Shown piece after piece: positions 1-64,000 of a DNA stretch of 64,000 nt; the first letter of the stretch is position 1; each line of letters begins with the position of its first letter. The notes under the pieces were generated by a model. It had not been told where the DNA came from and did no database searches. It saw nothing but the letters and a program-made list of their open reading frames with translations. Where the stretch lies: positions 1 through 64,000 of the forward strand of contig JAERTE010000103.1 of NCBI GenBank assembly GCA_016845145.1. Reading direction: 5' to 3'. Origin of the DNA: Rhodospirillaceae bacterium. GTDB lineage: Bacteria > Pseudomonadota > Alphaproteobacteria > Rhodospirillales > Casp-alpha2. The position numbers were made by a program, and so were the translations under genes.

Positions 1-1347
1 CAACAGACGCCACGAATAGAAGGCGGTCAGGAATGCAGCCGCAATGCCAAGCCAAAACGCGTACATGCCGATACCGGTGTGTGCGCCGTAGGCGGCCTCC
101 AGGATGATATCCTTGGAATAGTAGCCGGCGAAGAACGGCACACCCGCCAGCGCCAGCGAGCCGATCCACATCAGCGCATAGGTCGCCGGCACCATTTTCC
201 AGATGCCGCCCATTTTGCGCATGTCCTGCTCGTCCGACATGGCGTGGATGACCGAGCCGGCGCCCAGGAACAACAGCGCCTTGAAGAAGCCGTGCGTCAT
301 CAGGTGGAAGATGCCCGCCGAATAGGCCGACACGCCGCAGGCGAAGAACATGTAACCCAACTGCGAACAGGTCGAGTAGGCAATGACGCGTTTGATGTCG
401 TTCTGCACGCAGCCCACCGTGGCGGCGAAAATCGCCGTGGTTGCGCCGACCACCGTGACCACCGTGAGCGCGACATCGGAAAACTCAAACAACGGCGACA
501 GACGCGCCACCATGAACACGCCCGCCGTCACCATGGTGGCGGCGTGGATCAGGGCGGAGACCGGCGTCGGGCCCTCCATGGCGTCCGGCAGCCAGGTATG
601 CAGGCCCAACTGCGCCGATTTGCCCATGGCGCCGACGAACAACAGCAGGCACGTAATGGTCAGGGCGTGGAAATCGGTGCCGAAGACATTGATCACCATA
701 TCCGCCTTGCCCGGCGCGGCGGCGAAGATGGTATCCAGATGCACGCTTTCGAACATCATGAAGACCGCGAAGATGCCCAGCGCAAAGCCGAAATCACCCA
801 CCCGGTTGACCACAAAGGCCTTGATGGCGGCGGCGTTGGCGGACGGTTTGTTGTACCAAAACCCGATCAACAGATAGCTTGCCAGGCCCACGCCTTCCCA
901 GCCGAAGAACATCTGCACCAGGTTGTCGGCGGTGATCAGCATCAGCATGAAGAAGGTGAACAGGCTGAGATAGCTCATGAACCGGGGGATACAGGGGTCG
1001 TGGTGCATGTAACCGACCGAATAGATATGCACCATGGCTGACACGCCGGTGACGACGATCATCATCACGGCGGTCAGGGTATCGACTTTCAGCGCCCAGG
1101 AAATTTCAAGCGCGCCGGAATCGATCCAGGTAAACAGATCGGTCGTATGCGCGTTGCCGCCAAGCGCCACGTCCCAGAACACGGCAATGGCGCCGAGCAT
1201 GGATAGCACGAGCCCTGTGCAGGTGATCCATTGCGCGGCGACATCGAGCTTGTGCCTAGATTCCTTATCCGGCGCATCAACAAACGTCAGTGCACCCGCC
1301 AGAATGGCGCCGACCAATGGGGCAAAAACGACGAGGATATCCAGCAT
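1..1347 (-). CDS. nuoL: NADH-quinone oxidoreductase subunit L (N-terminal 449 residues, cut by window edge)
   Basis: Large proton-pumping membrane subunit of respiratory complex I. The fragment starts [16 protein letters not shown] and reads without interruption to the window edge. Several regions typical of NuoL are visible: [29 protein letters not shown] with the key glutamate, an [20 protein letters not shown] stretch, and the discontinuous-helix region around [20 protein letters not shown]. The protein is usually over 600 residues, so roughly the last quarter to third is outside the window. It lies 7 bases after nuoK, as the last visible gene of the nuo operon; nuoM and nuoN would be expected beyond base 1. 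The identification is secure. Confidence 0.97.
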
Positions 1348-1354
1348 AGTCTAT

Positions 1355-1666
1355 TCAGCCCCTCATCATATTCACGTCTTCGACGGCGATAGAGCCGCGA
1401 TTACGGAAAAACACCACCAGAATGGCCAGCCCGACGGCGGCCTCGGCGGCGGCAACGGTGAGTACGAACATGGCGAACACCTGTCCGACCAGATCGCCCA
1501 ACTCGGCGGAAAAAGCCACCAGATTGATGTTCACGGCAAGCAGCATGAGCTCAACCGACATCAAAATGATGATGACGTTCTTCCGGTTCAGGAATATGCC
1601 GAAAATCCCCAGCGTGAACAGGATTGCGGCGAGTGTCAGATAATGGGAGAGACCGATCTCAAACAT
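1355..1666 (-). CDS. nuoK: NADH-quinone oxidoreductase subunit K
   Basis: Small three-helix membrane subunit of complex I, related to MrpC. At 103 residues it has the normal alphaproteobacterial length. The two buried glutamates needed for proton pumping are present at about residues 39 (MSVELML) and 75 (AAAEAAVGL), corresponding to E36 and E72 of the E. coli protein. It sits 3 bases after nuoJ and 7 bases before nuoL, so it is certainly co-transcribed. Nothing unusual. Confidence 0.98.
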
Positions 1667-1669
1667 TGG

Positions 1670-2278
1670 TTAGATCCCCTTCCCGGTGTCGACCTTGCGG
1701 ACCTCGACCGAATTGGCCGGGTTGCGGTCCAATTGGCGCGAGATGACCTGTTTTTTGACGCCCGGGCGTGAGCGATGCGTGAGTACGATGGCGCCGATCA
1801 TGGCCACCAACAACACCAAGCCCGCCGCCTGGAACAGATAAATGTAGTGGGTATAAACCAACTCACCCAAGGCGTGGGTGTTGGTGACGGTGTCCGGCGT
1901 TGGCGCGGCACCGCCTTTCGCGGCTTCGGGTGCGATCACCCAGCCACCGACCAGCGTCGCCAGTTCAACCAGCAAAATCAACCCGACCAGGCCACCGATG
2001 GGCAGATACTGTAAAAAGCCCTGGCGCAGTTCGACGAAGTTGATGTCCAGCATCATGACCACGAACATGAACAGCACCGCCACCGCGCCGACGTAGACGA
2101 CGACCAAAATCATCGCCAGGAATTCCGCTCCCAACAGCACGAACAGCCCTGCCGCGTTGAAGAACGTCAAGATCAGGAACAGTACGGAATGCACCGGGTT
2201 CTTGGCCGATATCACCAATACCGCCGAAGCGACGGCGATGGCGGCGAACATATAGAATGCGAGAGCTTCAATCATCAT
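1670..2278 (-). CDS. nuoJ: NADH-quinone oxidoreductase subunit J
   Basis: Membrane subunit of complex I with about five transmembrane helices, 202 residues. Helix 3 contains the conserved run VVYVGAVAVLFMFVVMML, the region that forms a pi-bulge in known structures. The C-terminal tail after the last helix is hydrophilic and ends RKVDTGKGI. The gene lies 3 bases after nuoI and 3 bases before nuoK in the same operon. The start at ATG gives the usual MIEALAFYMFA beginning. Confidence 0.97.
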   Translation of the reverse strand: MMIEALAFYMFAAIAVASAVLVISAKNPVHSVLFLILTFFNAAGLFVLLGAEFLAMILVVVYVGAVAVLFMFVVMMLDINFVELRQGFLQYLPIGGLVGLILLVELATLVGGWVIAPEAAKGGAAPTPDTVTNTHALGELVYTHYIYLFQAAGLVLLVAMIGAIVLTHRSRPGVKKQVISRQLDRNPANSVEVRKVDTGKGI

Positions 2279-2281
2279 TCA

Positions 2282-2770
2282 TTACCTATAAGGCGCATCC
2301 TGCTTCAGGCGCTCGCCGAGTTCGACTTCCCAGCGGTCGCCATTGGCCAGCAGTTTCGTCTTGTCGTACATCAGTTCCTCGCGGGTCTCGGTGGCGAACT
2401 CGAAGTTCGGCCCCTCGACAATGGCATCCACCGGGCAGGCTTCTTCGCAGTAGCCGCAGTAGATGCACTTGGTCATGTCGATGTCGTAGCGCGTGGTGCG
2501 GCGAGAACCGTCATCGCGCGGCTCGGCTTCGATGGTGATCGCCTGCGCCGGGCATATGGCTTCGCACAGCTTACATGCGATGCAACGCTCTTCGCCGTTG
2601 GGGTAGCGTCTGAGCGCATGCTCACCGCGGAACCGTGGGCTTAATGGGCCCTTTTCATACGGATAATTGATCGTCACCTTGCGCCGGAACATATAGTTCA
2701 GGGTCAGCGCCATGCCGGTGACCAATTCACCGAGAACAACGGTGCGGATGCTTTTGCCGATGAAACTCAT
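2282..2770 (-). CDS. nuoI: NADH-quinone oxidoreductase subunit I (two [4Fe-4S] clusters)
   Basis: Iron-sulfur subunit of the peripheral arm of complex I that carries clusters N6a and N6b. Two CxxCxxCxxxCP motifs are visible, with cysteines at 63, 66, 69, 73 and at 102, 105, 108, 112 of the 162-residue product. An upstream ATG would add 20 residues, but the start [10 protein letters not shown] is preferred because it has a GGGGAGG ribosome binding site a few bases upstream and matches the family length. It lies 13 bases after nuoH and 3 bases before nuoJ. Confidence 0.97.
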
Positions 2771-2783
2771 GTCAAAGCCTCCC

Positions 2784-3806
2784 CTACCCTTGTCCGACGA
2801 TTGGTGCGAGATCGAAGGCCACCAGAACACCGCCGACGATGGCGACGCCCGCCAGTGAAATCGGCAGGAACACCTTCCAACCCAAGCGCATGAGCTGGTC
2901 GTAGCGATAGCGTGGGAACGTGGCGCGCACCCACAGGAAGATGAACAGGCAGAACGCGATCTTCAGGGCGAACCAAACCGGCCCCGGCACCCAGGTAAAC
3001 GGCGCCATATCCACCGGCGGCAGCCATCCGCCCAGGAACAAGACACTGGTCATGCCGGCCATGAGAATCATGTTGGCGTATTCACCCAAGAAGAACAGCG
3101 CGAAGGTCATGGCCGAATATTCGACGTTGTAACCGGCCACCAGCTCGGCCTCGGCCTCCGGCAAATCAAACGGGTGGCGGTTGGTTTCGGCCAATGTCGA
3201 GATAAAGAAGATCACCGCCATCGGGAACAGCGGCACCACAAACCAAACGGTGCGTTGCGCCTCGACGATATCGGACAGGTTCAACGATCCGACACACAGC
3301 AACACGGTGATGATGATGAAACCCATGGAGACTTCGTAAGACACCATCTGCGCCGCCGAACGCATGGCGCCCAGGAAGGCGTAGCGCGAGTTCGACGCCC
3401 AGCCCGCCATCAAGACGCCGTACACGCCGAGCGACGAAATGGCGAACAGATACAAGATGCCGACGTTGATGTCAGCCAGCACCATGCCTTGATCGAACGG
3501 CATCACGGCCCAGGCCACCAGGGCCAGAACAAACGTCACGCAAGGTGCCAACACAAATACACCCCGGTTTGCGCCGGCGGGAATGATGGTTTCCTTTAAG
3601 AACAGCTTCACGCCATCGGCAATCGGTTGCAGCAAGCCGAACGGCCCGACCACGTTGGGACCCTTGCGCAGGTGCATGGCGCCGATGACCTTGCGCTCGG
3701 CCAGCGTCAGGTACGCGACGGAGAGCATCACCGGTATGACGATGGCGACGATCTTGATCACGATCCAGAGCGTCGGCCAGATATATGTGTCCCAAAGCTC
3801 AACCAT
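2784..3806 (-). CDS. nuoH: NADH-quinone oxidoreductase subunit H
   Basis: Membrane subunit of complex I that forms the quinone-access chamber with NuoB and NuoD; homologous to mitochondrial ND1. The 340-residue product has about eight helices. Conserved loops include [21 protein letters not shown] near residue 38 and the acidic loop [18 protein letters not shown], which are diagnostic. The first codons overlap the last 8 bases of nuoG, so translation is probably coupled. No anomalies. Confidence 0.98.
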
Positions 3807-5877
3807 CGGTGCCGGTCTTTCTTTGTTCGCCGCGAATGAAGGTTTCCGTGCAGCGCGCCATCGTTTCCGATGCGCGGCTGATGGGGTCGGTCATGTAGAA
3901 ATTGTCGACGCCACCATGGAATGGCGCGGCATCGATATCGCCATCCGTACCGAAATCCTGCCACTCGGCGGGTGCGGTTATATCGACGTTGAGGAAATTG
4001 GCATTGAGCTCGACCATGCGGGCGCGCAACTGGCGCAAGTTGTCGTACGGCAATTTTTGGCCCATGGGGTCGGACAATGCGCGAACGATCGTCCAGTCCT
4101 CGCGGGCGTCACCCGGTGGGTAAACCGCCAATCGGCCCAATTGCACACGGCCCTCGGTGTTGACGTAGGTGCCGTTCTTCTCGGTGTAGGCGGCGCCCGG
4201 CAAAATCACGTCGGCCCGGTGCGCGCCGTCATCGCCATGGTGGCCCTGATAGACGACGAAGGCGTTACCCAATCGCGAGGTGTCAATCTCGTCGGCACCC
4301 AGCAGATAAACCATCTTGATGGAGCCGTCTGCCGCGCCAGCCAAAATACCGTCGACGTCCTTGCCGCCCTCGCCGGGCACGAAGCCGATATCCAGGCCGC
4401 CGACGCGCGACGCTGCGCGCTGCAGTACGTTGAAGCCGTTCCAATCATCACTGACGACACCGCAGGCATCAGCCGCTTTGCGGGCCAATGCCAATACGGC
4501 CGCGCCATCGCCGCGCGCGAGCGCATCTTGGCCGACGATAATCATCGGGCGCTCGGCGTCTTGCATCATCTTGGCGAAATCGCCCTTGCCGTCGGCAATG
4601 GCCTGCAGCGCATCCGCGCCATCGCCCTGGTGCGCCGTCGGATAGGTCATGTCGGCATCGGGGCCGACGACCCCGACACGGAAGCTATCGCCGGCAGCGC
4701 TTGCCATCACCATACGCTTGCGGATCCGCGCGTTGAGCACCGGCGCATCGAGGCGCGGGTTGCAGCCGACCAGCAAAACGTTTGAGGCGCGGTCGATACC
4801 GGCGATGGTGGAGTTGAAGATATAAGAGGCGCGAACACCGGCGTCCGATTTGGCGCCGTCCTGGCGGCAATCGATATTGGCGGAGCCCAGCGCCGTCATC
4901 AGGTCTTTCAGCGCCGTCATGGATTCGCAATCGGCCTGATCACCGGCAACGGCGGCCATTTCTTCACCCTTGAGGCCCTTGGCGGCATCGGCGACGGCGG
5001 AAAGGGCTTCGGGCCACGTGGCCTCAACCAGCTTGCCGTCCTTGCGTACATAAGGGCGGTCGAGACGTTGCTTGGTCAAACCGTCGCAGGCGAAGCGGGT
5101 TTTGTCGGAAATCCATTCCTCGTTGATGTCTTCGTTGAGGCGCGGCAATACGCGCATGACCTCGGGCCCGCGCGCATCGATACGGATGTTGGAGCCCAGC
5201 GCATCCATGACATCGACGCTCTCGGTCTTTTTCAGCTCCCACGAGCGTGCGTGGAACGCATACGGCCCGTTGGTCAGCGCACCCACGGGGCAAAGGTCGA
5301 TCATGTTGCCCGACAATTCGCTTGAAAGCGCCTTTTGGACATAGGTGCCGATTTCGGTGTTTTCGCCGCGCCCCGTCGCACCCAACTCCGGCACGCCGGC
5401 AACCTCGGAGGCGAACCGCACACAGCGCGTGCAGTGGATACAGCGCGTCATGATCGGCTTGATCAGCGGGCCGAAATCCTTGTCTTTCACCGCGCGCTTG
5501 TTTTCGTCGTAGCGGCTGGTGTCGGCACCGAAGGCCATCGCCTGGTCCTGCAGATCGCATTCGCCGCCTTGGTCGCAGATCGGGCAATCAAGCGGGTGAT
5601 TGATGAGCAGAAACTCCATCACGCCTTTGCGCATTTTCTGCACTTCCGGGGTATTGGTGCGGATCACCATGCCTTCGCCGACAGGCATGGCGCATGACGC
5701 CACCGGCTTCGGCGCGCGCTCCATATCGACCAGACACATACGGCAATTACCGGCAATGGAGAGACGCTCGTGATAGCAAAAGCGTGGGATTTCGATACCG
5801 ATCTGCTCGCAGGCCTGCAATACGGTGAGGCCGGCTTCGACTTCGTGCTCTGTACCGTCGATGGTGAGTTTTACCAT
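3799..5877 (-). CDS. nuoG: NADH-quinone oxidoreductase subunit G (75 kDa type)
   Basis: Iron-sulfur subunit at the top of the peripheral arm of complex I. Cysteines for the [2Fe-2S] cluster N1b are at 34, 45, 48 and 62. The N5 cluster ligands are H94, C98, C101 and C107 in [14 protein letters not shown]. The N4 ligands are C146, C149, C152 and C196. A molybdopterin-oxidoreductase-like domain follows without the extra N7 cluster motif. With 692 residues it is the shorter form shared by alphaproteobacteria and mitochondria, unlike the roughly 900-residue E. coli protein. It follows nuoF by 16 bases and overlaps nuoH. Confidence 0.98.
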
Positions 5878-5893
5878 GTCCCTGCCTTCACCC

Positions 5894-7177
5894 TCACGCC
5901 GCTTCCGTGGATTTGGCGCCGCCGCCGAGGCGTGCTTCCATTTCGCCCCGGAATGCCCGGATCAACCCCTGGATCGGCCACGCAGCCGCGTCGCCGAGCG
6001 CACAGATGGTGTGACCCTCGATCTGGCGGGTGACTTCTTCCAGCATATCAATTTCCTCAATGGCGGCGTTGCCCGCGCAAATGCGCTCCATCATCCGCCA
6101 CATCCAGCCCGTGCCCTCGCGGCAAGGCGTGCATTGGCCACAGCTTTCGTGCTTGTAGAAGGCCGACAATCGGGTGATCGCCCTGATTACGTCGGTGGAC
6201 TGATCCATCACCATCACCGCCGCCGTACCAAGCCCGGAGCGCGCTTCACGCAACGAGTCGAAGTCCATGGTGACTTCCTCGCATTGGTCTTTGGTCAACA
6301 GCGGCACCGAAGCGCCGCCCGGTATGATGGCTTTCAGGTTGTCCCAGCCACCGCGTACGCCACCGGCGTGTTTCTCGAGCAGCTCTTTTAAGGGAATGCC
6401 CATCTCTTCCTCGACGGCGCACGGCGTATTGACGTGACCGGAGATGATGAACAGCTTGGTGCCGGTGTTGTTGGGTTTGCCGAGACCGGCGAACCATTCG
6501 TGGCCGCGGCGCATGATTTCCGGCACGACGGCAATTGATTCGACGTTGTTCACTGTCGTCGGGCAGCCATACAGGCCCACATTGGCCGGGAAAGGCGGCT
6601 TCGAACGCGGCTGGCCCTTCTTGCCTTCCAGGCTTTCGATCAGTGCCGATTCCTCGCCGCAGATGTACGCCCCCATACCGCGGTGAATGTAGAAATCGAA
6701 CTTGTAGCCCGATCCACATGCGTCGTCGCCGATCAGGCCGGCTTCATAGGCCTCGTCGACGGCGCGCTGCAAGGCTTCGGTCTCGCGATAAAACTCGCCA
6801 CGTACATAGCAATAGGCGGCGTTGGCGCCCATGGCGAACGATGCGATCAGCGCACCTTCGACCAGCTTCATGGGGTCGTGACGCATGATCTCGCGGTCTT
6901 TACAGGTGCCGGGCTCGCCCTCATCGGCGTTAATCACCAGATAATGCGGACGTTCGCTGGCTTCTTTGGGCATGAACGACCATTTCATGCCGGTGGAAAA
7001 ACCCGCACCGCCTCGGCCGCGCAGGCCCGATTCCTTAACCGTCTCGATAATTTTTTCGCGGCCCAGTTCGAGAATCTTCTTGGTGCCGTCCCAATCGCCA
7101 CGTTTTTGCGCGCCTTTCAGGAACGGGTCTTCCAGGCCGTATAAATTCGTGAAGATGCGGTCCGAGTCTTTCAACAT
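5894..7177 (-). CDS. nuoF: NADH-quinone oxidoreductase subunit F (FMN and NADH binding)
   Basis: Subunit of complex I that oxidises NADH; it binds FMN and the [4Fe-4S] cluster N3. The 427-residue product shows the glycine-rich GRGGAGF at residues 54-60 (nucleotide and FMN binding), a second conserved [15 protein letters not shown] segment, the [14 protein letters not shown] motif near residue 350 and the fourth cluster cysteine in [10 protein letters not shown]. The start codon overlaps the nuoE stop by one base (TGATG), which indicates coupled translation. Confidence 0.98.
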
Positions 7178-7794
7178 CAGTCGTCACCTCCAGCAGCCGC
7201 AAGTAAGTCTTTTTGATGTTCCAGGCTGGTCAATCCACCGGCCGGCTCGCACGTGAAACGTCCTGATTGAGAGCCCGTCTTCGGTGTTTTGCCGGCTTTC
7301 AACTCGGTCAGGACCGCCATGGTGCTCTCGGCGTCCAGATCTTCGTAATAGTCATCGCCGATTTGCATCATCGGCGCATTGACGCATGCACCCAGGCATT
7401 CCGCCTGACTAAGCGTGAACATGCCGTCGACGGTGGTTTCGCCGATTTTAATATCCAGGTAGGTCTCGCAAGCGCCAACGATCTCGTCGGAACCACGCAA
7501 CCAGCACGGCAGGTTTGTGCAAACCTCGACGTGATGTTTACCGACCGGCTTGAGATTGTACATGGTGTAAAAGCTGGCGACCTCGTAGACGCGGATCGGC
7601 GGCATGGATAGCCGCGCGGCGACGTAGTCCATGGCGGCACGGCTGAGCCAGCCGTCATTCTGGCGTTGCGCCAAATCAAGAAGCGGCATCACGGCGCTCG
7701 CCTGCCAACCTTCAGGGTATTTCGCTATGACCTTCTCCGCCTGGGCTTCGGTCTCCGGCGTGAAGGAGAATTCACTATCGCTTGCGGCGTTCAT
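7177..7794 (-). CDS. nuoE: NADH-quinone oxidoreductase subunit E ([2Fe-2S], 24 kDa type)
   Basis: Thioredoxin-fold subunit of complex I holding cluster N1a. Ligand cysteines are visible in CTNLPC and in [10 protein letters not shown]. The product is 205 residues, longer than E. coli NuoE (about 166), with the extra length in a C-terminal tail containing a [18 protein letters not shown] stretch; such tails are common in alphaproteobacteria. The start ATG overlaps the nuoD stop by four bases (ATGA). Confidence 0.97.
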
Positions 7795-8969
7795 CGATCA
7801 ATCTCACCAAATACAATGTCGATGGAGCCGATATTGGCGACCACGTCGGCCAGCATGTGACCCTTCGACAGAAAATCCATGGCTTGCAGATGGGCGAAAC
7901 CCGGCGCCCTGATCTTGCAGCGATAGGGTTTGTTGGTACCGTCCGACACCAAGTACACACCAAACTCGCCCTTGGGCGCCTCAACGGCGGTGTAGGTCTC
8001 TCCGGCGGGTACGTGCATGCCCTCGGTGAACAGCTTGAAGTGATGGATCAGCGCTTCCATGGATTGTTTCATGGCGGCGCGCGGCGGTGGCGTGACTTTG
8101 TTGTTCTCAGACTTGCATGGGCCGTCGGGCATGTTGTCGATGCACTGGTGGATAATCTTCAGGCTTTCGCGCATTTCCAGCATGCGGATCAGATAGCGGT
8201 CGTAGCAGTCACCGTGCTTGCCGACGGGGATGTCGAAATCCATGTCGGCATAAGCATCGTAGGGCTGCGACTTGCGCAAATCCCAGGCAATGCCCGAAGC
8301 TCGCAAGTTGGGGCCCGTGAAGCCCCAGTCGTAGCACTGCTCGGCGGAGATGATGCCGATATCGACGGTACGCTGTTTGAAGATGCGGTTCTCCGTCAGC
8401 AGCGTTTCCAAGTCGTCGATGATACCGACGTAGTGATCGGCCCATTCCTTGATATCCTCGGCCAGGCCGTCCGGCATATCGTAAGCAACGCCGCCTGGAC
8501 GGAAGTACGCCATATGCAAGCGAGCGCCGGAAACCCGTTCGCAGAACTCCATCAAACGCTCGCGCTCTTCGAATGCCCAAAGCATCGGCGTCATCGCGCC
8601 GACATCCATGGCGTAGGAGCTAATGTTCAAGATGTGATTGAGAATGCGGCCGATCTCGCAAAACAACACCCGCAGGTACTGCCCGCGCGGCGGGACTTCC
8701 AAACCAAGCAACTTCTCCGTCGCCAGGACGAAAGCGTGCTCTTGGTTTTGCGGCGCGACATAGTCGAGGCGATCGAAGTAAGGCACAGCCTGGACATAGC
8801 TTTTGTGCTCGATCAGCTTTTCGGTACCACGGTGCAGCAACCCGATGTGCGGGTCGGCCCGGTCGATGATCTCTCCGTCCATCTCCAGCACCATGCGCAA
8901 CACGCCGTGCGCGGCCGGATGCTGTGGGCCGAAGTTGAGGTTGTAGTTCTTGATTTCCGTCTGCGCCAT
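7791..8969 (-). CDS. nuoD: NADH-quinone oxidoreductase subunit D (49 kDa type)
   Basis: Quinone-site subunit of complex I, derived from the large subunit of NiFe hydrogenases. The 392-residue product begins with [25 protein letters not shown], whose GPQHPAAHG motif contributes the histidine next to quinone. [16 protein letters not shown] is also characteristic. nuoC and nuoD are separate genes, not fused as in E. coli. It overlaps nuoC by one base and nuoE by four, so the three are translated as a coupled set. Confidence 0.98.
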
Positions 8970-9598
8970 CAGGCTTCCTCCCCGTCCGCTTGCGCGTCAG
9001 CCTCGGCCTTTTCATCGCCTGGCAACACAGGGGTCATGCCTTCCCAGGGGCTCAGGAAATCGAAACTACGGAAATCCTGTTGCAGTTTCACGGGTTCGTA
9101 GACGACGCGTTTTTGTTCGTCGTCATACCGTATCTCGACATAACCGGTGAGCGGAAAGTCCTTGCGCAGCGGGTGTCCCTCGAAACCGTAATCGGTGAGG
9201 ATACGGCGCAGATCGGGATGGTCCGAGAAATAAATACCGTACATGTCCCAGGCTTCGCGTTCCCACCAATCGGCAGCGCTGAAAATACCGGTCACCGACG
9301 GCACGGGCACATCTTCCGATGTCCAGACCTTGATCCGAAGACGCAAGTTCAGGGGCAGGCTCAAGAGGTGGTAGACAACGCAAAACCGTTCATCGTTTTC
9401 CGGATAGTCGACACCGCAGATATCAATCAACAGCTTGAACTGGCAATTGACGTCGTCGCGCAGGAATTTCAGGGTTTCAACAATGTTGTCGCGATGAACC
9501 GTAAGCGACAGTTCATCGCCGCAAACTTCATGCGCCAGTATCTTGCCGCTCATCTGAGCGGAAACGAATTCGTCGAGTTCTCTTAACGCCAGGTCCAT
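8969..9598 (-). CDS. nuoC: NADH-quinone oxidoreductase subunit C (30 kDa type)
   Basis: Structural subunit of the peripheral arm of complex I, 209 residues. The family signature is visible as [20 protein letters not shown] followed by [21 protein letters not shown]. The C-terminus is acidic, ending [14 protein letters not shown], which is a lineage-specific tail. It lies 23 bases after nuoB and overlaps nuoD by one base. Confidence 0.98.
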
Positions 9599-9621
9599 AT
9601 GCTTTGCCCGCGTCCCTCCCG

Positions 9622-10161
9622 TTAACGGAAGAGGGTCCCCGTTCTTTTAATTTTTTTCTGCAACTGCAAAACCCCATACACCAGGGCTTCCGCCGTCGGC
9701 GGACAGCCGGGAACGTAAACGTCCACCGGGACAACGCGATCACAGCCGCGTACCACCGAATAGGAATAGTGATAATAACCACCGCCGTTGGCGCATGACC
9801 CCATGGAGATCACGTAACGCGGCTCCGACATTTGGTCGTAAACCTTGCGAAACGCCGGCGCCATTTTGTTGGTCAGCGTGCCGGCAACAATAATCACATC
9901 GGATTGGCGCGGGCTGGGACGCGGCACGACGCCGAAGCGGTCCAGGTCGTAGCGCGAGCAATAGGCGTGGATCATCTCTACCGCGCAGCACGCCAAACCG
10001 AACGTCATCGGCCACAGCGACCCGGTACGGGCCCAATTGACCAACTTGTCCACATTGGAGATGACGAAGCCCTTGTCTTGCAATTCGCCGGTGACCTGGC
10101 GCATGACCAGGTCCTGATCAGGGCCTGGTGGCAACGGCGCGTTCGGATCGATTATTCCCAT
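9622..10161 (-). CDS. nuoB: NADH-quinone oxidoreductase subunit B (cluster N2)
   Basis: Subunit of complex I that carries the terminal [4Fe-4S] cluster N2, which reduces quinone. Ligands C58 and C59 ([10 protein letters not shown]), C123 (GSCANGGG) and C153 ([11 protein letters not shown]) are all present. I chose the start [10 protein letters not shown] at 10161 because a GGGAG ribosome binding site lies about 8 bases upstream. An upstream in-frame ATG at 10182 would give a 186-residue form; both overlap the end of nuoA. Confidence 0.96.
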
Positions 10162-10517
10162 TCCAGAGCTCCCTTGCGCCATTCATAAATGAAACCGACG
10201 GTCAGGATGCCAAGGAACACCATCATCGACCAGAAACCGAACACACCGATCTTGCCGAGGCTGATGGCCCACGGAAACAGGAACGCCACTTCCAAATCGA
10301 AGATGATGAATAAGATGGCGACCAGATAAAACCGTACATCGAACTTGTGCCTAGCGTCGCTGAACGCCTCAAAGCCGCATTCGTAGGCGGAAGTCTTCTC
10401 AACGTCGGGGTGCTGTGGAGCGATGATAAGCGAGGCGCCGACGGCGATTCCGGCAATCGCGATGGCAATCCCAAGAAAGATCAAAATGGGCAGATATTCA
10501 ACGAGAAGCGCTTGCAA
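10152..10517 (-). CDS. nuoA: NADH-quinone oxidoreductase subunit A
   Basis: First gene of the complex I operon, a three-helix membrane subunit homologous to ND3. The 121-residue product contains [10 protein letters not shown] and [29 protein letters not shown] in order, including the conserved cysteine of the TMH1-2 loop and the buried acidic pair. There is no ATG near the N-terminus; translation must start at TTG 10517, after a GTGGGG stretch. A weak start on the first operon gene could limit synthesis; that is inference. It overlaps nuoB by 10 bases with the start chosen here. Confidence 0.95.
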
Positions 10518-10618
10518 AATCCAACCCCACTTTCTGTCGCGGGGGCATCCAATCCCCGGCTCGAATCCTCACGAGCTACCCTGCCCTACCTCATCGGGTG
10601 AGGCAACAATAAAGGCGT

Positions 10619-10641
10619 CCGTTTATAACGGTTTAGAACGG
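10619..10641. promoter_or_regulatory. Candidate control site upstream of the nuo operon
   Basis: The gap between nuoA and tRNA-Asp holds CCGTTTATAACGG (10619-10631), an inverted repeat with 5-base arms, followed 10 bases on by another AACGG (10637-10641). On the minus strand this reads as two AACCGTT-like direct repeats, and the TATAAA at 10622-10627 could be a -10 element about 105 bases before nuoA. I see no good -35 hexamer, which would fit an activator-dependent promoter. Its regulator is unknown. Confidence 0.35.
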
Positions 10642-10661
10642 TTGAATATGTCGGAGAAAAG

Positions 10662-10738
10662 TGGCGGGAGTGACGGGACTCGAACCCGCGGCCTCTGGCG
10701 TGACAGGCCAGCGCTCTAACCAACTGAGCTACACCCCC
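10662..10738 (-). tRNA. tRNA-Asp (GTC)
   Basis: A complete 77-base cloverleaf on the minus strand with encoded CCA. The acceptor stem GGGGGTG pairs with CACTCCC (one G-U pair). The anticodon loop CTGTCAC between CTGGC and GCCAG gives anticodon GTC. D-loop TAGCTCAGTTGGTTAGAGC and T-loop TTCGAGT are normal. It lies just upstream of nuoA in the same orientation. Confidence 0.98.
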
Positions 10739-10848
10739 TCCGGGTGTTTGTCACCGCTGTCTCGGCGACGGACGATCATGTAAGCCACCCCTGAATGGGT
10801 GTCAAGCAATGACAGGGAATAATCTGTCAATTCCGCACTTATTGGAAA

Positions 10849-10924
10849 TGGTGGGCGGTGAGGGGCTCGAACCCCCGACCCCCTCGGTGTAAACGAGGTG
10901 CTCTCCCAGCTGAGCTAACCGCCC
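10849..10924 (-). tRNA. tRNA-Val (TAC)
   Basis: A 76-base cloverleaf on the minus strand with encoded CCA. Acceptor GGGCGGT pairs with the 3' strand ACCGCCC. The anticodon loop TTTACAC is closed by CCTCG/CGAGG and gives TAC. It is 110 bases upstream of tRNA-Asp in the same orientation, so the two may share a transcript. Confidence 0.98.
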
Positions 10925-10994
10925 TTTCCAAGATCGTTCCGCATATTACGTCCGAAGCCCGGCTTGGCAAGGACATTGGCATGTCAAATGCGCA

Positions 10995-11026
10995 CAAAAA
11001 AACCGACCGTCGCGATTGACGGTCGG
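10995..11026 (-). terminator. Intrinsic terminator of hupB
   Basis: On the minus strand, CCGACCGTC (arms 11018-11026 and 11003-11011) forms a perfect 9-base-pair stem around a 6-base loop and is followed by a run of seven T. It begins 30 bases after the hupB stop. Confidence 0.92.
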
Positions 11027-11055
11027 CTTTCCTGAAACTCAAAATTTCCGTCAGC

Positions 11056-11328
11056 TTAGTTGACGGCGGTTTTGAGGCCTTTACCAGCTTTGAACTTCGG
11101 CTGTTTGGAAGCCGGAATCTGGATCGCCTCACCCGTGCGCGGGTTGCGCCCGGTGGTGGCGGCACGGTTGGACACGCTGAACGTGCCAAAACCTACGAGC
11201 CGGACTTCTGAGCCACTCTGCAAAGCGCTGGTGATGGAATCGAAAACGCCATCAACGGCTTTCGCCGCGTCGGCTTTCGAGAGGCCAGAACTACCGGATA
11301 CGGCAGCAACGAGATCATTCTTATTCAC
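11056..11328 (-). CDS. hupB: DNA-binding protein HU
   Basis: Histone-like nucleoid protein that bends DNA as a dimer. The 90-residue product begins MNKNDLVAAVSGSSGLSKADA, and contains GFGTFSV and the DNA-binding arm RNPRTGEAIQIPASKQPKFKAGK, which includes the conserved proline that intercalates. It stands alone between its own promoter region and a strong terminator, downstream of lon, the usual proteobacterial order clpP-clpX-lon-hup. Whether it is the HU alpha or beta type cannot be told; the symbol follows the usual neighbour of lon. Confidence 0.95.
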   Translation of the reverse strand: MNKNDLVAAVSGSSGLSKADAAKAVDGVFDSITSALQSGSEVRLVGFGTFSVSNRAATTGRNPRTGEAIQIPASKQPKFKAGKGLKTAVN

Positions 11329-11411
11329 GGGTCAACCCCCTCTCTGTTGGTTGGGTAATAACTCAGCGAAACCCACAAAATCCGGGCAATCGCCATCTCT
11401 AATGACACAAA

Positions 11412-11440
11412 GTCTAGCGATCAGGAAAATTGCCCGTCAA
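11412..11440 (-). promoter_or_regulatory. Candidate promoter of hupB
   Basis: On the minus strand TTGACG (11435-11440) is followed after 17 bases by CTAGAC (11412-11417). The -35 is close to consensus and the -10 is weak. It would place transcription start about 75 bases upstream of the hupB ATG. Confidence 0.4.
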
Positions 11441-11777
11441 TTGGAGAAACGCCCAAAATCGCGGTTTTCTGGGGGTTTCAGGCTAAGTCACGGTAAACAT
11501 GAGAGAAAATGCAGGTCGAAAAATGAGGTCTTGCGCCGAAAATGAGCGATTGAGCGCGCCGAAACCCGCAGAAAACCGCAGAAAACATACGAATCGGCGA
11601 AACCGATTCTCTCATCATGGGCTTCATAAAACCGTATGCCTGCCTGATTCCGTCGCGCGTCGACGCAAAAATGCATGTAGCGCCATCGCGCCCTCAGTTG
11701 ACCTACCAACGTTCGGCAACGCGTGTGTTCGCGGCAGATTTCAGATCGGCAGTAAGAGAAACGCTCAGCCAACGAAA
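11441..11777. other. Non-coding stretch between hupB and lon
   Basis: I see no credible gene in this part of the 503-base hupB-lon gap. It contains a small perfect hairpin, GAATCGG/CCGATTC at 11591-11609, and two copies of CCGCAGAAAA at 11566-11585. Short reading frames here have no family resemblance. It could carry an untranslated leader or a small RNA, but nothing in the sequence demonstrates one. Confidence 0.5.
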
Positions 11778-11800
11778 AGGGCCCCGAAAAACGGGGCCCT
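11778..11800 (-). terminator. Intrinsic terminator of lon
   Basis: On the minus strand AGGGCCCCG pairs perfectly with CGGGGCCCT around a five-T loop, then TTTTCGTT follows. It starts 32 bases after the lon stop codon and separates lon from hupB. Confidence 0.9.
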
Positions 11801-11831
11801 GTTGAATGACAGCGGGACTGTTCGACTGCCT

Positions 11832-14234
11832 CTAGTGCTTGACCAGCCCTTCGACCTCTTCGTCATCGCCCGCGCTGGCAGGCAGATCAACGTTCGCGTC
11901 CTCGTCCCACTCGATCGGTGTCAGCGGCGCCACCAGGGCACGTTCCAGCACCTCATCGACCACCGTGACCGGAATGATGTCGATGCCCCGTTTCACGTTG
12001 TCGGGGATCTCGGACAGGTCTTTTTCGTTGTCCCTTGGGATCAGCACCGTCTTGATACCGCCCCGGTGTGCCGCCAGCAGTTTCTCCTTGAGACCACCAA
12101 TCGGCAGCACCAGCCCCCGCAAGGTCACCTCACCGGTCATGGCGACTTCCTTGTTGACCGGCACACCCGTCAGCACCGACACGATGGATGTCACCATCGC
12201 CACGCCGGCTGACGGTCCGTCCTTGGGTGTTGCGCCTTCGGGCACGTGCACGTGGATGTCTTTCTTGTTGAACGTGGGCGGCTCGATACCGAATTCGATG
12301 GCGCGCGATTGCACGAACGATTTCGCCGCCTGGATCGATTCGGTCATCACATCGCCGAGCTTACCGGTGATGGTCATCTTGCCCTTGCCCGGCACCATGA
12401 CCGCTTCGATGTTCAGAAGTTCGCCACCGACTTCCGTCCAGGCGAGGCCGGTGGTAACGCCGACCTGGTCTTCTTTCTCGATTTCACCAAAACGGAACCG
12501 CTTCACGCCCAGGTATTTCTCAACGTTGCGCTTGGTCACCTTAATTTGCTTGGCCTCACCCATCAGGATGTCCTTGATCGCTTTACGCGCCAAGTTGGCC
12601 AGTTCCCGCTCCAGATTGCGGACGCCGGATTCTTTGGTGTAATAGCGGATGACGTCACGGATACCGCTATCGGAGATCGCCCACTCATCTTCCTTGATCC
12701 CGTGTTTCTCGATTTGTTTGGGGATCAGATGACGCTTGGCGATTTCGACCTTTTCGTCCTCGGTGTAGCCCGAAAGACGAATGATCTCCATGCGATCCAG
12801 CAGCGGCGGCGGCATGTTGAGGGTATTGGCCGTGGTCAGGAACATCACATCCGAGAGATCGTAATCGACTTCCAGGTAGTGGTCGTTAAACGCGTTGTTC
12901 TGTTCGGGATCGAGCACTTCGAGCAATGCCGATGCGGGATCGCCGCGCCAATCGTTGCCCATCTTGTCGACTTCGTCCAACAGGAACAGCGGGTTCGATG
13001 TCTTGGCCTTCTTCATGCCTTGGATGACTTTGCCGGGCATGGAGCCGATGTAGGTACGGCGGTGGCCGCGGATTTCCGACTCATCGCGCACCCCGCCCAG
13101 CGACATACGCACGAAACTCCGTCCCGTTGCGCGCCCGATGGATTTGCCCAACGACGTCTTGCCGACGCCCGGAGGGCCCACAAGACAAAGAATAGGCCCG
13201 GTGACCTTGTTGGTGCGGGTTTGTACGGCCAGGTACTCGACGATACGTTCCTTGACCTTCTCCAGCCCGTAGTGATCGGCATCAAGGATTTCCTGCGCGG
13301 CGCGGAGATCCTTTTTCACCCGCGAGCGCTTCTTCCACGGAATGGACAGCATCCAATCCAGGTAGTTGCGCACCACGGTGGCTTCCGCTGACATCGGCGA
13401 CATGGATTTCAGCTTCTTCAATTCGGCCAGGGACTTTTCCTTGGCTTCCTTGGAAAGCTTGGTCTTGTTGATCTTCTCTTCCAGTTCGGCGGTCTCATCG
13501 CGGCCGTCGTCGGTCTCGCCGAGTTCCTTCTGGATCGCCTTCATTTGTTCGTTCAAATAATATTCGCGCTGGGTCTTCTCCATTTGGCGCTTGACCCGAT
13601 TGCGGATTTTCTTTTCCACCTGCAACACGCCGATTTCGGCTTCCATGTAGGAGTAGACACGCTCCAGGCGTTCGGCCACGGATGCCGTTTCCAGCAGTTC
13701 CTGTTTTTCCGAGATTTTCAGCGCCAGGTGCGAGGCGACCGTATCGGCCAATTTGGCCGCATTCTCGATCTGGTTGACCGAAACCAGCACTTCAGGCGGA
13801 ATCTTTTTGTTCAGCTTGATGTATTGCTCGAACTGAGTGATCACCGAGCGCGACAAGGCTTCGAGTTCCTCATCGTCGCCATCGGTTTCGTCAATGCCAA
13901 GGGCGTCGACCTGGAAGAAATCGGGGTTGTCGTGGTAGTGCGAAATCTTAGCGCGCTGGGAGCCTTCGACCAGAACCTTTACCGTGCCGTCGGGCAATTT
14001 CAACAGCTGCAGCACCGTGGAGATGGTGCCTACAGTGTAAATGTCGTCCTGGCCCGGATCGTCATCGCCCGCGTTTTTCTGGGCGACGAGCAGAATTTGC
14101 TTGTCGTCCTGCATGACGTCTTCGAGGGCGCGCACGGATTTGTCGCGGCCAACGAACAGAGGCACGATCATGTGAGGGAACACGACGATGTCGCGGAGCG
14201 GAAGAACGGGAAACGATTGGGTCGGCTGGGTCAC
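11832..14234 (-). CDS. lon: ATP-dependent protease Lon
   Basis: Cytoplasmic AAA+ serine protease that degrades misfolded and regulatory proteins. The 800-residue product has the LAN substrate-binding domain (from [20 protein letters not shown]), a coiled-coil region, the AAA+ module with Walker [14 protein letters not shown] around residue 350, and the protease domain with the catalytic pair S675 ([11 protein letters not shown]) and K718 ([14 protein letters not shown]). Length and order are normal for the LonA type. It lies 101 bases after clpX and has its own terminator. The upstream gap contains a heat-shock-like promoter candidate. Confidence 0.98.
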
Positions 14235-14292
14235 TGAGTTCTGCCCTTATGCGGTTGATAACGCGGTTCGGCCGGCAAGCGGCTTAAACAAG

Positions 14293-14321
14293 AGATTGGC
14301 AGGCCCGGCGGAAACTTCAAG
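14293..14321 (-). promoter_or_regulatory. Candidate heat-shock-type promoter of lon
   Basis: On the minus strand CTTGAA (14316-14321) is followed after 17 bases by CAATCT (14293-14298), about 60 bases before the lon start. CTTGAA is the usual -35 of alphaproteobacterial sigma-32 promoters; the -10 half is a poor match, so this is a weak call. Confidence 0.3.
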
Positions 14322-14335
14322 CCCCGCCGGCACAC

Positions 14336-15604
14336 TCACGCGGAAGTCTCGACGTCGTCTTGCCGTTCGGCATAAATAAACAACGGCTTGCCGTTGTCGT
14401 CGGCAACTTCGCGGTTGATGACGCATTCCTCGATTCCCATCATGTCCGGCAGATCGAACATGGTGTCGAGCAAGATGTTCTCCAGAATCGAACGCAAGCC
14501 TCGAGCGCCCGTTTTGCGCTCCACGGCCTTTTCCGCGATCGATTCGAGTGCGCCCTCCGAGAAGGTCAGCGCCACGTCTTCCATTTCGAACAGGCGTTGG
14601 TACTGTTTGACCAGCGCGTTCTTCGGCTTGGTGAGAATTTCCACCAAGGCGTCCTGATCAAGGTCTTCCAGGGTGGCCACGACCGGCAATCGGCCAACAA
14701 ATTCCGGTATCAGGCCGAACTTCAGGAGATCCTCCGGCTCGACTTCACGAAGGATTTCGCCCGTCTGGCGCTCCTCGGACGAACGCACGTCGGCGCCGAA
14801 CCCGATGGAGGTCCCTTTGCCGCGTTGCGAGATGATCTTATCAAGCCCGGCAAAGGCGCCGCCGCAAATGAACAGAATGTTGGTGGTGTCGACCTGCAGA
14901 AATTCCTGCTGCGGGTGCTTGCGTCCACCCTGTGGCGGTACGCTGGCGACGGTACCTTCCATAATCTTCAGCAACGCCTGCTGCACGCCCTCGCCCGACA
15001 CGTCGCGGGTGATCGAGGGGTTATCGGATTTGCGCGAAATCTTATCGACTTCATCGATATAGACAATGCCGCGCTGTGCGCGCTCGACGTTGTAGTCGGC
15101 CGATTGCAGCAGCTTGAGGATGATGTTTTCGACATCTTCACCGACATACCCCGCTTCCGTCAGGGTCGTGGCGTCGGCCATGGTGAACGGTACGTCAAGA
15201 ATGCGCGCCAATGTTTGCGCCAAAAGCGTCTTGCCACAACCGGTCGGGCCGACCAGCAGTATATTGGACTTCGCCAATTCCACGTCGGCGCTCTTGCCCG
15301 AACCGTGTCCCAACCGCTTGTAGTGATTGTGCACAGCCACCGACAGTACACGCTTGGCGTGGTCCTGGCCGATGACGTAGTCGTTCAATACGGTGCAGAT
15401 ATCGTTCGGGCTCGGCACGCCGTCGCCGGATTTCACCAAATTGGTCTTGTGCTCTTCGCGGATGATGTCCATGCACAATTCGACGCATTCATCGCAGATG
15501 AACACGGTGGGTCCCGCGATCAGTTTGCGGACCTCGTGCTGGCTCTTGCCGCAGAACGAGCAGTACAGGGTGTTTTTAGAGTCGCTGCCGGACGATTTGC
15601 TCAT
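14336..15604 (-). CDS. clpX: ATP-dependent Clp protease ATP-binding subunit ClpX
   Basis: AAA+ unfoldase that feeds substrates to ClpP. The 422-residue product has the N-terminal zinc-binding domain with cysteines 15, 18, 37 and 40, Walker A GPTGCGKT at 119-126, Walker [11 protein letters not shown], and the pore-loop and IGF-type regions expected in ClpX. It is preceded by a 243-base gap after clpP that contains a terminator, a hairpin and a promoter candidate, so it can be transcribed apart from clpP. In alphaproteobacteria ClpXP degrades cell-cycle regulators; that role here is by family knowledge. Confidence 0.98.
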
Positions 15605-15636
15605 GTGCGCTCCGTAGGCTGCCAGCGAACCGGCAT

Positions 15637-15664
15637 ATGTTAAACGCGAATTTCAAGACGGCAA
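15637..15664 (-). promoter_or_regulatory. Candidate promoter of clpX
   Basis: On the minus strand TTGCCG (15659-15664), 16 bases, then TAACAT (15637-15642), about 33 bases before the clpX start. Both hexamers are recognisable sigma-70-type sequences but each departs from consensus. Confidence 0.4.
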
Positions 15665-15715
15665 AATGATTTCGAAACGAATTCACTTCGCCGCTTATCT
15701 TAGGCGGTAGCATCG

Positions 15716-15745
15716 ACGCTCAGGAGACGCAAGCTTCCTGAGCGT
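15716..15745. other. Perfect hairpin in the clpP-clpX gap
   Basis: ACGCTCAGGA (15716-15725) and TCCTGAGCGT (15736-15745) form a 10-base-pair stem with a 10-base loop. No T-run follows on the minus strand, so it is not a normal terminator for clpP, which already has one at 15837-15861. It could protect a transcript end or be a protein-binding site. Confidence 0.55.
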
Positions 15746-15836
15746 TTCAGCCTTGCTGATGAAGGATTTGTGATCACTCCATCATCTTGTCAATGGATGA
15801 TGACTGGGTAAGGTTGCAGAACCCTTAAGCGAGCCC

Positions 15837-15861
15837 AAAAAACCGAATCAATCGGTTTTTT
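15837..15861 (-). terminator. Terminator overlapping the clpP stop codon
   Basis: The arms AAAAAACCGA (15837-15846) and TCGGTTTTTT (15852-15861) pair perfectly around a 5-base loop. The TGA stop of clpP at 15848-15850 lies inside the loop, so the last codons of clpP form the hairpin's first arm. On the minus strand it ends in TCGGTTTTTT, a classic intrinsic terminator that would uncouple clpX from clpP. Confidence 0.75.
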
Positions 15862-16495
15862 CGGTATCCTCGCCTCCGTCCTCATCTTCCTCGGCGGGCC
15901 GTTGCGACACCACTTCATCGATAAGGCCGAATTCCAGGGCTTCGGTCGGGTCCATGAATTTGTCGCGCTCCATGGCCTGCTCGATGGTATCGAGGTCCTG
16001 GCCGGTGTGTTCGACATAGATCTGGTTGAGGCGTTCGCGCAGTTTCAGGATTTCCCGTGCCTGAATCTCGATGTCCGTGGCTTGGCCCTGCGCACCGCCG
16101 GAGGGCTGGTGCACCATAACCCGCGAGTTCGGCAACGCATAGCGTTTGCCGGCTTCACCCGCGCACAACAGCAAAGAACCCATGGAGGCCGCCTGCCCGA
16201 CGCACACGGTGGAGACATTGGGGCGGATGTAGCGCATGGTATCGTAGATCGCCAATCCGGACGAAACGATGCCGCCCGGCGAATTGATGTAGAACGCAAT
16301 GTCCTTGGTCGGGTTTTCCGATTCCAAAAACAGCAACTGCGCGCAGATCAGGCTTGAGACCGCATCGTTGACGCCGCCGGTGAGAAAGATGATGCGCTCC
16401 TTCAACAGGCGCGAATAGATATCGTAAGCGCGTTCGCCGCGGTTCGTGGTCTCCACAACCATGGGCACGAGGTTGTTCATGGTCACATCATTCAT
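15848..16495 (-). CDS. clpP: ATP-dependent Clp protease proteolytic subunit ClpP
   Basis: Serine peptidase that forms the tetradecameric Clp chamber. With the start at 16495 the product is 215 residues and the catalytic triad is S104 ([11 protein letters not shown]), H129 (MVHQPSGG) and D178. An upstream GTG at 16522 would add nine residues and ATG 16480 would remove five; the chosen ATG has an AAAGG about 10 bases upstream. The tail [17 protein letters not shown] is unusually acidic and its last codons form a terminator arm. It lies 55 bases after tig and before clpX, the standard order. Confidence 0.95.
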
Positions 16496-16550
16496 GGTAG
16501 GAAATGCCTTTGTTACGGCCACCGTTACGGATCGCCGCGCGTTTCGGGGA

Positions 16551-18011
16551 CTATTCGTCAGCGTCTTTCTTAGCCGCTGGCTTTTTTGCGGCAGGTTTCT
16601 TCGCCGCCGGTTTCTTTTTTGCCGCCGGTTTCTTAGCGGCCTTTTTCGGTTTCTCGGACTTTTTCTGCTCGTCCTCGGAATCTTTTTCCAGCGTTTCGAT
16701 GAACGATGCCAGCGGCACCTTTTTCTCGTCTACGTTCGCCAGTTCGAGAATAAAGTCGACAACCTTCTCTTCATATAGCGGGGCCGTGACGTTTTCCAAG
16801 GCCTGCGGGTTTTCTTTGAAGAAATTCAGCACCATCTCTTCTTGCCCCGGATAATTGCGGGCCTCTTCCATGATGGCGCGGTTGACGTCGTCCTGGGCCA
16901 CCTGGATATTGTTCTGGCGGCCAACCTCGGCCAGCAAAAGCCCAAGCTGCACGCGGCGTTCGGCAATTTCGCGGAACTCAGCCTTCTGTTCTTCTTCGGG
17001 CTTGTCTTCGATTTCAGCGGCTTCTTCTTCGCTGGCTTTTTCTTTTTGCTCTTCGTACTGCGCCCAAATGGTGTCGAACTCATTGTCGACCATTTTCTGC
17101 GGCAACTCGAACTCGTGCGCTTCGAACAATTGATCGAGCAACAAACGCTTCACGCGCGAGCGCGCCAAGTTGATGTACTCGCGCCCCTGCTCTTCGCTGA
17201 TCGCGGCCTTCAGGGCGTCCAGATCATCGAGCCCGGCTTTCTTGGCCAACTCGTCGTCGATCGGTGCGGGTGTGGTTTCACGGATTTCCTTCACCTTGAC
17301 TTGGAACACGGCATCCTTGCCGGCCAAGTCTTCGGCGCCATAGCTCTCCGGGAATTGTACTTTGACCTCAACATCGTCATCGGCGTTGACGCCGACCAGC
17401 TGATCTTCGAAGCCGGGGATGAAGCTGTTGGAACCCAGTTCAAGCGGATAATCATCGGCTTTGCCGCCGGGGAACTCTTCCCCGTCCACGGAACCGACGA
17501 AATCAATCGACAATACGTCACCGGATTTGCTTTTGCGTTTTTTCGTGATCGGCTCGGAGGTCTGATGCGCTTTGGCGAGATTCTCCAGGGCCTGCTCCAT
17601 ATCTTTGGCATCGGCTTCCGGCACCAGGCGTTCGAGCTTGATCTTGGCAAAATCGGTCACTTCGATTTCGGGCAGCGTTTCGACCGCGATGGTGTATTCC
17701 AGGTCCTTGCCGTCCTCGAACCCCTCGGCGATTTGAATCTCCGGCTGCATGGCCGGGCGGATGCCCTTCTCTTCCAGCGCTTGCTGCGAGGTATCGCCGA
17801 TGGCTTTTTCCAGCACCTCACCAAGAACGGCCTGGCCAAAGCGCTTTTTCAGCACGCCGACCGGCACTTTGCCCGGACGGAAGCCCGGCAATTGCGCGGT
17901 GCGCTGAATTTCCTGCATCTTGGTATCGACTTTCTCGGCGATTTCATCGGCGGAAAGGCAGACAGTGTACTCGCGGCTGAGGCCTTCGGATTTGGTCTCG
18001 GTGATTTGCAT
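16551..18011 (-). CDS. tig: Trigger factor with a lysine/alanine-rich C-terminal tail
   Basis: Ribosome-associated chaperone with prolyl isomerase activity that meets nascent chains at the exit tunnel. From the canonical start [15 protein letters not shown] the product is 486 residues: ribosome-binding domain, FKBP-type domain around 160-245 ([20 protein letters not shown]), then the helical chaperone domain. The last 35 or so residues are a low-complexity tail of AKKPAAKK repeats, which makes the protein longer than the usual 430-450. A GTG start at 18041 is possible but would add ten residues not typical of the family. It heads the tig-clpP-clpX-lon block. Confidence 0.97.
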
Positions 18012-18131
18012 GGTTCGGTTCGCCAATATTTTCTGCGCCACGGCCTAATTTTTCAGGTCTCGCGGCTGGATCAAAAACTCGTTGCTTTGCGGACGGTTCG
18101 GCGACAAGCCATAAACATCCCGGGGCTGTGT

Positions 18132-18218
18132 TGGTGCGGGCGGAGGGACTTGAACCCCCACGGCGTTTCCGCCACCAGGACCTAAACCTGACGTGTCTAC
18201 CAATTCCACCACGCCCGC
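18132..18218 (-). tRNA. tRNA-Leu (TAG)
   Basis: An 87-base type II tRNA on the minus strand with encoded CCA. Acceptor GCGGGCG pairs with CGCCCGC; the anticodon loop TTTAGGT between TCAGG and CCTGG gives TAG; the long variable arm (TGGCGGAAACGCCG) is typical of leucine tRNAs. It lies upstream of tig in the same orientation. Confidence 0.97.
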
Positions 18219-18321
18219 CCCGGTATGCTCAGGTATGCCGTAACATGCCCGTTTCAAGCGGTGCGCACTCTAATGATTTCGCCCCCTCTGTCAACGAATG
18301 ACCGCGCCTGATTTTCAGGTC

Positions 18322-19746
18322 TTATAACAGTCCCCGGATATCCGACGATGCGGTAATGCGGCCACCGTCCGCATAGGCTTCGTGATTGTCGTCAATACTG
18401 CCCAGATCATAGAGGTAATTGATCATGATTCCGGCTGACTGCTGGAACCCTTTGTCCGAGGTATCTCCGAGCCAATTGAGACGCTCCATAACCGCGCCAT
18501 TGGTCAGATGAAAATGCGCCACGGGGTCAAGCGCCGTGACGCCGCCGCTGCGCTTCTCATCGACCAAGTAGCAGGCCGCCAATCTGAGCAATATGGGTTT
18601 CAGGGTCGACGACAAGCTTTCGTTCTCGGCCCAGGCATGTTCCGAAAGCAACGCCTTCAATTGCCCTTTGGCGCCAGTGCTCTCTCCGGTCGCGGCAAGC
18701 AGGGCCTTGCGCTCGGCTGCACTCAACAATTTGGCTTTGCCTTCGGCAAACGTCGCATCAAGCCAGTTCATAAACCCGGGGACCGGCGACAGCGTAGCGA
18801 AGGTTTTCAGCCCCTTAAACTCGTTGGATAGCTGCGCCGCGACACGTTTGATCAAGAAATTGCCGAAGCTGATTCCCGCTAACCCTTTCTGCGCATTGGA
18901 AATGGAGTAGAAAATAGCCGTATCGGCGTCTTGCGGGTTCTGTACCGGCGCGTCGGCATCTAACAGCGCCTGCACATTGCCCGCCATGCCATTGACCAAT
19001 GCCACCTCAACGAAGATCAGCGGCTCATCGGGCATTTTCGGGTGGAAATAGGCAAAACACCGGCGATCGGAATCAAGCCGGTTCTTCAGATCGTCCCAGC
19101 TTTCAATCGTGTGCACGGCCTCGTAGGCGATCAGCTTTTCCAGCAGTGCGGCGGAGGCGTTGTCCCAGGTGATGCGGCGCAGTTCCAAAAAGCCGATATC
19201 GAACCATGAACTCAACAGGTGTTTCAGGTCTTGCTCCAGCGGCCGCAACGACGGGTCTTTGCGACTCAAGGGCAATAGCGTTGCCCGCATGTCCACCAAA
19301 AACTTAACACCATCCGGCAGGTCGTTGAATTGACGTAATAATTTTAGGCGCGGCGATTCCAGCGCCTCGCGTAATCCGGCCTCGGCCTTGGAGCGTGCAA
19401 CGGGGTCAGCCGCCGCTTGGTAGTCACTGACGGCGGCATCGACGAGATCGGTCGGTACACTGAATTCATCGTTCAGGGTGCGCAAATAGCGCTCCTTGCC
19501 GGTGTCGTCGAGGGCCAGATAGACATGTCCCAGACGTGCAGCGCGGGTGCGGGCTGAAACCTCACCGCCCTTGCCTTCCAGGCACGCCGCCATCTGATCG
19601 CGCAGGCGGGCCAGGTCGTCGTCAGGGAGATCGGGCCTGCTGGACGCGTGGTCGGCGTCGTAGCTGGCGCCAGCCATACCGCGCAAGCCCTTGCGCAGGT
19701 TACGAAGCGTGCGATCGAGAAATCCGGCTTTTGCTTGTACGTTCAT
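18322..19746 (-). CDS. Malonyl-CoA decarboxylase
   Basis: Converts malonyl-CoA to acetyl-CoA and CO2. The 474-residue protein has the helical N-terminal domain followed by a GCN5-like catalytic domain. Signature segments are FLVDMRATLLPL, SSWFDIGFLELRRITWDN, AIFYSISNAQKGLAGISFGN (the region of the catalytic serine) and DPVAHFHLTNGAVMERLNWLGD (the region of the catalytic histidine). Length matches bacterial and eukaryotic enzymes. It follows the NAD(P)HX repair gene by 40 bases. No matBC-type malonate genes are adjacent, so a role in malonate use or in removing excess malonyl-CoA remains inference. Confidence 0.93.
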   Translation of the reverse strand: MNVQAKAGFLDRTLRNLRKGLRGMAGASYDADHASSRPDLPDDDLARLRDQMAACLEGKGGEVSARTRAARLGHVYLALDDTGKERYLRTLNDEFSVPTDLVDAAVSDYQAAADPVARSKAEAGLREALESPRLKLLRQFNDLPDGVKFLVDMRATLLPLSRKDPSLRPLEQDLKHLLSSWFDIGFLELRRITWDNASAALLEKLIAYEAVHTIESWDDLKNRLDSDRRCFAYFHPKMPDEPLIFVEVALVNGMAGNVQALLDADAPVQNPQDADTAIFYSISNAQKGLAGISFGNFLIKRVAAQLSNEFKGLKTFATLSPVPGFMNWLDATFAEGKAKLLSAAERKALLAATGESTGAKGQLKALLSEHAWAENESLSSTLKPILLRLAACYLVDEKRSGGVTALDPVAHFHLTNGAVMERLNWLGDTSDKGFQQSAGIMINYLYDLGSIDDNHEAYADGGRITASSDIRGLL

Positions 19747-19786
19747 GGTAACCGTAAGATCGGTCGATTTGGCTCGCCGATCAAGG

Positions 19787-21250
19787 CTATTCCATCAAAT
19801 CGGCCAAAACATCGGGAACCGCGTCGACCAGGTCTTCGGCGATCAGGCCGGGACCAAACTCTTCCGCACAGGCGCCGTGGACCCAGGCCCCTGCCCGCGC
19901 ACCGTCAAAAGCGTCCATGCCTTGCGCCAAAAGCCCGACGATCATCCCAGCCAGCACGTCGCCGCTGCCGGCAGTGGCCATAAACGGCGTACCGATGGCG
20001 TTAACGGCCGCACGCCCGTCAGGTGCGGCAATTACCGTATCAGCCCCTTTCAGCAACACCACGCCGCCGCAGGCCCGTGCCGCGCGACGGGCGCGGGCGA
20101 TTTTATCTTCATCATCCATTGCGCCGAAAAGCCGGTTGAACTCCCCATCGTGCGGGGTCAGCACACAAGGTGCGTTGATGGCTGCAAACAGCGTATCGGG
20201 TTCTCCGGCAAACGACGTCAGCGCGTCAGCATCAAGCACGCAAGCTTTTCCCGCCGCCAATGCCGCCAAGGTTTTGGCGCGGGTTTGCTCGCCAATACCA
20301 GCGCCTGGCCCAACCAGCACCGCGTTGCGCCTGGGGTCATCCAAGAATGCCTCAAACGTGTCAACGTCATCGGCCTCAACCACCAAATTGCCCGGATCGC
20401 CGCCGGCATAAATGGCAAACGCCTCGCTGGGGGCGGCAATGGTCGCCAGTCCTGCCCCCATGCGCCGCGCCGCCGTCGCTGCTAGCCGCGCCGCACCGGT
20501 CATGGTGTCGCCACCGGCAATCACGGCGTGTCCGCGCGTATACTTATGCCCATCTGCCGCCGGCCACGGGTAACGCCCGGCCCAGATTTCCGGGCCATTT
20601 AGTTGTGCAGCGGGACGAATCTCTTCCAGCACGGTTTCAGGAATACCGATATCGGCGACCACCAATTCGCCGCAGTGCGAACGGCCCGGCATCAGGAAAT
20701 GTCCGGGTTTCGGGCGGAAGAACGTCACTGTCAGATCAGCGTGTGGCGCTGTGCCCATGATCTGGCCACTGTCGCCATGAACGCCGCTCGGTGTATCAAC
20801 CGCAACGCAGGGCAGCCACTGCGCATTGACGGCGTTGATGATATCCGCCGCCACGCCATCGACGGCGCGCGCCAACCCGGCGCCGAACAGCGCGTCCACC
20901 ACCAACTCGGCGCCGCTCAAGGCGTCCAGATTCAACCTCATTATCTCACCTGACCATCGTTCGGCATTGGCGGCGGCATCGCCCTTCAGATGGGAAGCAT
21001 CCCCTAACAGCGCCAGCCGCACCGGCCAACCCTGCCCTGCCAGCAATCGCGCCACCACAAATCCGTCGCCGCCATTGTTTCCCGGGCCGCACAAAATAGC
21101 GACTGGGCGCGGTGCCCAGCGCTTGGTAATGGCGTCGGTAATGGCGCTGCCGGCGTTCTCCATCAACTCAAGCCCGGGCGTACCGGCGGCTATGGCCGCA
21201 GCATCGGCTTTGTACATCTCCTCGACGGTCAGTGTGGCGTTGGGGAACAT
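19787..21250 (-). CDS. nnr: Bifunctional NAD(P)H-hydrate epimerase / ADP-dependent NAD(P)H-hydrate dehydratase
   Basis: Metabolite repair enzyme that recycles damaged (hydrated) NADH and NADPH. The N-terminal YjeF epimerase domain runs to about residue 210 with ILCGPGNNGGDGFVVARLL and VDALFGAGL. The C-terminal carbohydrate-kinase-like dehydratase domain has HKYTRGHAVIAGG, VLTPHDGEFNRLFG and the motif FMATAGSGDVLAGMIVGLLA. I chose the ATG at 21250 (487 residues, MFPNATLTVEEMYKAD); a longer frame opens only at TTG 21325. Fusion of the two domains is normal in bacteria. Confidence 0.93.
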   Translation of the reverse strand: MFPNATLTVEEMYKADAAAIAAGTPGLELMENAGSAITDAITKRWAPRPVAILCGPGNNGGDGFVVARLLAGQGWPVRLALLGDASHLKGDAAANAERWSGEIMRLNLDALSGAELVVDALFGAGLARAVDGVAADIINAVNAQWLPCVAVDTPSGVHGDSGQIMGTAPHADLTVTFFRPKPGHFLMPGRSHCGELVVADIGIPETVLEEIRPAAQLNGPEIWAGRYPWPAADGHKYTRGHAVIAGGDTMTGAARLAATAARRMGAGLATIAAPSEAFAIYAGGDPGNLVVEADDVDTFEAFLDDPRRNAVLVGPGAGIGEQTRAKTLAALAAGKACVLDADALTSFAGEPDTLFAAINAPCVLTPHDGEFNRLFGAMDDEDKIARARRAARACGGVVLLKGADTVIAAPDGRAAVNAIGTPFMATAGSGDVLAGMIVGLLAQGMDAFDGARAGAWVHGACAEEFGPGLIAEDLVDAVPDVLADLME

Positions 21251-21361
21251 TGGTGCTTGCCGCTCCGCTAATTCAGTCCGAAAAGCATAAAGCCATCGAC
21301 GAAAAGCGGAAATGATCTTTCGCAAGCGGTGTTTTGCGTGGAAATGACAATGATTCCTTAC

Positions 21362-23290
21362 TCACCTTGGCTTGCGCCGACAGATAAATGTGCCTTGTGA
21401 CGTTTTGACCAAGACCCGGTCCAGCAAGTTGTTAGCGCAATCGACAGACGGCGCCAATTCTTGCAATACGTCTGTGATATAGGGGTCGATCACAATCGGC
21501 CAAATAATATTGGCTTCGCGGAAAGTGTCTACCAGATGCTCTTTACTTGCGACCTGCTGCCAAATGTTTTGAGCTGCATTCGCAGCCCAACTGACTTGCG
21601 GTGCATAGCGAAACAACTGCTGCGGGGCACCACGGACACCGTCTAGTGCGTACATCTTGGCATAGCCCAGTATATCGCGATCCGTACCTTGACTGATAAA
21701 CTGCACCAACATTGGCTTGGGGGTGTCCGAAAAGGAATTTCGGATGAAGTCCCTGGCTGCGCGCACCTCGGCAATTCTTGTGTCGACGGCCTGGTAACGG
21801 CGAGCCGTCACATCCTCGACCGAACGATATAATTGAACCGCTTGCCATGAAAACAGCATGGTGCATGTCAAGCCTGCGGCAACCCAGAAGATCCTTCGGT
21901 CAACGAACTTAGCAACGGGGCCTTTCGCAATGAACGGTAATGATCCAACCGCGATGGCAACAAGACCAACAGCGTGGAAGGGTTGTATGACGACCCGCAT
22001 GAAGCGGGGAATGGAATTGAGCGTTTCAAAATAGTAAGGCCCGAAGCACGCCAGATGGTACCAATAAAGTGCGGCTACATAGACGATTGCGAACGCGCCA
22101 TAAACTATCAGCCATATCCATTTCCCCCGCATCAAAGCTGCCGCCGCCCCTGCTGTCGCAGCCAACAGCACCAACGTTTTATAAGATGCTACGTAGGCGC
22201 CAATTGCGGCGCTATAGCGAACCAAAAGGCCTTGCCAGTCCAGCCCAGCGATTTTGGCAATGGAATCGGGGGTCAGCGTCATTAGTGGGCTGGATAGACA
22301 ATTCTTAGCGGTTTCCACCGCAACGCCCTTCCACATCGCGATGACGATAACTGTTGGCAACATGAGAATTGCGCCCTTCCGCAACATGCGGGCAAAGCGC
22401 CGCGACCAGGGTATTTCATGGGGTTGGCTGACAACAAACGCCAAAACCAACAGCAACCCAGGCATAAACGTCAGCATGGCGGATTTGAGGAGATATCCGG
22501 AGACAACGGTGAGACCGACATGCAGAAAGAGCCGGTCGGTTGGTATATCTCCTTCGCTAAGTAAATAAAAATACAGAAGGCATGCCGTAATTGCATATAT
22601 CTGGGGCTGTTCGATAAGCAGATTGTAGGTCCAAAGCCGACCCGTGCCCTCAGCGGCCAGGTACAGCAATACAACACCCCAAGCCATTAGCAAGGTCGAC
22701 AACTCACTGAAGCTTCTGTGTCGCCGGGCTTCATTGCGAACGATCTCGAATATCAGGGTAACCAACCCTATATGGAGCACCAGTGGTGCCGCTGCTGATT
22801 GACCCAGGTCCAATTCCTGGCCAGCCAGCCAAGGTACGATCAACAATAATCTCCAACCCGGAAGGTACCCGGGTAGGTAAATGGTCTCGGCGGTCGCCGT
22901 GTAACCATCGTTCAGGTAGATTTCTCGCGAGACTCCGATCCAGTTGGTGAACTCGTCGACGGTGTACGGCAAATAACCGATCTCGCCGTTTACCACGATG
23001 GCCAGCACTGCGAACACCGGAAAAATCATGCCCGGGCTTGGCTGACGACACCAATCGCGAAGCCACGGCCTCAACCGTATCCATCCTGCCGCCGCAATGG
23101 CAACGATGAGCCACAGTGATACGGGCATCGACGTATCCAGCACCACGAAAAACAGAAAAAGCGCCAACAGCAACAAGGCGTAACCGCTGAGAAGCGTCGC
23201 ACCAAAACTGCGGACTTCACCGAATTTTATCGAAGGGACCCATGCGCCGAGTCCGCCTGCGAGAAACAAGTAAAGAAGAAGGCCTAGCAT
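21362..23290 (-). CDS. Large polytopic membrane protein, possible GT-C type glycosyltransferase
   Basis: Unidentified 642-residue protein with at least ten hydrophobic segments through residue 470, then a soluble C-terminal domain of about 150 residues ending FICRRKPR. The first large loop carries YLPYTVDEFTNWIGVSREIY and an AETIYLPGYLPGW stretch; an acidic motif in this loop is the pattern of GT-C glycosyltransferases that use lipid-linked sugars. That reading is inference. The gene is somewhat more AT-rich than its neighbours and has no sugar or envelope genes nearby. An O-antigen-ligase-like or other membrane function is also possible. Confidence 0.6.
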   Translation of the reverse strand: MLGLLLYLFLAGGLGAWVPSIKFGEVRSFGATLLSGYALLLLALFLFFVVLDTSMPVSLWLIVAIAAAGWIRLRPWLRDWCRQPSPGMIFPVFAVLAIVVNGEIGYLPYTVDEFTNWIGVSREIYLNDGYTATAETIYLPGYLPGWRLLLIVPWLAGQELDLGQSAAAPLVLHIGLVTLIFEIVRNEARRHRSFSELSTLLMAWGVVLLYLAAEGTGRLWTYNLLIEQPQIYAITACLLYFYLLSEGDIPTDRLFLHVGLTVVSGYLLKSAMLTFMPGLLLVLAFVVSQPHEIPWSRRFARMLRKGAILMLPTVIVIAMWKGVAVETAKNCLSSPLMTLTPDSIAKIAGLDWQGLLVRYSAAIGAYVASYKTLVLLAATAGAAAALMRGKWIWLIVYGAFAIVYVAALYWYHLACFGPYYFETLNSIPRFMRVVIQPFHAVGLVAIAVGSLPFIAKGPVAKFVDRRIFWVAAGLTCTMLFSWQAVQLYRSVEDVTARRYQAVDTRIAEVRAARDFIRNSFSDTPKPMLVQFISQGTDRDILGYAKMYALDGVRGAPQQLFRYAPQVSWAANAAQNIWQQVASKEHLVDTFREANIIWPIVIDPYITDVLQELAPSVDCANNLLDRVLVKTSQGTFICRRKPR

Positions 23291-23523
23291 TACGGTTTTT
23301 GTTCCGCTTCCGTGTTCTTCGGTCGAGCATACAAGAGCCGAGCAAGCTCACCCATAGAAACTTTAAATTGATGGTGAGAATATTAGAAGCTTCGGAAAAA
23401 CCCTGAGGTGCTTGTTACCCGAATTGCTAAGCCCGTCCCCGGCCAGAAAGCGGCACTTTCGACCATCGCCGGGGCGATTCAAGAGGAAATCTGAAACGGA
23501 AGTCGCGGCGGACCTCGTGTAAA

Positions 23524-23943
23524 TTAGGCCCAACCGAGTTGTTTCAGGGAATGTCCATCGTTCCAGATCTTCGTCATGTGGCTGATTTTATCGCCGTCGA
23601 ATTGCATGGCATAGACATAATCGGCCGCAACGGTGTTCCCTGTCGGGGGAATTGGGCCGCCTTCGCCGGTCTGGGTCCCATGAAACACGGCCGCGGCAAC
23701 GACGGTGTTGCGCTCTTCGTCGCTGGCAAAGGCCGTCAATTCATAGTGGCCGTCCGGAATAGGTCCTAATAACCCCTGCATCCAGTCGGCATAACCGGCA
23801 ATCGTCGTTACGTCACTCAGCACATCGGCCTGACACGAGAAGGTGGCGTCGTCCAGACAGTAGGCCGTGCACCCTTCCCATCCTTTGCCGGCTTCGCAAG
23901 CCTCAAAGAAATCTCGCGCAATGTTCGTCATGCTATTTGTCAT
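23524..23943 (-). CDS. SnoaL-like / NTF2-fold protein
   Basis: A 139-residue protein of the NTF2-like superfamily, shown by NIARDFFEACEAGKGWEGC at the N-terminus, ITTIAGYADWMQGLLG-like helix region, and the terminal AADYVYAMQFDGDKISHMTKIWND. Members include polyketide cyclases, isomerases and many proteins of unknown role; I cannot assign a reaction. The start at 23943 is chosen over an upstream in-frame start because a GGGGAG ribosome binding site lies just before it. It is divergent from imuA; no functional link is evident. Confidence 0.8.
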   Translation of the reverse strand: MTNSMTNIARDFFEACEAGKGWEGCTAYCLDDATFSCQADVLSDVTTIAGYADWMQGLLGPIPDGHYELTAFASDEERNTVVAAAVFHGTQTGEGGPIPPTGNTVAADYVYAMQFDGDKISHMTKIWNDGHSLKQLGWA

Positions 23944-24116
23944 ATTTTTTTCTCCCCGTGTGTTGTCCCTTATGTTCATTGGGCTTGAATAGCCGCGTCC
24001 TTTTGTAAGGTATTTATAGCACACGGTGGTATGCAAAGCTATTGAGTCATGGCACGGCAACGGTTGGGGGTGGGCGTCGCGTGATTAAAAAGAAAGCCCG
24101 CCCTAGCCATACATCA

Positions 24117-24172
24117 ACTTGACCTCGCGTTTGTTCTGAATTAGAATATAATGAGAACATTTAAGGTCAAGT
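24117..24172 (+). promoter_or_regulatory. LexA-like site inside a 9-base inverted repeat, before imuA
   Basis: GAAT-N7-GAAC at 24144-24158 matches the alphaproteobacterial SOS box (GAAC-N7-GAAC, or GTTC-N7-GTTC on the other strand) at seven of eight positions. It is enclosed by a perfect inverted repeat, ACTTGACCT (24117-24125) and AGGTCAAGT (24164-24172). The TTGACC of the left arm could be a -35, and the AAGG of the right arm is the likely imuA ribosome binding site. SOS control of imuA-imuB-dnaE2 is well established in relatives. Confidence 0.6.
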
Positions 24173-24173
24173 C

Positions 24174-24974
24174 ATGCCCACACAAGGTCCGAAAGCGGCT
24201 CTGTTGGACGATCTGCGGCGGCGGATTGCACATCTGGAGCATCCGGTTTTAAACCAGGAAACGCCGCCGGCATTGGCGCTGGGCGTGCCGGAGATCGACA
24301 GCCATCTGCCCTGGGGCGGGCTGGCGCCGGCGGCCATGCACGAGATCGTTCCCGCCGCGCCGGGCGACGAAGCCTCGGCGCTGGGGTTTGCTTCGGCGCT
24401 GCTGGGGTTGGCGGCACAAAAAGCACCCGTTTTGTGGTGCCGCAGCCATAGCGACCTCTATGCGCCGGGCCTGGAAACCCTCGGCCTCAACTCAAGTAAC
24501 TTGATTATAGTTAATGACCTCAAAGATCGAGATTTGCTTTGGGCCATGGAGGAAGGTTTGCGCAGCGGCGCCCTGGCGGCGGTCTTGGGGGAAATCCGCA
24601 CACTTTCACCCAGCACCACCCGGCGGTTGCAACTGGCAGCGGAGGACGGCGCAACCTTGGCATTTTTGGCGCACAGCCGCGCCGCGGCGTCAGCTATGAC
24701 CCGTTGGCAAGTGGCCGCTGTCGCCAGCCGAAACCCGTTAGGGAACTGGCCTGGTGCGGTTTGTTGGCAATTGACGTTGCAACGCTGCCGGGGGGCAGAG
24801 AGCGGCCAGTGGTTGGTGGAATGGTATGATGACAGCAACGCAACAGGAACACGGGAGACGCGTGGTTTCCGTCTGGCTGCCGCGTTTCGCGACGGACCTC
24901 TACGTCCGGCGGCAACGGACGCGCCGCAACGTCTCCCCCAGCGGCCCTCCCTGCAGGCCACGGGTACCGGTTGA
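24174..24974 (+). CDS. imuA: SOS mutagenesis protein ImuA (RecA/SulA-like)
   Basis: First gene of the imuA-imuB-dnaE2 mutasome, which carries out error-prone synthesis across DNA damage. The 266-residue product is a RecA-fold protein: PEIDSHLPWGGLAPAAMHEI near residue 40 is the usual ImuA opening, followed by VLWCRSHSDLYAPGLETLGL and the LLWAMEEGLRSGALAAVLGE segment. The C-terminal 50 residues are proline- and arginine-rich and overlap imuB by 149 bases in another frame. A LexA-like site lies directly upstream. ImuA is thought to help recruit or regulate ImuB; its biochemistry is not fully settled. Confidence 0.92.
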   Translation: MPTQGPKAALLDDLRRRIAHLEHPVLNQETPPALALGVPEIDSHLPWGGLAPAAMHEIVPAAPGDEASALGFASALLGLAAQKAPVLWCRSHSDLYAPGLETLGLNSSNLIIVNDLKDRDLLWAMEEGLRSGALAAVLGEIRTLSPSTTRRLQLAAEDGATLAFLAHSRAAASAMTRWQVAAVASRNPLGNWPGAVCWQLTLQRCRGAESGQWLVEWYDDSNATGTRETRGFRLAAAFRDGPLRPAATDAPQRLPQRPSLQATGTG

Positions 24975-26454
24975 TTTCACCCAAACACCTCTGGCCAATG
25001 TGACCGAGGAGAACGGCCATGCGCTTTTAGTGGCCGTCAACCGGGCGGCGGAGATATCCGGTTTGCAGCCGGGATTGCCGCTCGCCGATGCGCGTGCACT
25101 GTGCCCGGGCCTTTACACCGCGCCTGCCGATCCGAACGGTGAGCGCGCGGCGCTTGGCCGCTTAGGCGCTTGGTGTAACCGCTACACCCCCTGGACGGCG
25201 CCCGATCCCGACAGCTTCAGTGCGGGGGCTGGCGGTTTATGGCTCGAGATCACCGGCAGCGCGCATCTGTTCGGCGGCGAGAGTGCCATGCTGTCCGACT
25301 TGAGCGAACGTTTGTCGGTATTGGGCTATGCGCACCGCCTGGGCGTTGCCGATACGCCCGGCGCCGCCTGGGCTGCGGCGCGCTTCCTCCAGCCCTTGCG
25401 CAATCCCATTGTCGTTATCCCGACCGGTGCGGCGGAAGAAGCCCTCGCCCCTATATCCGTGGCGGCGCTCAGACTGCCCACAAACACAGTGGAAGGGTTG
25501 TTTCGCTTAGGCTTGCGCCAGATCGGCCAGCTTTGCGAACGTCCACGAGCGCCCTTGGCCGCGCGCTTTGGCAGCCTATTGCTGAACCGCCTGGACCAAG
25601 CCCTTGGGCAGAGGCCAGAGAGCATTGAGCCCGAACGCCCGCCGCCAGCCTATCAAAGCCGCATGGCATTTGCCGAGCCGCTCACCCATCGGGACGGGAT
25701 CGAGGCATCCCTGGAACGCTTGTTGAGTGCCCTGTGCAGACAGCTGGCAACAGCACACATCGGGGCGCGGCAGGTGCGGTTGAGCGGCTATCGGGTCGAT
25801 GGCGGTGTGACGGAAATCACCGTCGGTACCGGCCGCGCGGTGCGCGAGGCGGGGCACCTGCGGCGCTTGTTCGAGCAAAAACTGGACGATTTCGACCCCG
25901 GCTTCGGCATCGATACCTTGATCCTCGCCGCGACGCTTACCGATTCCCTGGCATGCGCGCAGTCATCGCTTACCAGTGACGGCAGTGCCGAGGCTTTAGC
26001 CTTCCTACTTGACCGCTTAGGCAACCGATTGGGCCGGAACCGCGTGCACCGTCTGGCCCCAGCGCCCCGCCATCCGCCGGAACACGCGCAAACAGCCGTC
26101 GCGGCACAAGCCATACCGACAGCGCTGGAAGGTCATGGCCCGGTATCTCCGCGTCCCCTGCAACTGCTGGCCAGCCCCGAACCGATTGAGGCGATTGCGC
26201 CGGTGCCGGACCGCCCGCCGGTGATGTTCAAATGGCGGCGTACACGCCACCGTGTGGCCTTGGCCGACGGGCCCGAACGCATCGCGCCCGAATGGTGGCT
26301 GGAAGATCCGTCGGAACTGTTCTCCAGCCACACCCGGTTGCGCGACTATTACCGTGTCGAGGACACCAAAGGCCGCCGTTTCTGGTTGTTCCGCGCCGGG
26401 CTTTACCGGCCCGACCAGGCGCCCAAGTGGTACATGCACGGGTTTTTCCCATGA
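24826..26454 (+). CDS. imuB: ImuB, inactive Y-family polymerase homologue (mutasome hub)
   Basis: A 542-residue Y-family DNA polymerase relative. In place of the usual catalytic DMDxFFA start it has VVSVWLPRFATDLYVRR, so the acidic active-site residue is missing, as expected for ImuB, which acts as an adaptor between the beta clamp and DnaE2. The C-terminus ends with the family's RFWLFRAGLYRPDQ and WYMHGFFP. The frame is open from ATG 24826 or 24829, overlapping imuA heavily. The stop overlaps the dnaE2 start (ATGA), so the two are translationally coupled. Confidence 0.93.
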   Translation: MMTATQQEHGRRVVSVWLPRFATDLYVRRQRTRRNVSPSGPPCRPRVPVDFTQTPLANVTEENGHALLVAVNRAAEISGLQPGLPLADARALCPGLYTAPADPNGERAALGRLGAWCNRYTPWTAPDPDSFSAGAGGLWLEITGSAHLFGGESAMLSDLSERLSVLGYAHRLGVADTPGAAWAAARFLQPLRNPIVVIPTGAAEEALAPISVAALRLPTNTVEGLFRLGLRQIGQLCERPRAPLAARFGSLLLNRLDQALGQRPESIEPERPPPAYQSRMAFAEPLTHRDGIEASLERLLSALCRQLATAHIGARQVRLSGYRVDGGVTEITVGTGRAVREAGHLRRLFEQKLDDFDPGFGIDTLILAATLTDSLACAQSSLTSDGSAEALAFLLDRLGNRLGRNRVHRLAPAPRHPPEHAQTAVAAQAIPTALEGHGPVSPRPLQLLASPEPIEAIAPVPDRPPVMFKWRRTRHRVALADGPERIAPEWWLEDPSELFSSHTRLRDYYRVEDTKGRRFWLFRAGLYRPDQAPKWYMHGFFP

Positions 26455-29400
26455 GTACCGCTTACGCCGAGCTTTGCGCCGCGAGCAATTACAGCTTCCT
26501 GGACGGCGCTTCGCACCCGGAGGAGTTGATGGTGACAGCCGCCGCCCTGGGGCTGCAAGCCATGGCGATTACCGACCTCAACAGCGTATCGGGACTGGTG
26601 CGCGCGCATACGGCGGCCAAACAAACAGGCATCCAGTTGGTCATTGGCTGCCGCCTGCAATTGACCGACGGGCCGGACCTGCTGGCTTATCCGAAAGACC
26701 GCGCCGCCTATGGCCGGTTAACGCGGTTACTGACACGGGGCAAGCGCCGCGCGCCCAAGGGTGAATGTCATATGGCGCTGGCCGATATCCTGGATCACGG
26801 AGATGGACTGATGATCGCCGCCGTGGCGCCAAGTCGGATCGACCCGGCATTCGAAAACGCCTTGCGCGAGTTGTCGTGCAGATTCAAAAACGATTCCTAT
26901 CTTGCTGTTTCATATGATTATTCCGGCGGCAACGAGGCGCGGCTGAAGACGCTGAGCGATCTCGCCACAAGTGTCGGCGTCAAGCTGCTGGCCTGCAACG
27001 ATGTGCGCTTCCACAACGCCCAGCGCAGGCCGTTGCGCGATGTGCTGACCTGCATCCGTGAGGGTTGCTCCGTGCATGAAGCGGGCTGGCTGTTGGCGGC
27101 CAACGCGGAGCGCCATTTGAAAGCACCGGCGGAGATGACGCGGTTGTTTGCGGATTATCCAAACGCCCTCGCCCACAGCCTGGAAATTACCCGCAAATGC
27201 ACCTTCAGCCTGGATGAATTACGTTACGATTATCCGGTCGACCCCGTGCCCGATGATTGCACCCCGCAACAGCACTTGACGCGCCTGACCTGGCAAGGTG
27301 CGCGTGTGCGTTATCCCGACGGCGTACCGGATAAGGTTGCGCATCAAATTGAACATGAACTGGATCTTATCGGATCGTTGGGCTTTGCCCCCTACTTCCT
27401 CACCGTGCACGATATCGTGCAGTTCGCCGAACAGCGCGGCATTTTGTGCCAGGGACGCGGGTCCGCAGCCAATTCCGCCGTTTGCTATTGCTTGCGCATC
27501 ACCGCCGTGGACCCGGCGCGCATCGACGTGCTGTTCGAGCGCTTTATCAGCGCCGAGCGCGGCGAGCCGCCCGATATTGACGTCGATTTCGAGAATGGCC
27601 GGCGCGAAGAGGTGATCCAGTATATCTATGAGAAATACGGCCGCGAACGCGCCGGCATGACGGCGACGGTGATTACCTACCGCTCGAAAAGCGCCATCCG
27701 CGAGGTCGGCAAGGCTTTGGGCGTCACCGAGGACACCATTTTAGCGCTGCAAAGTGCCGCGTGGCGGCGACCGTGGGACGATATCGCCGATGATCATATC
27801 CGAGACGCCGGTCTCGACCCGGCGCAACCGACGATCCGCCGCGTGATGGCGCTGGCGGGGCTTTTGCGCGGTTTTCCGAGGCACTTGTCGCAGCATACCG
27901 GCGGCATGGTGATGACACGCGGCCGCTTGGACGAGATGGTGCCCATCGCCAATGCCGCCATGGACGCGCGCACGGTAATCGAGTGGGACAAGAACGACCT
28001 GGATGCGCTCGGTATTCTGAAGGTCGATATCCTCGCACTTGGCATGCTGACGTGCATCCACAAGGCGTTTGACCTGCTGGCGGCGCATCATGGCCGGGAC
28101 GTGACGCTTGCCACCATTCCGCCAGAGGACCCGGTCGTTTACGATATGCTGTGCGAAGGCGACAGCGTTGGTGTGTTTCAGGTGGAAAGCCGCGCGCAGA
28201 TGAGCATGCTGCCGCGCCTGAAACCGCGCAATTTTTACGATCTGGTGATCGAGGTGGCGATCGTGCGTCCGGGCCCCATCCAAGGCGATATGGTGCACCC
28301 CTACTTGCGCCGCCGCGATGGCAAGGAAGCCGTGGATTTCCCCTCCGCCGAACTGGAGCACGTATTGGGCAAAACACTAGGCATTCCGCTGTTTCAGGAA
28401 CAGGCCATGAAGATATCCATCGTGGCGGCGGGCTTCACGCCCGAAGAGGCTGACGGGCTGCGCCGGGCGTTGGCGACGTTCCGGCGCATGGGCGATATCC
28501 ACAAGTTCCGCGAACGCTTCATCGCCGGCATGCTGGACAACGGCTACGAGCTGGATTTCTCCGAGCGCTGTTTCAAACAAATCGAAGGTTTCGCCGATTA
28601 CGGTTTCCCCGAATCGCATGCCGCCAGTTTCGCGCTGCTGGTCTATGTATCGGCTTGGCTGAAACGGCACTATCCGGCGGTGTTCACCTGTGCGCTTTTG
28701 AACTCCATGCCCATGGGGTTCTACGCAGCGGCGCAATTGGTGCGTGATGTGCGCGATCACGGCGTCGAAGTGCGGCCGGTGGATATCAACCAAAGCCAAT
28801 GGGACTGTACGCTGGAGAGCGATGCTTTGCGCCTGGGCTTCCGTCAGATCAAAGGGCTGAAACAGGTCGACGCCGAGGCCTTGGTCGAAGCCCGTGATCT
28901 CCCCTATACCGATGCCCACGACCTGCAACGGCGCTCAAACCTCGGCAAGGCGGCATTGGAGCGTTTGGCCAGGGCCGATGCCTTTGCCGGCCTAGGGCTG
29001 ACGCGGCGCCAGGCTTTGTGGGCCATTCGCGGCCTGGACGACGCGCCACCGCCCCTGTTTGCCGCCGCCGGGCTTGACCATACGGGCCGCGAGCCACGTG
29101 TGGCGCTACCACCCATGGCCTTGGGCGAACAGGTGGCAGACGACTACCGCGCTTTGTCGCTATCGCTGAAAAGCCACCCCGTCGGCTTGTTGCGGGGGGG
29201 GTTGGGCAGACGCGGTTGCGTGCCGTGCGGCGATTTGACCTACACCCGGCACGGCAAGCAGGTGCGCGTGGCCGGCCTAGTCACCGCGCGCCAGCGCCCG
29301 GGCAGTGCCAAGGGGGTAATGTTCATCACGTTGGAGGACGAAACCTCATACGCCAATCTGATCGTCTGGCCCGATGTGTTCGAGACCTTCCGCCGCCACG

Positions 29401-29561
29401 TGCTGGGTGCGCAATTGCTGGAGGTGGCCGGCGAGGTGCAGAAGGAAGGCAAGGTGATCCACGTGGTGTCGCATCGATTATGGGATTTGACACCATGGCT
29501 GCGCAAGCTCGATACAGCACAGGCAGAGATGCTGAATATCCGCTCACGCAATTTCCATTGA
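26451..29561 (+). CDS. dnaE2: Error-prone DNA polymerase DnaE2 (ImuC)
   Basis: Alternative C-family polymerase responsible for damage-induced mutagenesis. The 1036-residue product begins at the ATG that overlaps imuB by four bases (MSTAYAELCAASNYSFLDGA). The PHP domain is first; its usual metal-binding histidines are largely absent, as in other DnaE2 proteins. The palm motif PDIDVDFENGRREEV holds two catalytic aspartates. An OB fold (VRVAGLVTARQRPGSAKG) is at the C-terminus. The C-terminal clamp- and tau-binding region of DnaE1 is missing. An eight-G run lies at 29194-29201. SOS control is expected from the imuA promoter. Confidence 0.96.
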   Translation: MSTAYAELCAASNYSFLDGASHPEELMVTAAALGLQAMAITDLNSVSGLVRAHTAAKQTGIQLVIGCRLQLTDGPDLLAYPKDRAAYGRLTRLLTRGKRRAPKGECHMALADILDHGDGLMIAAVAPSRIDPAFENALRELSCRFKNDSYLAVSYDYSGGNEARLKTLSDLATSVGVKLLACNDVRFHNAQRRPLRDVLTCIREGCSVHEAGWLLAANAERHLKAPAEMTRLFADYPNALAHSLEITRKCTFSLDELRYDYPVDPVPDDCTPQQHLTRLTWQGARVRYPDGVPDKVAHQIEHELDLIGSLGFAPYFLTVHDIVQFAEQRGILCQGRGSAANSAVCYCLRITAVDPARIDVLFERFISAERGEPPDIDVDFENGRREEVIQYIYEKYGRERAGMTATVITYRSKSAIREVGKALGVTEDTILALQSAAWRRPWDDIADDHIRDAGLDPAQPTIRRVMALAGLLRGFPRHLSQHTGGMVMTRGRLDEMVPIANAAMDARTVIEWDKNDLDALGILKVDILALGMLTCIHKAFDLLAAHHGRDVTLATIPPEDPVVYDMLCEGDSVGVFQVESRAQMSMLPRLKPRNFYDLVIEVAIVRPGPIQGDMVHPYLRRRDGKEAVDFPSAELEHVLGKTLGIPLFQEQAMKISIVAAGFTPEEADGLRRALATFRRMGDIHKFRERFIAGMLDNGYELDFSERCFKQIEGFADYGFPESHAASFALLVYVSAWLKRHYPAVFTCALLNSMPMGFYAAAQLVRDVRDHGVEVRPVDINQSQWDCTLESDALRLGFRQIKGLKQVDAEALVEARDLPYTDAHDLQRRSNLGKAALERLARADAFAGLGLTRRQALWAIRGLDDAPPPLFAAAGLDHTGREPRVALPPMALGEQVADDYRALSLSLKSHPVGLLRGGLGRRGCVPCGDLTYTRHGKQVRVAGLVTARQRPGSAKGVMFITLEDETSYANLIVWPDVFETFRRHVLGAQLLEVAGEVQKEGKVIHVVSHRLWDLTPWLRKLDTAQAEMLNIRSRNFH

Positions 29562-29642
29562 TGGCGAGTAAACCCTCCGTTCAGGCCACTGTCAGGCAGA
29601 CAAACTATGCTTATCGGCGGTCGAGTCGATTAGGATATTATC

Positions 29643-30110
29643 ATGCGTAGGTTTGCTGTTCTTGTACTCATGTCCGTACTTCTGCTTGGAAGCGCTGAAG
29701 CCTGGGCGCGCTCCGAAGGCATTGTCGCCAAGCCCAGCGCTTTCTCCGTGAAAGTCACCATGGACCGGATGGAGGCGCTGTTCAAAAGCAAGGGATTTCG
29801 CATCTTCGCGCGCGTCGATCACACCGCTGCCGCCGCGAGCATCGATCGGGAAATCGATACGGCCGAACTGCTGATTTTCGGCACGCCGAAGATCACCACG
29901 CCGCTGATGCAGGAAAATATCGTCGCCGGCCTGGATTTGCCGCTAAAAGCACTGGTGTACGAAGAAGAGGATGGCCAAGTGTTTTTGGTTTATAACCATC
30001 CCGGCTACATTGCGCGCCGCCACGAAATCAAAGGCCGCAATAAACTCATCGGCGCCATCAGCCGCATCTTGGCGAACTTGACGGATCAGGTGGTTAAGGA
30101 GAAGCTATGA
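29643..30110 (+). CDS. DUF302 domain protein, exported
   Basis: A 155-residue protein with an N-terminal signal peptide (MRRFAVLVLMSVLLLGSAEAWA) and one DUF302 domain: VTMDRMEALFKSKGFRIFARVDHTAAA, then LLIFGTPKITTPLMQENIVAGLDLPLKALVYEEE. The domain has no firmly established function; it occurs in periplasmic and cytoplasmic proteins. It is followed 4 bases later by a CopD-like membrane protein, so the two probably work together at the membrane. It starts 81 bases after dnaE2 and may have its own promoter. Confidence 0.85.
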   Translation: MRRFAVLVLMSVLLLGSAEAWARSEGIVAKPSAFSVKVTMDRMEALFKSKGFRIFARVDHTAAAASIDREIDTAELLIFGTPKITTPLMQENIVAGLDLPLKALVYEEEDGQVFLVYNHPGYIARRHEIKGRNKLIGAISRILANLTDQVVKEKL

Positions 30111-30114
30111 GCGT

Positions 30115-30579
30115 ATGTCCGCTCTAGCTGTCGCCATTCATGCTGTTGCCGCCACCCTATGGGTGGGCGGCATGTTCTTTGCCTATCAGATACTGCGCCC
30201 ATCGATGCCGCTGCTCGACGGCCCGCCGCCGCGCCTGAAACTATGGCTCGGCGTTTTTGACCGCTTTTTCCCGTGGGTTTGGGGCATCGTGATCGCCCTG
30301 CCGCTGACGGGATATTGGCAAATTTACAGTGATTACGGCGGCATGGACGGTGTCGGCCCGCACATCCACGCCATGCAGGGCGTCGGCTGGGTGATGATCG
30401 TGCTGTTTGGGTATCTCTATTTCGGTCCCTACGCCAAGTTCAAGACAGCGGTCGTGGACGAAGCCTGGCCAGCTGCGGGGGAACAGCTCAACTCGATCCG
30501 CCGTATCGTCGGCACGAACCTGATATTGGGCCTCGTCACAACTGCCGCCGGTGCTTCCGGGCGTTTGTGGGTGCTCTGA
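30115..30579 (+). CDS. CopD-like integral membrane protein
   Basis: A 154-residue protein with four hydrophobic helices. The beginning, LAVAIHAVAATLWVGGMFFAY, with a histidine in helix 1 and the WVGGMFF motif, and a later HIHAMQGVGWVMIVLFGYLYF with further histidines, resembles the CopD / DUF2269-like family in which the histidines may bind copper or haem. The start ATG at 30115 follows a GGAGAAG ribosome binding site; an earlier ATG at 30107 leads straight to a stop. Co-transcribed with the DUF302 gene. Function not established. Confidence 0.75.
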   Translation: MSALAVAIHAVAATLWVGGMFFAYQILRPSMPLLDGPPPRLKLWLGVFDRFFPWVWGIVIALPLTGYWQIYSDYGGMDGVGPHIHAMQGVGWVMIVLFGYLYFGPYAKFKTAVVDEAWPAAGEQLNSIRRIVGTNLILGLVTTAAGASGRLWVL

Positions 30580-30705
30580 ACGCAAGCCGGAACCCATCCA
30601 ATGGCGAGGTTGCGACGTTGGTCGGCTTTGCGGTTAAGAAGCGGAAATGGCCCCGTCAATGGTGAACCAGAGCATCGTATCAGAACCATTCCTTGACCCG
30701 TCGAC

Positions 30706-31857
30706 TTAACGCAGCGTTCGCGCGAATGCCCTGATGTCTTTGAGCAACAGGTCGGGTTGCTCCATGGCCGCGAAGTGGCCGCCGCGGGGCATCTCGGTCC
30801 AATGCTGGATGTTGTAAATTCGTTCAGCATAGGAGCGAGGCGGCCAATTCAGCATCTCGGCGGGAAACACCGCACAACCGGTAGGTACTTCGACCCGCTT
30901 GCCTTCCGGAGACAAGATGCGTCCGCCTTCTTCGCGCCGCCCATAGTAGATCCACGACGCCGAGTTGAAGGTCCGGGTGGTGATGTAAATCATGATATTG
31001 GTGAGTAGTTCATCCTTGCTATGAACGGCTTCAATATCACCAACAGCTACATCGGACCAATCGTGGAACTTCTCGACAATCCAAGCGGCAAGTCCCACAG
31101 GACTGTCCATCATCGCATAGCTAAGCGTCTGCGGCCGGGTCGCTTGCTGAGTTCGGTAACCGTTTTGCATGACCTGATCGCGGTCGAACTGCGCGTCCCA
31201 GGCTTTTTCCTCGGGCGTCCGCGGGCCGTCGGGATGGCGCATGGTCAGGACGTTGATGTGAATAGCCGAACAGGCCGGCGCATGCTCATAGCCCAACCAC
31301 GAGCAGACAGCGCCACCCCAGTCCCCGCCCTGGGCCAGGTAGTTGTCATACCCCAAGGTTTTGGTCATGAGGGAGTTGATGACCGACGCCATTTTGCGTG
31401 GGCCAAAGGGCCGCGGCGGGCGCCCGGAGAACCCAAAGCCGGGTAACGACGGGGCAATCACCGTAAATGCGTCTTGAATATCACCACCGAACCGCTCGGG
31501 GTGCGCCAGCGGTTCGATTAGATTGATAAATTCGGCGACCGAACCCGGCCAGCCATGACTGATCATCAGTGGCATCGGATTATCTCCGCTGCCCTTTTCA
31601 CAGATAAAATGCATATCGATGCCGTCAACTGGTGCCTTGAAATGGGAAAAGCTGTTGAGCCGTTTTTCTTGGGCTCGCCAATCAAAATCTTTTACCCAAT
31701 ACGCGCACAGCTCCTGCATGTATTCCATATTGGTGCCATAGTCCCAACCACCATCATCAGGCATTTCATGCCACGGATAAGTCGCGACACGATTCGTGAT
31801 GTTTTCCAACACGTCTTCGGACACGTGAAATTGGAACGGTGTCACGTTTGGTTTCAT
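30706..31857 (-). CDS. Epoxide hydrolase (EHN-domain alpha/beta hydrolase)
   Basis: Hydrolase related to microsomal and juvenile-hormone epoxide hydrolases. From the ATG at 31857 the product is 383 residues. The N-terminal EHN segment (PFQFHVSEDVLENITNRV) is followed by the alpha/beta hydrolase core with the oxyanion motif HGWPGS at 101-106, nucleophile D179 in GGDWGG, a lid region, and H361 in RGGHFAAME. The reaction would convert an epoxide to a diol by way of a covalent ester; the substrate is unknown. It is downstream of the MocR regulator gene, both on the minus strand, with a 167-base gap between. Confidence 0.88.
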   Translation of the reverse strand: MKPNVTPFQFHVSEDVLENITNRVATYPWHEMPDDGGWDYGTNMEYMQELCAYWVKDFDWRAQEKRLNSFSHFKAPVDGIDMHFICEKGSGDNPMPLMISHGWPGSVAEFINLIEPLAHPERFGGDIQDAFTVIAPSLPGFGFSGRPPRPFGPRKMASVINSLMTKTLGYDNYLAQGGDWGGAVCSWLGYEHAPACSAIHINVLTMRHPDGPRTPEEKAWDAQFDRDQVMQNGYRTQQATRPQTLSYAMMDSPVGLAAWIVEKFHDWSDVAVGDIEAVHSKDELLTNIMIYITTRTFNSASWIYYGRREEGGRILSPEGKRVEVPTGCAVFPAEMLNWPPRSYAERIYNIQHWTEMPRGGHFAAMEQPDLLLKDIRAFARTLR

Positions 31858-32024
31858 TTCAATACAATCTTCCAAAAAACCAGTTCCTTGACTTGATCGG
31901 TTACGCGGAAATTCAAGAAAGCCTAGGCATCTTCCGATATAGATAACCGGAAATATGAGAGCTAAACGAGAGACAGGTGTTGGATTTCGAAGGGACAGAT
32001 GGCGCAGAATCCGCAACTCCTTTC

Positions 32025-33491
32025 TTAAAGAACCGCCCGAACTTCCTCAGCGATTATCTTGATACCATCTTCCAGTTTAGAAATCGGGACATAGGCAAAC
32101 CCGAGCCGAAAACTTCTGCTGTTATCGCCGTTCAGATAATAATCCTGCCCTCTGTCGATAAGGACCCCTTTGGACCGCAACCGCACCGCCAGCTCCGATG
32201 CATCAAATCCCTCAGGTCCTGTCAGCCAAAATGAAGTGCCGCCTTCTGACTGTGTCCGCTCTAGAATTCCAAGATGCTTGGTCATCGCGCTGTCCATAGC
32301 GTGCCAGCGCTCCTGATAACGTCGCTCGATGTTGCGAAGATGCGCGTCGTAGTGACCAAGTTGAAAGAATAGCGCTACGATTTCCTGCACGATTGTCGGC
32401 GGGTGACGCATCATCACGCCACGGGCAACACGTGCCTCGCGTATGATATCGCGATGAGCCACGATAAATCCCAGCCTGATGCCCGGCGAAACAGTTTTTG
32501 ACAGGCTTCCGACATAAATCACGCGACCTGTGGAATCCATGGAACGCATTGAAGGTGACGCCTTGGCAACGTAGTTCATCTCGGCTTCGTAATCGTCCTC
32601 AATGATCAAAAAATCCTTGGCAGCCGCCGCTTCCAGCAACTCTTCGCGGCGACTGAGACTCATGGTGATCATGGTGGGGAACTGATGGCTCGGCGTCGTA
32701 AATACCAGCTGGCATTGTTCTGGAATCTTCGACGGAATAATGCCAGCACTATCAATTGGCACACCTATCAGTTCGCTTCCGACGAACCGGAATGCGTTGC
32801 GCGCACCAAAAAATCCGGGATCCTCAAGCGCAATAGGCTTACCCAATCGCGCAAAAATCGTTCCAAGTATGAACAACGCGTTTTGCGAACCAAGCGTGAT
32901 CAGTATCTCGTCCTCATCCGCATAGATGCCACGGGTATTGAGTAGCCGTTGACGCAGTTGTTGCACCAGTTGCGAACTATCACTTTCGACGGAATCACTG
33001 GTCCAGACAGGCATCTTTTTACGCCCTAGTGCCTGCCTTGTGCACTCGCGCCAACTGTCTACAGGAAACAGGTCTGGATCAATCTGATTGTAAATGAAGG
33101 GATAAGGATAGGCGCTCCAGTCCAACGGGTTTACTATGGGCATCAGATTGTTCGACGGGAAGCTGACGGGGCAAGGAATTGGGTCTCTATCGAAACCGTT
33201 TCTATCGTTTTCCAGCATCTGCAAATCTGCCATATGCGGATTGACGAAATATCCCGATCTGTTGTGGGATACCAAAAATTCCAAATCCACGAGGCGATTG
33301 TACGCTGCAAAGACTGTATTTCGGGAGACGCCGAACTGGATCGCCAACTCTCGGCATGACGGCAAAGGACGGTCGTGTGCCAAAGATCCAGACATGATGG
33401 CAGCGCTGACCACCTCGCAAATCTGGTCCCTCAAGCTTAATCCTGAGGATTCGGGGCGTTTCAGAAATCGTGGTGTCGTCGAATTTTGCAT
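32025..33491 (-). CDS. MocR-type transcriptional regulator (GntR helix-turn-helix plus aminotransferase-like domain)
   Basis: A 488-residue regulator. The N-terminal winged helix is visible as LPSCRELAIQFGVSRNTVFAAYNRL. The rest is a fold-type I aminotransferase-like domain that binds PLP, with EDPGFFG, the aspartate region IEDDYEAEMNY and the lysine in YVGSLSKTVSPGIRLGF. MocR proteins sense PLP or an amino compound and usually control a divergent gene. Here the divergent neighbour is a TRAP transporter operon, so control of that uptake system is likely. The start ATG 33491 is used; a TTG at 33518 would add nine residues. Confidence 0.88.
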   Translation of the reverse strand: MQNSTTPRFLKRPESSGLSLRDQICEVVSAAIMSGSLAHDRPLPSCRELAIQFGVSRNTVFAAYNRLVDLEFLVSHNRSGYFVNPHMADLQMLENDRNGFDRDPIPCPVSFPSNNLMPIVNPLDWSAYPYPFIYNQIDPDLFPVDSWRECTRQALGRKKMPVWTSDSVESDSSQLVQQLRQRLLNTRGIYADEDEILITLGSQNALFILGTIFARLGKPIALEDPGFFGARNAFRFVGSELIGVPIDSAGIIPSKIPEQCQLVFTTPSHQFPTMITMSLSRREELLEAAAAKDFLIIEDDYEAEMNYVAKASPSMRSMDSTGRVIYVGSLSKTVSPGIRLGFIVAHRDIIREARVARGVMMRHPPTIVQEIVALFFQLGHYDAHLRNIERRYQERWHAMDSAMTKHLGILERTQSEGGTSFWLTGPEGFDASELAVRLRSKGVLIDRGQDYYLNGDNSRSFRLGFAYVPISKLEDGIKIIAEEVRAVL

Positions 33492-33541
33492 AGCCCCGCT
33501 TGATATTGCTCCCACCAAATTGATGCCAAATCATACTCAGT

Positions 33542-33599
33542 TTGACCCATGAGTGTCAGAAGGAACTCTAACTGTCCCTTTTATTTGAGTCATCTGTCA
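33542..33599. promoter_or_regulatory. Candidate MocR control region between the regulator and the TRAP operon
   Basis: The divergent 177-base gap contains three TGTC(A/C) elements at 33554-33558, 33573-33577 and 33595-33599, spaced 19 and 22 bases apart, close to two helical turns. TTGACC at 33542-33547 could be a -35 for the TRAP operon, with only a weak -10 near 33565. MocR regulators commonly bind spaced direct repeats, so these are reasonable but unproven operators. Confidence 0.35.
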
Positions 33600-33668
33600 C
33601 TTTCATTTAGGCGCGGTGCGATGAAAGATGGCTTCAAAGCAATGTTCATGAAACGGGAGACAAATCTG

Positions 33669-34709
33669 ATGAAAATGAAATCTATATGCAAGGCGCTCTA
33701 CATTGCGTCGGCGGTGGCATTGCTCGCGCACCCGGCCGCCGCCGAAAAGGTATTGAAGCTGGGAACGGTGGGCTTCAAGGGAATGCCGATTGGTGACGCC
33801 ATTGATCAGGCGCTGATTCCGACGCTGGAGAAAGTATCCGGCGGAAAGATGACGATCGAGCCGCATTACCGAAAGTCGCTGTGCAGTGAACAATCTTGCG
33901 GCGAGCAGGCAAACCAAGGGCTTCTGGCGCTTTGGACAAGCTCAACCGCGAATTTCGGCAACTTCGGCACGGCCCTGGCGATTTTCGATCTGCCTTATAT
34001 CTTTAAAAGCATCAAAGACGCCGACCGAATTTCTTCCGAGTGGCTAGCGAAAAAGCAGTGCGAGATTGCGGCGAAAGAAGCCGGCCATGTCTGCCTGACC
34101 GTTTATTCCAGTGGCGGGTTCCGTCAACTGGGTAATGCCCACGGACCCGTCCATGCCCCGGCGGACATGAAGGGTATTAAATGGCGCGTCACCAAAAGCC
34201 CCATTGAATACACTTTGGTGAAAAACTGGGGTGCCGTGCCGGTACCGTATGACTGGAGCCAACTGTATCAGGGCCTGCAAACCGGGGTCGTCTCGGGTCA
34301 ATACGTCGCCACGCCCTGGCAGCATGTCGCCAAATTGCACGAAGTTGCAAAATACTTCACCGAAATTGGTGGCTCGTGGTCGGGCAACCAGTTGTCCATC
34401 GACAAGCGTCAGTATGACGCGTTGAGCGATCAGGAAAAAGGATGGCTGCACACCGCCGCCAAGGCCTTTGGCCAAAAGGTGCAAGAGCTTGATCGCGCAT
34501 GGGTTGAAGCGGGCGAAGCCGAAATCAAAAAGTCGATCAAGGAATGGTATGTCCCGACCGAGGAAGAGATGACGAAGTGGCGCGCAGGCGCAATTGACGC
34601 GTGGCTCAACGCCAAAGGCTCCTTCGATCCCGAAACCGCCCGTCGTGTTCTGAAAGAACAAGGTATGACCGGATTTATCGCACAACTTGAGAAAGCTGGC
34701 GCACTGTAA
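33669..34709 (+). CDS. TRAP transporter substrate-binding protein (DctP family)
   Basis: Periplasmic binding protein of a tripartite, sodium-driven uptake system. From ATG 33669 (GGGAG ribosome binding site about 10 bases upstream) the product is 346 residues with a signal peptide ending about AHPAAA. Family segments include SSGGFRQLGN-like and DMKGIKWRV, with the substrate-contacting arginine region, and YDWSQLYQGLQTGVVSGQ. The ligand cannot be told from sequence; the divergent PLP-type regulator hints at an amino or related compound. A hairpin follows the gene and may reduce expression of the permease genes. Confidence 0.92.
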   Translation: MKMKSICKALYIASAVALLAHPAAAEKVLKLGTVGFKGMPIGDAIDQALIPTLEKVSGGKMTIEPHYRKSLCSEQSCGEQANQGLLALWTSSTANFGNFGTALAIFDLPYIFKSIKDADRISSEWLAKKQCEIAAKEAGHVCLTVYSSGGFRQLGNAHGPVHAPADMKGIKWRVTKSPIEYTLVKNWGAVPVPYDWSQLYQGLQTGVVSGQYVATPWQHVAKLHEVAKYFTEIGGSWSGNQLSIDKRQYDALSDQEKGWLHTAAKAFGQKVQELDRAWVEAGEAEIKKSIKEWYVPTEEEMTKWRAGAIDAWLNAKGSFDPETARRVLKEQGMTGFIAQLEKAGAL

Positions 34710-34735
34710 CCTATCACAATATCATCAAGCTTAAG

Positions 34736-34763
34736 GGTGGCGCGGAAACGAATTCGCGCCACC
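34736..34763 (+). other. Intercistronic hairpin between the TRAP binding protein and permease genes
   Basis: GGTGGCGCG (34736-34744) pairs perfectly with CGCGCCACC (34755-34763) around a 10-base loop. Only three T follow, so it should act as a partial terminator or as a block against 3' exonucleases. This is a common way to make more binding protein than permease. Confidence 0.7.
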
Positions 34764-34817
34764 TTTCGGCTCTGAAACTGCTCTCGTGATCAAAGAACGG
34801 ATTGGGACCGCCCCTTT

Positions 34818-36107
34818 ATGGAAAGCATTGCTCTTCTGATCATACTCGTGCTGTTGATCTTGCTCGGCGCACCGGTCGGCTTCACCATGGTCCTGATCCC
34901 GGTGGTGTATATTCTCATCACCGATGCCGCGCCGATGATCCTGATCCCCAGTCAAATGTTCAGCGCCATAGACTCGGTGCCTTTGACCGCAATCCCGTTT
35001 TTTATGCTGACCGGTGAACTGATGACCAGCGCTACGATCACCGATCGGCTGGTCGAGTTAAGCAAACGCTTGATCGGTCGGATGCGGGGCAGCATGGCGC
35101 AGGCAAATGTTCTGGTCAGCATGTTCTTTGCCGGAATGAATGGTTCAGTGGTCGCCGACACCGCCACAGTCGGGTCGTTGCTCGTACCGGCGATGAAAAA
35201 ATCGGGCTACCCTGCGGCCTTCGCGGCGGCAATCACTGCAGTTAGCTCCACCATCGGCGGGATCATTCCGCCCTCCATCATGATGATCGTTCTGGCGAAT
35301 GCGGGCGGAATCTCGGTGGGCGCGCTTTTCGCGGGCGGCATCATACCGGGTATCTTGATCGGTGTGTTGCTGATGATCATCAATTACGTCATTGCTCGCC
35401 GCAATAACTTTGAACGGAGCGAGGAGCCCTTCAGTTTTAAGGCGATCGCAATTGTTGGCTACAAATCCTCATTTGCGCTCCTGATCCCTATTGTACTGGT
35501 GGGATCGGTTGTGTTCGGCATTGCAGGTGTGGTTGAGGCCGGCGCCCTTACCGCGACAATTGCGCTGTTTGTCGGGCTTTTCATCTATCGCACAATCACC
35601 TGGACCAATTGCAAAAGTGCGTTTATTCGGGCGTTCAGAAACTCTGCGATGGTATTTATCATCATTGCCGCAGCCGGGCCATTTAGCTGGTTGCTGACGT
35701 CGCTTGGCGCGATCACCCAGCTAGAGCAATGGTTACTCAGTTATACTTATAATCCGCTTCTCTTCGCACTGGTGCTGGTGTTGTTCATCTGCTTGCTCGG
35801 AATGGTCATGGACTCAGCGGCCAATATCATCGTTGCAGGGCCAGTGTTGGTCGACGTCATGGTGAAGGCCGGGTATCCAGATGTTCAGGCCGCACTTGTC
35901 GTGGTCGTCGGTTTTCTGATCGGCTCAGTCACCCCGCCTGTTGGCGTTGCGTTCTTTACTGCAGGCGCCATAGCCGAAGTGCGTCTGGAAAAAGTGGCGG
36001 TGGCGATGATGCCCTATCTCGTTGCGCTTTTTGCGCTCTTGTTCGTGCTGATCGTCGTTCCGGACATTACGATGTATCTTCCGCGTGTCTTTGGGTTTGT
36101 CAGTTGA
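34818..36107 (+). CDS. TRAP transporter large permease subunit (DctM family)
   Basis: The 429-residue main membrane subunit, with about 12 hydrophobic segments. DctM signatures include LTAIPFFMLTGELMTSATIT, FAGMNGSVVADTATVGSLLVPAMKKSGY and VSSTIGGIIPPSIMMIVLAN, which contain the sodium-site residues. The gene lies 108 bases after the binding protein and 76 bases before the small permease. The order P-M-Q differs from the more usual P-Q-M. Confidence 0.94.
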   Translation: MESIALLIILVLLILLGAPVGFTMVLIPVVYILITDAAPMILIPSQMFSAIDSVPLTAIPFFMLTGELMTSATITDRLVELSKRLIGRMRGSMAQANVLVSMFFAGMNGSVVADTATVGSLLVPAMKKSGYPAAFAAAITAVSSTIGGIIPPSIMMIVLANAGGISVGALFAGGIIPGILIGVLLMIINYVIARRNNFERSEEPFSFKAIAIVGYKSSFALLIPIVLVGSVVFGIAGVVEAGALTATIALFVGLFIYRTITWTNCKSAFIRAFRNSAMVFIIIAAAGPFSWLLTSLGAITQLEQWLLSYTYNPLLFALVLVLFICLLGMVMDSAANIIVAGPVLVDVMVKAGYPDVQAALVVVVGFLIGSVTPPVGVAFFTAGAIAEVRLEKVAVAMMPYLVALFALLFVLIVVPDITMYLPRVFGFVS

Positions 36108-36183
36108 TGCATGTTCACGCTGACATACGCGCCGGTCATCGGGGAAGCACATGTGCCGTGAAAAATAACCGGAGGTCTACCAA

Positions 36184-36762
36184 ATGCTGACCGCTGTCGT
36201 TTTTGTAGATCGTATGGTCAAGAAGGTATTGACGGCTTTCTGCGCCGTTCTTCTGGGGTTGATGGTGGTGTTCACGGTTTACTCCGTCGTCATGCGGTAT
36301 GTATTCGAAGACCCGCCCGTTTGGGGAGACCTTCTTACTGTTTTAAGTAATATTTGGCTGGTCTTTTTTGCCCTTGCACTGACAGTGCGCGATAAGGACC
36401 ATATCGCGTTAGACCTCGTCTATTCTTGGTTGCCCCTAAAAGCCGCGTTTGCTATTCAGCAATTTTGGTCGCTTGTTATTTTCGGCCTGAGCATTGTGAT
36501 GATCGTCTATGGAATGGAAGCGGTTTCGACCATGGGCGGCAAATACTGGGAGATGTGGCATTTCGCCTGGGAGGATGGAGGGTTTGTTTTCAAACCCAAT
36601 TACATGCCTAAGAAGTATGCTATTTTGATTGTCCCAATCTCAGGATTTCTAGTCAGTATCGCGGCGCTCGCGTCAATCATCGCAGACAGTGTGCAGTTGA
36701 GGGCGGGCACATACAAGCTGACAAAGGATACCGAGTTTCAAGCCATGGCCGATCAAACTTGA
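36184..36762 (+). CDS. TRAP transporter small permease subunit (DctQ family)
   Basis: A 192-residue four-helix membrane protein with the DctQ pattern: a first helix with FTVYSVVMRYVFEDPPVWGDLL, then LSNIWLVFFALALTVRDKDHIALDLVY. An insertion of roughly 40 residues with MGGKYWEMWHFAWEDGG lies between helices 3 and 4. It completes the TRAP operon and converges on the hydrolase-OsmC gene, whose end is 21 bases away. Confidence 0.88.
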   Translation: MLTAVVFVDRMVKKVLTAFCAVLLGLMVVFTVYSVVMRYVFEDPPVWGDLLTVLSNIWLVFFALALTVRDKDHIALDLVYSWLPLKAAFAIQQFWSLVIFGLSIVMIVYGMEAVSTMGGKYWEMWHFAWEDGGFVFKPNYMPKKYAILIVPISGFLVSIAALASIIADSVQLRAGTYKLTKDTEFQAMADQT

Positions 36763-36783
36763 TCGTATTTGCCAATTCTTTTG

Positions 36784-38007
36784 CTACCCCTTTAACTCGC
36801 TCTTGATATTGATCTCGCCGTGCAGCGTGCGATGTACCGGGCATTTGTCGGCGATTTCGAACAGCCGCTGGCGGGTCTCAGTGTCCAGATCCCCTTCGAT
36901 CTCAATATTGACGGCGATGTCATCGACCATGCCGGTCTCGGTTTCGCATGCGGCGCAGTCGTCGGCGTGGATTTTCTGGTGCGTTAAAGTGACACGCGCT
37001 TTCTTCAAGGCAATTCCCTTGCGTTCGGCGTACATGCGCATGGTCATTGATTTGCACGCCCCCAATCCCGCGAGCAATAAGTCGTAAGGGGTTGGGCCCG
37101 TGTCGTCGCCGCCGTATTTGGGCGGCTCATCAGCGCGCATGGGATGTTTACCGTTGACCGAGATGGCATTGGTGAACTTGCCTTCGCCGGTTTCCTCGAC
37201 GACCACGGCGCCGGGTATACCCGCGAGCTCTTCTGCCGAGGCCTTGTGCTCGGTATAGCGCTCCCCCCATGCCGCGATGACATTGGCGACATAAACAGCA
37301 TCTTCATGGCGGCTCAACAGGTGATCGGCGCCATCAAGCGAGACGAAACTTTTCGGGTGCTTGGCGGCCTGAAAAATGGCCCCGGCGTTCTCGACACCGA
37401 CCGTCTGATCCGTCGGCGCGTGGAACACCAGCAGGGCTTTCTTCATGCCAGCGACCTTGTCTTCCAATCTTTGAGCGGCAATGTCGTCGAGAAACTGTTT
37501 TTTCACCGTGAACGGACGTCCGACCATTTGTACGGTGGCTTGCCCCTCGGCCTCAATTTCATCTCGGGCATGTTCGAAGTGATGCGCCACGTGGGCCGGG
37601 TCAGCGGGTGCGCCTACGGTGCAGACCGCTTTGGCCTCGGGCACGTCGGAGGCAGCGGCCAATACCGCCGCACCACCGAGCGAATGACCGATGAGGATCG
37701 CCGGCGCCTCGAAATGCTCACGCAAGTGATCGGCGGCGGCAATCAGATCACCCACATTGGACGAAAAATTGGTGTTGGCGAACTCGCCCTCACTGGCGCC
37801 AAGGCCGGTAAAGTCAAACCGCAGAACCGCGATGCCATGTTCCGTCAGCCCGCGCGCAATCCGCGACGCGGCGAAGATATCCTTGGTGCAGGTAAAGCAA
37901 TGCGCGAACAACGCGTAGGCATCTGGCTTGCCGTCGGGTAAATCGAGGCGGGCCGCGAGCGATTCCCCCAAGGCGCCGGTGAAGGTGATTTTTTCGGTAC
38001 GGGCCAC
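36784..38007 (-). CDS. Alpha/beta hydrolase fused to an OsmC-family domain
   Basis: A 407-residue two-domain protein. Residues 1-250 are an alpha/beta hydrolase with nucleophile elbow GHSLGG (S109) and HLLSRHEDA near residue 230 for the histidine. Residues 270-407 are an OsmC/Ohr-like peroxiredoxin domain with GACKSMTMRMYAERKG and HADDCAACETETG; the two cysteines would be the peroxidatic and resolving pair. Such fusions occur in several proteobacteria. The fused activities suggest handling of lipid or organic hydroperoxide esters, but no substrate can be given. Confidence 0.9.
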   Translation of the reverse strand: MARTEKITFTGALGESLAARLDLPDGKPDAYALFAHCFTCTKDIFAASRIARGLTEHGIAVLRFDFTGLGASEGEFANTNFSSNVGDLIAAADHLREHFEAPAILIGHSLGGAAVLAAASDVPEAKAVCTVGAPADPAHVAHHFEHARDEIEAEGQATVQMVGRPFTVKKQFLDDIAAQRLEDKVAGMKKALLVFHAPTDQTVGVENAGAIFQAAKHPKSFVSLDGADHLLSRHEDAVYVANVIAAWGERYTEHKASAEELAGIPGAVVVEETGEGKFTNAISVNGKHPMRADEPPKYGGDDTGPTPYDLLLAGLGACKSMTMRMYAERKGIALKKARVTLTHQKIHADDCAACETETGMVDDIAVNIEIEGDLDTETRQRLFEIADKCPVHRTLHGEINIKSELKG

Positions 38008-38114
38008 GGCTGGTCTCCCTTCAGTTCATGCAGTCGATGCTCTGATCTAAGCGTCCCGGCGATCACTGTCCAATGACGAAAGGGTGAGCCATATTCTGGA
38101 GCCTGGCACCCAAA

Positions 38115-38909
38115 TCAGTCACCGGGATACCAGGATGCCTCGCGCTTCTCGCGGAAACTGGTCAACCCCTCGGCCGCTTCGTCGGTGCCGCGTTTGCGTG
38201 CGTGGTCGCGGGCCAGCGCTTCGGCTTTTGCATCATCAATCGATAGCCCAGCCGTCTCAAAGATGATGCGCTTGGTATCGGCAATGGCGTTGGGGCCGTT
38301 TTTCAAAATCGCATCGATGATCGGCTCGGCAGCTTCATCCAACTCCCCTTCTTCGCAAACCTCATGCACTAACCCCAGTTCCCAGGCCTGCATGGCATCG
38401 AACCGCTCACCCGTGATGGCGAACCGCCGCAGATTGCGCGTGCCGATGGCGGCGCCGAGTTGCGGTAAAATCGGCCCTGCATGCAGCCCCCACCGCACCT
38501 CGGCGATGGAAAACAGCGCATCCATGGAGGCAATGACGATATCGCAGGCCGCGACAATGCCCGTCCCGCCACCGAAACAACCACCATGGACCAAGGCTAT
38601 GGTCGGCTTCGGGCAGGAATCCAAGAACCGTACCGCATCGGTGGTGTTTTGCGAAACCGCGAGATTGTCAGCTTCGGATCGCGCTGAGACTTCGTTGATC
38701 CAGTTCAGATCCGCGCCCGCCTGGAAATGCCGGCCGTTACCGCGCAGCACGATAACCCGCACGTTGTCATCAGCCGCCAATTGCGCGCCGCCATCCAGCA
38801 GGGCTTGGATCATGTCGCCGTTGTAGGCGTTGTTCACTTCCGGGCGGTTGAGGGTCACGGTGGCGATGCCACGCGCATCAATTTCGGTGAGGACCACGGG
38901 TTCGGACAT
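38115..38909 (-). CDS. Enoyl-CoA hydratase/isomerase family protein (methylglutaconyl-CoA hydratase-like)
   Basis: A 264-residue crotonase-fold enzyme. The start ATG 38909 has an AGGAGA ribosome binding site. The first oxyanion-hole segment is FQAGADLNWINE and the second is VHGGCFGGGTGIVAACDIVIA. The GADLNW sequence is typical of 3-methylglutaconyl-CoA hydratases of leucine breakdown, but no other leucine-degradation genes are adjacent, so the substrate stays open. The C-terminus KREASWYPGD is intact. It is divergent from the NUDIX gene, with about 106 bases between their starts. Confidence 0.85.
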   Translation of the reverse strand: MSEPVVLTEIDARGIATVTLNRPEVNNAYNGDMIQALLDGGAQLAADDNVRVIVLRGNGRHFQAGADLNWINEVSARSEADNLAVSQNTTDAVRFLDSCPKPTIALVHGGCFGGGTGIVAACDIVIASMDALFSIAEVRWGLHAGPILPQLGAAIGTRNLRRFAITGERFDAMQAWELGLVHEVCEEGELDEAAEPIIDAILKNGPNAIADTKRIIFETAGLSIDDAKAEALARDHARKRGTDEAAEGLTSFREKREASWYPGD

Positions 38910-39015
38910 CTTCGTCTCCTGGTTGGCTGTTGCTTCGCCTTTTTTACCCTTCCCGGCGCGGCTGGACAAACCTGCATCGCAGCGCCACAAAGGAGGTAGT
39001 CTGAAAGGGAATGGT

Positions 39016-39645
39016 ATGGACTCACAAGACGTCGACGTTGTTGCCAAGGAAACCCCGTTCGAGGGTTATTTTCGTATCGACCGTTATCATCTGCGTCATC
39101 GCCTGTACGAAGGCGGCATGGGTGCGGAAATTACCCGGGAAATCTTCGAGCGCGGCCACGCTGCGGCTTGTCTCTTGTACGATCCGGACTTGGATCTCTT
39201 GGTCATGGTCGAGCAGTTTCGCGCCGGTGCTTATGCCGCAAAGCAATCACCGTGGTTCAATGACGCCACCTCGCCTTGGCTGATCGAAATCATTGCCGGT
39301 ATCATTGAAGATGGAGAAGAGCCGGAAGACGTCGTGCGCCGCGAAGCGCTGGAGGAAGCCGGCTGCACCGTCCAGGAAATCGAGCCCGTATGCCACTACC
39401 TGGTGACACCCGGCGGATCGTCCGAATCTATGTTTGTCTATTGCGGGCGGGTCGATGCTTCCAACGCCGGCGGCGTGCACGGTTTGGAGGAGGAAGGCGA
39501 AGACATCCGCGTGTTCACTGTCTCTCCGGAAGAAGCCTTCGCCATGGTCGCCGACGGACGCATCCACAATTCCATGACGATGATTCCGCTGTATTGGTTC
39601 AAGGAGCATCGTGAACGCTTGCGCGCCACATGGAAACACGCGTAA
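39016..39645 (+). CDS. nudF: NUDIX hydrolase, ADP-ribose pyrophosphatase type
   Basis: A 209-residue enzyme that should split ADP-ribose into AMP and ribose phosphate. The full Nudix box G-x5-E-x7-REALEEAGC occupies residues 95-117. Upstream VEQFRAGAY and downstream TPGGSSESMFVYCGRVD are typical of the ADP-ribose pyrophosphatase subfamily. The start ATG 39016 follows AAGGGA. Cleavage of other nucleoside diphosphate sugars is possible. It stands alone, divergent from the enoyl-CoA hydratase gene. Confidence 0.88.
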   Translation: MDSQDVDVVAKETPFEGYFRIDRYHLRHRLYEGGMGAEITREIFERGHAAACLLYDPDLDLLVMVEQFRAGAYAAKQSPWFNDATSPWLIEIIAGIIEDGEEPEDVVRREALEEAGCTVQEIEPVCHYLVTPGGSSESMFVYCGRVDASNAGGVHGLEEEGEDIRVFTVSPEEAFAMVADGRIHNSMTMIPLYWFKEHRERLRATWKHA

Positions 39646-39672
39646 CGGGTCGGATTTCCGCCATTGCGCACC

Positions 39673-39701
39673 TTGCGTCTGCTGGCGTGGCTACCTATTT
39701 T
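39673..39701 (+). promoter_or_regulatory. Candidate promoter of the cysK-sseA operon
   Basis: TTGCGT (39673-39678), 17 bases, TATTTT (39696-39701), about 60 bases before the cysteine synthase start. Spacing is ideal and both hexamers are near consensus. Confidence 0.45.
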
Positions 39702-39760
39702 GAAAACATTCTATCTTCCGCATCCTCCCCGATTGACCACTAGCAGAACGGACACGACCC

Positions 39761-40762
39761 ATGGACATCCGCACAGGCTTTATCGACACCGTTGGCAACA
39801 CCCCGCTGATTCGCTTAAACCGCCTTTCCGATGAAACCGGATGCGAAGTTCTGGGCAAGGCCGAGTTCCTGAACCCCGGTAGCTCAGTGAAAGACCGCGC
39901 CGCTCTGTTCATGATCAGGGATGCCGAGGAACGCGGTGCGCTGAAGCCGGGCGGATTGATCGTCGAGAGCACGGCTGGAAATACCGGTATCGGCTTGGTG
40001 TTGTGTGCCAACGCCCTGGGATACCGCACCACCATCGTCATCCCCGATACGCAAAGTCAGGAGAAAAAAGACGCGCTTCGCCTGTTTGGCGCCAATCTGG
40101 TGGAGAGCCCGGCACTGCCGTTCTCCAACCCCGACAACTACCAGCATGTCGGCAGGCGCATGGCCGAGGAATTGGCCGAGACCGAATCCAATGGCGTGAT
40201 CTTTGCCGATCAGTGGAACAATCTGGCCAACCGCCGCGCCCACTATGAAACCACGGGACCTGAAATCTGGCGCCAGACGGACGGCAAGGTCGATGGCTTC
40301 ATTTGTTCCATCGGTACCGGCGGCACCATTGCCGGCACGTCGACCTATTTGAAAGACCAGAACCCCAACGTCACCATCGGTCTTGCGGACCCGTTCGGCG
40401 CTGCCATGTACAGCCACTTTGCCCACGGCGAGATCAAATCCGAAGGCGGCTCAATCACCGAGGGAATTGGCCTTGGCCGCGTGACGCCGATCATCGAAGA
40501 CATCACCATCGACAAGCCCTATCAAATTCCGGACGATGAAGCGTTGCATATCGTGTTTGATTTGTTGGAGCACGAAGGGCTGTGCCTGGGTGGCTCAAGC
40601 GGCGTCAATGTTGCCGGCGCGGTTCGGTTGGCGAAAGAAATGGGACCGGGCCACACGATCGTCACCATGCTTTGTGATTCTGGCACGCGCTATCAGTCGA
40701 AGCTTTTCAACCCGGCATTTTTGCGGGAAAAAGGTCTACCGACACCGCAATGGCTGGAATAG
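39761..40762 (+). CDS. cysK: Cysteine synthase (O-acetylserine sulfhydrylase)
   Basis: PLP enzyme that makes cysteine from O-acetylserine and sulfide. The 333-residue product has the PLP lysine K44 in NPGSSVKDRAAL, the substrate loop ESTAGNTGIG, and the phosphate-binding GTGGTIAGT. The C-terminal KLFNPAFLREKGLPTPQWL is intact. It is more like CysK than CysM in length. It forms an operon with the sulfurtransferase gene 7 bases downstream. Confidence 0.92.
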   Translation: MDIRTGFIDTVGNTPLIRLNRLSDETGCEVLGKAEFLNPGSSVKDRAALFMIRDAEERGALKPGGLIVESTAGNTGIGLVLCANALGYRTTIVIPDTQSQEKKDALRLFGANLVESPALPFSNPDNYQHVGRRMAEELAETESNGVIFADQWNNLANRRAHYETTGPEIWRQTDGKVDGFICSIGTGGTIAGTSTYLKDQNPNVTIGLADPFGAAMYSHFAHGEIKSEGGSITEGIGLGRVTPIIEDITIDKPYQIPDDEALHIVFDLLEHEGLCLGGSSGVNVAGAVRLAKEMGPGHTIVTMLCDSGTRYQSKLFNPAFLREKGLPTPQWLE

Positions 40763-40769
40763 AGAGACA

Positions 40770-41627
40770 ATGAACTACGTAAACCCCGATGCACTGGTGA
40801 GCACCGAATGGCTGGCCGAACACATGAACGCTCCCGATGTCCGGATAGTTGATGCCACCAGTTTCCTCCCCACCGTGGATCGCAATGCACGCTCGGAGTA
40901 TGAAGCCGAACACATCCCCGGCGCGCTGTTTTTCGATATCAACGATATTGCCGATACCGACAGCGACATGGCGCACATGCTGCCGAGTGCCGAGAAGTTT
41001 TCCTCGAAAATGCGCAAGCTCGGCCTAGGCGACGGCAACCGCATTATCGCATACGACCGCAACGGCGGCAGCTCGGCATCGTGCCGGGCGTGGTGGATGT
41101 TGCGAGTGTTTGGTCACGAAGACGTAGCCGTCTTAAACGGCGGCCTACCCAAATGGCTGGCCGAAGAGCGCCCGGTGGAAGACTTGCCGCCGGTGCCGCG
41201 CGAGCGGCATTTCTCGGCGCGCCAGAACAATTTCCTCGTCCGTGATGTTGAGCACCTGATTGCCAATATCGACAACGGCAAGGAGCAGGTCGTCGATGTC
41301 CGCAGCGCGGGACGTTTTGCCGGTACCGACCCGGAACCGCGTCCGACACACAAGAAGGGCCGTATCCCAGGCAGCATCAACCTGCCGTTCCCCGATCTTC
41401 TCGACAAAGATGCCGGTGGCGTGTTCCGCTCCGCCGATGAGATCAAGGGTATTATCGATGCCGCCGGTATCGACCCCTCGAAGCCCATCGTCACCACATG
41501 CGGTTCAGGCGTTACGGCATGCGTGGCGGCACTCGCGCTATATCTGATCGGGCACAAGGAAGTGGCTGTCTATGACGGCTCGTGGGCGGAATGGGGCAAC
41601 CATTTCGACACCCCTGTTGTCACCTGA
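40770..41627 (+). CDS. sseA: 3-mercaptopyruvate sulfurtransferase
   Basis: Two-domain rhodanese-family enzyme, 285 residues, that moves sulfur from 3-mercaptopyruvate to thiol acceptors or cyanide. The N-terminal inactive rhodanese domain (RIVDATSFLP, EHIPGALFFDIN) is followed by the catalytic domain with C244 in CGSGVTAC, the loop typical of mercaptopyruvate sulfurtransferases; thiosulfate sulfurtransferases have CRKGVTA instead. It follows cysK by 7 bases, so cysteine made by CysK can feed this branch after transamination. The stop overlaps the start of the GNAT gene. Confidence 0.92.
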   Translation: MNYVNPDALVSTEWLAEHMNAPDVRIVDATSFLPTVDRNARSEYEAEHIPGALFFDINDIADTDSDMAHMLPSAEKFSSKMRKLGLGDGNRIIAYDRNGGSSASCRAWWMLRVFGHEDVAVLNGGLPKWLAEERPVEDLPPVPRERHFSARQNNFLVRDVEHLIANIDNGKEQVVDVRSAGRFAGTDPEPRPTHKKGRIPGSINLPFPDLLDKDAGGVFRSADEIKGIIDAAGIDPSKPIVTTCGSGVTACVAALALYLIGHKEVAVYDGSWAEWGNHFDTPVVT

Positions 41628-42208
41628 TGGCCGCGAATTCCAACGACGCTTCAGCCCAGTTGTCGACGGTCGTCACGTATCTGGAGATGACAACCCAGCC
41701 GTCATCGCCAACGCCGACACGTCCAGCGCTGCCTATCGCCTTGATGCGCGCGGTGGACATGCCGTTGTCGTTCTATCGCTATCTCTACGACACCATCGGT
41801 GAAGACTGGCTCTGGTACGAACGCCGGCTGCTTGATGACGCCGCGTTGACAAGGATTGTCCACGACCCCGACGTCGAGGTTTACGTTCTCTACGTCAACG
41901 GCGCGCCGGGCGGTTATGGTGAGCTAAATCGCCGCGGTGGCGACGCTGAGGTTGACCTGGCCTACTTTGGTCTGCTGCCGGAATGCATCGGTCGCGGTCT
42001 CGGGAGTTATTTTCTGCGTTGGCTGGTGGATCAGGCCTGGAGCTATGAACCCTCCCGCGTGACGGTCAACACTTGCGACTTGGATCACCCACGCGCGCTC
42101 AGGACCTACCAGAGCATCGGGTTCGTCCCCTTTGAGCGCGAGACGCTGGTGTTTGATGACCCGCGCCAGGACGGGTCTTTCCCGAACTGGCAAGATCACC
42201 GAATTTAG
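41627..42208 (+). CDS. GNAT-family N-acetyltransferase
   Basis: A 193-residue protein starting at the ATG in the TGATG overlap with sseA, an arrangement that couples translation. The acetyl-CoA site is visible as GLLPECIGRGLGSYFLRWLVDQAW (motif A) and HPRALRTYQSIGFVPFERE (motif B). The family acetylates small molecules, peptides or proteins; the substrate is unknown. Its position at the end of the cysK-sseA operon suggests a sulfur or amino acid compound, which is inference. The 3' end overlaps the convergent CoA-transferase gene by 4 bases. Confidence 0.85.
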   Translation: MAANSNDASAQLSTVVTYLEMTTQPSSPTPTRPALPIALMRAVDMPLSFYRYLYDTIGEDWLWYERRLLDDAALTRIVHDPDVEVYVLYVNGAPGGYGELNRRGGDAEVDLAYFGLLPECIGRGLGSYFLRWLVDQAWSYEPSRVTVNTCDLDHPRALRTYQSIGFVPFERETLVFDDPRQDGSFPNWQDHRI

Positions 42209-43416
42209 ATGACCCCTTCGTCTCGCAGCGAAGCAATTTCCTCTTCACTCAGGCCAAGCACCTCGGCGTAGACGTCATCCGTATCCGCCCCATGCGCCGG
42301 ACCGGACTTATAAACCCGCCCCGGTGTGCGGTCGAGACGAGGCGCTACGGCTTGCATCCGAACACTCCCGAGCGCCTCATCTGGCACGTCGACAATCATA
42401 TCCGCCGCCTCGTAATGCGGGTCCGTAAACAGATCTTCGATGGTGCTGACAGGTGCATTGGCGACTTGGTGTTCATTGAGGATGCGGCAAGCGTCGGCAG
42501 CGTTGTACTTGGCCATCCAAGTGCTGATCGCCTGTTCCAATTCATCCGGGTTTTCGACCCGCTTTGGATTGCTGTCGTAGCGTGGATCATCGGCCAATTC
42601 CGGCCGTTCAACGGCCGTCATCAAGCGTTCGAACAACGCCTGCGTGGACGCCGGAATGGTGATCCAACGGTTGTCTTTCGTGCGGTAAACGTTGCCTGGT
42701 GCCGCATAGGGATTTCGGTTTCCTTGGCGTCCGCGCACGGCGCCCAATTGATCGTACTCGATGGCCAAGAAGTCGAGCATGCGAAACATCGATTCGACCA
42801 GCGACACGTCGATGACCTGGCCCGCCGATTCGGGGGTGTTGCGCCGCTCCAATAACGCCAACAGGATTCCGATAGTGCCATAAAGCCCGGTGATCGGATC
42901 GGCAATGGGATAGCCTGGGTGCGTGGGCGGTCCGTCCGCGTCGCCAACCAAGGTTTGAAACCCGGACATGGCCTCGCCGACGCGCGCAAAGCCCGGTCGC
43001 CCGGAATAGGGGCCCTTCTGGCCATAGGCCGAGACACGGAGAATGGTCAGTGCCGGGTTGATTTCGTGCAGGACCTCGGGCGCAAAACCCCACTTTTCCA
43101 GCGTGCCGGGACGAAAGTTTTCCACTAAGACATCAAAATTCGGCAGCATCGCCTTGAACAGTTCGGCGCCCTTTGGGTTGCGCAAATCCAAGGTGATACA
43201 GCGCTTGTTGCGGTTGGTGACTTTCCACCATAACGGCTCGCCATCCTTGTGCGGCGGCAGGTCGCGGAGACCATCGGGGCGCGTGGGCAATTCAACCTTG
43301 ATCACGTCGGCGCCGAAATCCGACAGCATGGTCGACGCCGTCGCACCGGCAATGATCGTCGAGATATCCAACACTTTCAGGTTTTTCAATGGACCTGCCG
43401 CTTGATCGTCCGTCAT
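42205..43416 (-). CDS. CoA transferase, family III (CaiB/BaiF)
   Basis: A 403-residue enzyme that moves CoA between organic acids. Typical features are LKVLDISTIIAGATASTMLSDFGADVIKVE at the start, RNKRCITLDLRNPKGAELF, LVENFRPGTLEKWG, and a conserved aspartate in VGDADGPPTHPGYPIADPITG. The likely CoA acceptor (formate, succinate, citramalate or other) cannot be told. It lies 105 bases downstream of aapP, separated by a terminator-like hairpin, so it probably has its own promoter. Confidence 0.9.
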   Translation of the reverse strand: MTDDQAAGPLKNLKVLDISTIIAGATASTMLSDFGADVIKVELPTRPDGLRDLPPHKDGEPLWWKVTNRNKRCITLDLRNPKGAELFKAMLPNFDVLVENFRPGTLEKWGFAPEVLHEINPALTILRVSAYGQKGPYSGRPGFARVGEAMSGFQTLVGDADGPPTHPGYPIADPITGLYGTIGILLALLERRNTPESAGQVIDVSLVESMFRMLDFLAIEYDQLGAVRGRQGNRNPYAAPGNVYRTKDNRWITIPASTQALFERLMTAVERPELADDPRYDSNPKRVENPDELEQAISTWMAKYNAADACRILNEHQVANAPVSTIEDLFTDPHYEAADMIVDVPDEALGSVRMQAVAPRLDRTPGRVYKSGPAHGADTDDVYAEVLGLSEEEIASLRDEGVI

Positions 43417-43443
43417 GGGTCTGTCTCTCCGTCGTCAAAATGA

Positions 43444-43473
43444 AGCCGGCCCGCCATTACTGGCGAGCCGGCT
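43444..43473 (-). terminator. Terminator-like hairpin at the end of the aap operon
   Basis: AGCCGGC/GCCGGCT outer stem (43444-43450 and 43467-43473) encloses a GCCA/TGGC inner stem with a TTAC loop. On the minus strand TTCATTTTG follows, a weak T-tract. It separates aapP from the CoA transferase gene. Confidence 0.65.
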
Positions 43474-43506
43474 GCCTCCTCCCCGCTTTTTCCTTACGCG
43501 GTCCCT

Positions 43507-43538
43507 TAATGGGCAAAAATCCTAATGGGCAAGAATCT
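43507..43538. repeat. 16-base tandem duplication across the aapP stop codon
   Basis: TAATGGGCAAAAATCC (43507-43522) is followed directly by TAATGGGCAAGAATCT (43523-43538), identical at 14 of 16 positions. On the minus strand the second copy encodes the last residues ILAH and the stop TAG; the first copy repeats this beyond the stop, with TAA. Confidence 0.8.
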
Positions 43539-44316
43539 GGCTGAGGAACAACTGCGTGCGTTCGTGCTTCGGATTATCGAAGAACTCATGCGGCTCGTTT
43601 TGTTCGATAATCTCGCCCTCATCCATGAAGATCACTCGATCGGCGACCGTTTTGGCGAAGCCCATTTCGTGGGTCACGCAAATCATCGTCATACCGGTGT
43701 CGGCAAGCTCAACCATGGTGTCTAGAACTTCTTTGATCATTTCCGGATCGAGCGCCGATGTGGGCTCATCGAACAGCATGATTTTGGGGCTCATGCACAA
43801 GGACCGCGCAATCGCGACGCGTTGTTGCTGACCACCTGAAAGTTGGCCCGGATACTTCAACGCCTGCTCGGGGATTTTCACCCGCTCCAGGTATTCCATG
43901 GCCGTCGCCTCGGCTTCCTTTTTCGGCGTTTCGCGCACCCAGATCGGACCCAGCGTGCAGTTCTCCAGCACCGTCAGGTGCGGGAACAGATTGAAGTGCT
44001 GGAACACCATACCGACCTCGCGGCGGATGGCGTCGATCTGCTTGAGATCGTTGGTCAGCTCGATGCCGTCGACCGTAATGGTCCCTTGCTGGTGTTCCTC
44101 CAACCGGTTCAGGCAACGAATCAGCGTCGATTTGCCCGACCCCGAAGGTCCGCAAACCACGATGCGTTCTTGTTGCTTTACGCTCAGATTGATGTCCTTG
44201 AGCACATGGAAATCACCGTACCACTTGTGCATGCCGGTGATTCCAATGATGTCGTTGTCTTGGACGGCGGATTTAAGATGTTCACCCGCAGCTTCCATTT
44301 GTTCAACGTCGGCCAT
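43522..44316 (-). CDS. aapP: General amino acid ABC transporter, ATP-binding protein AapP
   Basis: ATPase of a polar amino acid importer, 264 residues. Walker A is GPSGSGKST at 56-64, signature [15 protein letters not shown], Walker [16 protein letters not shown], and switch histidine in CVTHEMGF. An N-terminal extension of about 20 residues precedes the core. It is the last gene of aapJQMP. The stop codon lies in a tandem duplication. Confidence 0.95.
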
Positions 44317-44344
44317 AACTTAATACTCCCCTACTCTCGCGCCG

Positions 44345-45490
44345 TTAGCGCTTATGTCCTCTGTGCAGCTTGTTCTCCAGATAAAGCGAATAACGCGACA
44401 TGGAGAAGCAGCAAATGAAGAAGAACAGCGCGATGAAAAGATAAATCTCAGTGGACAAGCCCTGCCATTTACTGTCGGCAAGAGACATGTCCGCGACACC
44501 CAATGGGTCGAGCAATCCAATAACCACAACCAAGGTGGTGTCCTTGTAGAGCCCGATGAAGATGTTGACGATGGCGGGAATCGATATCTTCAAGGCCTGC
44601 GGCAAGATGATCAACCGCATGGATTGCCAATATTTGAGGCCCATCGAGTCGGCAGCCTCGTACTGACCTTTGGGCATGGCCTGCAGTCCGCCTCGAACGG
44701 ACTCCGCGATATAGGCGGACGCGAACAACGTCACCATGATCAACACCCTCAGTAACAGGTCGAATTGCGTTCCCGGAGGCAAGAAGTAGTTCAACATCGT
44801 CGAGGCCACGAACAGCAACGTGATCAATGGCACACCGCGAATAAACTCGATGAACAGCACGCAAACGATCCGCACGATAGGCAGATGGCCCTGACGGCCC
44901 AATGCCAGAACAATCCCGATCGGCAACGAGAACGAAATTCCCGTCACGCCGATGATGATCGTCAGCAAGATGCCGCCAAACTGATCGGTCGTAACCTGTT
45001 TCAGGCCCGTGCTAATTCCAAACCATTCACCGCCCAAAAGCAGCAACGCCGCGACGATCGGGAAAATGGCTGCAAATCGCAGGAAATGACGCCGCGCCGG
45101 CATCTGCTCCCAAAGCACCGATGCAATGGCCGTGCACATAAGGATGAACGTTAGATTGGGGCGCCAACGCTCTTCTAGTGGATAAAAGCCGTAAATCAGC
45201 AGTACGTAACGTTCTTTGATAAATGCCCAACATGCACCGTCGGCGGTCTCCTGACATTCGGAGCGCGAACCTGCATTGACGATCGATTCGAACACGGCCC
45301 AATCAAGAAACGGCGGAACGATCAGCCACAACAAATAGGCCGAAACGAGCGTCAAAATGGTACTCGTGATCGAGCCGAACAGGTTTTCTTTCAGCCAAAA
45401 GATCGGACCCGAGGTTAAGACCGGCGGCTCCATATCTGGATGGGTGCCGGGCTCGTAACTCTTTGTGGCGGTTGCGTTATCAGATGCCAT
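44345..45490 (-). CDS. aapM: General amino acid ABC transporter, permease AapM
   Basis: A 381-residue permease. The C-terminal half has the HisM/GlnP-type domain with SVRGGLQAMPKGQYEAADSMGLKYWQ, the EAA loop that contacts the ATPase. The N-terminal half contains an extra hydrophobic region and a soluble loop with cysteines (SRSECQETADGACW), as in other AapM proteins, which are longer than GlnP. It lies 9 bases after aapQ and 28 bases before aapP. Confidence 0.94.
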   Translation of the reverse strand: MASDNATATKSYEPGTHPDMEPPVLTSGPIFWLKENLFGSITSTILTLVSAYLLWLIVPPFLDWAVFESIVNAGSRSECQETADGACWAFIKERYVLLIYGFYPLEERWRPNLTFILMCTAIASVLWEQMPARRHFLRFAAIFPIVAALLLLGGEWFGISTGLKQVTTDQFGGILLTIIIGVTGISFSLPIGIVLALGRQGHLPIVRIVCVLFIEFIRGVPLITLLFVASTMLNYFLPPGTQFDLLLRVLIMVTLFASAYIAESVRGGLQAMPKGQYEAADSMGLKYWQSMRLIILPQALKISIPAIVNIFIGLYKDTTLVVVIGLLDPLGVADMSLADSKWQGLSTEIYLFIALFFFICCFSMSRYSLYLENKLHRGHKR

Positions 45491-45499
45491 GATACTCTC

Positions 45500-46729
45500 C
45501 TACCGCTCAACCAGTTTGATGCGACTGTTATACCAGTTCATGAATGATGAAATGAGCAGGGAAATCACCAGATAGGCGGCGAGCACCAACATCATGGTTT
45601 CCATTTCCTTGCCCGTCTGCATCAGTGAAATGCCGCCCAATGTCGCCACGATATCCATATAACCGATGGCAATGGCGAGCGATGAGTTCTTGGTCAGATT
45701 CAGGTACTGGCTGGTCAACGGCGGAACGATGACACGCAGGGCTTGCGGAATAATGATCAGGTTCAGCGTACGTGAGCGTTTCATGCCCAGCGCTTGCGAC
45801 GCTTCCCATTGGCCATGACTGACAGCCAAAATCCCTGAACGGACGATCTCGGCAATAAACGCCGATGTGTAGAGTGTCAGCGCCAACCACAGAGCCAGGA
45901 ATTCGGGAATGACGACCATGCCGCCCTTCAGGTTAAAGCGCCCTGGGACCGGGACTTCCCATACGATGGGCGCGCCGCTGAGGATGAAGGTCACGATCGG
46001 TAAACCGAGAATAGAGGCAAGGCCCACCCAGAATACGGGATAGATGTGACCTGTTTCTTCTTGCTTCTTCTTTGCCCAGCGTTTGTAAACCGTAAACCCA
46101 ACGACGGCCACGACGAACGCTATGACCGTCAGCAAGAACGCGTCTTGGAAATCCGGTTTCGGTAAGGTGAACCCGCGATTGGAAAGGAACAGCCGATCAG
46201 ACATGTTGATCGCCTGTTTCGGATGCGGCAGCGAATGAATAATGATTCCGTGGATCAACAAAATGTGCAACAGAACCGGCACATTTCTCGTAAATTCAAT
46301 AAACACGTAAACGATGCGGTTGATCAGCCAGTTATGGGACAACCGCAACACACCGAAGATAAAGCCTAGGATCGAAGCCGCGATTACGCCGCAAACGGCA
46401 ACCAGAAGCGTGTTGATCAAGCCGACCATCGCAGCCCGCAAATGCGTTGATTGCGATGAATACTCAATCAGGTGCTGGTTGATGTCGTAGCTGGCGGGCT
46501 GGGCCAGGAAATCGAAACTGAAGGTCTTTCCGAGCCGTTCGAGATTGGCCACCGCATTGGTGCCGATATAAGCAAAAAACGCAAATAGCCCAATGACGGT
46601 CAGAATTTGGAAAATTACCGAGCGCGATTCCTTGTCGTTCCATAGGCGCGAAAAGATATTTCCGCTTGCCACAGGTACGCCGGTTGCAGCCTGGGTTTGT
46701 GCCGCAGCCTGGGTTTCTCCGGATGCCAT
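45500..46729 (-). CDS. aapQ: General amino acid ABC transporter, permease AapQ
   Basis: A 409-residue permease and partner of AapM. The EAA loop is SGILAVSHGQWEASQALGMKRSR, and the N-terminal half carries the YIGTNAVANLERLGKTFSFDFL segment seen in AapQ. Start ATG 46729 gives an N-terminus with repeated AAAQTQAATG. It follows aapJ by 182 bases, a gap that contains a strong hairpin. Confidence 0.94.
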   Translation of the reverse strand: MASGETQAAAQTQAATGVPVASGNIFSRLWNDKESRSVIFQILTVIGLFAFFAYIGTNAVANLERLGKTFSFDFLAQPASYDINQHLIEYSSQSTHLRAAMVGLINTLLVAVCGVIAASILGFIFGVLRLSHNWLINRIVYVFIEFTRNVPVLLHILLIHGIIIHSLPHPKQAINMSDRLFLSNRGFTLPKPDFQDAFLLTVIAFVVAVVGFTVYKRWAKKKQEETGHIYPVFWVGLASILGLPIVTFILSGAPIVWEVPVPGRFNLKGGMVVIPEFLALWLALTLYTSAFIAEIVRSGILAVSHGQWEASQALGMKRSRTLNLIIIPQALRVIVPPLTSQYLNLTKNSSLAIAIGYMDIVATLGGISLMQTGKEMETMMLVLAAYLVISLLISSFMNWYNSRIKLVER

Positions 46730-46854
46730 ATTGTCTGCTCCCCGTATGTCGGGCCCGCCGGCATTGATTAAGAATTCACCAGCTTAAGCCACACACCGCC
46801 AACGCTTAGCACCATTGATTATTCGGTTGCTTTAACACAGCGCGACGGTTCGGT

Positions 46855-46884
46855 GAGGCGCGCCCGGATAACCGGACGCGCCCC
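46855..46884 (-). other. Strong hairpin between aapJ and aapQ
   Basis: GAGGCGCGCCCGG (46855-46867) pairs with CCGGACGCGCCCC (46872-46884) over a four-base loop with few mismatches. No T-run follows on the minus strand. It is placed where binding-protein transcripts are usually stabilised or partly stopped, giving more AapJ than permease. Confidence 0.65.
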
Positions 46885-46911
46885 GACCAAAACGTATTGG
46901 TCGTTCCTGTT

Positions 46912-47931
46912 TTAACGGAACGGCGGTGCGTACTGCAGACCGCCTTTGGACCACAGCTGGTTCAAGCCGCGAGCCAGACCGATATCGGTCTTTTTGCCAA
47001 TGTGGCGACCGAAGATCTCACCATAGTTACCAACCGACGCGATGATCCGTTGGGCCCATGCTTTATCGAGACCCAACTGGCCGCCCAGGTCACCTTCGGT
47101 GCCCAGCAGACGTTTGATTTCGGGGTCGTTGGTGCTGTTGCCGATGGAACCGGCATTAGCCATCGTGATGCCTTTTTCTTCGGCCACGATGGTGGCGTTC
47201 AGAACCCAGCGGATGATGTCACCCCACTGGTCATCGCCATGACGCACGGCTGGGCCGAGCGGCTCTTTGGAGATGATTTCAGGCAGCAACATGTGATCGC
47301 CCGGGTTTTTGAAGGTCGAACGCGTTGCCGCAAGACCGGAGGCATCCGTCGTGTACACGTCGCAACGACCGGCCAAGTAGTTGGCGCGGGCTTCCGAGTT
47401 CTTTTCGATCGGAACCGGCGAGTACTTCATGTTGTTGGAACGGAAGTAGTCGGCGAGGTTCAGCTCGGTGGTCGTGCCGGTTTGGATACAAACCGTGGCG
47501 CCGTCCAGTTCTTTGGCGCTTTTGACGCCAAGCTTGGTCGGGACCATGAAGCCCTGGCCATCATAGTAGTTAACGCCGACGAAGGTCAGTTTGACGTCCA
47601 CGTCGCGCGCGAAAGTCCAGGTCGTGTTGCGCCACAGCACGTCACCTTCTTTAGAGTTCAGAATGGTGAAGCGGGTTTTACCCGTGGCGGGGATGTATTT
47701 GACTTTGTTGGGATCGCCCAAAACCGCCGCCGCAGTGGCACGGCAGTAATCGGCATCGAAGCCCTGGTAGACGCCGGCGGCATCCGTATAGGCGAACCCG
47801 GCGAGGCCGGTGCTCACCACGCAGCGAAGTTCGCCGCGGGCCTTGACGTCTTCAAGAGTGCCGGCCCAAGAGCTGCTGGCGACAACCGTCGCAGCGGCAA
47901 GAGCCGAAAAGAAGATGGATTTACGTGACAT
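46912..47931 (-). CDS. aapJ: General amino acid ABC transporter, periplasmic binding protein AapJ
   Basis: A 339-residue binding protein with a signal peptide (MSRKSIFFSALAAATVVASSSWAG). The bacterial SBP family 3 start is GELRCVVSTGLAGFAY followed by GFDADYCRATAAAVLG. The SIGNSTNDPEIKRLLG segment is seen in AapJ proteins. It binds a broad range of L-amino acids in rhizobia. The ribosome binding site GGGAGAG lies directly upstream. Divergent metC is 255 bases away. Confidence 0.95.
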   Translation of the reverse strand: MSRKSIFFSALAAATVVASSSWAGTLEDVKARGELRCVVSTGLAGFAYTDAAGVYQGFDADYCRATAAAVLGDPNKVKYIPATGKTRFTILNSKEGDVLWRNTTWTFARDVDVKLTFVGVNYYDGQGFMVPTKLGVKSAKELDGATVCIQTGTTTELNLADYFRSNNMKYSPVPIEKNSEARANYLAGRCDVYTTDASGLAATRSTFKNPGDHMLLPEIISKEPLGPAVRHGDDQWGDIIRWVLNATIVAEEKGITMANAGSIGNSTNDPEIKRLLGTEGDLGGQLGLDKAWAQRIIASVGNYGEIFGRHIGKKTDIGLARGLNQLWSKGGLQYAPPFR

Positions 47932-48071
47932 TATATAATCTCTCCCTGATTAGTTTTCTAAGAGATATTGAGCTTTATTGCTCTGTTTCAAAGTCGTCTT
48001 CCTAGGAAAACGATGCTTCTAACCTGAATCGGTAACATAGTTTATGAAACGCTGACAAGGGGAATTCCAGC

Positions 48072-48100
48072 TTGACACCCGAATAGCCGCACGCGAACTA
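48072..48100 (+). promoter_or_regulatory. Candidate promoter of metC
   Basis: TTGACA (48072-48077), 17 bases, GAACTA (48095-48100), about 85 bases before the metC start. The -35 is perfect and the -10 weak. The rest of the 255-base divergent gap is AT-rich with no riboswitch that I recognise; a SAM-II aptamer was looked for and not seen. Confidence 0.4.
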
Positions 48101-48186
48101 AGAAATTGGAATCCAAGATATTTCAGTGTAATTCATCGTCCTCCGCCGGGCGTGCCGGTCGGCCCCACTTTCAGGAGCAATGCCGA

Positions 48187-49359
48187 ATGAAAAAAGATAC
48201 CGTCATCGCCACTGCCGGACGTGACCCTTTGAACAATCACGGCGTGGTTAATCCGCCGGTTTACCATGCCTCGACCATCACGTTTCCAAGCCTGGAGATT
48301 TTTCAAAAACGCGACAAGACCGTTCACACCGGCGTCTCTTACGGGCGAAGCGGCACACCGACGCAGTTCGCCTTTGAAGCCGCCATCACGGCTGTCCACG
48401 AAGGCCACAAGACGGTCGCCTACCCATCCGGCCTGGCGGCGATCACGGGCGCTGCGACAACGTTTTTGCAAAACGGCGACCACTTGCTCATGGCCGACAC
48501 CGTTTACGGCCCGAGCCGAGGCCGCCTTGCCGGCATTGCGCTGGCCCGCGCCGGCGTGGAAACGACCTTTTATGATCCGGCCATTGGCGCAGGGATCGCC
48601 GATCTGATCCGCCCGAACACCAAAGTCATTTTCATGGAGTCGCCGGGATCGCTGTCGTTCGAGATGATGGATGTGCCCGCGGTCACCGCCATCGCCCGCG
48701 ACAAGGGCGTGCTCACCATGATCGACAACACCTGGTCGTCGCCCTACTTGTGCCAGCCCATCAACCTGGGCGTCGACGTGGTCATCGAAGCCTGCACCAA
48801 ATATGTCGTCGGCCATTCCGACGTTATGATGGGCAGCGTCACGGTGAACACCGAAGAACATTTCCAGGCGCTCAAGAATATGGCCAACGCATATGGCTAT
48901 CATGCCGCGCCCGATGATTGTTATCTGGCATTGCGTGGCTTGCGCACCATTTCCGTGCGCCTGCAGCGCCATCAGGAAAACGCCATGAAGGTCGCAACGT
49001 GGCTGCATGCGCGCCCCGAGATCGAGCGTGTCTTATACCCTGCCCTTCCCGACGATCCGGGCCATGAATTGTGGAAACGCGACCATGCCGGCGCGTCGGG
49101 CCTGTTCGGTATCGTCATGGCTGGCGGCGATTGGAATGCTGGCGCGGCCATGATCGACGGCCTTGAGCACTTCGGCCTGGGCGCGAGTTGGGGTGGATAT
49201 GAAAGCCTGATACTGCCTGCGCATATCGAGAACATCCGCACCGCCACGGACTGGCCGTACACCACGCCGTGCATCCGGCTGCATATTGGCCTGGAAGATC
49301 CCGACGACTTGATCGCCGATCTGGAAGCCGGGCTGGCCCGGTATAAAGCGGCTTCGTAA
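48187..49359 (+). CDS. metC: Cystathionine beta-lyase
   Basis: PLP enzyme of the trans-sulfuration family that splits cystathionine to homocysteine, pyruvate and ammonia. The 390-residue product has PLP lysine K205 in EACTKYVVGHSDVMMG, tyrosine and arginine in VSYGRSGTPTQ, and YGPSRGRLAG. ATG 48187 has AGGAG about 10 bases upstream. Placement beside aapJQMP is known in rhizobia. Cystathionine gamma-lyase activity is not excluded. Confidence 0.92.
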   Translation: MKKDTVIATAGRDPLNNHGVVNPPVYHASTITFPSLEIFQKRDKTVHTGVSYGRSGTPTQFAFEAAITAVHEGHKTVAYPSGLAAITGAATTFLQNGDHLLMADTVYGPSRGRLAGIALARAGVETTFYDPAIGAGIADLIRPNTKVIFMESPGSLSFEMMDVPAVTAIARDKGVLTMIDNTWSSPYLCQPINLGVDVVIEACTKYVVGHSDVMMGSVTVNTEEHFQALKNMANAYGYHAAPDDCYLALRGLRTISVRLQRHQENAMKVATWLHARPEIERVLYPALPDDPGHELWKRDHAGASGLFGIVMAGGDWNAGAAMIDGLEHFGLGASWGGYESLILPAHIENIRTATDWPYTTPCIRLHIGLEDPDDLIADLEAGLARYKAAS

Positions 49360-49387
49360 GATTTAAGAGAAACCTGGAGATATAAGT

Positions 49388-49795
49388 ATGGATACCCCCG
49401 TTTCGGACGCCACGATCGACAAAGTTCTAGCGAGCCTGAAGTTCACTTCCGACGGACTGATCCCCGCCGTCTCGCAACAGCACGATAGCGGCGAGATTTT
49501 GATGATGGCCTGGATGAACACGGATTCCGTCGCCGAGACCTTGCGCACCGGCCGAGTCTGCTATTGGTCGCGCTCGCGCCAAAAGCTGTGGCGCAAGGGT
49601 GAGAGTTCCGGCCAAGTGCAGATGCTGCGCGAATTCCGCTGGGATTGTGACGCCGACACATTGTTGTTGCAGGTCGACCAGCAAGGCGTGGCTTGTCACA
49701 CGGGTCGTCACAACTGTTTCTTCTATGCTGTCCGGGATGGCGAGGTGCAGGAAATCGCCGAGGTGGAAATCGATCCCGACGAGCTTTACGGCTGA
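49388..49795 (+). CDS. hisI: Phosphoribosyl-AMP cyclohydrolase
   Basis: Third step of histidine biosynthesis, opening the adenine ring of PR-AMP. The 135-residue monofunctional enzyme has GRVCYWSRSRQKLWRKGESS (55-74), magnesium-site aspartates D86, D88 and D90 in DCDAD, and zinc cysteines C87, C103 and C110 in CHTGRHNC. It lies 28 bases after metC and 7 bases before modA, an unusual company for a histidine gene; the rest of the his genes are not in the window. Confidence 0.96.
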   Translation: MDTPVSDATIDKVLASLKFTSDGLIPAVSQQHDSGEILMMAWMNTDSVAETLRTGRVCYWSRSRQKLWRKGESSGQVQMLREFRWDCDADTLLLQVDQQGVACHTGRHNCFFYAVRDGEVQEIAEVEIDPDELYG

Positions 49796-49802
49796 TCCCA
49801 CG

Positions 49803-50579
49803 ATGAAATGGCGCCGAAACAGTAGGAGCGCATTGTTGGCGATCCTCGCTGTTTGGTGCCTATTTCCGTGGCGCCAAGCCGATGGCGCCGATATCCGCAT
49901 CTATGCTGCCTCAAGCCTGACCCGCGTGTTCAAAGACATCTCCCGCAAAGGCGTTGAGATGGGATTGCCGGCGTGCGCGTGCGTCCATGCAGCGACATCG
50001 GTTCTGGCGCGCCAGATCGAGCGCGGCGCCCCAGCCGATATATTCATATCCGCCAATCCGCAATGGATGGCCTATTTGCAGAAAAAACAACGGTTGCGGA
50101 ACGGTGCACGCGTTTTTGCCGGCAACCGATTGGTCTTGATCGCGCCCGCGGACCAAAAGCTAAGCTACAGTTTCGTTTCCGGCCAGGCCTTGGCGGAGGC
50201 TATGGGTGAGAGTTGGTTGGCGCTCGCCGACCCGGACCACGTGCCCGCTGGGATTTACGCCATGAACGGCCTGAAATCCTTGGGCCAATGGGCTGGGCTC
50301 TCCGGTCGCATCGCGCGCGCTGCCAATGTCCGTGCGGCCTTGGCCTTGGTCGTTCGCAAGGAGGCCCGCGCCGGGATCGTCTACGAAACCGACATGCTCG
50401 GAGAACCACGGATCAACGCCGTCGACTTTCTGCCCGCCGGAAGCCACCCGGATATCCGCTATATGATGGCGGCGGTCGAACAGGCAAAAACCTCGGGTAC
50501 GGGCGAGTATCTTGAGTTCCTGACATCGCCGGCCGTGGCGGCTATTCTTTCCGAGTATGGATTTAGTCCGCCACAGTAG
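49803..50579 (+). CDS. modA: Molybdate ABC transporter, periplasmic binding protein ModA
   Basis: A 258-residue protein with a signal peptide (residues 1-31, ending RQADGA). The core shows IRIYAASSLTRVFKDI, GAPADIFISANPQWMAYL, the NRLVLIAP segment, and YETDMLGEPR, which together are typical of ModA. The oxyanion-binding serines are SS (AASSL) and S (FISANP). First of three mod genes; it starts 7 bases after hisI. Tungstate binding is also possible. Confidence 0.9.
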   Translation: MKWRRNSRSALLAILAVWCLFPWRQADGADIRIYAASSLTRVFKDISRKGVEMGLPACACVHAATSVLARQIERGAPADIFISANPQWMAYLQKKQRLRNGARVFAGNRLVLIAPADQKLSYSFVSGQALAEAMGESWLALADPDHVPAGIYAMNGLKSLGQWAGLSGRIARAANVRAALALVVRKEARAGIVYETDMLGEPRINAVDFLPAGSHPDIRYMMAAVEQAKTSGTGEYLEFLTSPAVAAILSEYGFSPPQ

Positions 50580-50590
50580 GAGCCTGGATT

Positions 50591-51274
50591 TTGACGCCCG
50601 TGGAAACCGAAGCCCTGCTGCTGAGCTTGCGTGTCGCCGTATGGTCGGTCGCACTGAGCCTGCCGCTCGGATTGCTGACGGCATGGGTTTTGGCACGGTT
50701 GCGGTTTCCGGGCAAATTCCTGCTCGACGGGCTGGTGCACCTGCCGCTGATCGTGCCGCCCGTGGTCATCGGTTATCTGTTGCTCGTTGGGTTCGGCCGG
50801 CAAGGCTGGATCGGGGGCTGGCTGTTCGATACCTTCGGGCTATCGCTGGCGTTTTCGTGGCGCGGCGCTGCCGTAGCCGCTGCGGTGATGTCATTTCCGT
50901 TGATGGTGCGCGCCATTCGGCTGTCGCTGGAAGCCGTCGACCCTCGTCTCGAAGATGCGGCGAGAACGCTCGGGGCTTCGCCGCGCTGGGTGTTCTTTAC
51001 GGTGACGTTACCGCTGATTGTTCCGGGCTTGATCACCGGCACCATTTTGGCGTTCGCCCGCAGCCTCGGTGAATTTGGCGCGACCATCACATTCGTTTCC
51101 AACATTCCCGGTGAAACCCGCACCCTCCCCTTGGCCCTTTACACCTTGGTGCAAACACCCGACGGCGAAGCGGCAGCGCTTAGGCTGGTGGTGATTTCTG
51201 TTGTATTGGCCTTGGGCGCTTTGATCCTGTCCGAGGTTCTGGCCCGCCGCGTCCGTGCATCGGAGGGGGCGTGA
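50591..51274 (+). CDS. modB: Molybdate ABC transporter, permease ModB
   Basis: A 227-residue permease with five helices and the EAA loop RAIRLSLEAVDPRLEDAARTLGA. The frame opens at TTG 50591, which has an AGGAG ribosome binding site 8 bases upstream, and no in-frame ATG lies close; the TTG start is therefore accepted. It is 11 bases after modA and 1 base before modC. Confidence 0.94.
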   Translation: MTPVETEALLLSLRVAVWSVALSLPLGLLTAWVLARLRFPGKFLLDGLVHLPLIVPPVVIGYLLLVGFGRQGWIGGWLFDTFGLSLAFSWRGAAVAAAVMSFPLMVRAIRLSLEAVDPRLEDAARTLGASPRWVFFTVTLPLIVPGLITGTILAFARSLGEFGATITFVSNIPGETRTLPLALYTLVQTPDGEAAALRLVVISVVLALGALILSEVLARRVRASEGA

Positions 51275-51275
51275 T

Positions 51276-52397
51276 ATGACGGACGTTAGTGACTTGTTGG
51301 TCGATATCGAATACCGGCGCGGAGACTTTCAACTGCGTGCCGACTTTCAGGCCGGGCGCGGGCTGACGGCGTTTTTCGGGCGCTCCGGTTCGGGCAAGAC
51401 AACGCTGGCCAATTTGATCGCCGGACTGGCGCGGCCAGGGAAAGGACGCCTCAGTATCGGTGAACGGGTGATGTTTGACGCCGAGCAAGGATTGTTCGTG
51501 CCGCCGGAACTCCGCCGCATCGGCTATGTGTTTCAGGAAGGAAGACTGTTTCCGCATCTCTCCGTTCACAAAAACCTGCACTACGGGCAGCGTTTCGTGC
51601 CAAGCGATGCGATCGCACCCGAGCCCGGCGAAGTTATTGAGCTTTTGGAACTGCAACCGTTGCTGCACCGCCGCCCCGGAAACCTGTCAGGTGGAGAAAA
51701 GCAACGTGTCGCCATTGGCCGGGCGCTGTTGAGTGCGCCGCAACTGCTGGTCATGGACGAGCCATTGGCTGCGCTGGATGCGACCCATAAAAACGAAATC
51801 CTGCCGTTCATTGAGCGATTGCGTGACGAAGCCGGGATTCCGATCATTTATGTCAGCCATGCCTTGGAAGAGGTCATCCGCCTCGCCGACACCATGGTTA
51901 TCTTGGATCACGGTCGCACGGTGGCGTCGGGCGGCGTCGAGGAAATCATGGGCCGGCTGGACCTAAGGCCGTTGACGGGCAGGTATGAAGCGGGCGCGGT
52001 GTTGGGCGTCACGGTGCGCGGCCAGGACAAAAGCTGGGGGCTGACCGAACTGGGATTTGCCGGTGGGCGCTTGTGGGTACCGGGATTGGACGCACCCTTA
52101 GGCACGGCACTTCGCATGCGTATCCGGGCGCGCGATGTGTCGCTCAGCCTCACCCGGCCGACAGATACGTCAATCCTCAACGTACTCGAAGCTACCGTCC
52201 GCGAAATTGCGCCGGCTGGCGGGCCGCAGACCGAGGTATTGTTAGATGTCGGCGCTCCCTTGATCGCGCGCGTCACCCGCAAGTCTGTTGCCGCAATGGG
52301 TTTAGAACCGGGAAAGCAGGTTTTCGCCCTGGTGAAGGCAGCCGCCATCGACCGTCATACACTCGGGCTTGGCGGTACGCGCAAACGCCGCGGCTGA
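51276..52397 (+). CDS. modC: Molybdate ABC transporter, ATP-binding protein ModC
   Basis: A 373-residue ATPase. Walker A is GRSGSGKTT at 35-43, signature NLSGGEKQRVAIGRALL, Walker B LLVMDEPLAALD, and switch histidine in IYVSHALEEV. A C-terminal Mop (molybdate-binding) domain follows, ending LALVKAAAIDRH-like sequence, which in ModC proteins gives feedback inhibition by molybdate. No ModE regulator gene is near. Confidence 0.95.
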   Translation: MTDVSDLLVDIEYRRGDFQLRADFQAGRGLTAFFGRSGSGKTTLANLIAGLARPGKGRLSIGERVMFDAEQGLFVPPELRRIGYVFQEGRLFPHLSVHKNLHYGQRFVPSDAIAPEPGEVIELLELQPLLHRRPGNLSGGEKQRVAIGRALLSAPQLLVMDEPLAALDATHKNEILPFIERLRDEAGIPIIYVSHALEEVIRLADTMVILDHGRTVASGGVEEIMGRLDLRPLTGRYEAGAVLGVTVRGQDKSWGLTELGFAGGRLWVPGLDAPLGTALRMRIRARDVSLSLTRPTDTSILNVLEATVREIAPAGGPQTEVLLDVGAPLIARVTRKSVAAMGLEPGKQVFALVKAAAIDRHTLGLGGTRKRRG

Positions 52398-52477
52398 ACA
52401 ACACCATAGTCAAAATTATATTGTTGCGGATGATCTCCCGCTCTTGGATCCGGCATCCAGAACGTACGAGCCGCCGT

Positions 52478-52567
52478 TCAGCCCTCGAAATTGATGATGC
52501 CGCCGTCCTGATCGTGTTGCGCGCATGAAATAAAGAAGCTGGTATCCGGATACGTGGTTTCCACCTG
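52478..52567 (-). pseudogene. In-frame continuation of the methyltransferase beyond a TGA stop
   Basis: Directly after the methyltransferase TGA (52568-52570) the same frame continues for 29 codons, reading QVETTYPDTSFFIS and onward to a second TGA at 52478-52480. The run looks like real protein (an amphipathic helix continuing from EWWGALI, then a beta-strand). One base change, for example CGA to TGA, would explain it. The gene is likely truncated by a nonsense mutation or a sequencing error. Confidence 0.5.
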
Positions 52568-53125
52568 TCAAATCAACGCCCCCCACCACTCGGCGGGTTT
52601 GATCGTGCAATGAGCATTTTCGCCGTTCGGCAATAATTTTTTAGCGGGGAAACACGCAATATTTGCAAACACGAACTTGTTCGAATAGCTGAATATCTGA
52701 TCCAGTATCCATGGTAAATCGTCTTCCGGACAATGTTCCAATACATCAAAACAAATCACGGCATCAAATTTTCCGGTGGGTAGAGACGAAAGCGGTTCGT
52801 ACCCAGGGTCATAGCAACCGACAGTCTCAATGCCCAATAAGTCCTGGAGCGTGGTTTCGAATTCTCGGCCATCATTGATCGCATTAAATCGCAACTTCCA
52901 CTGCATGCCCTTTCCGCACCCGTAATCAAGCAGACTCTTGGCTTGATGGTGGTTCACCAGTTCCATAAGTTTTGGTATCTGGCTCTCGCGTGGCATGCCG
53001 GGAAACATCTCAGCGGGTGAACGGACGGCGTCACCTCCAGAATGCAATTGGCGATATAACGAGATGAGTTCACGCCATCTCGGACTCGGGTTGTCCGCCG
53101 AATACATTTCGAACTCCATGCACAT
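52568..53125 (-). CDS. SAM-dependent class I methyltransferase, probably truncated at the C-terminus
   Basis: A 185-residue protein with a Rossmann methyltransferase fold: SAM-binding LLDYGCGKGMQWKL, acidic residue in VGCYDPGYEPL, and the motif VICFDVLEHCPEDDLP. The final segment FANIACFPAKKLLPNG-ENAHCTIKPAEWW is found in methyltransferases of surface-polysaccharide clusters. Translation stops at TGA after WWGALI, though the frame continues with protein-like sequence. The start could be ATG 53125, ATG 53119 or TTG 53152. The gene is more AT-rich than modC, and lies near tRNA genes, so it may be acquired. The substrate is unknown. Confidence 0.75.
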   Translation of the reverse strand: MCMEFEMYSADNPSPRWRELISLYRQLHSGGDAVRSPAEMFPGMPRESQIPKLMELVNHHQAKSLLDYGCGKGMQWKLRFNAINDGREFETTLQDLLGIETVGCYDPGYEPLSSLPTGKFDAVICFDVLEHCPEDDLPWILDQIFSYSNKFVFANIACFPAKKLLPNGENAHCTIKPAEWWGALI

Positions 53126-53260
53126 CGTGTCCCGTAATGAGACACCTACCAATTGCCAATCGTTACGCTGCTAACCGTAAGCCAACATCGCGATGATTGG
53201 AAAGAACATAGTCCGGCGGCCATCTGGCAGCGTGGCGCCGGCGTAACGCAAATTATGCCT

Positions 53261-53650
53261 CTAATTCCGGCGGCGGGGCTGATCCGCCACGTACACCTTG
53301 CAGTTGGAATAGCCTTGATTGAAGAAATGGTAGGTCTTGCGGGGCTCGGCCAAGCCCTTGGGATCGTACAAATTCCATGTCGTGGTGGCGATGCCGGTCA
53401 AGGTCTGGCCGACCTTGCCAACAAACCCAATCGAGGACAGCAAGTATTTCCGCTGGCCGAACTCGCCGCGCTGACACGCATTGCTGAGTTGTCGGTTTAG
53501 CGCACCCACCCGCCAATAGGGCAGCGAGGTATAAGCATACTCGCCGGGCACGCGTTTACGCGCAGCGTCAGCGTTGCTGGCCAATACAAGGGGTGCCGCC
53601 AAAGAAAAAATGAGGGCGAAAATCCCGAACTTCTGTCCGTTGCGCAACAT
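53261..53650 (-). CDS. Small secreted protein of unknown function
   Basis: A 129-residue protein with a clear signal peptide (MLRNGQKFGIFALIFSLAAPLVLASNADA). The mature part of about 100 residues is basic and aromatic: EYAYTSLPYWRVGALNRQLSNACQ, a GQRKYLLSSIGFVGKVGQTL stretch, and TTTWNLYDPKGLAEPRKTYHF, with cysteines in SNACQ and SNCKVYV that could form one disulfide. I recognise no family. It lies alone next to tRNA-Arg and may be lineage-specific. Confidence 0.7.
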   Translation of the reverse strand: MLRNGQKFGIFALIFSLAAPLVLASNADAARKRVPGEYAYTSLPYWRVGALNRQLSNACQRGEFGQRKYLLSSIGFVGKVGQTLTGIATTTWNLYDPKGLAEPRKTYHFFNQGYSNCKVYVADQPRRRN

Positions 53651-53732
53651 CGGCTTCTGCCTCCTGCACGATTTGGAAACAGAATCTTAACTTATTTTAA
53701 ACAAAAGCGAAAGAGTCGGCGTAAAAGGAGGT

Positions 53733-53809
53733 TGGCGCGCCCGGCAGGACTCGAACCTGCAACCCCGAGCTTAGAAGGCACGTGCTCTATCCGGTTGAGC
53801 TACGGGCGC
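53733..53809 (-). tRNA. tRNA-Arg (TCT)
   Basis: A 77-base cloverleaf on the minus strand with encoded CCA. Acceptor GCGCCCG pairs with CGGGCGC; T-loop TTCGAGT is normal; the anticodon loop CTTCTAA gives TCT. The anticodon stem CGTGC/GCTCG contains a T-T mismatch at its middle pair (29-41). Confidence 0.93.
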
Positions 53810-53834
53810 CTCGCCGACGGCTTGCGGATACCGC

Positions 53835-54134
53835 TTATTCGAAGCGAAATCTGAAGCTGTAGTTGTCTGAATAATTTTTCGGCTGCACCCGACGGCGTTT
53901 CGGGGCCTGCACTTGATAGGAAAGCCCATGCTTGTCGGCATATGCGATGGCGTCTTCCTTGCTGGCGAACTTCAGCCGCACCTGGGCATTGGTATCGCCC
54001 GAGCCGATCCACCCCATCAAGGAATCCGCGCGGCGCGCCTCAGCGGGCTCAAAATCCAAAACCCAATTCTTGGTATTGCTCCGGCCCGACTGCATCGCCG
54101 TCTTCGCCGGTTGATAAATACGCGCTTCGGTCAT
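53835..54134 (-). CDS. Complex I accessory subunit, NDUFS4-like
   Basis: A 99-residue protein of the ETC complex I subunit family (mitochondrial NDUFS4, 18 kDa). Conserved pieces are ARIYQPAKTAMQSGRSNTKNWVLDFEP at the N-terminus, DSLMGWIGSGDTNAQVRLKFASKEDAIAYA, and PKRRRVQPKNYSDNYSFRFRFE at the C-terminus. It stabilises the NADH module in alphaproteobacterial and mitochondrial complex I. ATG 54134 has GAGGTGG upstream. It lies between two tRNA genes, 43 kb from the nuo operon, as is common for this gene. Confidence 0.9.
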   Translation of the reverse strand: MTEARIYQPAKTAMQSGRSNTKNWVLDFEPAEARRADSLMGWIGSGDTNAQVRLKFASKEDAIAYADKHGLSYQVQAPKRRRVQPKNYSDNYSFRFRFE

Positions 54135-54161
54135 GGCCACCTCGTGTCCGGGCCTCAAAGT

Positions 54162-54238
54162 TGGTCGGGGAGACTGGATTCGAACCAGCGACCCTCTGCT
54201 CCCAAAGCAGATGCGCTACCAGGCTGCGCCACTCCCCG
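54162..54238 (-). tRNA. tRNA-Pro (TGG)
   Basis: A 77-base cloverleaf on the minus strand with encoded CCA. Acceptor CGGGGAG pairs with CTCCCCG; the anticodon loop TTTGGGA between TCTGC and GCAGA gives TGG; T-loop TTCGAAT. It lies just before the NDUFS4-like gene and tRNA-Arg, in the same direction. Confidence 0.97.
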
Positions 54239-54358
54239 AGTACTTTGTTTTCTATGGTTAAGTAGCGCCTTAAGCAACCGGAATCTGACGCTTGGTTGCC
54301 GGGCTTGGATTGCTGGCCTAGAGTTTGCCTCCAACGCGTTGACCAAGGGAGCCCCGCA

Positions 54359-55825
54359 ATGGCGGCATTCGATCTGATCATATCCGGCGGAACGGTTGCC
54401 ACAGCCGCCGACACTTTTAAGGCCGACATCGGTATTCGGGGCGGCCGTGTCGCGGCAATCGCCGACGCATTGGACGGCGCTGATCGGATTATCGACGCGA
54501 CGGGCAAGCTGGTTCTGCCGGGCGGTGTCGAGGCGCATTGCCATATTGCCCAGGAATCGGGCATGGGGATCATGGCCGCCGACGATTATGAAAGCGGCTC
54601 GATTTCAGCCGTTTTCGGCGGCAATACGACGATTGTGCCGTTCGCGGCGCAACACAAAGGGCAAAGTCTGCGTGAGGTTGTCGAGATCTACCATGATCGC
54701 GCCGGCCCCAAATCCGTCATCGATTACGCGTTTCACCTGATCATCTCCGACCCGACCGAACAGGTGTTGGGGCAGGAACTTCCGGCGCTGATCAAGGATG
54801 GTTACACATCGTTCAAGGTGTTCCTGACCTATCCGTTATTGAAGCTGGCGGATGAGGATTTGCTCAACGTGCTGAGCGTGGCGCGCGAGAACGGCGCCAT
54901 CACCATGGTGCATGCGGAAAACGATGACATCATCCGCTGGTTGTCGGACAAACTGATGGATGCGGGGCACACAGCCCCCAAATACCACGCCGTCAGCCAT
55001 GCGCGCATCGCCGAGTCGGAGGCGACAAACCGCGCCATCCAATTGGCCCGGCTGGTCGACACACCGCTGTTGATCGTCCATGTCTCAACCGACGAGGCCG
55101 CGTCTACGATCCGCCGCGCCCAGGATGCAGGGCTCAGGGTGTTCGGCGAGACCTGCCCGCAATATCTGTTCCTGACCATCGACGATATCGACAAGGACGG
55201 CATGGAAGGTGCCAAGTTCTGCTGTTCACCACCGCCGCGCGACGAGGCCGATCAAGAAGCCATGTGGCGCGCGCTGGCCAACGGCACGTTTCAGGTTTTC
55301 CATTCCGACCACGCGCCCTACCGTTTCGACGAAACCGGCAAACTACACGCCGGGCCCAATGCACCGTTCAAAAAACTCGCCAACGGCGTGCCGGGAATCG
55401 AACTGCGCATGCCACTGCTGTTCTCGGAAGGTGTCGGCAAGGGCCGCATCAGTCTCAATGATTTCGTCGCCCTCACGTCAACCAACGCCGCCAAGATTTA
55501 CGGCATGCATCCGCGCAAAGGCACTATCGCGATCGGTTCGGACGCCGACATCGCCATATGGGACCCCGACCGCGAGGTCAACGTGAGCTATGATCTGTTG
55601 CACGACAACGTCGGCTATACGCCTTATGAAGGCATGCAATTGAAAGGCTGGCCGGAAACCGTAATCAGCGCCGGACGGGTTGCCGTGTCCGATGGTGAGC
55701 TGCATGTGGAACCGGGATCGGGAACCTTCCTGGAACGCACGCCGGGTTATGATTTCATCCGGCCCGCCGGCACTCTGGCGCCCGAAACGGATCCGGCGAC
55801 CAATTTTGGCGCGAAGATCGTCTAG
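54359..55825 (+). CDS. hydA: Dihydropyrimidinase / D-hydantoinase
   Basis: Zinc-dependent cyclic amidohydrolase, 488 residues, that opens hydantoins or dihydropyrimidines to N-carbamoyl amino acids. Likely metal ligands are H60 and H62 (AHCH), the carbamylated lysine K153 (SFKVFLTYP), H185, H241 (VHVST) and D317 (HSDHAPY). Usual enzymes have HTH where this has HCH. The pocket residues cannot settle whether the substrate is a hydantoin or a dihydropyrimidine. It heads an operon with the racemase 2 bases downstream. ATG 54359 has GGGAG upstream. Confidence 0.9.
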   Translation: MAAFDLIISGGTVATAADTFKADIGIRGGRVAAIADALDGADRIIDATGKLVLPGGVEAHCHIAQESGMGIMAADDYESGSISAVFGGNTTIVPFAAQHKGQSLREVVEIYHDRAGPKSVIDYAFHLIISDPTEQVLGQELPALIKDGYTSFKVFLTYPLLKLADEDLLNVLSVARENGAITMVHAENDDIIRWLSDKLMDAGHTAPKYHAVSHARIAESEATNRAIQLARLVDTPLLIVHVSTDEAASTIRRAQDAGLRVFGETCPQYLFLTIDDIDKDGMEGAKFCCSPPPRDEADQEAMWRALANGTFQVFHSDHAPYRFDETGKLHAGPNAPFKKLANGVPGIELRMPLLFSEGVGKGRISLNDFVALTSTNAAKIYGMHPRKGTIAIGSDADIAIWDPDREVNVSYDLLHDNVGYTPYEGMQLKGWPETVISAGRVAVSDGELHVEPGSGTFLERTPGYDFIRPAGTLAPETDPATNFGAKIV

Positions 55826-55827
55826 CC

Positions 55828-56481
55828 ATGCCGGGCATTATTCGCATCATCAATCCGAACTCTAATCCTGCCGTCACCCAAGGCATGTCCGAGGCGGTTG
55901 AACCGTTACGCTTGGCCGGCGGACCGATATTGGATTGCGTTACGTTGGAAACGGGCACCTTTGGCATCGAAAGCGATGAAGACATAGAGATGGTCACGCC
56001 AATGCTGGTCGAGTGGGTCAAGCAAGACACCGAGGCTTCCGCATTCATCATCGGCTGTTACAGCGACCCGGGCCTGGGCCCATGCCGCGAGACCACTAAC
56101 AAGCCCGTGATGGGGATTGCCGAATGCGCCATGCTGACGGCGCTGACGCGGGCTTCGAAGTTCGGTGTTATCTCGATCCTGGAAGCGTCTATCCCACGCC
56201 ATCGGCGGCATATGGAGGCTCGCAGCCTTCATCATCAGTGCGCCGGCGACCGTGCCATTGGGATGGGGGTCTCGGAAGTCGAAAGCCGGGCAGACGCGTT
56301 CGATCATCTGGTCAGCGTCGGCCAAGCGCTACGTGATGAAGATGGCGCAGGGGCCGTGATCACCGGATGCACGGGCATGGCCAAGTACGGCGCACGCCTT
56401 GAAAAGGCCTTGGAAATCCCGGTCATCGACCCGACCCAGGCAGCGGCTGGCATGGCACTTTCCGCGGTTGCGCTGGGTTAA
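55828..56481 (+). CDS. Aspartate/glutamate/hydantoin racemase family protein
   Basis: A 217-residue cofactor-independent racemase. Its two catalytic cysteines are C77 in IGCYSDPG and C181 in TGCTGM. The start IIRIINPNSNPAVTQGM is the phosphate/substrate-binding pattern of hydantoin racemases and of allantoin racemase. With the upstream hydantoinase and the convergent carbamoylase it fits a hydantoin route to D-amino acids. Allantoin or maleate-type isomerase activity cannot be excluded. Confidence 0.85.
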   Translation: MPGIIRIINPNSNPAVTQGMSEAVEPLRLAGGPILDCVTLETGTFGIESDEDIEMVTPMLVEWVKQDTEASAFIIGCYSDPGLGPCRETTNKPVMGIAECAMLTALTRASKFGVISILEASIPRHRRHMEARSLHHQCAGDRAIGMGVSEVESRADAFDHLVSVGQALRDEDGAGAVITGCTGMAKYGARLEKALEIPVIDPTQAAAGMALSAVALG

Positions 56482-56491
56482 TTCCGTTCGG

Positions 56492-57424
56492 TTATTCTTC
56501 TGGCGGCAATTCGACACCGACCTGCGCGGTGATGCGTCCGTAATGCTCAATACGGCGGTGGCGCGCGAAGTCGAAAATGGTTTGTTTGCCGAACACCGTG
56601 TCGTCCAGATCGCAAGTATGAACCAGCAGTTCGTCATCCTCGCTCACCGCCTTGGCGACGATCTCACCTTCCGGATTGACGATGATGGAGCCGCCGAACA
56701 TCGGGTGCCCATCCTCAGAACCGGCCTTGGCGACGCCCACCACCCAGGTTGAATTCTGGTAAGCGCCCGACTGCATGACCAAATCCGAATGGAACATCCG
56801 TTTTTCCGGTCCCTCCTCGCTTTTTTGCGAATTCACCGATGGCGTGTTGTAGCCCAGCGTGATCATCTCTACGCCCTGCAAGCCCATGGAGCGGTAGGTT
56901 TCAGGCCAGCGGCGGTCATTGCAGATGCACATGCCGAAAACGCCACCCAAGGTGCGATACACCGGAAAACCCAAATCACCCGGTTCGAAGTAACGTTTCT
57001 CCAGGTGTTGGAACGATCGGTCGGGGTCGAACTCACCGTGCCCCGGCAGATGCACCTTGCGGTACTTACCGACGATGGCGCCCGATTTGTCGACGTGGAC
57101 CGACGTGTTGAAATGATGTCCGTCAGGCGTCAACTCCGCGAAACCGAACGTCATGGCCATTCCGTATTCCCGGGCGCGCTGAAACAAAGGCTGGGTGGCG
57201 GCATTGGGCATCTCGGCCTCGAACCAGGTATCGACCTCGCCCTGATCTTCCATGTAATAACGCGGGAAGAATGTGGTCAGGGTCAGTTCCGGATAGACGA
57301 TGAAGTCCGCATCCGCCGCTTTCGCCTGCTCCATTAGCGCCATCATCCGCGCCACAACCTGTTGGCGGCCTTCGGCTTTTTGAATGGCGCCCATTTGCGC
57401 CGCTGCAACAATAATCTCGCGCAT
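56492..57424 (-). CDS. N-carbamoyl-D-amino acid hydrolase
   Basis: Nitrilase-superfamily enzyme of 310 residues that cleaves N-carbamoyl-D-amino acids to D-amino acid, CO2 and ammonia. The Glu-Lys-Cys triad is E46 (FIVYPELTLT), K123 (YRKVHLPG) and C168 (GMCICNDRRWPE). The family length is 304-310. Start ATG 57424 follows an AGAGAAG sequence. It is the last gene of a minus-strand set DUF192-MFS-carbamoylase and converges with the hydantoinase operon. Another carbamoyl or nitrilase substrate is possible. Confidence 0.9.
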   Translation of the reverse strand: MREIIVAAAQMGAIQKAEGRQQVVARMMALMEQAKAADADFIVYPELTLTTFFPRYYMEDQGEVDTWFEAEMPNAATQPLFQRAREYGMAMTFGFAELTPDGHHFNTSVHVDKSGAIVGKYRKVHLPGHGEFDPDRSFQHLEKRYFEPGDLGFPVYRTLGGVFGMCICNDRRWPETYRSMGLQGVEMITLGYNTPSVNSQKSEEGPEKRMFHSDLVMQSGAYQNSTWVVGVAKAGSEDGHPMFGGSIIVNPEGEIVAKAVSEDDELLVHTCDLDDTVFGKQTIFDFARHRRIEHYGRITAQVGVELPPEE

Positions 57425-57444
57425 GTTCTTCTCTTTCCCTGTCG

Positions 57445-58974
57445 CTAGGCCGATGTCGGCCGATTTGGCGGTTTCAGTAGAAGTACCGCGGGCAGCACCA
57501 GCAGGCACATCATCGTATAAAGCCCGAACGCATTCAGAAATCCAATCAATTCCGCCTGGTCCACCAATTGCGCGTTTAGCTTCGCCAGTTCCGCCAGATT
57601 GGCGTACCCGTGCAACGCCGTTACCCCGTAATTTTTCAGCGCCTCATTAAACGGATTTACGAATTCCGTCAGGCGCTGGAAATTGCTGGCCGATGTCCGC
57701 ACAACGGTCATGACGCTCAAGGAGATGAAGATGCTCGACCCGATATTACGCAACAGGTGAAAAATCGTAAACGTTTCGGCCATGTTGCGGGGTTCGATAT
57801 TGGAGAAACTTGAAAGGACCAGCGGCACCCAGATTAATCCGACCGCGAGCCCCTGGGCCGCGCTGGTCACCAGCACCTCTGCCATGGTGACATCTGTGTT
57901 GAAGCCGGTCATCACCCATCCGGACCAAGCCTGCACCAAGAATCCCGCCGAGATACCGATACGTGGATCCAGCTTGCCGACCCAAGCGGCCAGGAAGAAG
58001 CCCAACATGCCGCCCGCTCCGCGCCCCGCCAACAATATGCCGATGATCGAGTCGGGATACCCGCCCAAGTTCTTCAACAACGGCGGCAACATCACCATGG
58101 GTGTGAAATTGAGCATCCCGTACACCGTGACGATGATCAGCCCCAAGCCATAATTGCGGTTGAGCAAAAACTTAAGGTTCAGCAACGGAGAACGGGCCAA
58201 CAAGCTATGTGACAAATAAATGCAAAAGGCGATGACCCCGACGGTCGCCTCGATCAGAATTTCCGTTGATGCAAACCAGTCCAGGCGCTGCCCCCGATCC
58301 AAGATCAGTTGCAGACATGCAAGAGCCACCGCCAGCGCCAGAAACCCTGTCCATGCAAAACGGAGTCGCTCCTGACGACCGCCGTCTTGCAGCATGACCC
58401 ACAGGCCGACCCAAGCTGCCATGCCCATGGGGACAATCATGAAGAAAGCAAAGCGCCAATTGTACAATTCGCTCAGGTATCCGCCATAGATTGGGCCGAA
58501 GATCGGACCGATGACGACCCCCATACCGTAGATGGCCGTCACCAAGTTGTGTTGATGCCGTGGAAAAGTCGCCAGCGCTATGGCCTGTGTCAGCGCCACC
58601 AGCGGAGCACCGGAACCACCTTGAAGCGCGCGAAAGATCACCAGGCTTTCGAGCGAGTTGGAAAGGCCGCAAAGCAAAGTGGACAGGCAAAAACCGCCCA
58701 AGGCGCCCAGTGTCACATTGCGCCAACCGAACCGCCCCGCCATCCATCCGCTGAGCGGCATGACGATGGCCGTGCCCAGGATATTGGCGGTCATCGCCCA
58801 AGACACCTGATCGGGAGTCGCAGAGAGGCTGCCCTGCACCTGCGGCAGCACCACGCTAACGACCAGAATGGTCATGGAGTAGAGCGTCGATGTGGCGACG
58901 ATCATTCCCAGCAATACCCAGCGGCGGAATGCCGGAGCGAAGACCTCTTCTTGCACGGTTGCTGTTGCTGTCAT
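57445..58974 (-). CDS. MFS transporter, DHA2 family (14 helices)
   Basis: A 509-residue drug/H+ antiporter-type protein. Motif A is in LSGWMAGRFGWRNVTLGAL, motif C in AIYGMGVVIGPIFGPIYGGYLSE, and helices continue to residue 505. EmrB/QacA members export drugs or organic acids, usually with a membrane-fusion partner, which is absent here. It starts 4 bases after the DUF192 gene and 20 bases before the carbamoylase, so it could export or import substrate of that pathway; this is inference. Confidence 0.9.
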   Translation of the reverse strand: MTATATVQEEVFAPAFRRWVLLGMIVATSTLYSMTILVVSVVLPQVQGSLSATPDQVSWAMTANILGTAIVMPLSGWMAGRFGWRNVTLGALGGFCLSTLLCGLSNSLESLVIFRALQGGSGAPLVALTQAIALATFPRHQHNLVTAIYGMGVVIGPIFGPIYGGYLSELYNWRFAFFMIVPMGMAAWVGLWVMLQDGGRQERLRFAWTGFLALAVALACLQLILDRGQRLDWFASTEILIEATVGVIAFCIYLSHSLLARSPLLNLKFLLNRNYGLGLIIVTVYGMLNFTPMVMLPPLLKNLGGYPDSIIGILLAGRGAGGMLGFFLAAWVGKLDPRIGISAGFLVQAWSGWVMTGFNTDVTMAEVLVTSAAQGLAVGLIWVPLVLSSFSNIEPRNMAETFTIFHLLRNIGSSIFISLSVMTVVRTSASNFQRLTEFVNPFNEALKNYGVTALHGYANLAELAKLNAQLVDQAELIGFLNAFGLYTMMCLLVLPAVLLLKPPNRPTSA

Positions 58975-58978
58975 GACC

Positions 58979-59434
58979 TCATGGGTCCATCACCAGCCGG
59001 TCGCCGGAAGTGATTCCCAATCTGTCCGCAGTCCCTGCCCGGACCTCAAGCACCAGCCGCGCCGGTAGCTTTGATGAAATGATGCGGGTCGAGAACGGTT
59101 CCGTACCGCGTTCGATGTGCACGATCCGGCCTTCCGTGTCAGCAAACAGCATGTCCAACGAAGACGGCGTATTGGCCATCCACATATGTATCATTTCCGT
59201 CTGCTCGAAGATAAACAGCATACCGGTATTGAGCGGCAGCCTTTCGCGTCCCATAAGCCCCTGCCGGCGTTGTCCAGGAGTTTGAGCAACCTCAACGATA
59301 AATTTATGCCGTGCATCACCGGATTCGACAGTCAACGCCGCACGTTCGAACCGGACCTGAGCGTAGGCCACATTGAGATCAGCAACGTGCCAGAAAAAGA
59401 CAATGAGGAACGCATATAACGACATCGTCATCAT
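58979..59434 (-). CDS. DUF192 family exported protein
   Basis: A protein of the DUF192 (COG1430) family with the conserved core HKFIVEVAQTPGQRRQGLMG, then GMLFIFEQTEMIHMWMANTPSSLDMLF and ADRLGITSGD. The function of the family is unknown. The N-terminus MMTMSLYAFLIVFFWHVADLNVAYAQ is a signal peptide. I used ATG 59434 (151 residues); ATG 59425 is also possible, and an open frame extends upstream to 59563. It is the first gene of the minus set leading to the MFS and carbamoylase genes. Confidence 0.8.
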   Translation of the reverse strand: MMTMSLYAFLIVFFWHVADLNVAYAQVRFERAALTVESGDARHKFIVEVAQTPGQRRQGLMGRERLPLNTGMLFIFEQTEMIHMWMANTPSSLDMLFADTEGRIVHIERGTEPFSTRIISSKLPARLVLEVRAGTADRLGITSGDRLVMDP

Positions 59435-59529
59435 CCCAGATCCACAATGAAGATTCTCTTTCCGGCCCCGCATGTCAAAATTCTTCGCGTCCACGGCTAT
59501 TGTTAATCTGACGGCTTTCTCGAATTGCC

Positions 59530-59672
59530 TTTTAATAAAATCGGTTAAATCATAAGTAGTCATATGTTTTTAATAAAAACTGTGATTTTTTCGAAGATTT
59601 GTCTGGATTTGCCATATGCCTCTGACTATCTTCGAAAAATAAAAATACTTGGCCACACCATAAAAGGCCAAG
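59530..59672. promoter_or_regulatory. Palindrome-rich region upstream of the Mrp operon
   Basis: Four structures lie here: two copies of TTTTAATAAAA at 59530-59540 and 59568-59578; the second lies in a perfect GTTTTT/AAAAAC palindrome (59566-59580); a long inverted repeat TTTTTCGAAGAT (59587-59598) and ATCTTCGAAAAA (59628-59639) with a 29-base spacer; and CTTGGCC/GGCCAAG (59648-59654 and 59666-59672). The region separates divergent DUF192 and mrpE. It might be regulator sites or a structured leader; I recognise no known riboswitch. Confidence 0.55.
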
Positions 59673-59700
59673 AAACAGGTTAGGTAAAGATTGGGGTGGG

Positions 59701-60204
59701 TTGTTGCTTCATCTGTTAGCTCTTGCGGTCGGCATGACGGTGCTTTGGTTTTTGCTGTCGGGCTATATGCTTCCGCTTATTCTATCGCTTGGCGCCGTTT
59801 CAATCGCCGGCGTGGTTTGGTTGGCGCACCGTATGGACGTCATCGACCACGAAAGCCATCCGGTGCACATGGCGCCCAAGGGTGCTGGTTACTACGTTTG
59901 GTTGATGTGGGAGATCGTCAAAGCCAACATTGACGTCACCATGGCGATCCTCCGCGGCCCAAGTGCGCTGCAACCGAAAGTCTTCAAGTTGAAAGCGTCG
60001 CAGGTCTCTGATGTGGGCCGCGTAGCTTATGCCAATTCGATTACCCTGACCCCCGGAACCGTAACCATTTTCGTCGACGACGACGAGTTCACCGTGCATT
60101 CCCTGACACCTGTCGCCAAGGAAGGGCTTGAGACCGGAGATATGGACCGTCGTGTATCCGAGCTTGAGGGCTATGTCGCCCCTGGGACGGAGGGGGCGGG
60201 ATGA
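59701..60204 (+). CDS. mrpE: Na+/H+ antiporter subunit E (MrpE/MnhE)
   Basis: Membrane subunit of the Mrp cation/proton antiporter, 167 residues with two helices and a soluble domain. Family sequence includes YVWLMWEIVKANIDVTMAIL and ANSITLTPGTVTIFVDDDEFTVHSLTP. The frame has no ATG near the start; TTG 59701 follows GGGGTGGG, a good ribosome binding site, so TTG is used. First gene of an operon in order E-F-G-A'-B-C-D. Confidence 0.9.
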   Translation: MLLHLLALAVGMTVLWFLLSGYMLPLILSLGAVSIAGVVWLAHRMDVIDHESHPVHMAPKGAGYYVWLMWEIVKANIDVTMAILRGPSALQPKVFKLKASQVSDVGRVAYANSITLTPGTVTIFVDDDEFTVHSLTPVAKEGLETGDMDRRVSELEGYVAPGTEGAG

Positions 60205-60497
60205 GCATGTTTGGCGCGGCTGCGGCCGCCGTTCTGATTTCGATGCTTTTGGTTCTGGTGCGTGCTTTTCGCGGACCGACCGTTTTCGACCGTATTCTCG
60301 CCATCAACAGTTTCGGCACGCTGACGGTTCTGCTGATCGCGGTGCACGGATATTTCGCGGGCCGACCGGAATTCCTGGATCTCGCCCTGGTCTACGCCTT
60401 GATCAATTTCATCGGCACAATTGCCGTCACTCGGTTCGTGCGGTTCCAGAAGTACGGCCGTATCGACGCCACAGACAGCAACCACGGCGATATTTGA
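60201..60497 (+). CDS. mrpF: Na+/H+ antiporter subunit F (MrpF/MnhF)
   Basis: A 98-residue three-helix subunit. The typical RAFRGPTVFDRILAINSFGT and FLDLALVYALINFIGTIAVTRF identify MrpF. It overlaps mrpE by 4 bases (ATGA) and mrpG by 1 base (TGATG), so these genes are translationally coupled. Confidence 0.93.
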   Translation: MSMFGAAAAAVLISMLLVLVRAFRGPTVFDRILAINSFGTLTVLLIAVHGYFAGRPEFLDLALVYALINFIGTIAVTRFVRFQKYGRIDATDSNHGDI

Positions 60498-60826
60498 TGG
60501 AACTGATATTGGACATCCTCAGTTGGGCATCGATTATCGCGGGCGGCGCGTTTTGCATCATCGGTGCATTCGGCCTGATCTCGCTACCCGATATCTTTTG
60601 CCGTATGCACGGCGCCAGCATCATCGATACCATGGGGTTGGGTTTAATTCTGCTGGGGCTTGCCCTGCAGACGGGCTTTACATTAGGGCTCGCTAAACTG
60701 GCGATGATCTTTTTGTTCATTATGTTTACCAGTCCGACCGGTACGCATGCGCTGGCTCGCGCGGCACTCTATGGCGGCGTCGACCCGGAAGCTGCGACCA
60801 AGCCCAAGTCGGATGATTCTCCATGA
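60497..60826 (+). CDS. mrpG: Na+/H+ antiporter subunit G (MrpG/MnhG)
   Basis: A 109-residue three-helix subunit. GAFCIIGAFGLISLPDIFCRMHGAS and FIMFTSPTGTHALARAALYGG are typical of MrpG. The start ATG sits in a TGATG overlap with mrpF. The end overlaps the next gene by 4 bases. Confidence 0.94.
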   Translation: MELILDILSWASIIAGGAFCIIGAFGLISLPDIFCRMHGASIIDTMGLGLILLGLALQTGFTLGLAKLAMIFLFIMFTSPTGTHALARAALYGGVDPEAATKPKSDDSP

Positions 60827-61437
60827 GCGAAGAAATCATCATCGTCTGCCTGATGGTCTTCATGGCCATGACCGGTGTCGCCATTGCCCGATTACACAAT
60901 TTATTTGCCGTCGTCATGCTGACCGGTATCTTCAGCCTGCTTGGCGCGGCGGCTTACGTGGTGCTGGATGCGGTGGACGTTGCGTTTACCGAAGCCGCCG
61001 TCGGCGCCGGTATTTCGACGGTATTGATGCTGGGCACCTTGGCGTTGACCACCAGCGAGGAGAAGCCCGCGCCGCCAAAGAACATGCTAGCGGCCTTGGC
61101 CGTCGTCGGCGTCACCGGAGGCGTGCTCATCTATGGCACCTTGGACATGCCGCATTACGGCGATCCGAACGCGCCGATCCATCACCATGTGGCGCCGCGT
61201 TACTTGAATGACTCCGGCAAGGAAATCGGATTGCCGAATGCCGTCACATCGGTTTTGGCAAGTTACCGGGGCTACGACACCTTCGGTGAAACGTTCGTTA
61301 TTTTCACAGCCGCCGCCGGCGTGCTGGCAATCCTCGGCCGCGTTCGTCGTTCGCGACGGCCCCAGATCATCGCTGCTAAATCCAAGAGTGCAGCAGAAGA
61401 TGCCACGGGTAATGCCACAGGGGATAAACAATCATGA
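60823..61437 (+). CDS. DUF4040 / MbhD-E-like antiporter subunit (equivalent of the MrpA C-terminal part)
   Basis: A 204-residue membrane protein. The first half, MVFMAMTGVAIARLHNLFAVVML then TEAAVGAGISTVLMLGTLALT, resembles MbhD and the C-terminal region of MrpA. The second half, with GYDTFGETFVIFTAAAGVLAILG, resembles MbhE. In canonical Mrp these are fused in MrpA; here they are a separate protein, an arrangement shared with Mbh/Mbx complexes and many alphaproteobacterial antiporters. A histidine-rich loop HHHVAPRYL lies between the halves. Confidence 0.88.
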   Translation: MSEEIIIVCLMVFMAMTGVAIARLHNLFAVVMLTGIFSLLGAAAYVVLDAVDVAFTEAAVGAGISTVLMLGTLALTTSEEKPAPPKNMLAALAVVGVTGGVLIYGTLDMPHYGDPNAPIHHHVAPRYLNDSGKEIGLPNAVTSVLASYRGYDTFGETFVIFTAAAGVLAILGRVRRSRRPQIIAAKSKSAAEDATGNATGDKQS

Positions 61438-61883
61438 GCCAACCGATGAAGGAAAAGATCATCCTTCGGGTGATCTCGAAGTTTCTGATTCCGTATATCT
61501 TGCTGTTTGCGCTGTATGTGCAGTGGCACGGTGATTTCGGCCCAGGCGGCGGTTTTCAGGCTGGGGTCATCTTTGCAGCCGGTTTTATCCTCTACGCATT
61601 GATCTTCAGCGTCAAAACAGTGCGCGATATTATACCCCCCTATGCGACGCGAGCGCTTCTGGCGATCGGCGTCTTGCTCTACGGCGGAGTCGGTGTGGCT
61701 GGCATTCTGATGGGCGGCAAGTTTCTCGACTACAACGTCCTTGGCAGCACGCCGACCGGCGGTCAGCACATCGGCATCCTGCTGGTTGAACTGGGTGTCG
61801 GCATCACCGTGGCATCGGCAATGATCACGATTTTCTGCACCTTTGCCGGCCGAGCCGAAGACAAGGAAGAGGATCGCAGGTAA
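61434..61883 (+). CDS. mrpB: Na+/H+ antiporter subunit B (MrpB/MnhB)
   Basis: A 149-residue four-helix subunit with the hallmarks YVQWHGDFGPGGGFQAGVIFAAGFILYA and GLFLDYNVLGSTPTGGQHIGILLVELGVG-type sequence in which the acidic residue of the last helix is preserved. It overlaps the previous gene by 4 bases and mrpC by 1 base. Confidence 0.93.
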   Translation: MSQPMKEKIILRVISKFLIPYILLFALYVQWHGDFGPGGGFQAGVIFAAGFILYALIFSVKTVRDIIPPYATRALLAIGVLLYGGVGVAGILMGGKFLDYNVLGSTPTGGQHIGILLVELGVGITVASAMITIFCTFAGRAEDKEEDRR

Positions 61884-62242
61884 TGAGCGCAGCGTTCCCC
61901 GGCCTCGTACCGTACTGGCTCGTCATCGTGCTGATGATGATCGGGTTTTACATCGTCATCGCACACGGCAATTTGGTTAAGAAGATTGTCGGGTTGAACG
62001 TCTTTCAGGTATCGGTATTCCTGCTCTATATCACCATGGGTAAGGTGGAAGGCGGCACGGCACCGATCTTGGCCGAAGGCATCCAATCTTATTCCAATCC
62101 ACTGCCGCATGTTTTGATCCTGACAGCCATTGTCGTCGGCGTCGCAACAACGGCACTTGGACTGGCCTTGGTGGTGCGGATCAAAGAGACATTCACCACC
62201 ATCGAAGAAGACGAAATTGAGCATATGGAGAACGGCGCGTGA
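61883..62242 (+). CDS. mrpC: Na+/H+ antiporter subunit C (MrpC/MnhC)
   Basis: A 119-residue three-helix protein, homologous to NuoK. The sequence GFYIVIAHGNLVKKIVGLNVFQVSVFLLYI and PLPHVLILTAIVVGVATTALGLALVVRI is characteristic. The start overlaps mrpB by one base and the end overlaps mrpD by four. Confidence 0.93.
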   Translation: MSAAFPGLVPYWLVIVLMMIGFYIVIAHGNLVKKIVGLNVFQVSVFLLYITMGKVEGGTAPILAEGIQSYSNPLPHVLILTAIVVGVATTALGLALVVRIKETFTTIEEDEIEHMENGA

Positions 62243-63720
62243 TCGCACAGCACCTGCCGGTCTTGCAAATTCTGCTGCCGCTGTTAGCGGCACCGGTCTG
62301 CATGTTTATTCGCCATCCGCACGTGGTCTGGATCTGGGCGACGGTCATCACCTGGATGTGCCTACCCATTTCCATCGCCATTCTAATGCAGGTTATGAAA
62401 AGCGGCGTCATTGTCTATGAGTTGGGCGACTGGGCGGCACCGTGGGGCATCGAATACAGGATCGATACCCTGAACGCTTTCGTGCTACTGATCGTCTCGA
62501 TGATCGGCGCGGTGGTCATGCCCTATGCGCGCATCATTGTTGAGAACGAAATTCCGGCCAGCCGCATCTATCTTTTCTACGCCATGATGCTGCTTTGCAT
62601 GACCGGATTGTTAGGCATCACGATCACTGGCGATGCATTCAATTTGTTCGTGTTTCTCGAGATATCGTCTCTGTCGACATACGTGCTGGTCAGTTTCGGC
62701 AAAGACCGCCGTGCGCTAACGGCGGCCTATCGCTACCTGATCATGGGCACCATCGGCGCCACGTTCTACATCATCGGTGTCGGCCTGATGTATATGGTAA
62801 CCGGCACCTTAAATATCGCTGACCTGGCGATACTCGTTCCGGGGATGGCGGACAGCCGAACCATCCATGCGGCGTTGGCTTTTCTGACCGTCGGGTTGGC
62901 GTTGAAGGCGGCCCTATTCCCGCTGCATATGTGGCTGCCAAACGCCTACGCTTTCGCGCCGTCGGCAGTGACGGTATTCCTGGCGGCAACGGCAACGAAG
63001 GTCGCCGTTTACGCCTTTATCCGTGTCGTATTCACAATATTCGGCGATATCGACATCCTGGCGGCACTGCCTATTCGTTACCTCCTCATGGGGCTTGCTA
63101 TAGCGGCCATGTTCGCTGGGTCCGCAGTGGCAATTTATCAAAACAACGCCAAACGCCTGTTGGCTTATTCCTCCATAGCGCAAATCGGCTACATGATCCT
63201 TGGCATCAGTATGGATTCGGTGACCGGCGTGACCGCCGGTATCGTGCATTTGTTCAATCATGCGCTGATGAAGGGGGTCCTGTTCATGGCCTTGGGCGCA
63301 ATCATGCTGCAGACCGGCTCAGTCGATTTGCGTGACATGCGAGGCATCGGTCGGCGCATGCCGCTGACAATGGCCGCATTTGTCGTTGGCGGTTTAAGCC
63401 TGATCGGTGTGCCGCTGACCGCTGGTTTCGTTTCCAAGTGGTACTTGATTCAAGCTGCGCTTGAGGCCGGCTGGTGGCCGTTGGCCGTATTGATTGTCAT
63501 GAGTTCCCTGCTCGCCGTCATTTACGTCTGGCGTATCGTTGAGATTGCGTATTTCCAACCCAATCCCGACGTGCCCAAAGCGCGCGAACCGGCTCCGATG
63601 TCTTTGCTGATGCCCATGTGGATTTTGGCCGGCGCGACAATCTATTTCGGTATTGATGCGACGACCACTCTCGATATCGCCGGCTTGGCTGCGCAAACCC
63701 TCCTGCCGGGAGGCGGCTAA
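62239..63720 (+). CDS. mrpD: Na+/H+ antiporter subunit D (MrpD/MnhD)
   Basis: A 493-residue proton-conducting subunit homologous to NuoL, NuoM and NuoN. The glutamate of helix 5 is in FLEISSLSTYVLVSFG, and the lysine of helix 7 in LKAALFPLHMWLPNAYAFAPS. LFNHALMKGVLFMALGAI is helix 11-12 with another lysine. About 14 helices. The end overlaps the start of the next gene by one base. Confidence 0.95.
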   Translation: MIAQHLPVLQILLPLLAAPVCMFIRHPHVVWIWATVITWMCLPISIAILMQVMKSGVIVYELGDWAAPWGIEYRIDTLNAFVLLIVSMIGAVVMPYARIIVENEIPASRIYLFYAMMLLCMTGLLGITITGDAFNLFVFLEISSLSTYVLVSFGKDRRALTAAYRYLIMGTIGATFYIIGVGLMYMVTGTLNIADLAILVPGMADSRTIHAALAFLTVGLALKAALFPLHMWLPNAYAFAPSAVTVFLAATATKVAVYAFIRVVFTIFGDIDILAALPIRYLLMGLAIAAMFAGSAVAIYQNNAKRLLAYSSIAQIGYMILGISMDSVTGVTAGIVHLFNHALMKGVLFMALGAIMLQTGSVDLRDMRGIGRRMPLTMAAFVVGGLSLIGVPLTAGFVSKWYLIQAALEAGWWPLAVLIVMSSLLAVIYVWRIVEIAYFQPNPDVPKAREPAPMSLLMPMWILAGATIYFGIDATTTLDIAGLAAQTLLPGGG

Positions 63721-64000
63721 TGACAGCAACGACAGCAATCGTATTTGCCATAGTCGCACCGCTGGTCGCCGTGCCGATACTGGCGATGCTGGGCAGCAAG
63801 CCGAATTTGCGCGAAGGTGTAACACTGATCACAGCGGTTCTCGTCTTTCTGGCTGTCGCCAGCCTGTTTGACGATGTCGCCGGCGGCGCCCGCCCGACGC
63901 TAAGCGTCGGTGAGATGCTGCCGGGCCTTTCCATCGCGTTTACGGTGGAACCACTGGGCATGTTGTTCGCCGGCATTGCCAGCTTCCTTTGGATCGTCAC
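63720..64000 (+). CDS. Proton-conducting antiporter subunit, NuoL/MrpA/MrpD-like (partial, runs out of window)
   Basis: Begins at ATG 63720, overlapping the mrpD stop by one base, and stays open to the end of the window (93 codons). The visible part, VAPLVAVPILAMLGSKPNLREG then FTVEPLGMLFAGIASFLWIV, matches the start of proton-conducting antiporter subunits. Identity as a second MrpD-like or MrpA N-terminal-like protein cannot be decided from this fragment. It would replace the missing MrpA ion-pumping module. Confidence 0.85.
   Translation, partial: MTATTAIVFAIVAPLVAVPILAMLGSKPNLREGVTLITAVLVFLAVASLFDDVAGGARPTLSVGEMLPGLSIAFTVEPLGMLFAGIASFLWIV

Follow-up and report, generated by a model that had tools for sequence, protein, structure and literature searches.

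The methyltransferase gene on the reverse strand of the window (the whole stretch of 64,000 nucleotides analyzed here) is closed by a TGA, behind which the same frame stays open up to a second TGA. This raises the question of whether the first stop is the natural end of the protein or an interruption, and, if it is an interruption, whether a mutation, an error in the base or readthrough of the codon accounts for it best.

The reading frame and its interruption

The body of the gene comprises 179 codons (52571–53107, minus strand), is recognized as a methyltransferase by Pfam, PHROG and family alignments and contains the motifs LLDYGCGKG, CYDPGYEP, DVLEHCPEDDLPW and LPNGENAHCT. Codon 180 is an in-frame TGA (52570–52568), and all 149 relatives compared have a residue at this column, marking the stop as premature. 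Behind it, 29 in-frame codons (52567–52481) encode QVETTYPDTSFFISCAQHDQDGGIINFEG, up to the second TGA (52480–52478), which ends a frame of family length with 208 sense codons plus the position of the first TGA. The original prediction had described both stops and the codons between them exactly in this way. Lying at codon 180 of 209, the stop cuts off roughly a seventh of the protein at its C-terminal end, and there are no further stops in the methyltransferase frame.

The frame had been proposed to start at 53125. Its coordinates are right and this start is possible, but ATG 53107 is likelier because of a GGAG at 53117–53114 (minus strand), a likely ribosome-binding site placed by eye 6 bases before that ATG, and because of the Met positions in relatives. 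Among 138 relatives examined, 86 have their nearest Met 1 to 4 residues before the Tyr that aligns with the one following ATG 53107 in the window gene.

Family assignment and an intact paralogue

The methyltransferase matches the Pfam family PF13489 (Methyltransf_23) over residues 59–149 (E 2.7e-07, 30.9 bits, over the cut-off of 27) and PHROG 24759 over residues 52–182 (E 1.9e-21, with no curated cut-off given). It shares the family match and the fold with proteins of these two families, but the window copy is cut short by about 30 residues. The DYG.GK and D..EH columns, which we take to be the glycine-rich SAM motif and the conserved acidic motif, are invariant in a 48-row alignment that includes the window gene among its rows. 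No NCBIfam model scored over its own cut-off for the methyltransferase, the best being BchM-ChlM with 28.7 of 158.9 bits. Judged by these sequence matches, the window gene is a class I SAM-dependent methyltransferase.

The same genome carries an intact paralogue of 222 aa on contig C146 (L021; L233:4894-5562) that is 43–44% identical. The two genes belong to a common family, but the paralogue is unbroken and has other neighbors: it adjoins a GT8-like gene, whose 22.6 bits narrowly miss the cut-off of 24.3, with a TPR-sulfotransferase gene beyond. By analogy with this GT8-like neighbor, one might guess that the substrate is a small molecule or a surface sugar. In a tree of 108 rows, whose bootstrap had not settled, the paralogue groups with copies from the same genus and the same family (100/97 and 100/99) with the window gene outside. 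The window gene falls into a fan whose rows are mostly proteobacterial; it is not included in any starred branch, and its end branch measures 0.92. Overall identity to the nearest relative found is 50%, with 55% in the best segment; this is too distant for dN/dS or for dating the stop.

One other family member, L012 (G033:C36:1487-1720), also has an in-frame TGA, located within the conserved LPNGENAH motif. The idea that in-frame stops are common in this family was rejected, as L012 alone among 180 loci has a stop inside its best match. In L005, a TAG that had also been counted sits, on our reading, immediately upstream of the start codon.

The tail belongs to the gene

Relatives were drawn from genomes within the same family and order; other bacteria contributed the best 80 of 195, and viral contigs the best 80 of 577 matches listed. 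This gave 180 loci matched at E 1e-15 or better, 157 of them distinct. We compared the 149 loci in which the match reaches query residue 180 and the stop lies inside the locus; the 8 other distinct loci were excluded. All 149 extend beyond the position of the TGA, with a continuation of at least 12 residues, which in 131 measures 25 to 50 residues. The check proposed for this locus, namely whether homologues continue past the stop, thus has a clear answer, as none of them ends there. Many relatives also share the pattern seen in the window tail, a Tyr or His followed by Pro and then a strand, which reads TYPDTSFFIS in the window and, for example, RHPGVAWEFW and NHPEIPYFIL among relatives.

Conservation of the tail itself was examined with a family profile built from 148 relatives with the window gene left out, its columns being taken from an alignment that includes the window gene. 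The body joined through an X to the real tail scored 273.9 bits compared with 262.0 for the body alone, a gain of 11.9 bits, and the alignment is unbroken over residues 6–207. Body with shuffled tails scored 264.0 ± 1.2 bits (maximum 270.9), none of 5000 shuffles reaching the real tail, and tails from the other two frames gave 264.3 and 263.8 bits, likewise below it. A profile of the tail only, a weak, unanchored test on which we do not build, gave 4.8 bits for the real tail and −0.9 and −1.0 bits for the other two frames. The 4.8 bits were equaled by 13 of 5000 shuffles and by 14 of the 9514 stretches of 29 open codons in the window; the tail is therefore recognizable mainly by its place. Tail conservation, on which the original prediction had let its case depend, is accordingly upheld for the tail together with the body, while the tail by itself is only weakly recognized.

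The length of the open run is no evidence on its own, because 25 of the 61 window ORFs of 90 codons or more, the methyltransferase included, have an equally long open run after their stop; the evidence is the homology. By that measure, the sequence comparisons identify the 29-codon tail as part of the methyltransferase gene.

The stop truncates the modeled fold

An AlphaFold2 model of the chain read through the TGA, computed from an alignment with 47 relatives, has a mean pLDDT of 94.5 and a pTM of 0.90. A helix that continues naturally through the stop had been foreseen from the letters, and the model bears this out: helix 172–183 spans residue 180. The tail supplies the predicted last two strands, 190–198 and 204–208. 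Foldseek returned 3e23 as the sole match with an E under 0.001 (E 8.6e-4, TM 0.52), with a few unrelated proteins lower in the list. All 50 rows listed by VIA-align have Z 9.2–11.3, and 49 of them align up to the last residue of the model; the top row is METTL6 (8owx_A; Z 11.3, rmsd 4.0, 173 residues aligned). The read-through model matches class I methyltransferases, structural matches that do not reveal the substrate.

According to the model, the sheet is complete only if the TGA is read through, and the encoded product is without strands 190–198 and 204–208. The SAM-site motifs precede the stop in the family alignments and so are kept in the encoded 179-residue product. Because the chain would break off halfway through the last helix and leave out the two C-terminal strands, the model suggests that this product is probably inactive or unstable.

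A probable recent nonsense mutation, or a base error

One mark of a pseudogene, an in-frame stop inside a region that relatives conserve, is found here; a pseudogene would also have lost its function and be free of selection. The remainder of the gene is well preserved. Of the 24 columns with at least 90% conservation among 148 relatives, it is changed in 1 (Tyr to Trp), and as many changes or more occur in 35 of the 148. With no decay elsewhere in the gene, the lesion looks recent. We consider it probable that the gene is an accessory class I methyltransferase, likely acquired by transfer, that was broken by one recent nonsense mutation. The stop itself, the homology of the tail, the intactness of the remaining gene, the predicted structure and the variability of the site are shown; the acquisition, the loss of function, the recency and the reality of the base are what we infer. 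The methyltransferase gene would have come into its present slot by transfer, a single nonsense mutation would afterwards have struck codon 180 of 209, and the product would now end within the last helix, lacking the two C-terminal strands.

For the lost codon, Trp or Arg had been suggested, and both find little support among the 149 relatives, where Trp does not occur at the stop column and Arg occurs 12 times. Ala (31), Glu (22) and Asp (16) stand there more often, and the column also has Asn (12), Lys (12), Ser (11) and others.

The organism's gene might instead be intact, the TGA being an error of sequencing, assembly or binning. This would fit a draft assembly of 151 contigs with 7.19% contamination, and a gene otherwise free of decay is also what an intact gene would look like. 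Single-base errors are, however, rare in assembled short-read contigs. We also scanned 61 window ORFs for a coding-like in-frame continuation past the stop and, judging by eye, found no second interrupted gene: of five higher-scoring ORFs, three have a same-frame neighbor gene behind them and two are apparently antisense. The stretch is therefore not visibly error-ridden with respect to in-frame stops. We regard a base error as unlikely, though it deserves to be kept in mind.

Recoding and readthrough

The stop could also be translated, by selenocysteine, by insertion of Trp or as a leaky stop, so that some full-length enzyme is made. The frame is family-like on either side of the stop, and in E. 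coli a UGA with a C behind it terminates weakly. But the residues at the stop column vary, with Cys in 1 of the 149 relatives and Trp in none, and TGA terminates 28 of the 56 window ORFs of 150 codons or more.

For selenocysteine, the machinery was searched in the genome, which has an estimated completeness of 98.71%. No tRNA-Sec passed the cut-off of 47 bits, the best match having 44.5, whereas 5 of 14 control genomes have one that does. ARAGORN assigns the best of these sub-cut-off matches to tRNA-Leu and the third to tRNA-Ser, and where the second and fourth lie it predicts tRNA genes for Gly and Tyr. SelB was likewise not found over its cut-off of 242.25 bits in the genome, where the best match has 86.7 bits; 2 of 14 controls exceed it. 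A selenoprotein would be expected to come with tRNA-Sec and SelB in the genome and with Cys or Sec at the column in relatives, and neither is seen here apart from the one Cys. An Rfam search for RNA elements in 51000–55000 returned only two tRNAs.

The single tRNA-Trp found by exact pattern looks normal, with an anticodon stem of 5 pairs as counted by eye. It differs in this from the UGA-reading form of tRNA-Trp with a 4-pair anticodon stem that is described in PMC13092985.

In Belinky et al. 2021 (PMC7918605), bacterial in-frame stops are described as widespread, mostly short-lived and on average under purifying selection, and readthrough is suspected for those under such selection, which would favor a translated stop here. 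Like the window gene, the bacterial genes treated there are sound apart from a single in-frame stop. The focus of that work is on stops common to two or more species, whereas the window stop occurs in one genome and is absent from 149 relatives.

Taken as a whole, programmed recoding is unlikely, and we see only a very small chance that functional readthrough of any of these kinds yields full-length enzyme. As has been proposed in general for in-frame stops under purifying selection, the TGA might also be kept as a valve for low-level expression, basal readthrough at UGA-C giving a little full-length enzyme; because the tail is in frame and family-like we allow this a similarly slight probability. 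It is hardly credible, even with the SAM-site motifs upstream of the stop, that the 179-residue protein works as a functional methyltransferase in this shortened form: each of the 149 relatives goes on for more than 11 residues beyond the stop, and the part that is lost makes two strands of the modeled fold. The original prediction had preferred mutation or error to readthrough, and the analysis supports this. The broken gene remains the favored reading; it is an ordinary gene, and we found no sign of a new mechanism.

A slot with changing cargo

The methyltransferase lies between a convergent gene for an ABC transporter ATPase with a TOBE domain, which we call modC-like (51255–52397, plus strand), and a gene for a 129-aa protein without a Pfam family (53261–53650, minus strand) that is present in related genomes. 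The latter gene was found in 24 of 61 genomes, the window's own included. The 129-aa protein has a start that resembles a signal peptide by eye, and the same two tRNA genes (Arg and Pro) are near its gene in the window and in G002, a genome of the same genus.

Among 23 loci taken from relatives, analyzed with 1.5 kb flanks, 9 contain both flanking genes, and none of these 9 has the methyltransferase between them. Other genes take its place. In 10 of the 23 loci (L237-L241, L243, L244, L246, L248 and L251), the neighbor of the 129-residue gene is an intact-looking gene for a 2OG-Fe(II) oxygenase (PF13759). Decayed remains of this oxygenase gene are found in L235, from G002, where the interval contains its ruins (E 5.5e-21, several stops), and in L242, from G023 of the same family. 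L236 carries a PAS_5 protein, and L253 and L255 carry other ORFs. A search for oxygenase remains in the window interval (52398–53260) gave no match. Judged from these loci, the slot beside the 129-residue gene changes its cargo, which would make the methyltransferase a replacement or an insertion in the window's lineage.

Base composition is a weak sign of transfer. GC is 0.49 in 52500–52999 compared with about 0.60 on the side of the ABC gene, but the other flank reaches only 0.55–0.56 and the paralogue also lies below the ABC gene (codon-position GC 0.545, 0.396 and 0.64 versus 0.687, 0.466 and 0.687). There are no repeats of 12 bases or more around the methyltransferase gene, and a scan for promoters and terminators gave one promoter-like site, on the other strand and at chance level.

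A decayed methyltransferase at the same site in G002, suggested by weak tblastn pieces, was rejected by shuffle controls. The best profile score in that interval is −2.9 bits, which 888 of 1000 dinucleotide shuffles reach; the tblastn score of 21.6 bits on the plus strand was reached in 38 of 100 shuffles and that of 24.6 bits on the other strand in 5 of 100. Eleven queries match one place of the interval, and the highest count in shuffles is 17.

Further along the window, a probable gene of the dihydropyrimidinase/hydantoinase type (54296–55825) adjoins an Asp/Glu racemase-like gene (55828–56481), both named by eye. Contigs C123 and C148 of this genome carry DNA matching part of the former at 71% and 66%.

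For annotation, the locus should be entered as an interrupted methyltransferase and not as a complete protein of 179 to 194 residues. Beyond this its importance is slight; it is a modest instance of how a slot next to a conserved gene changes as accessory genes are gained, replaced and broken.
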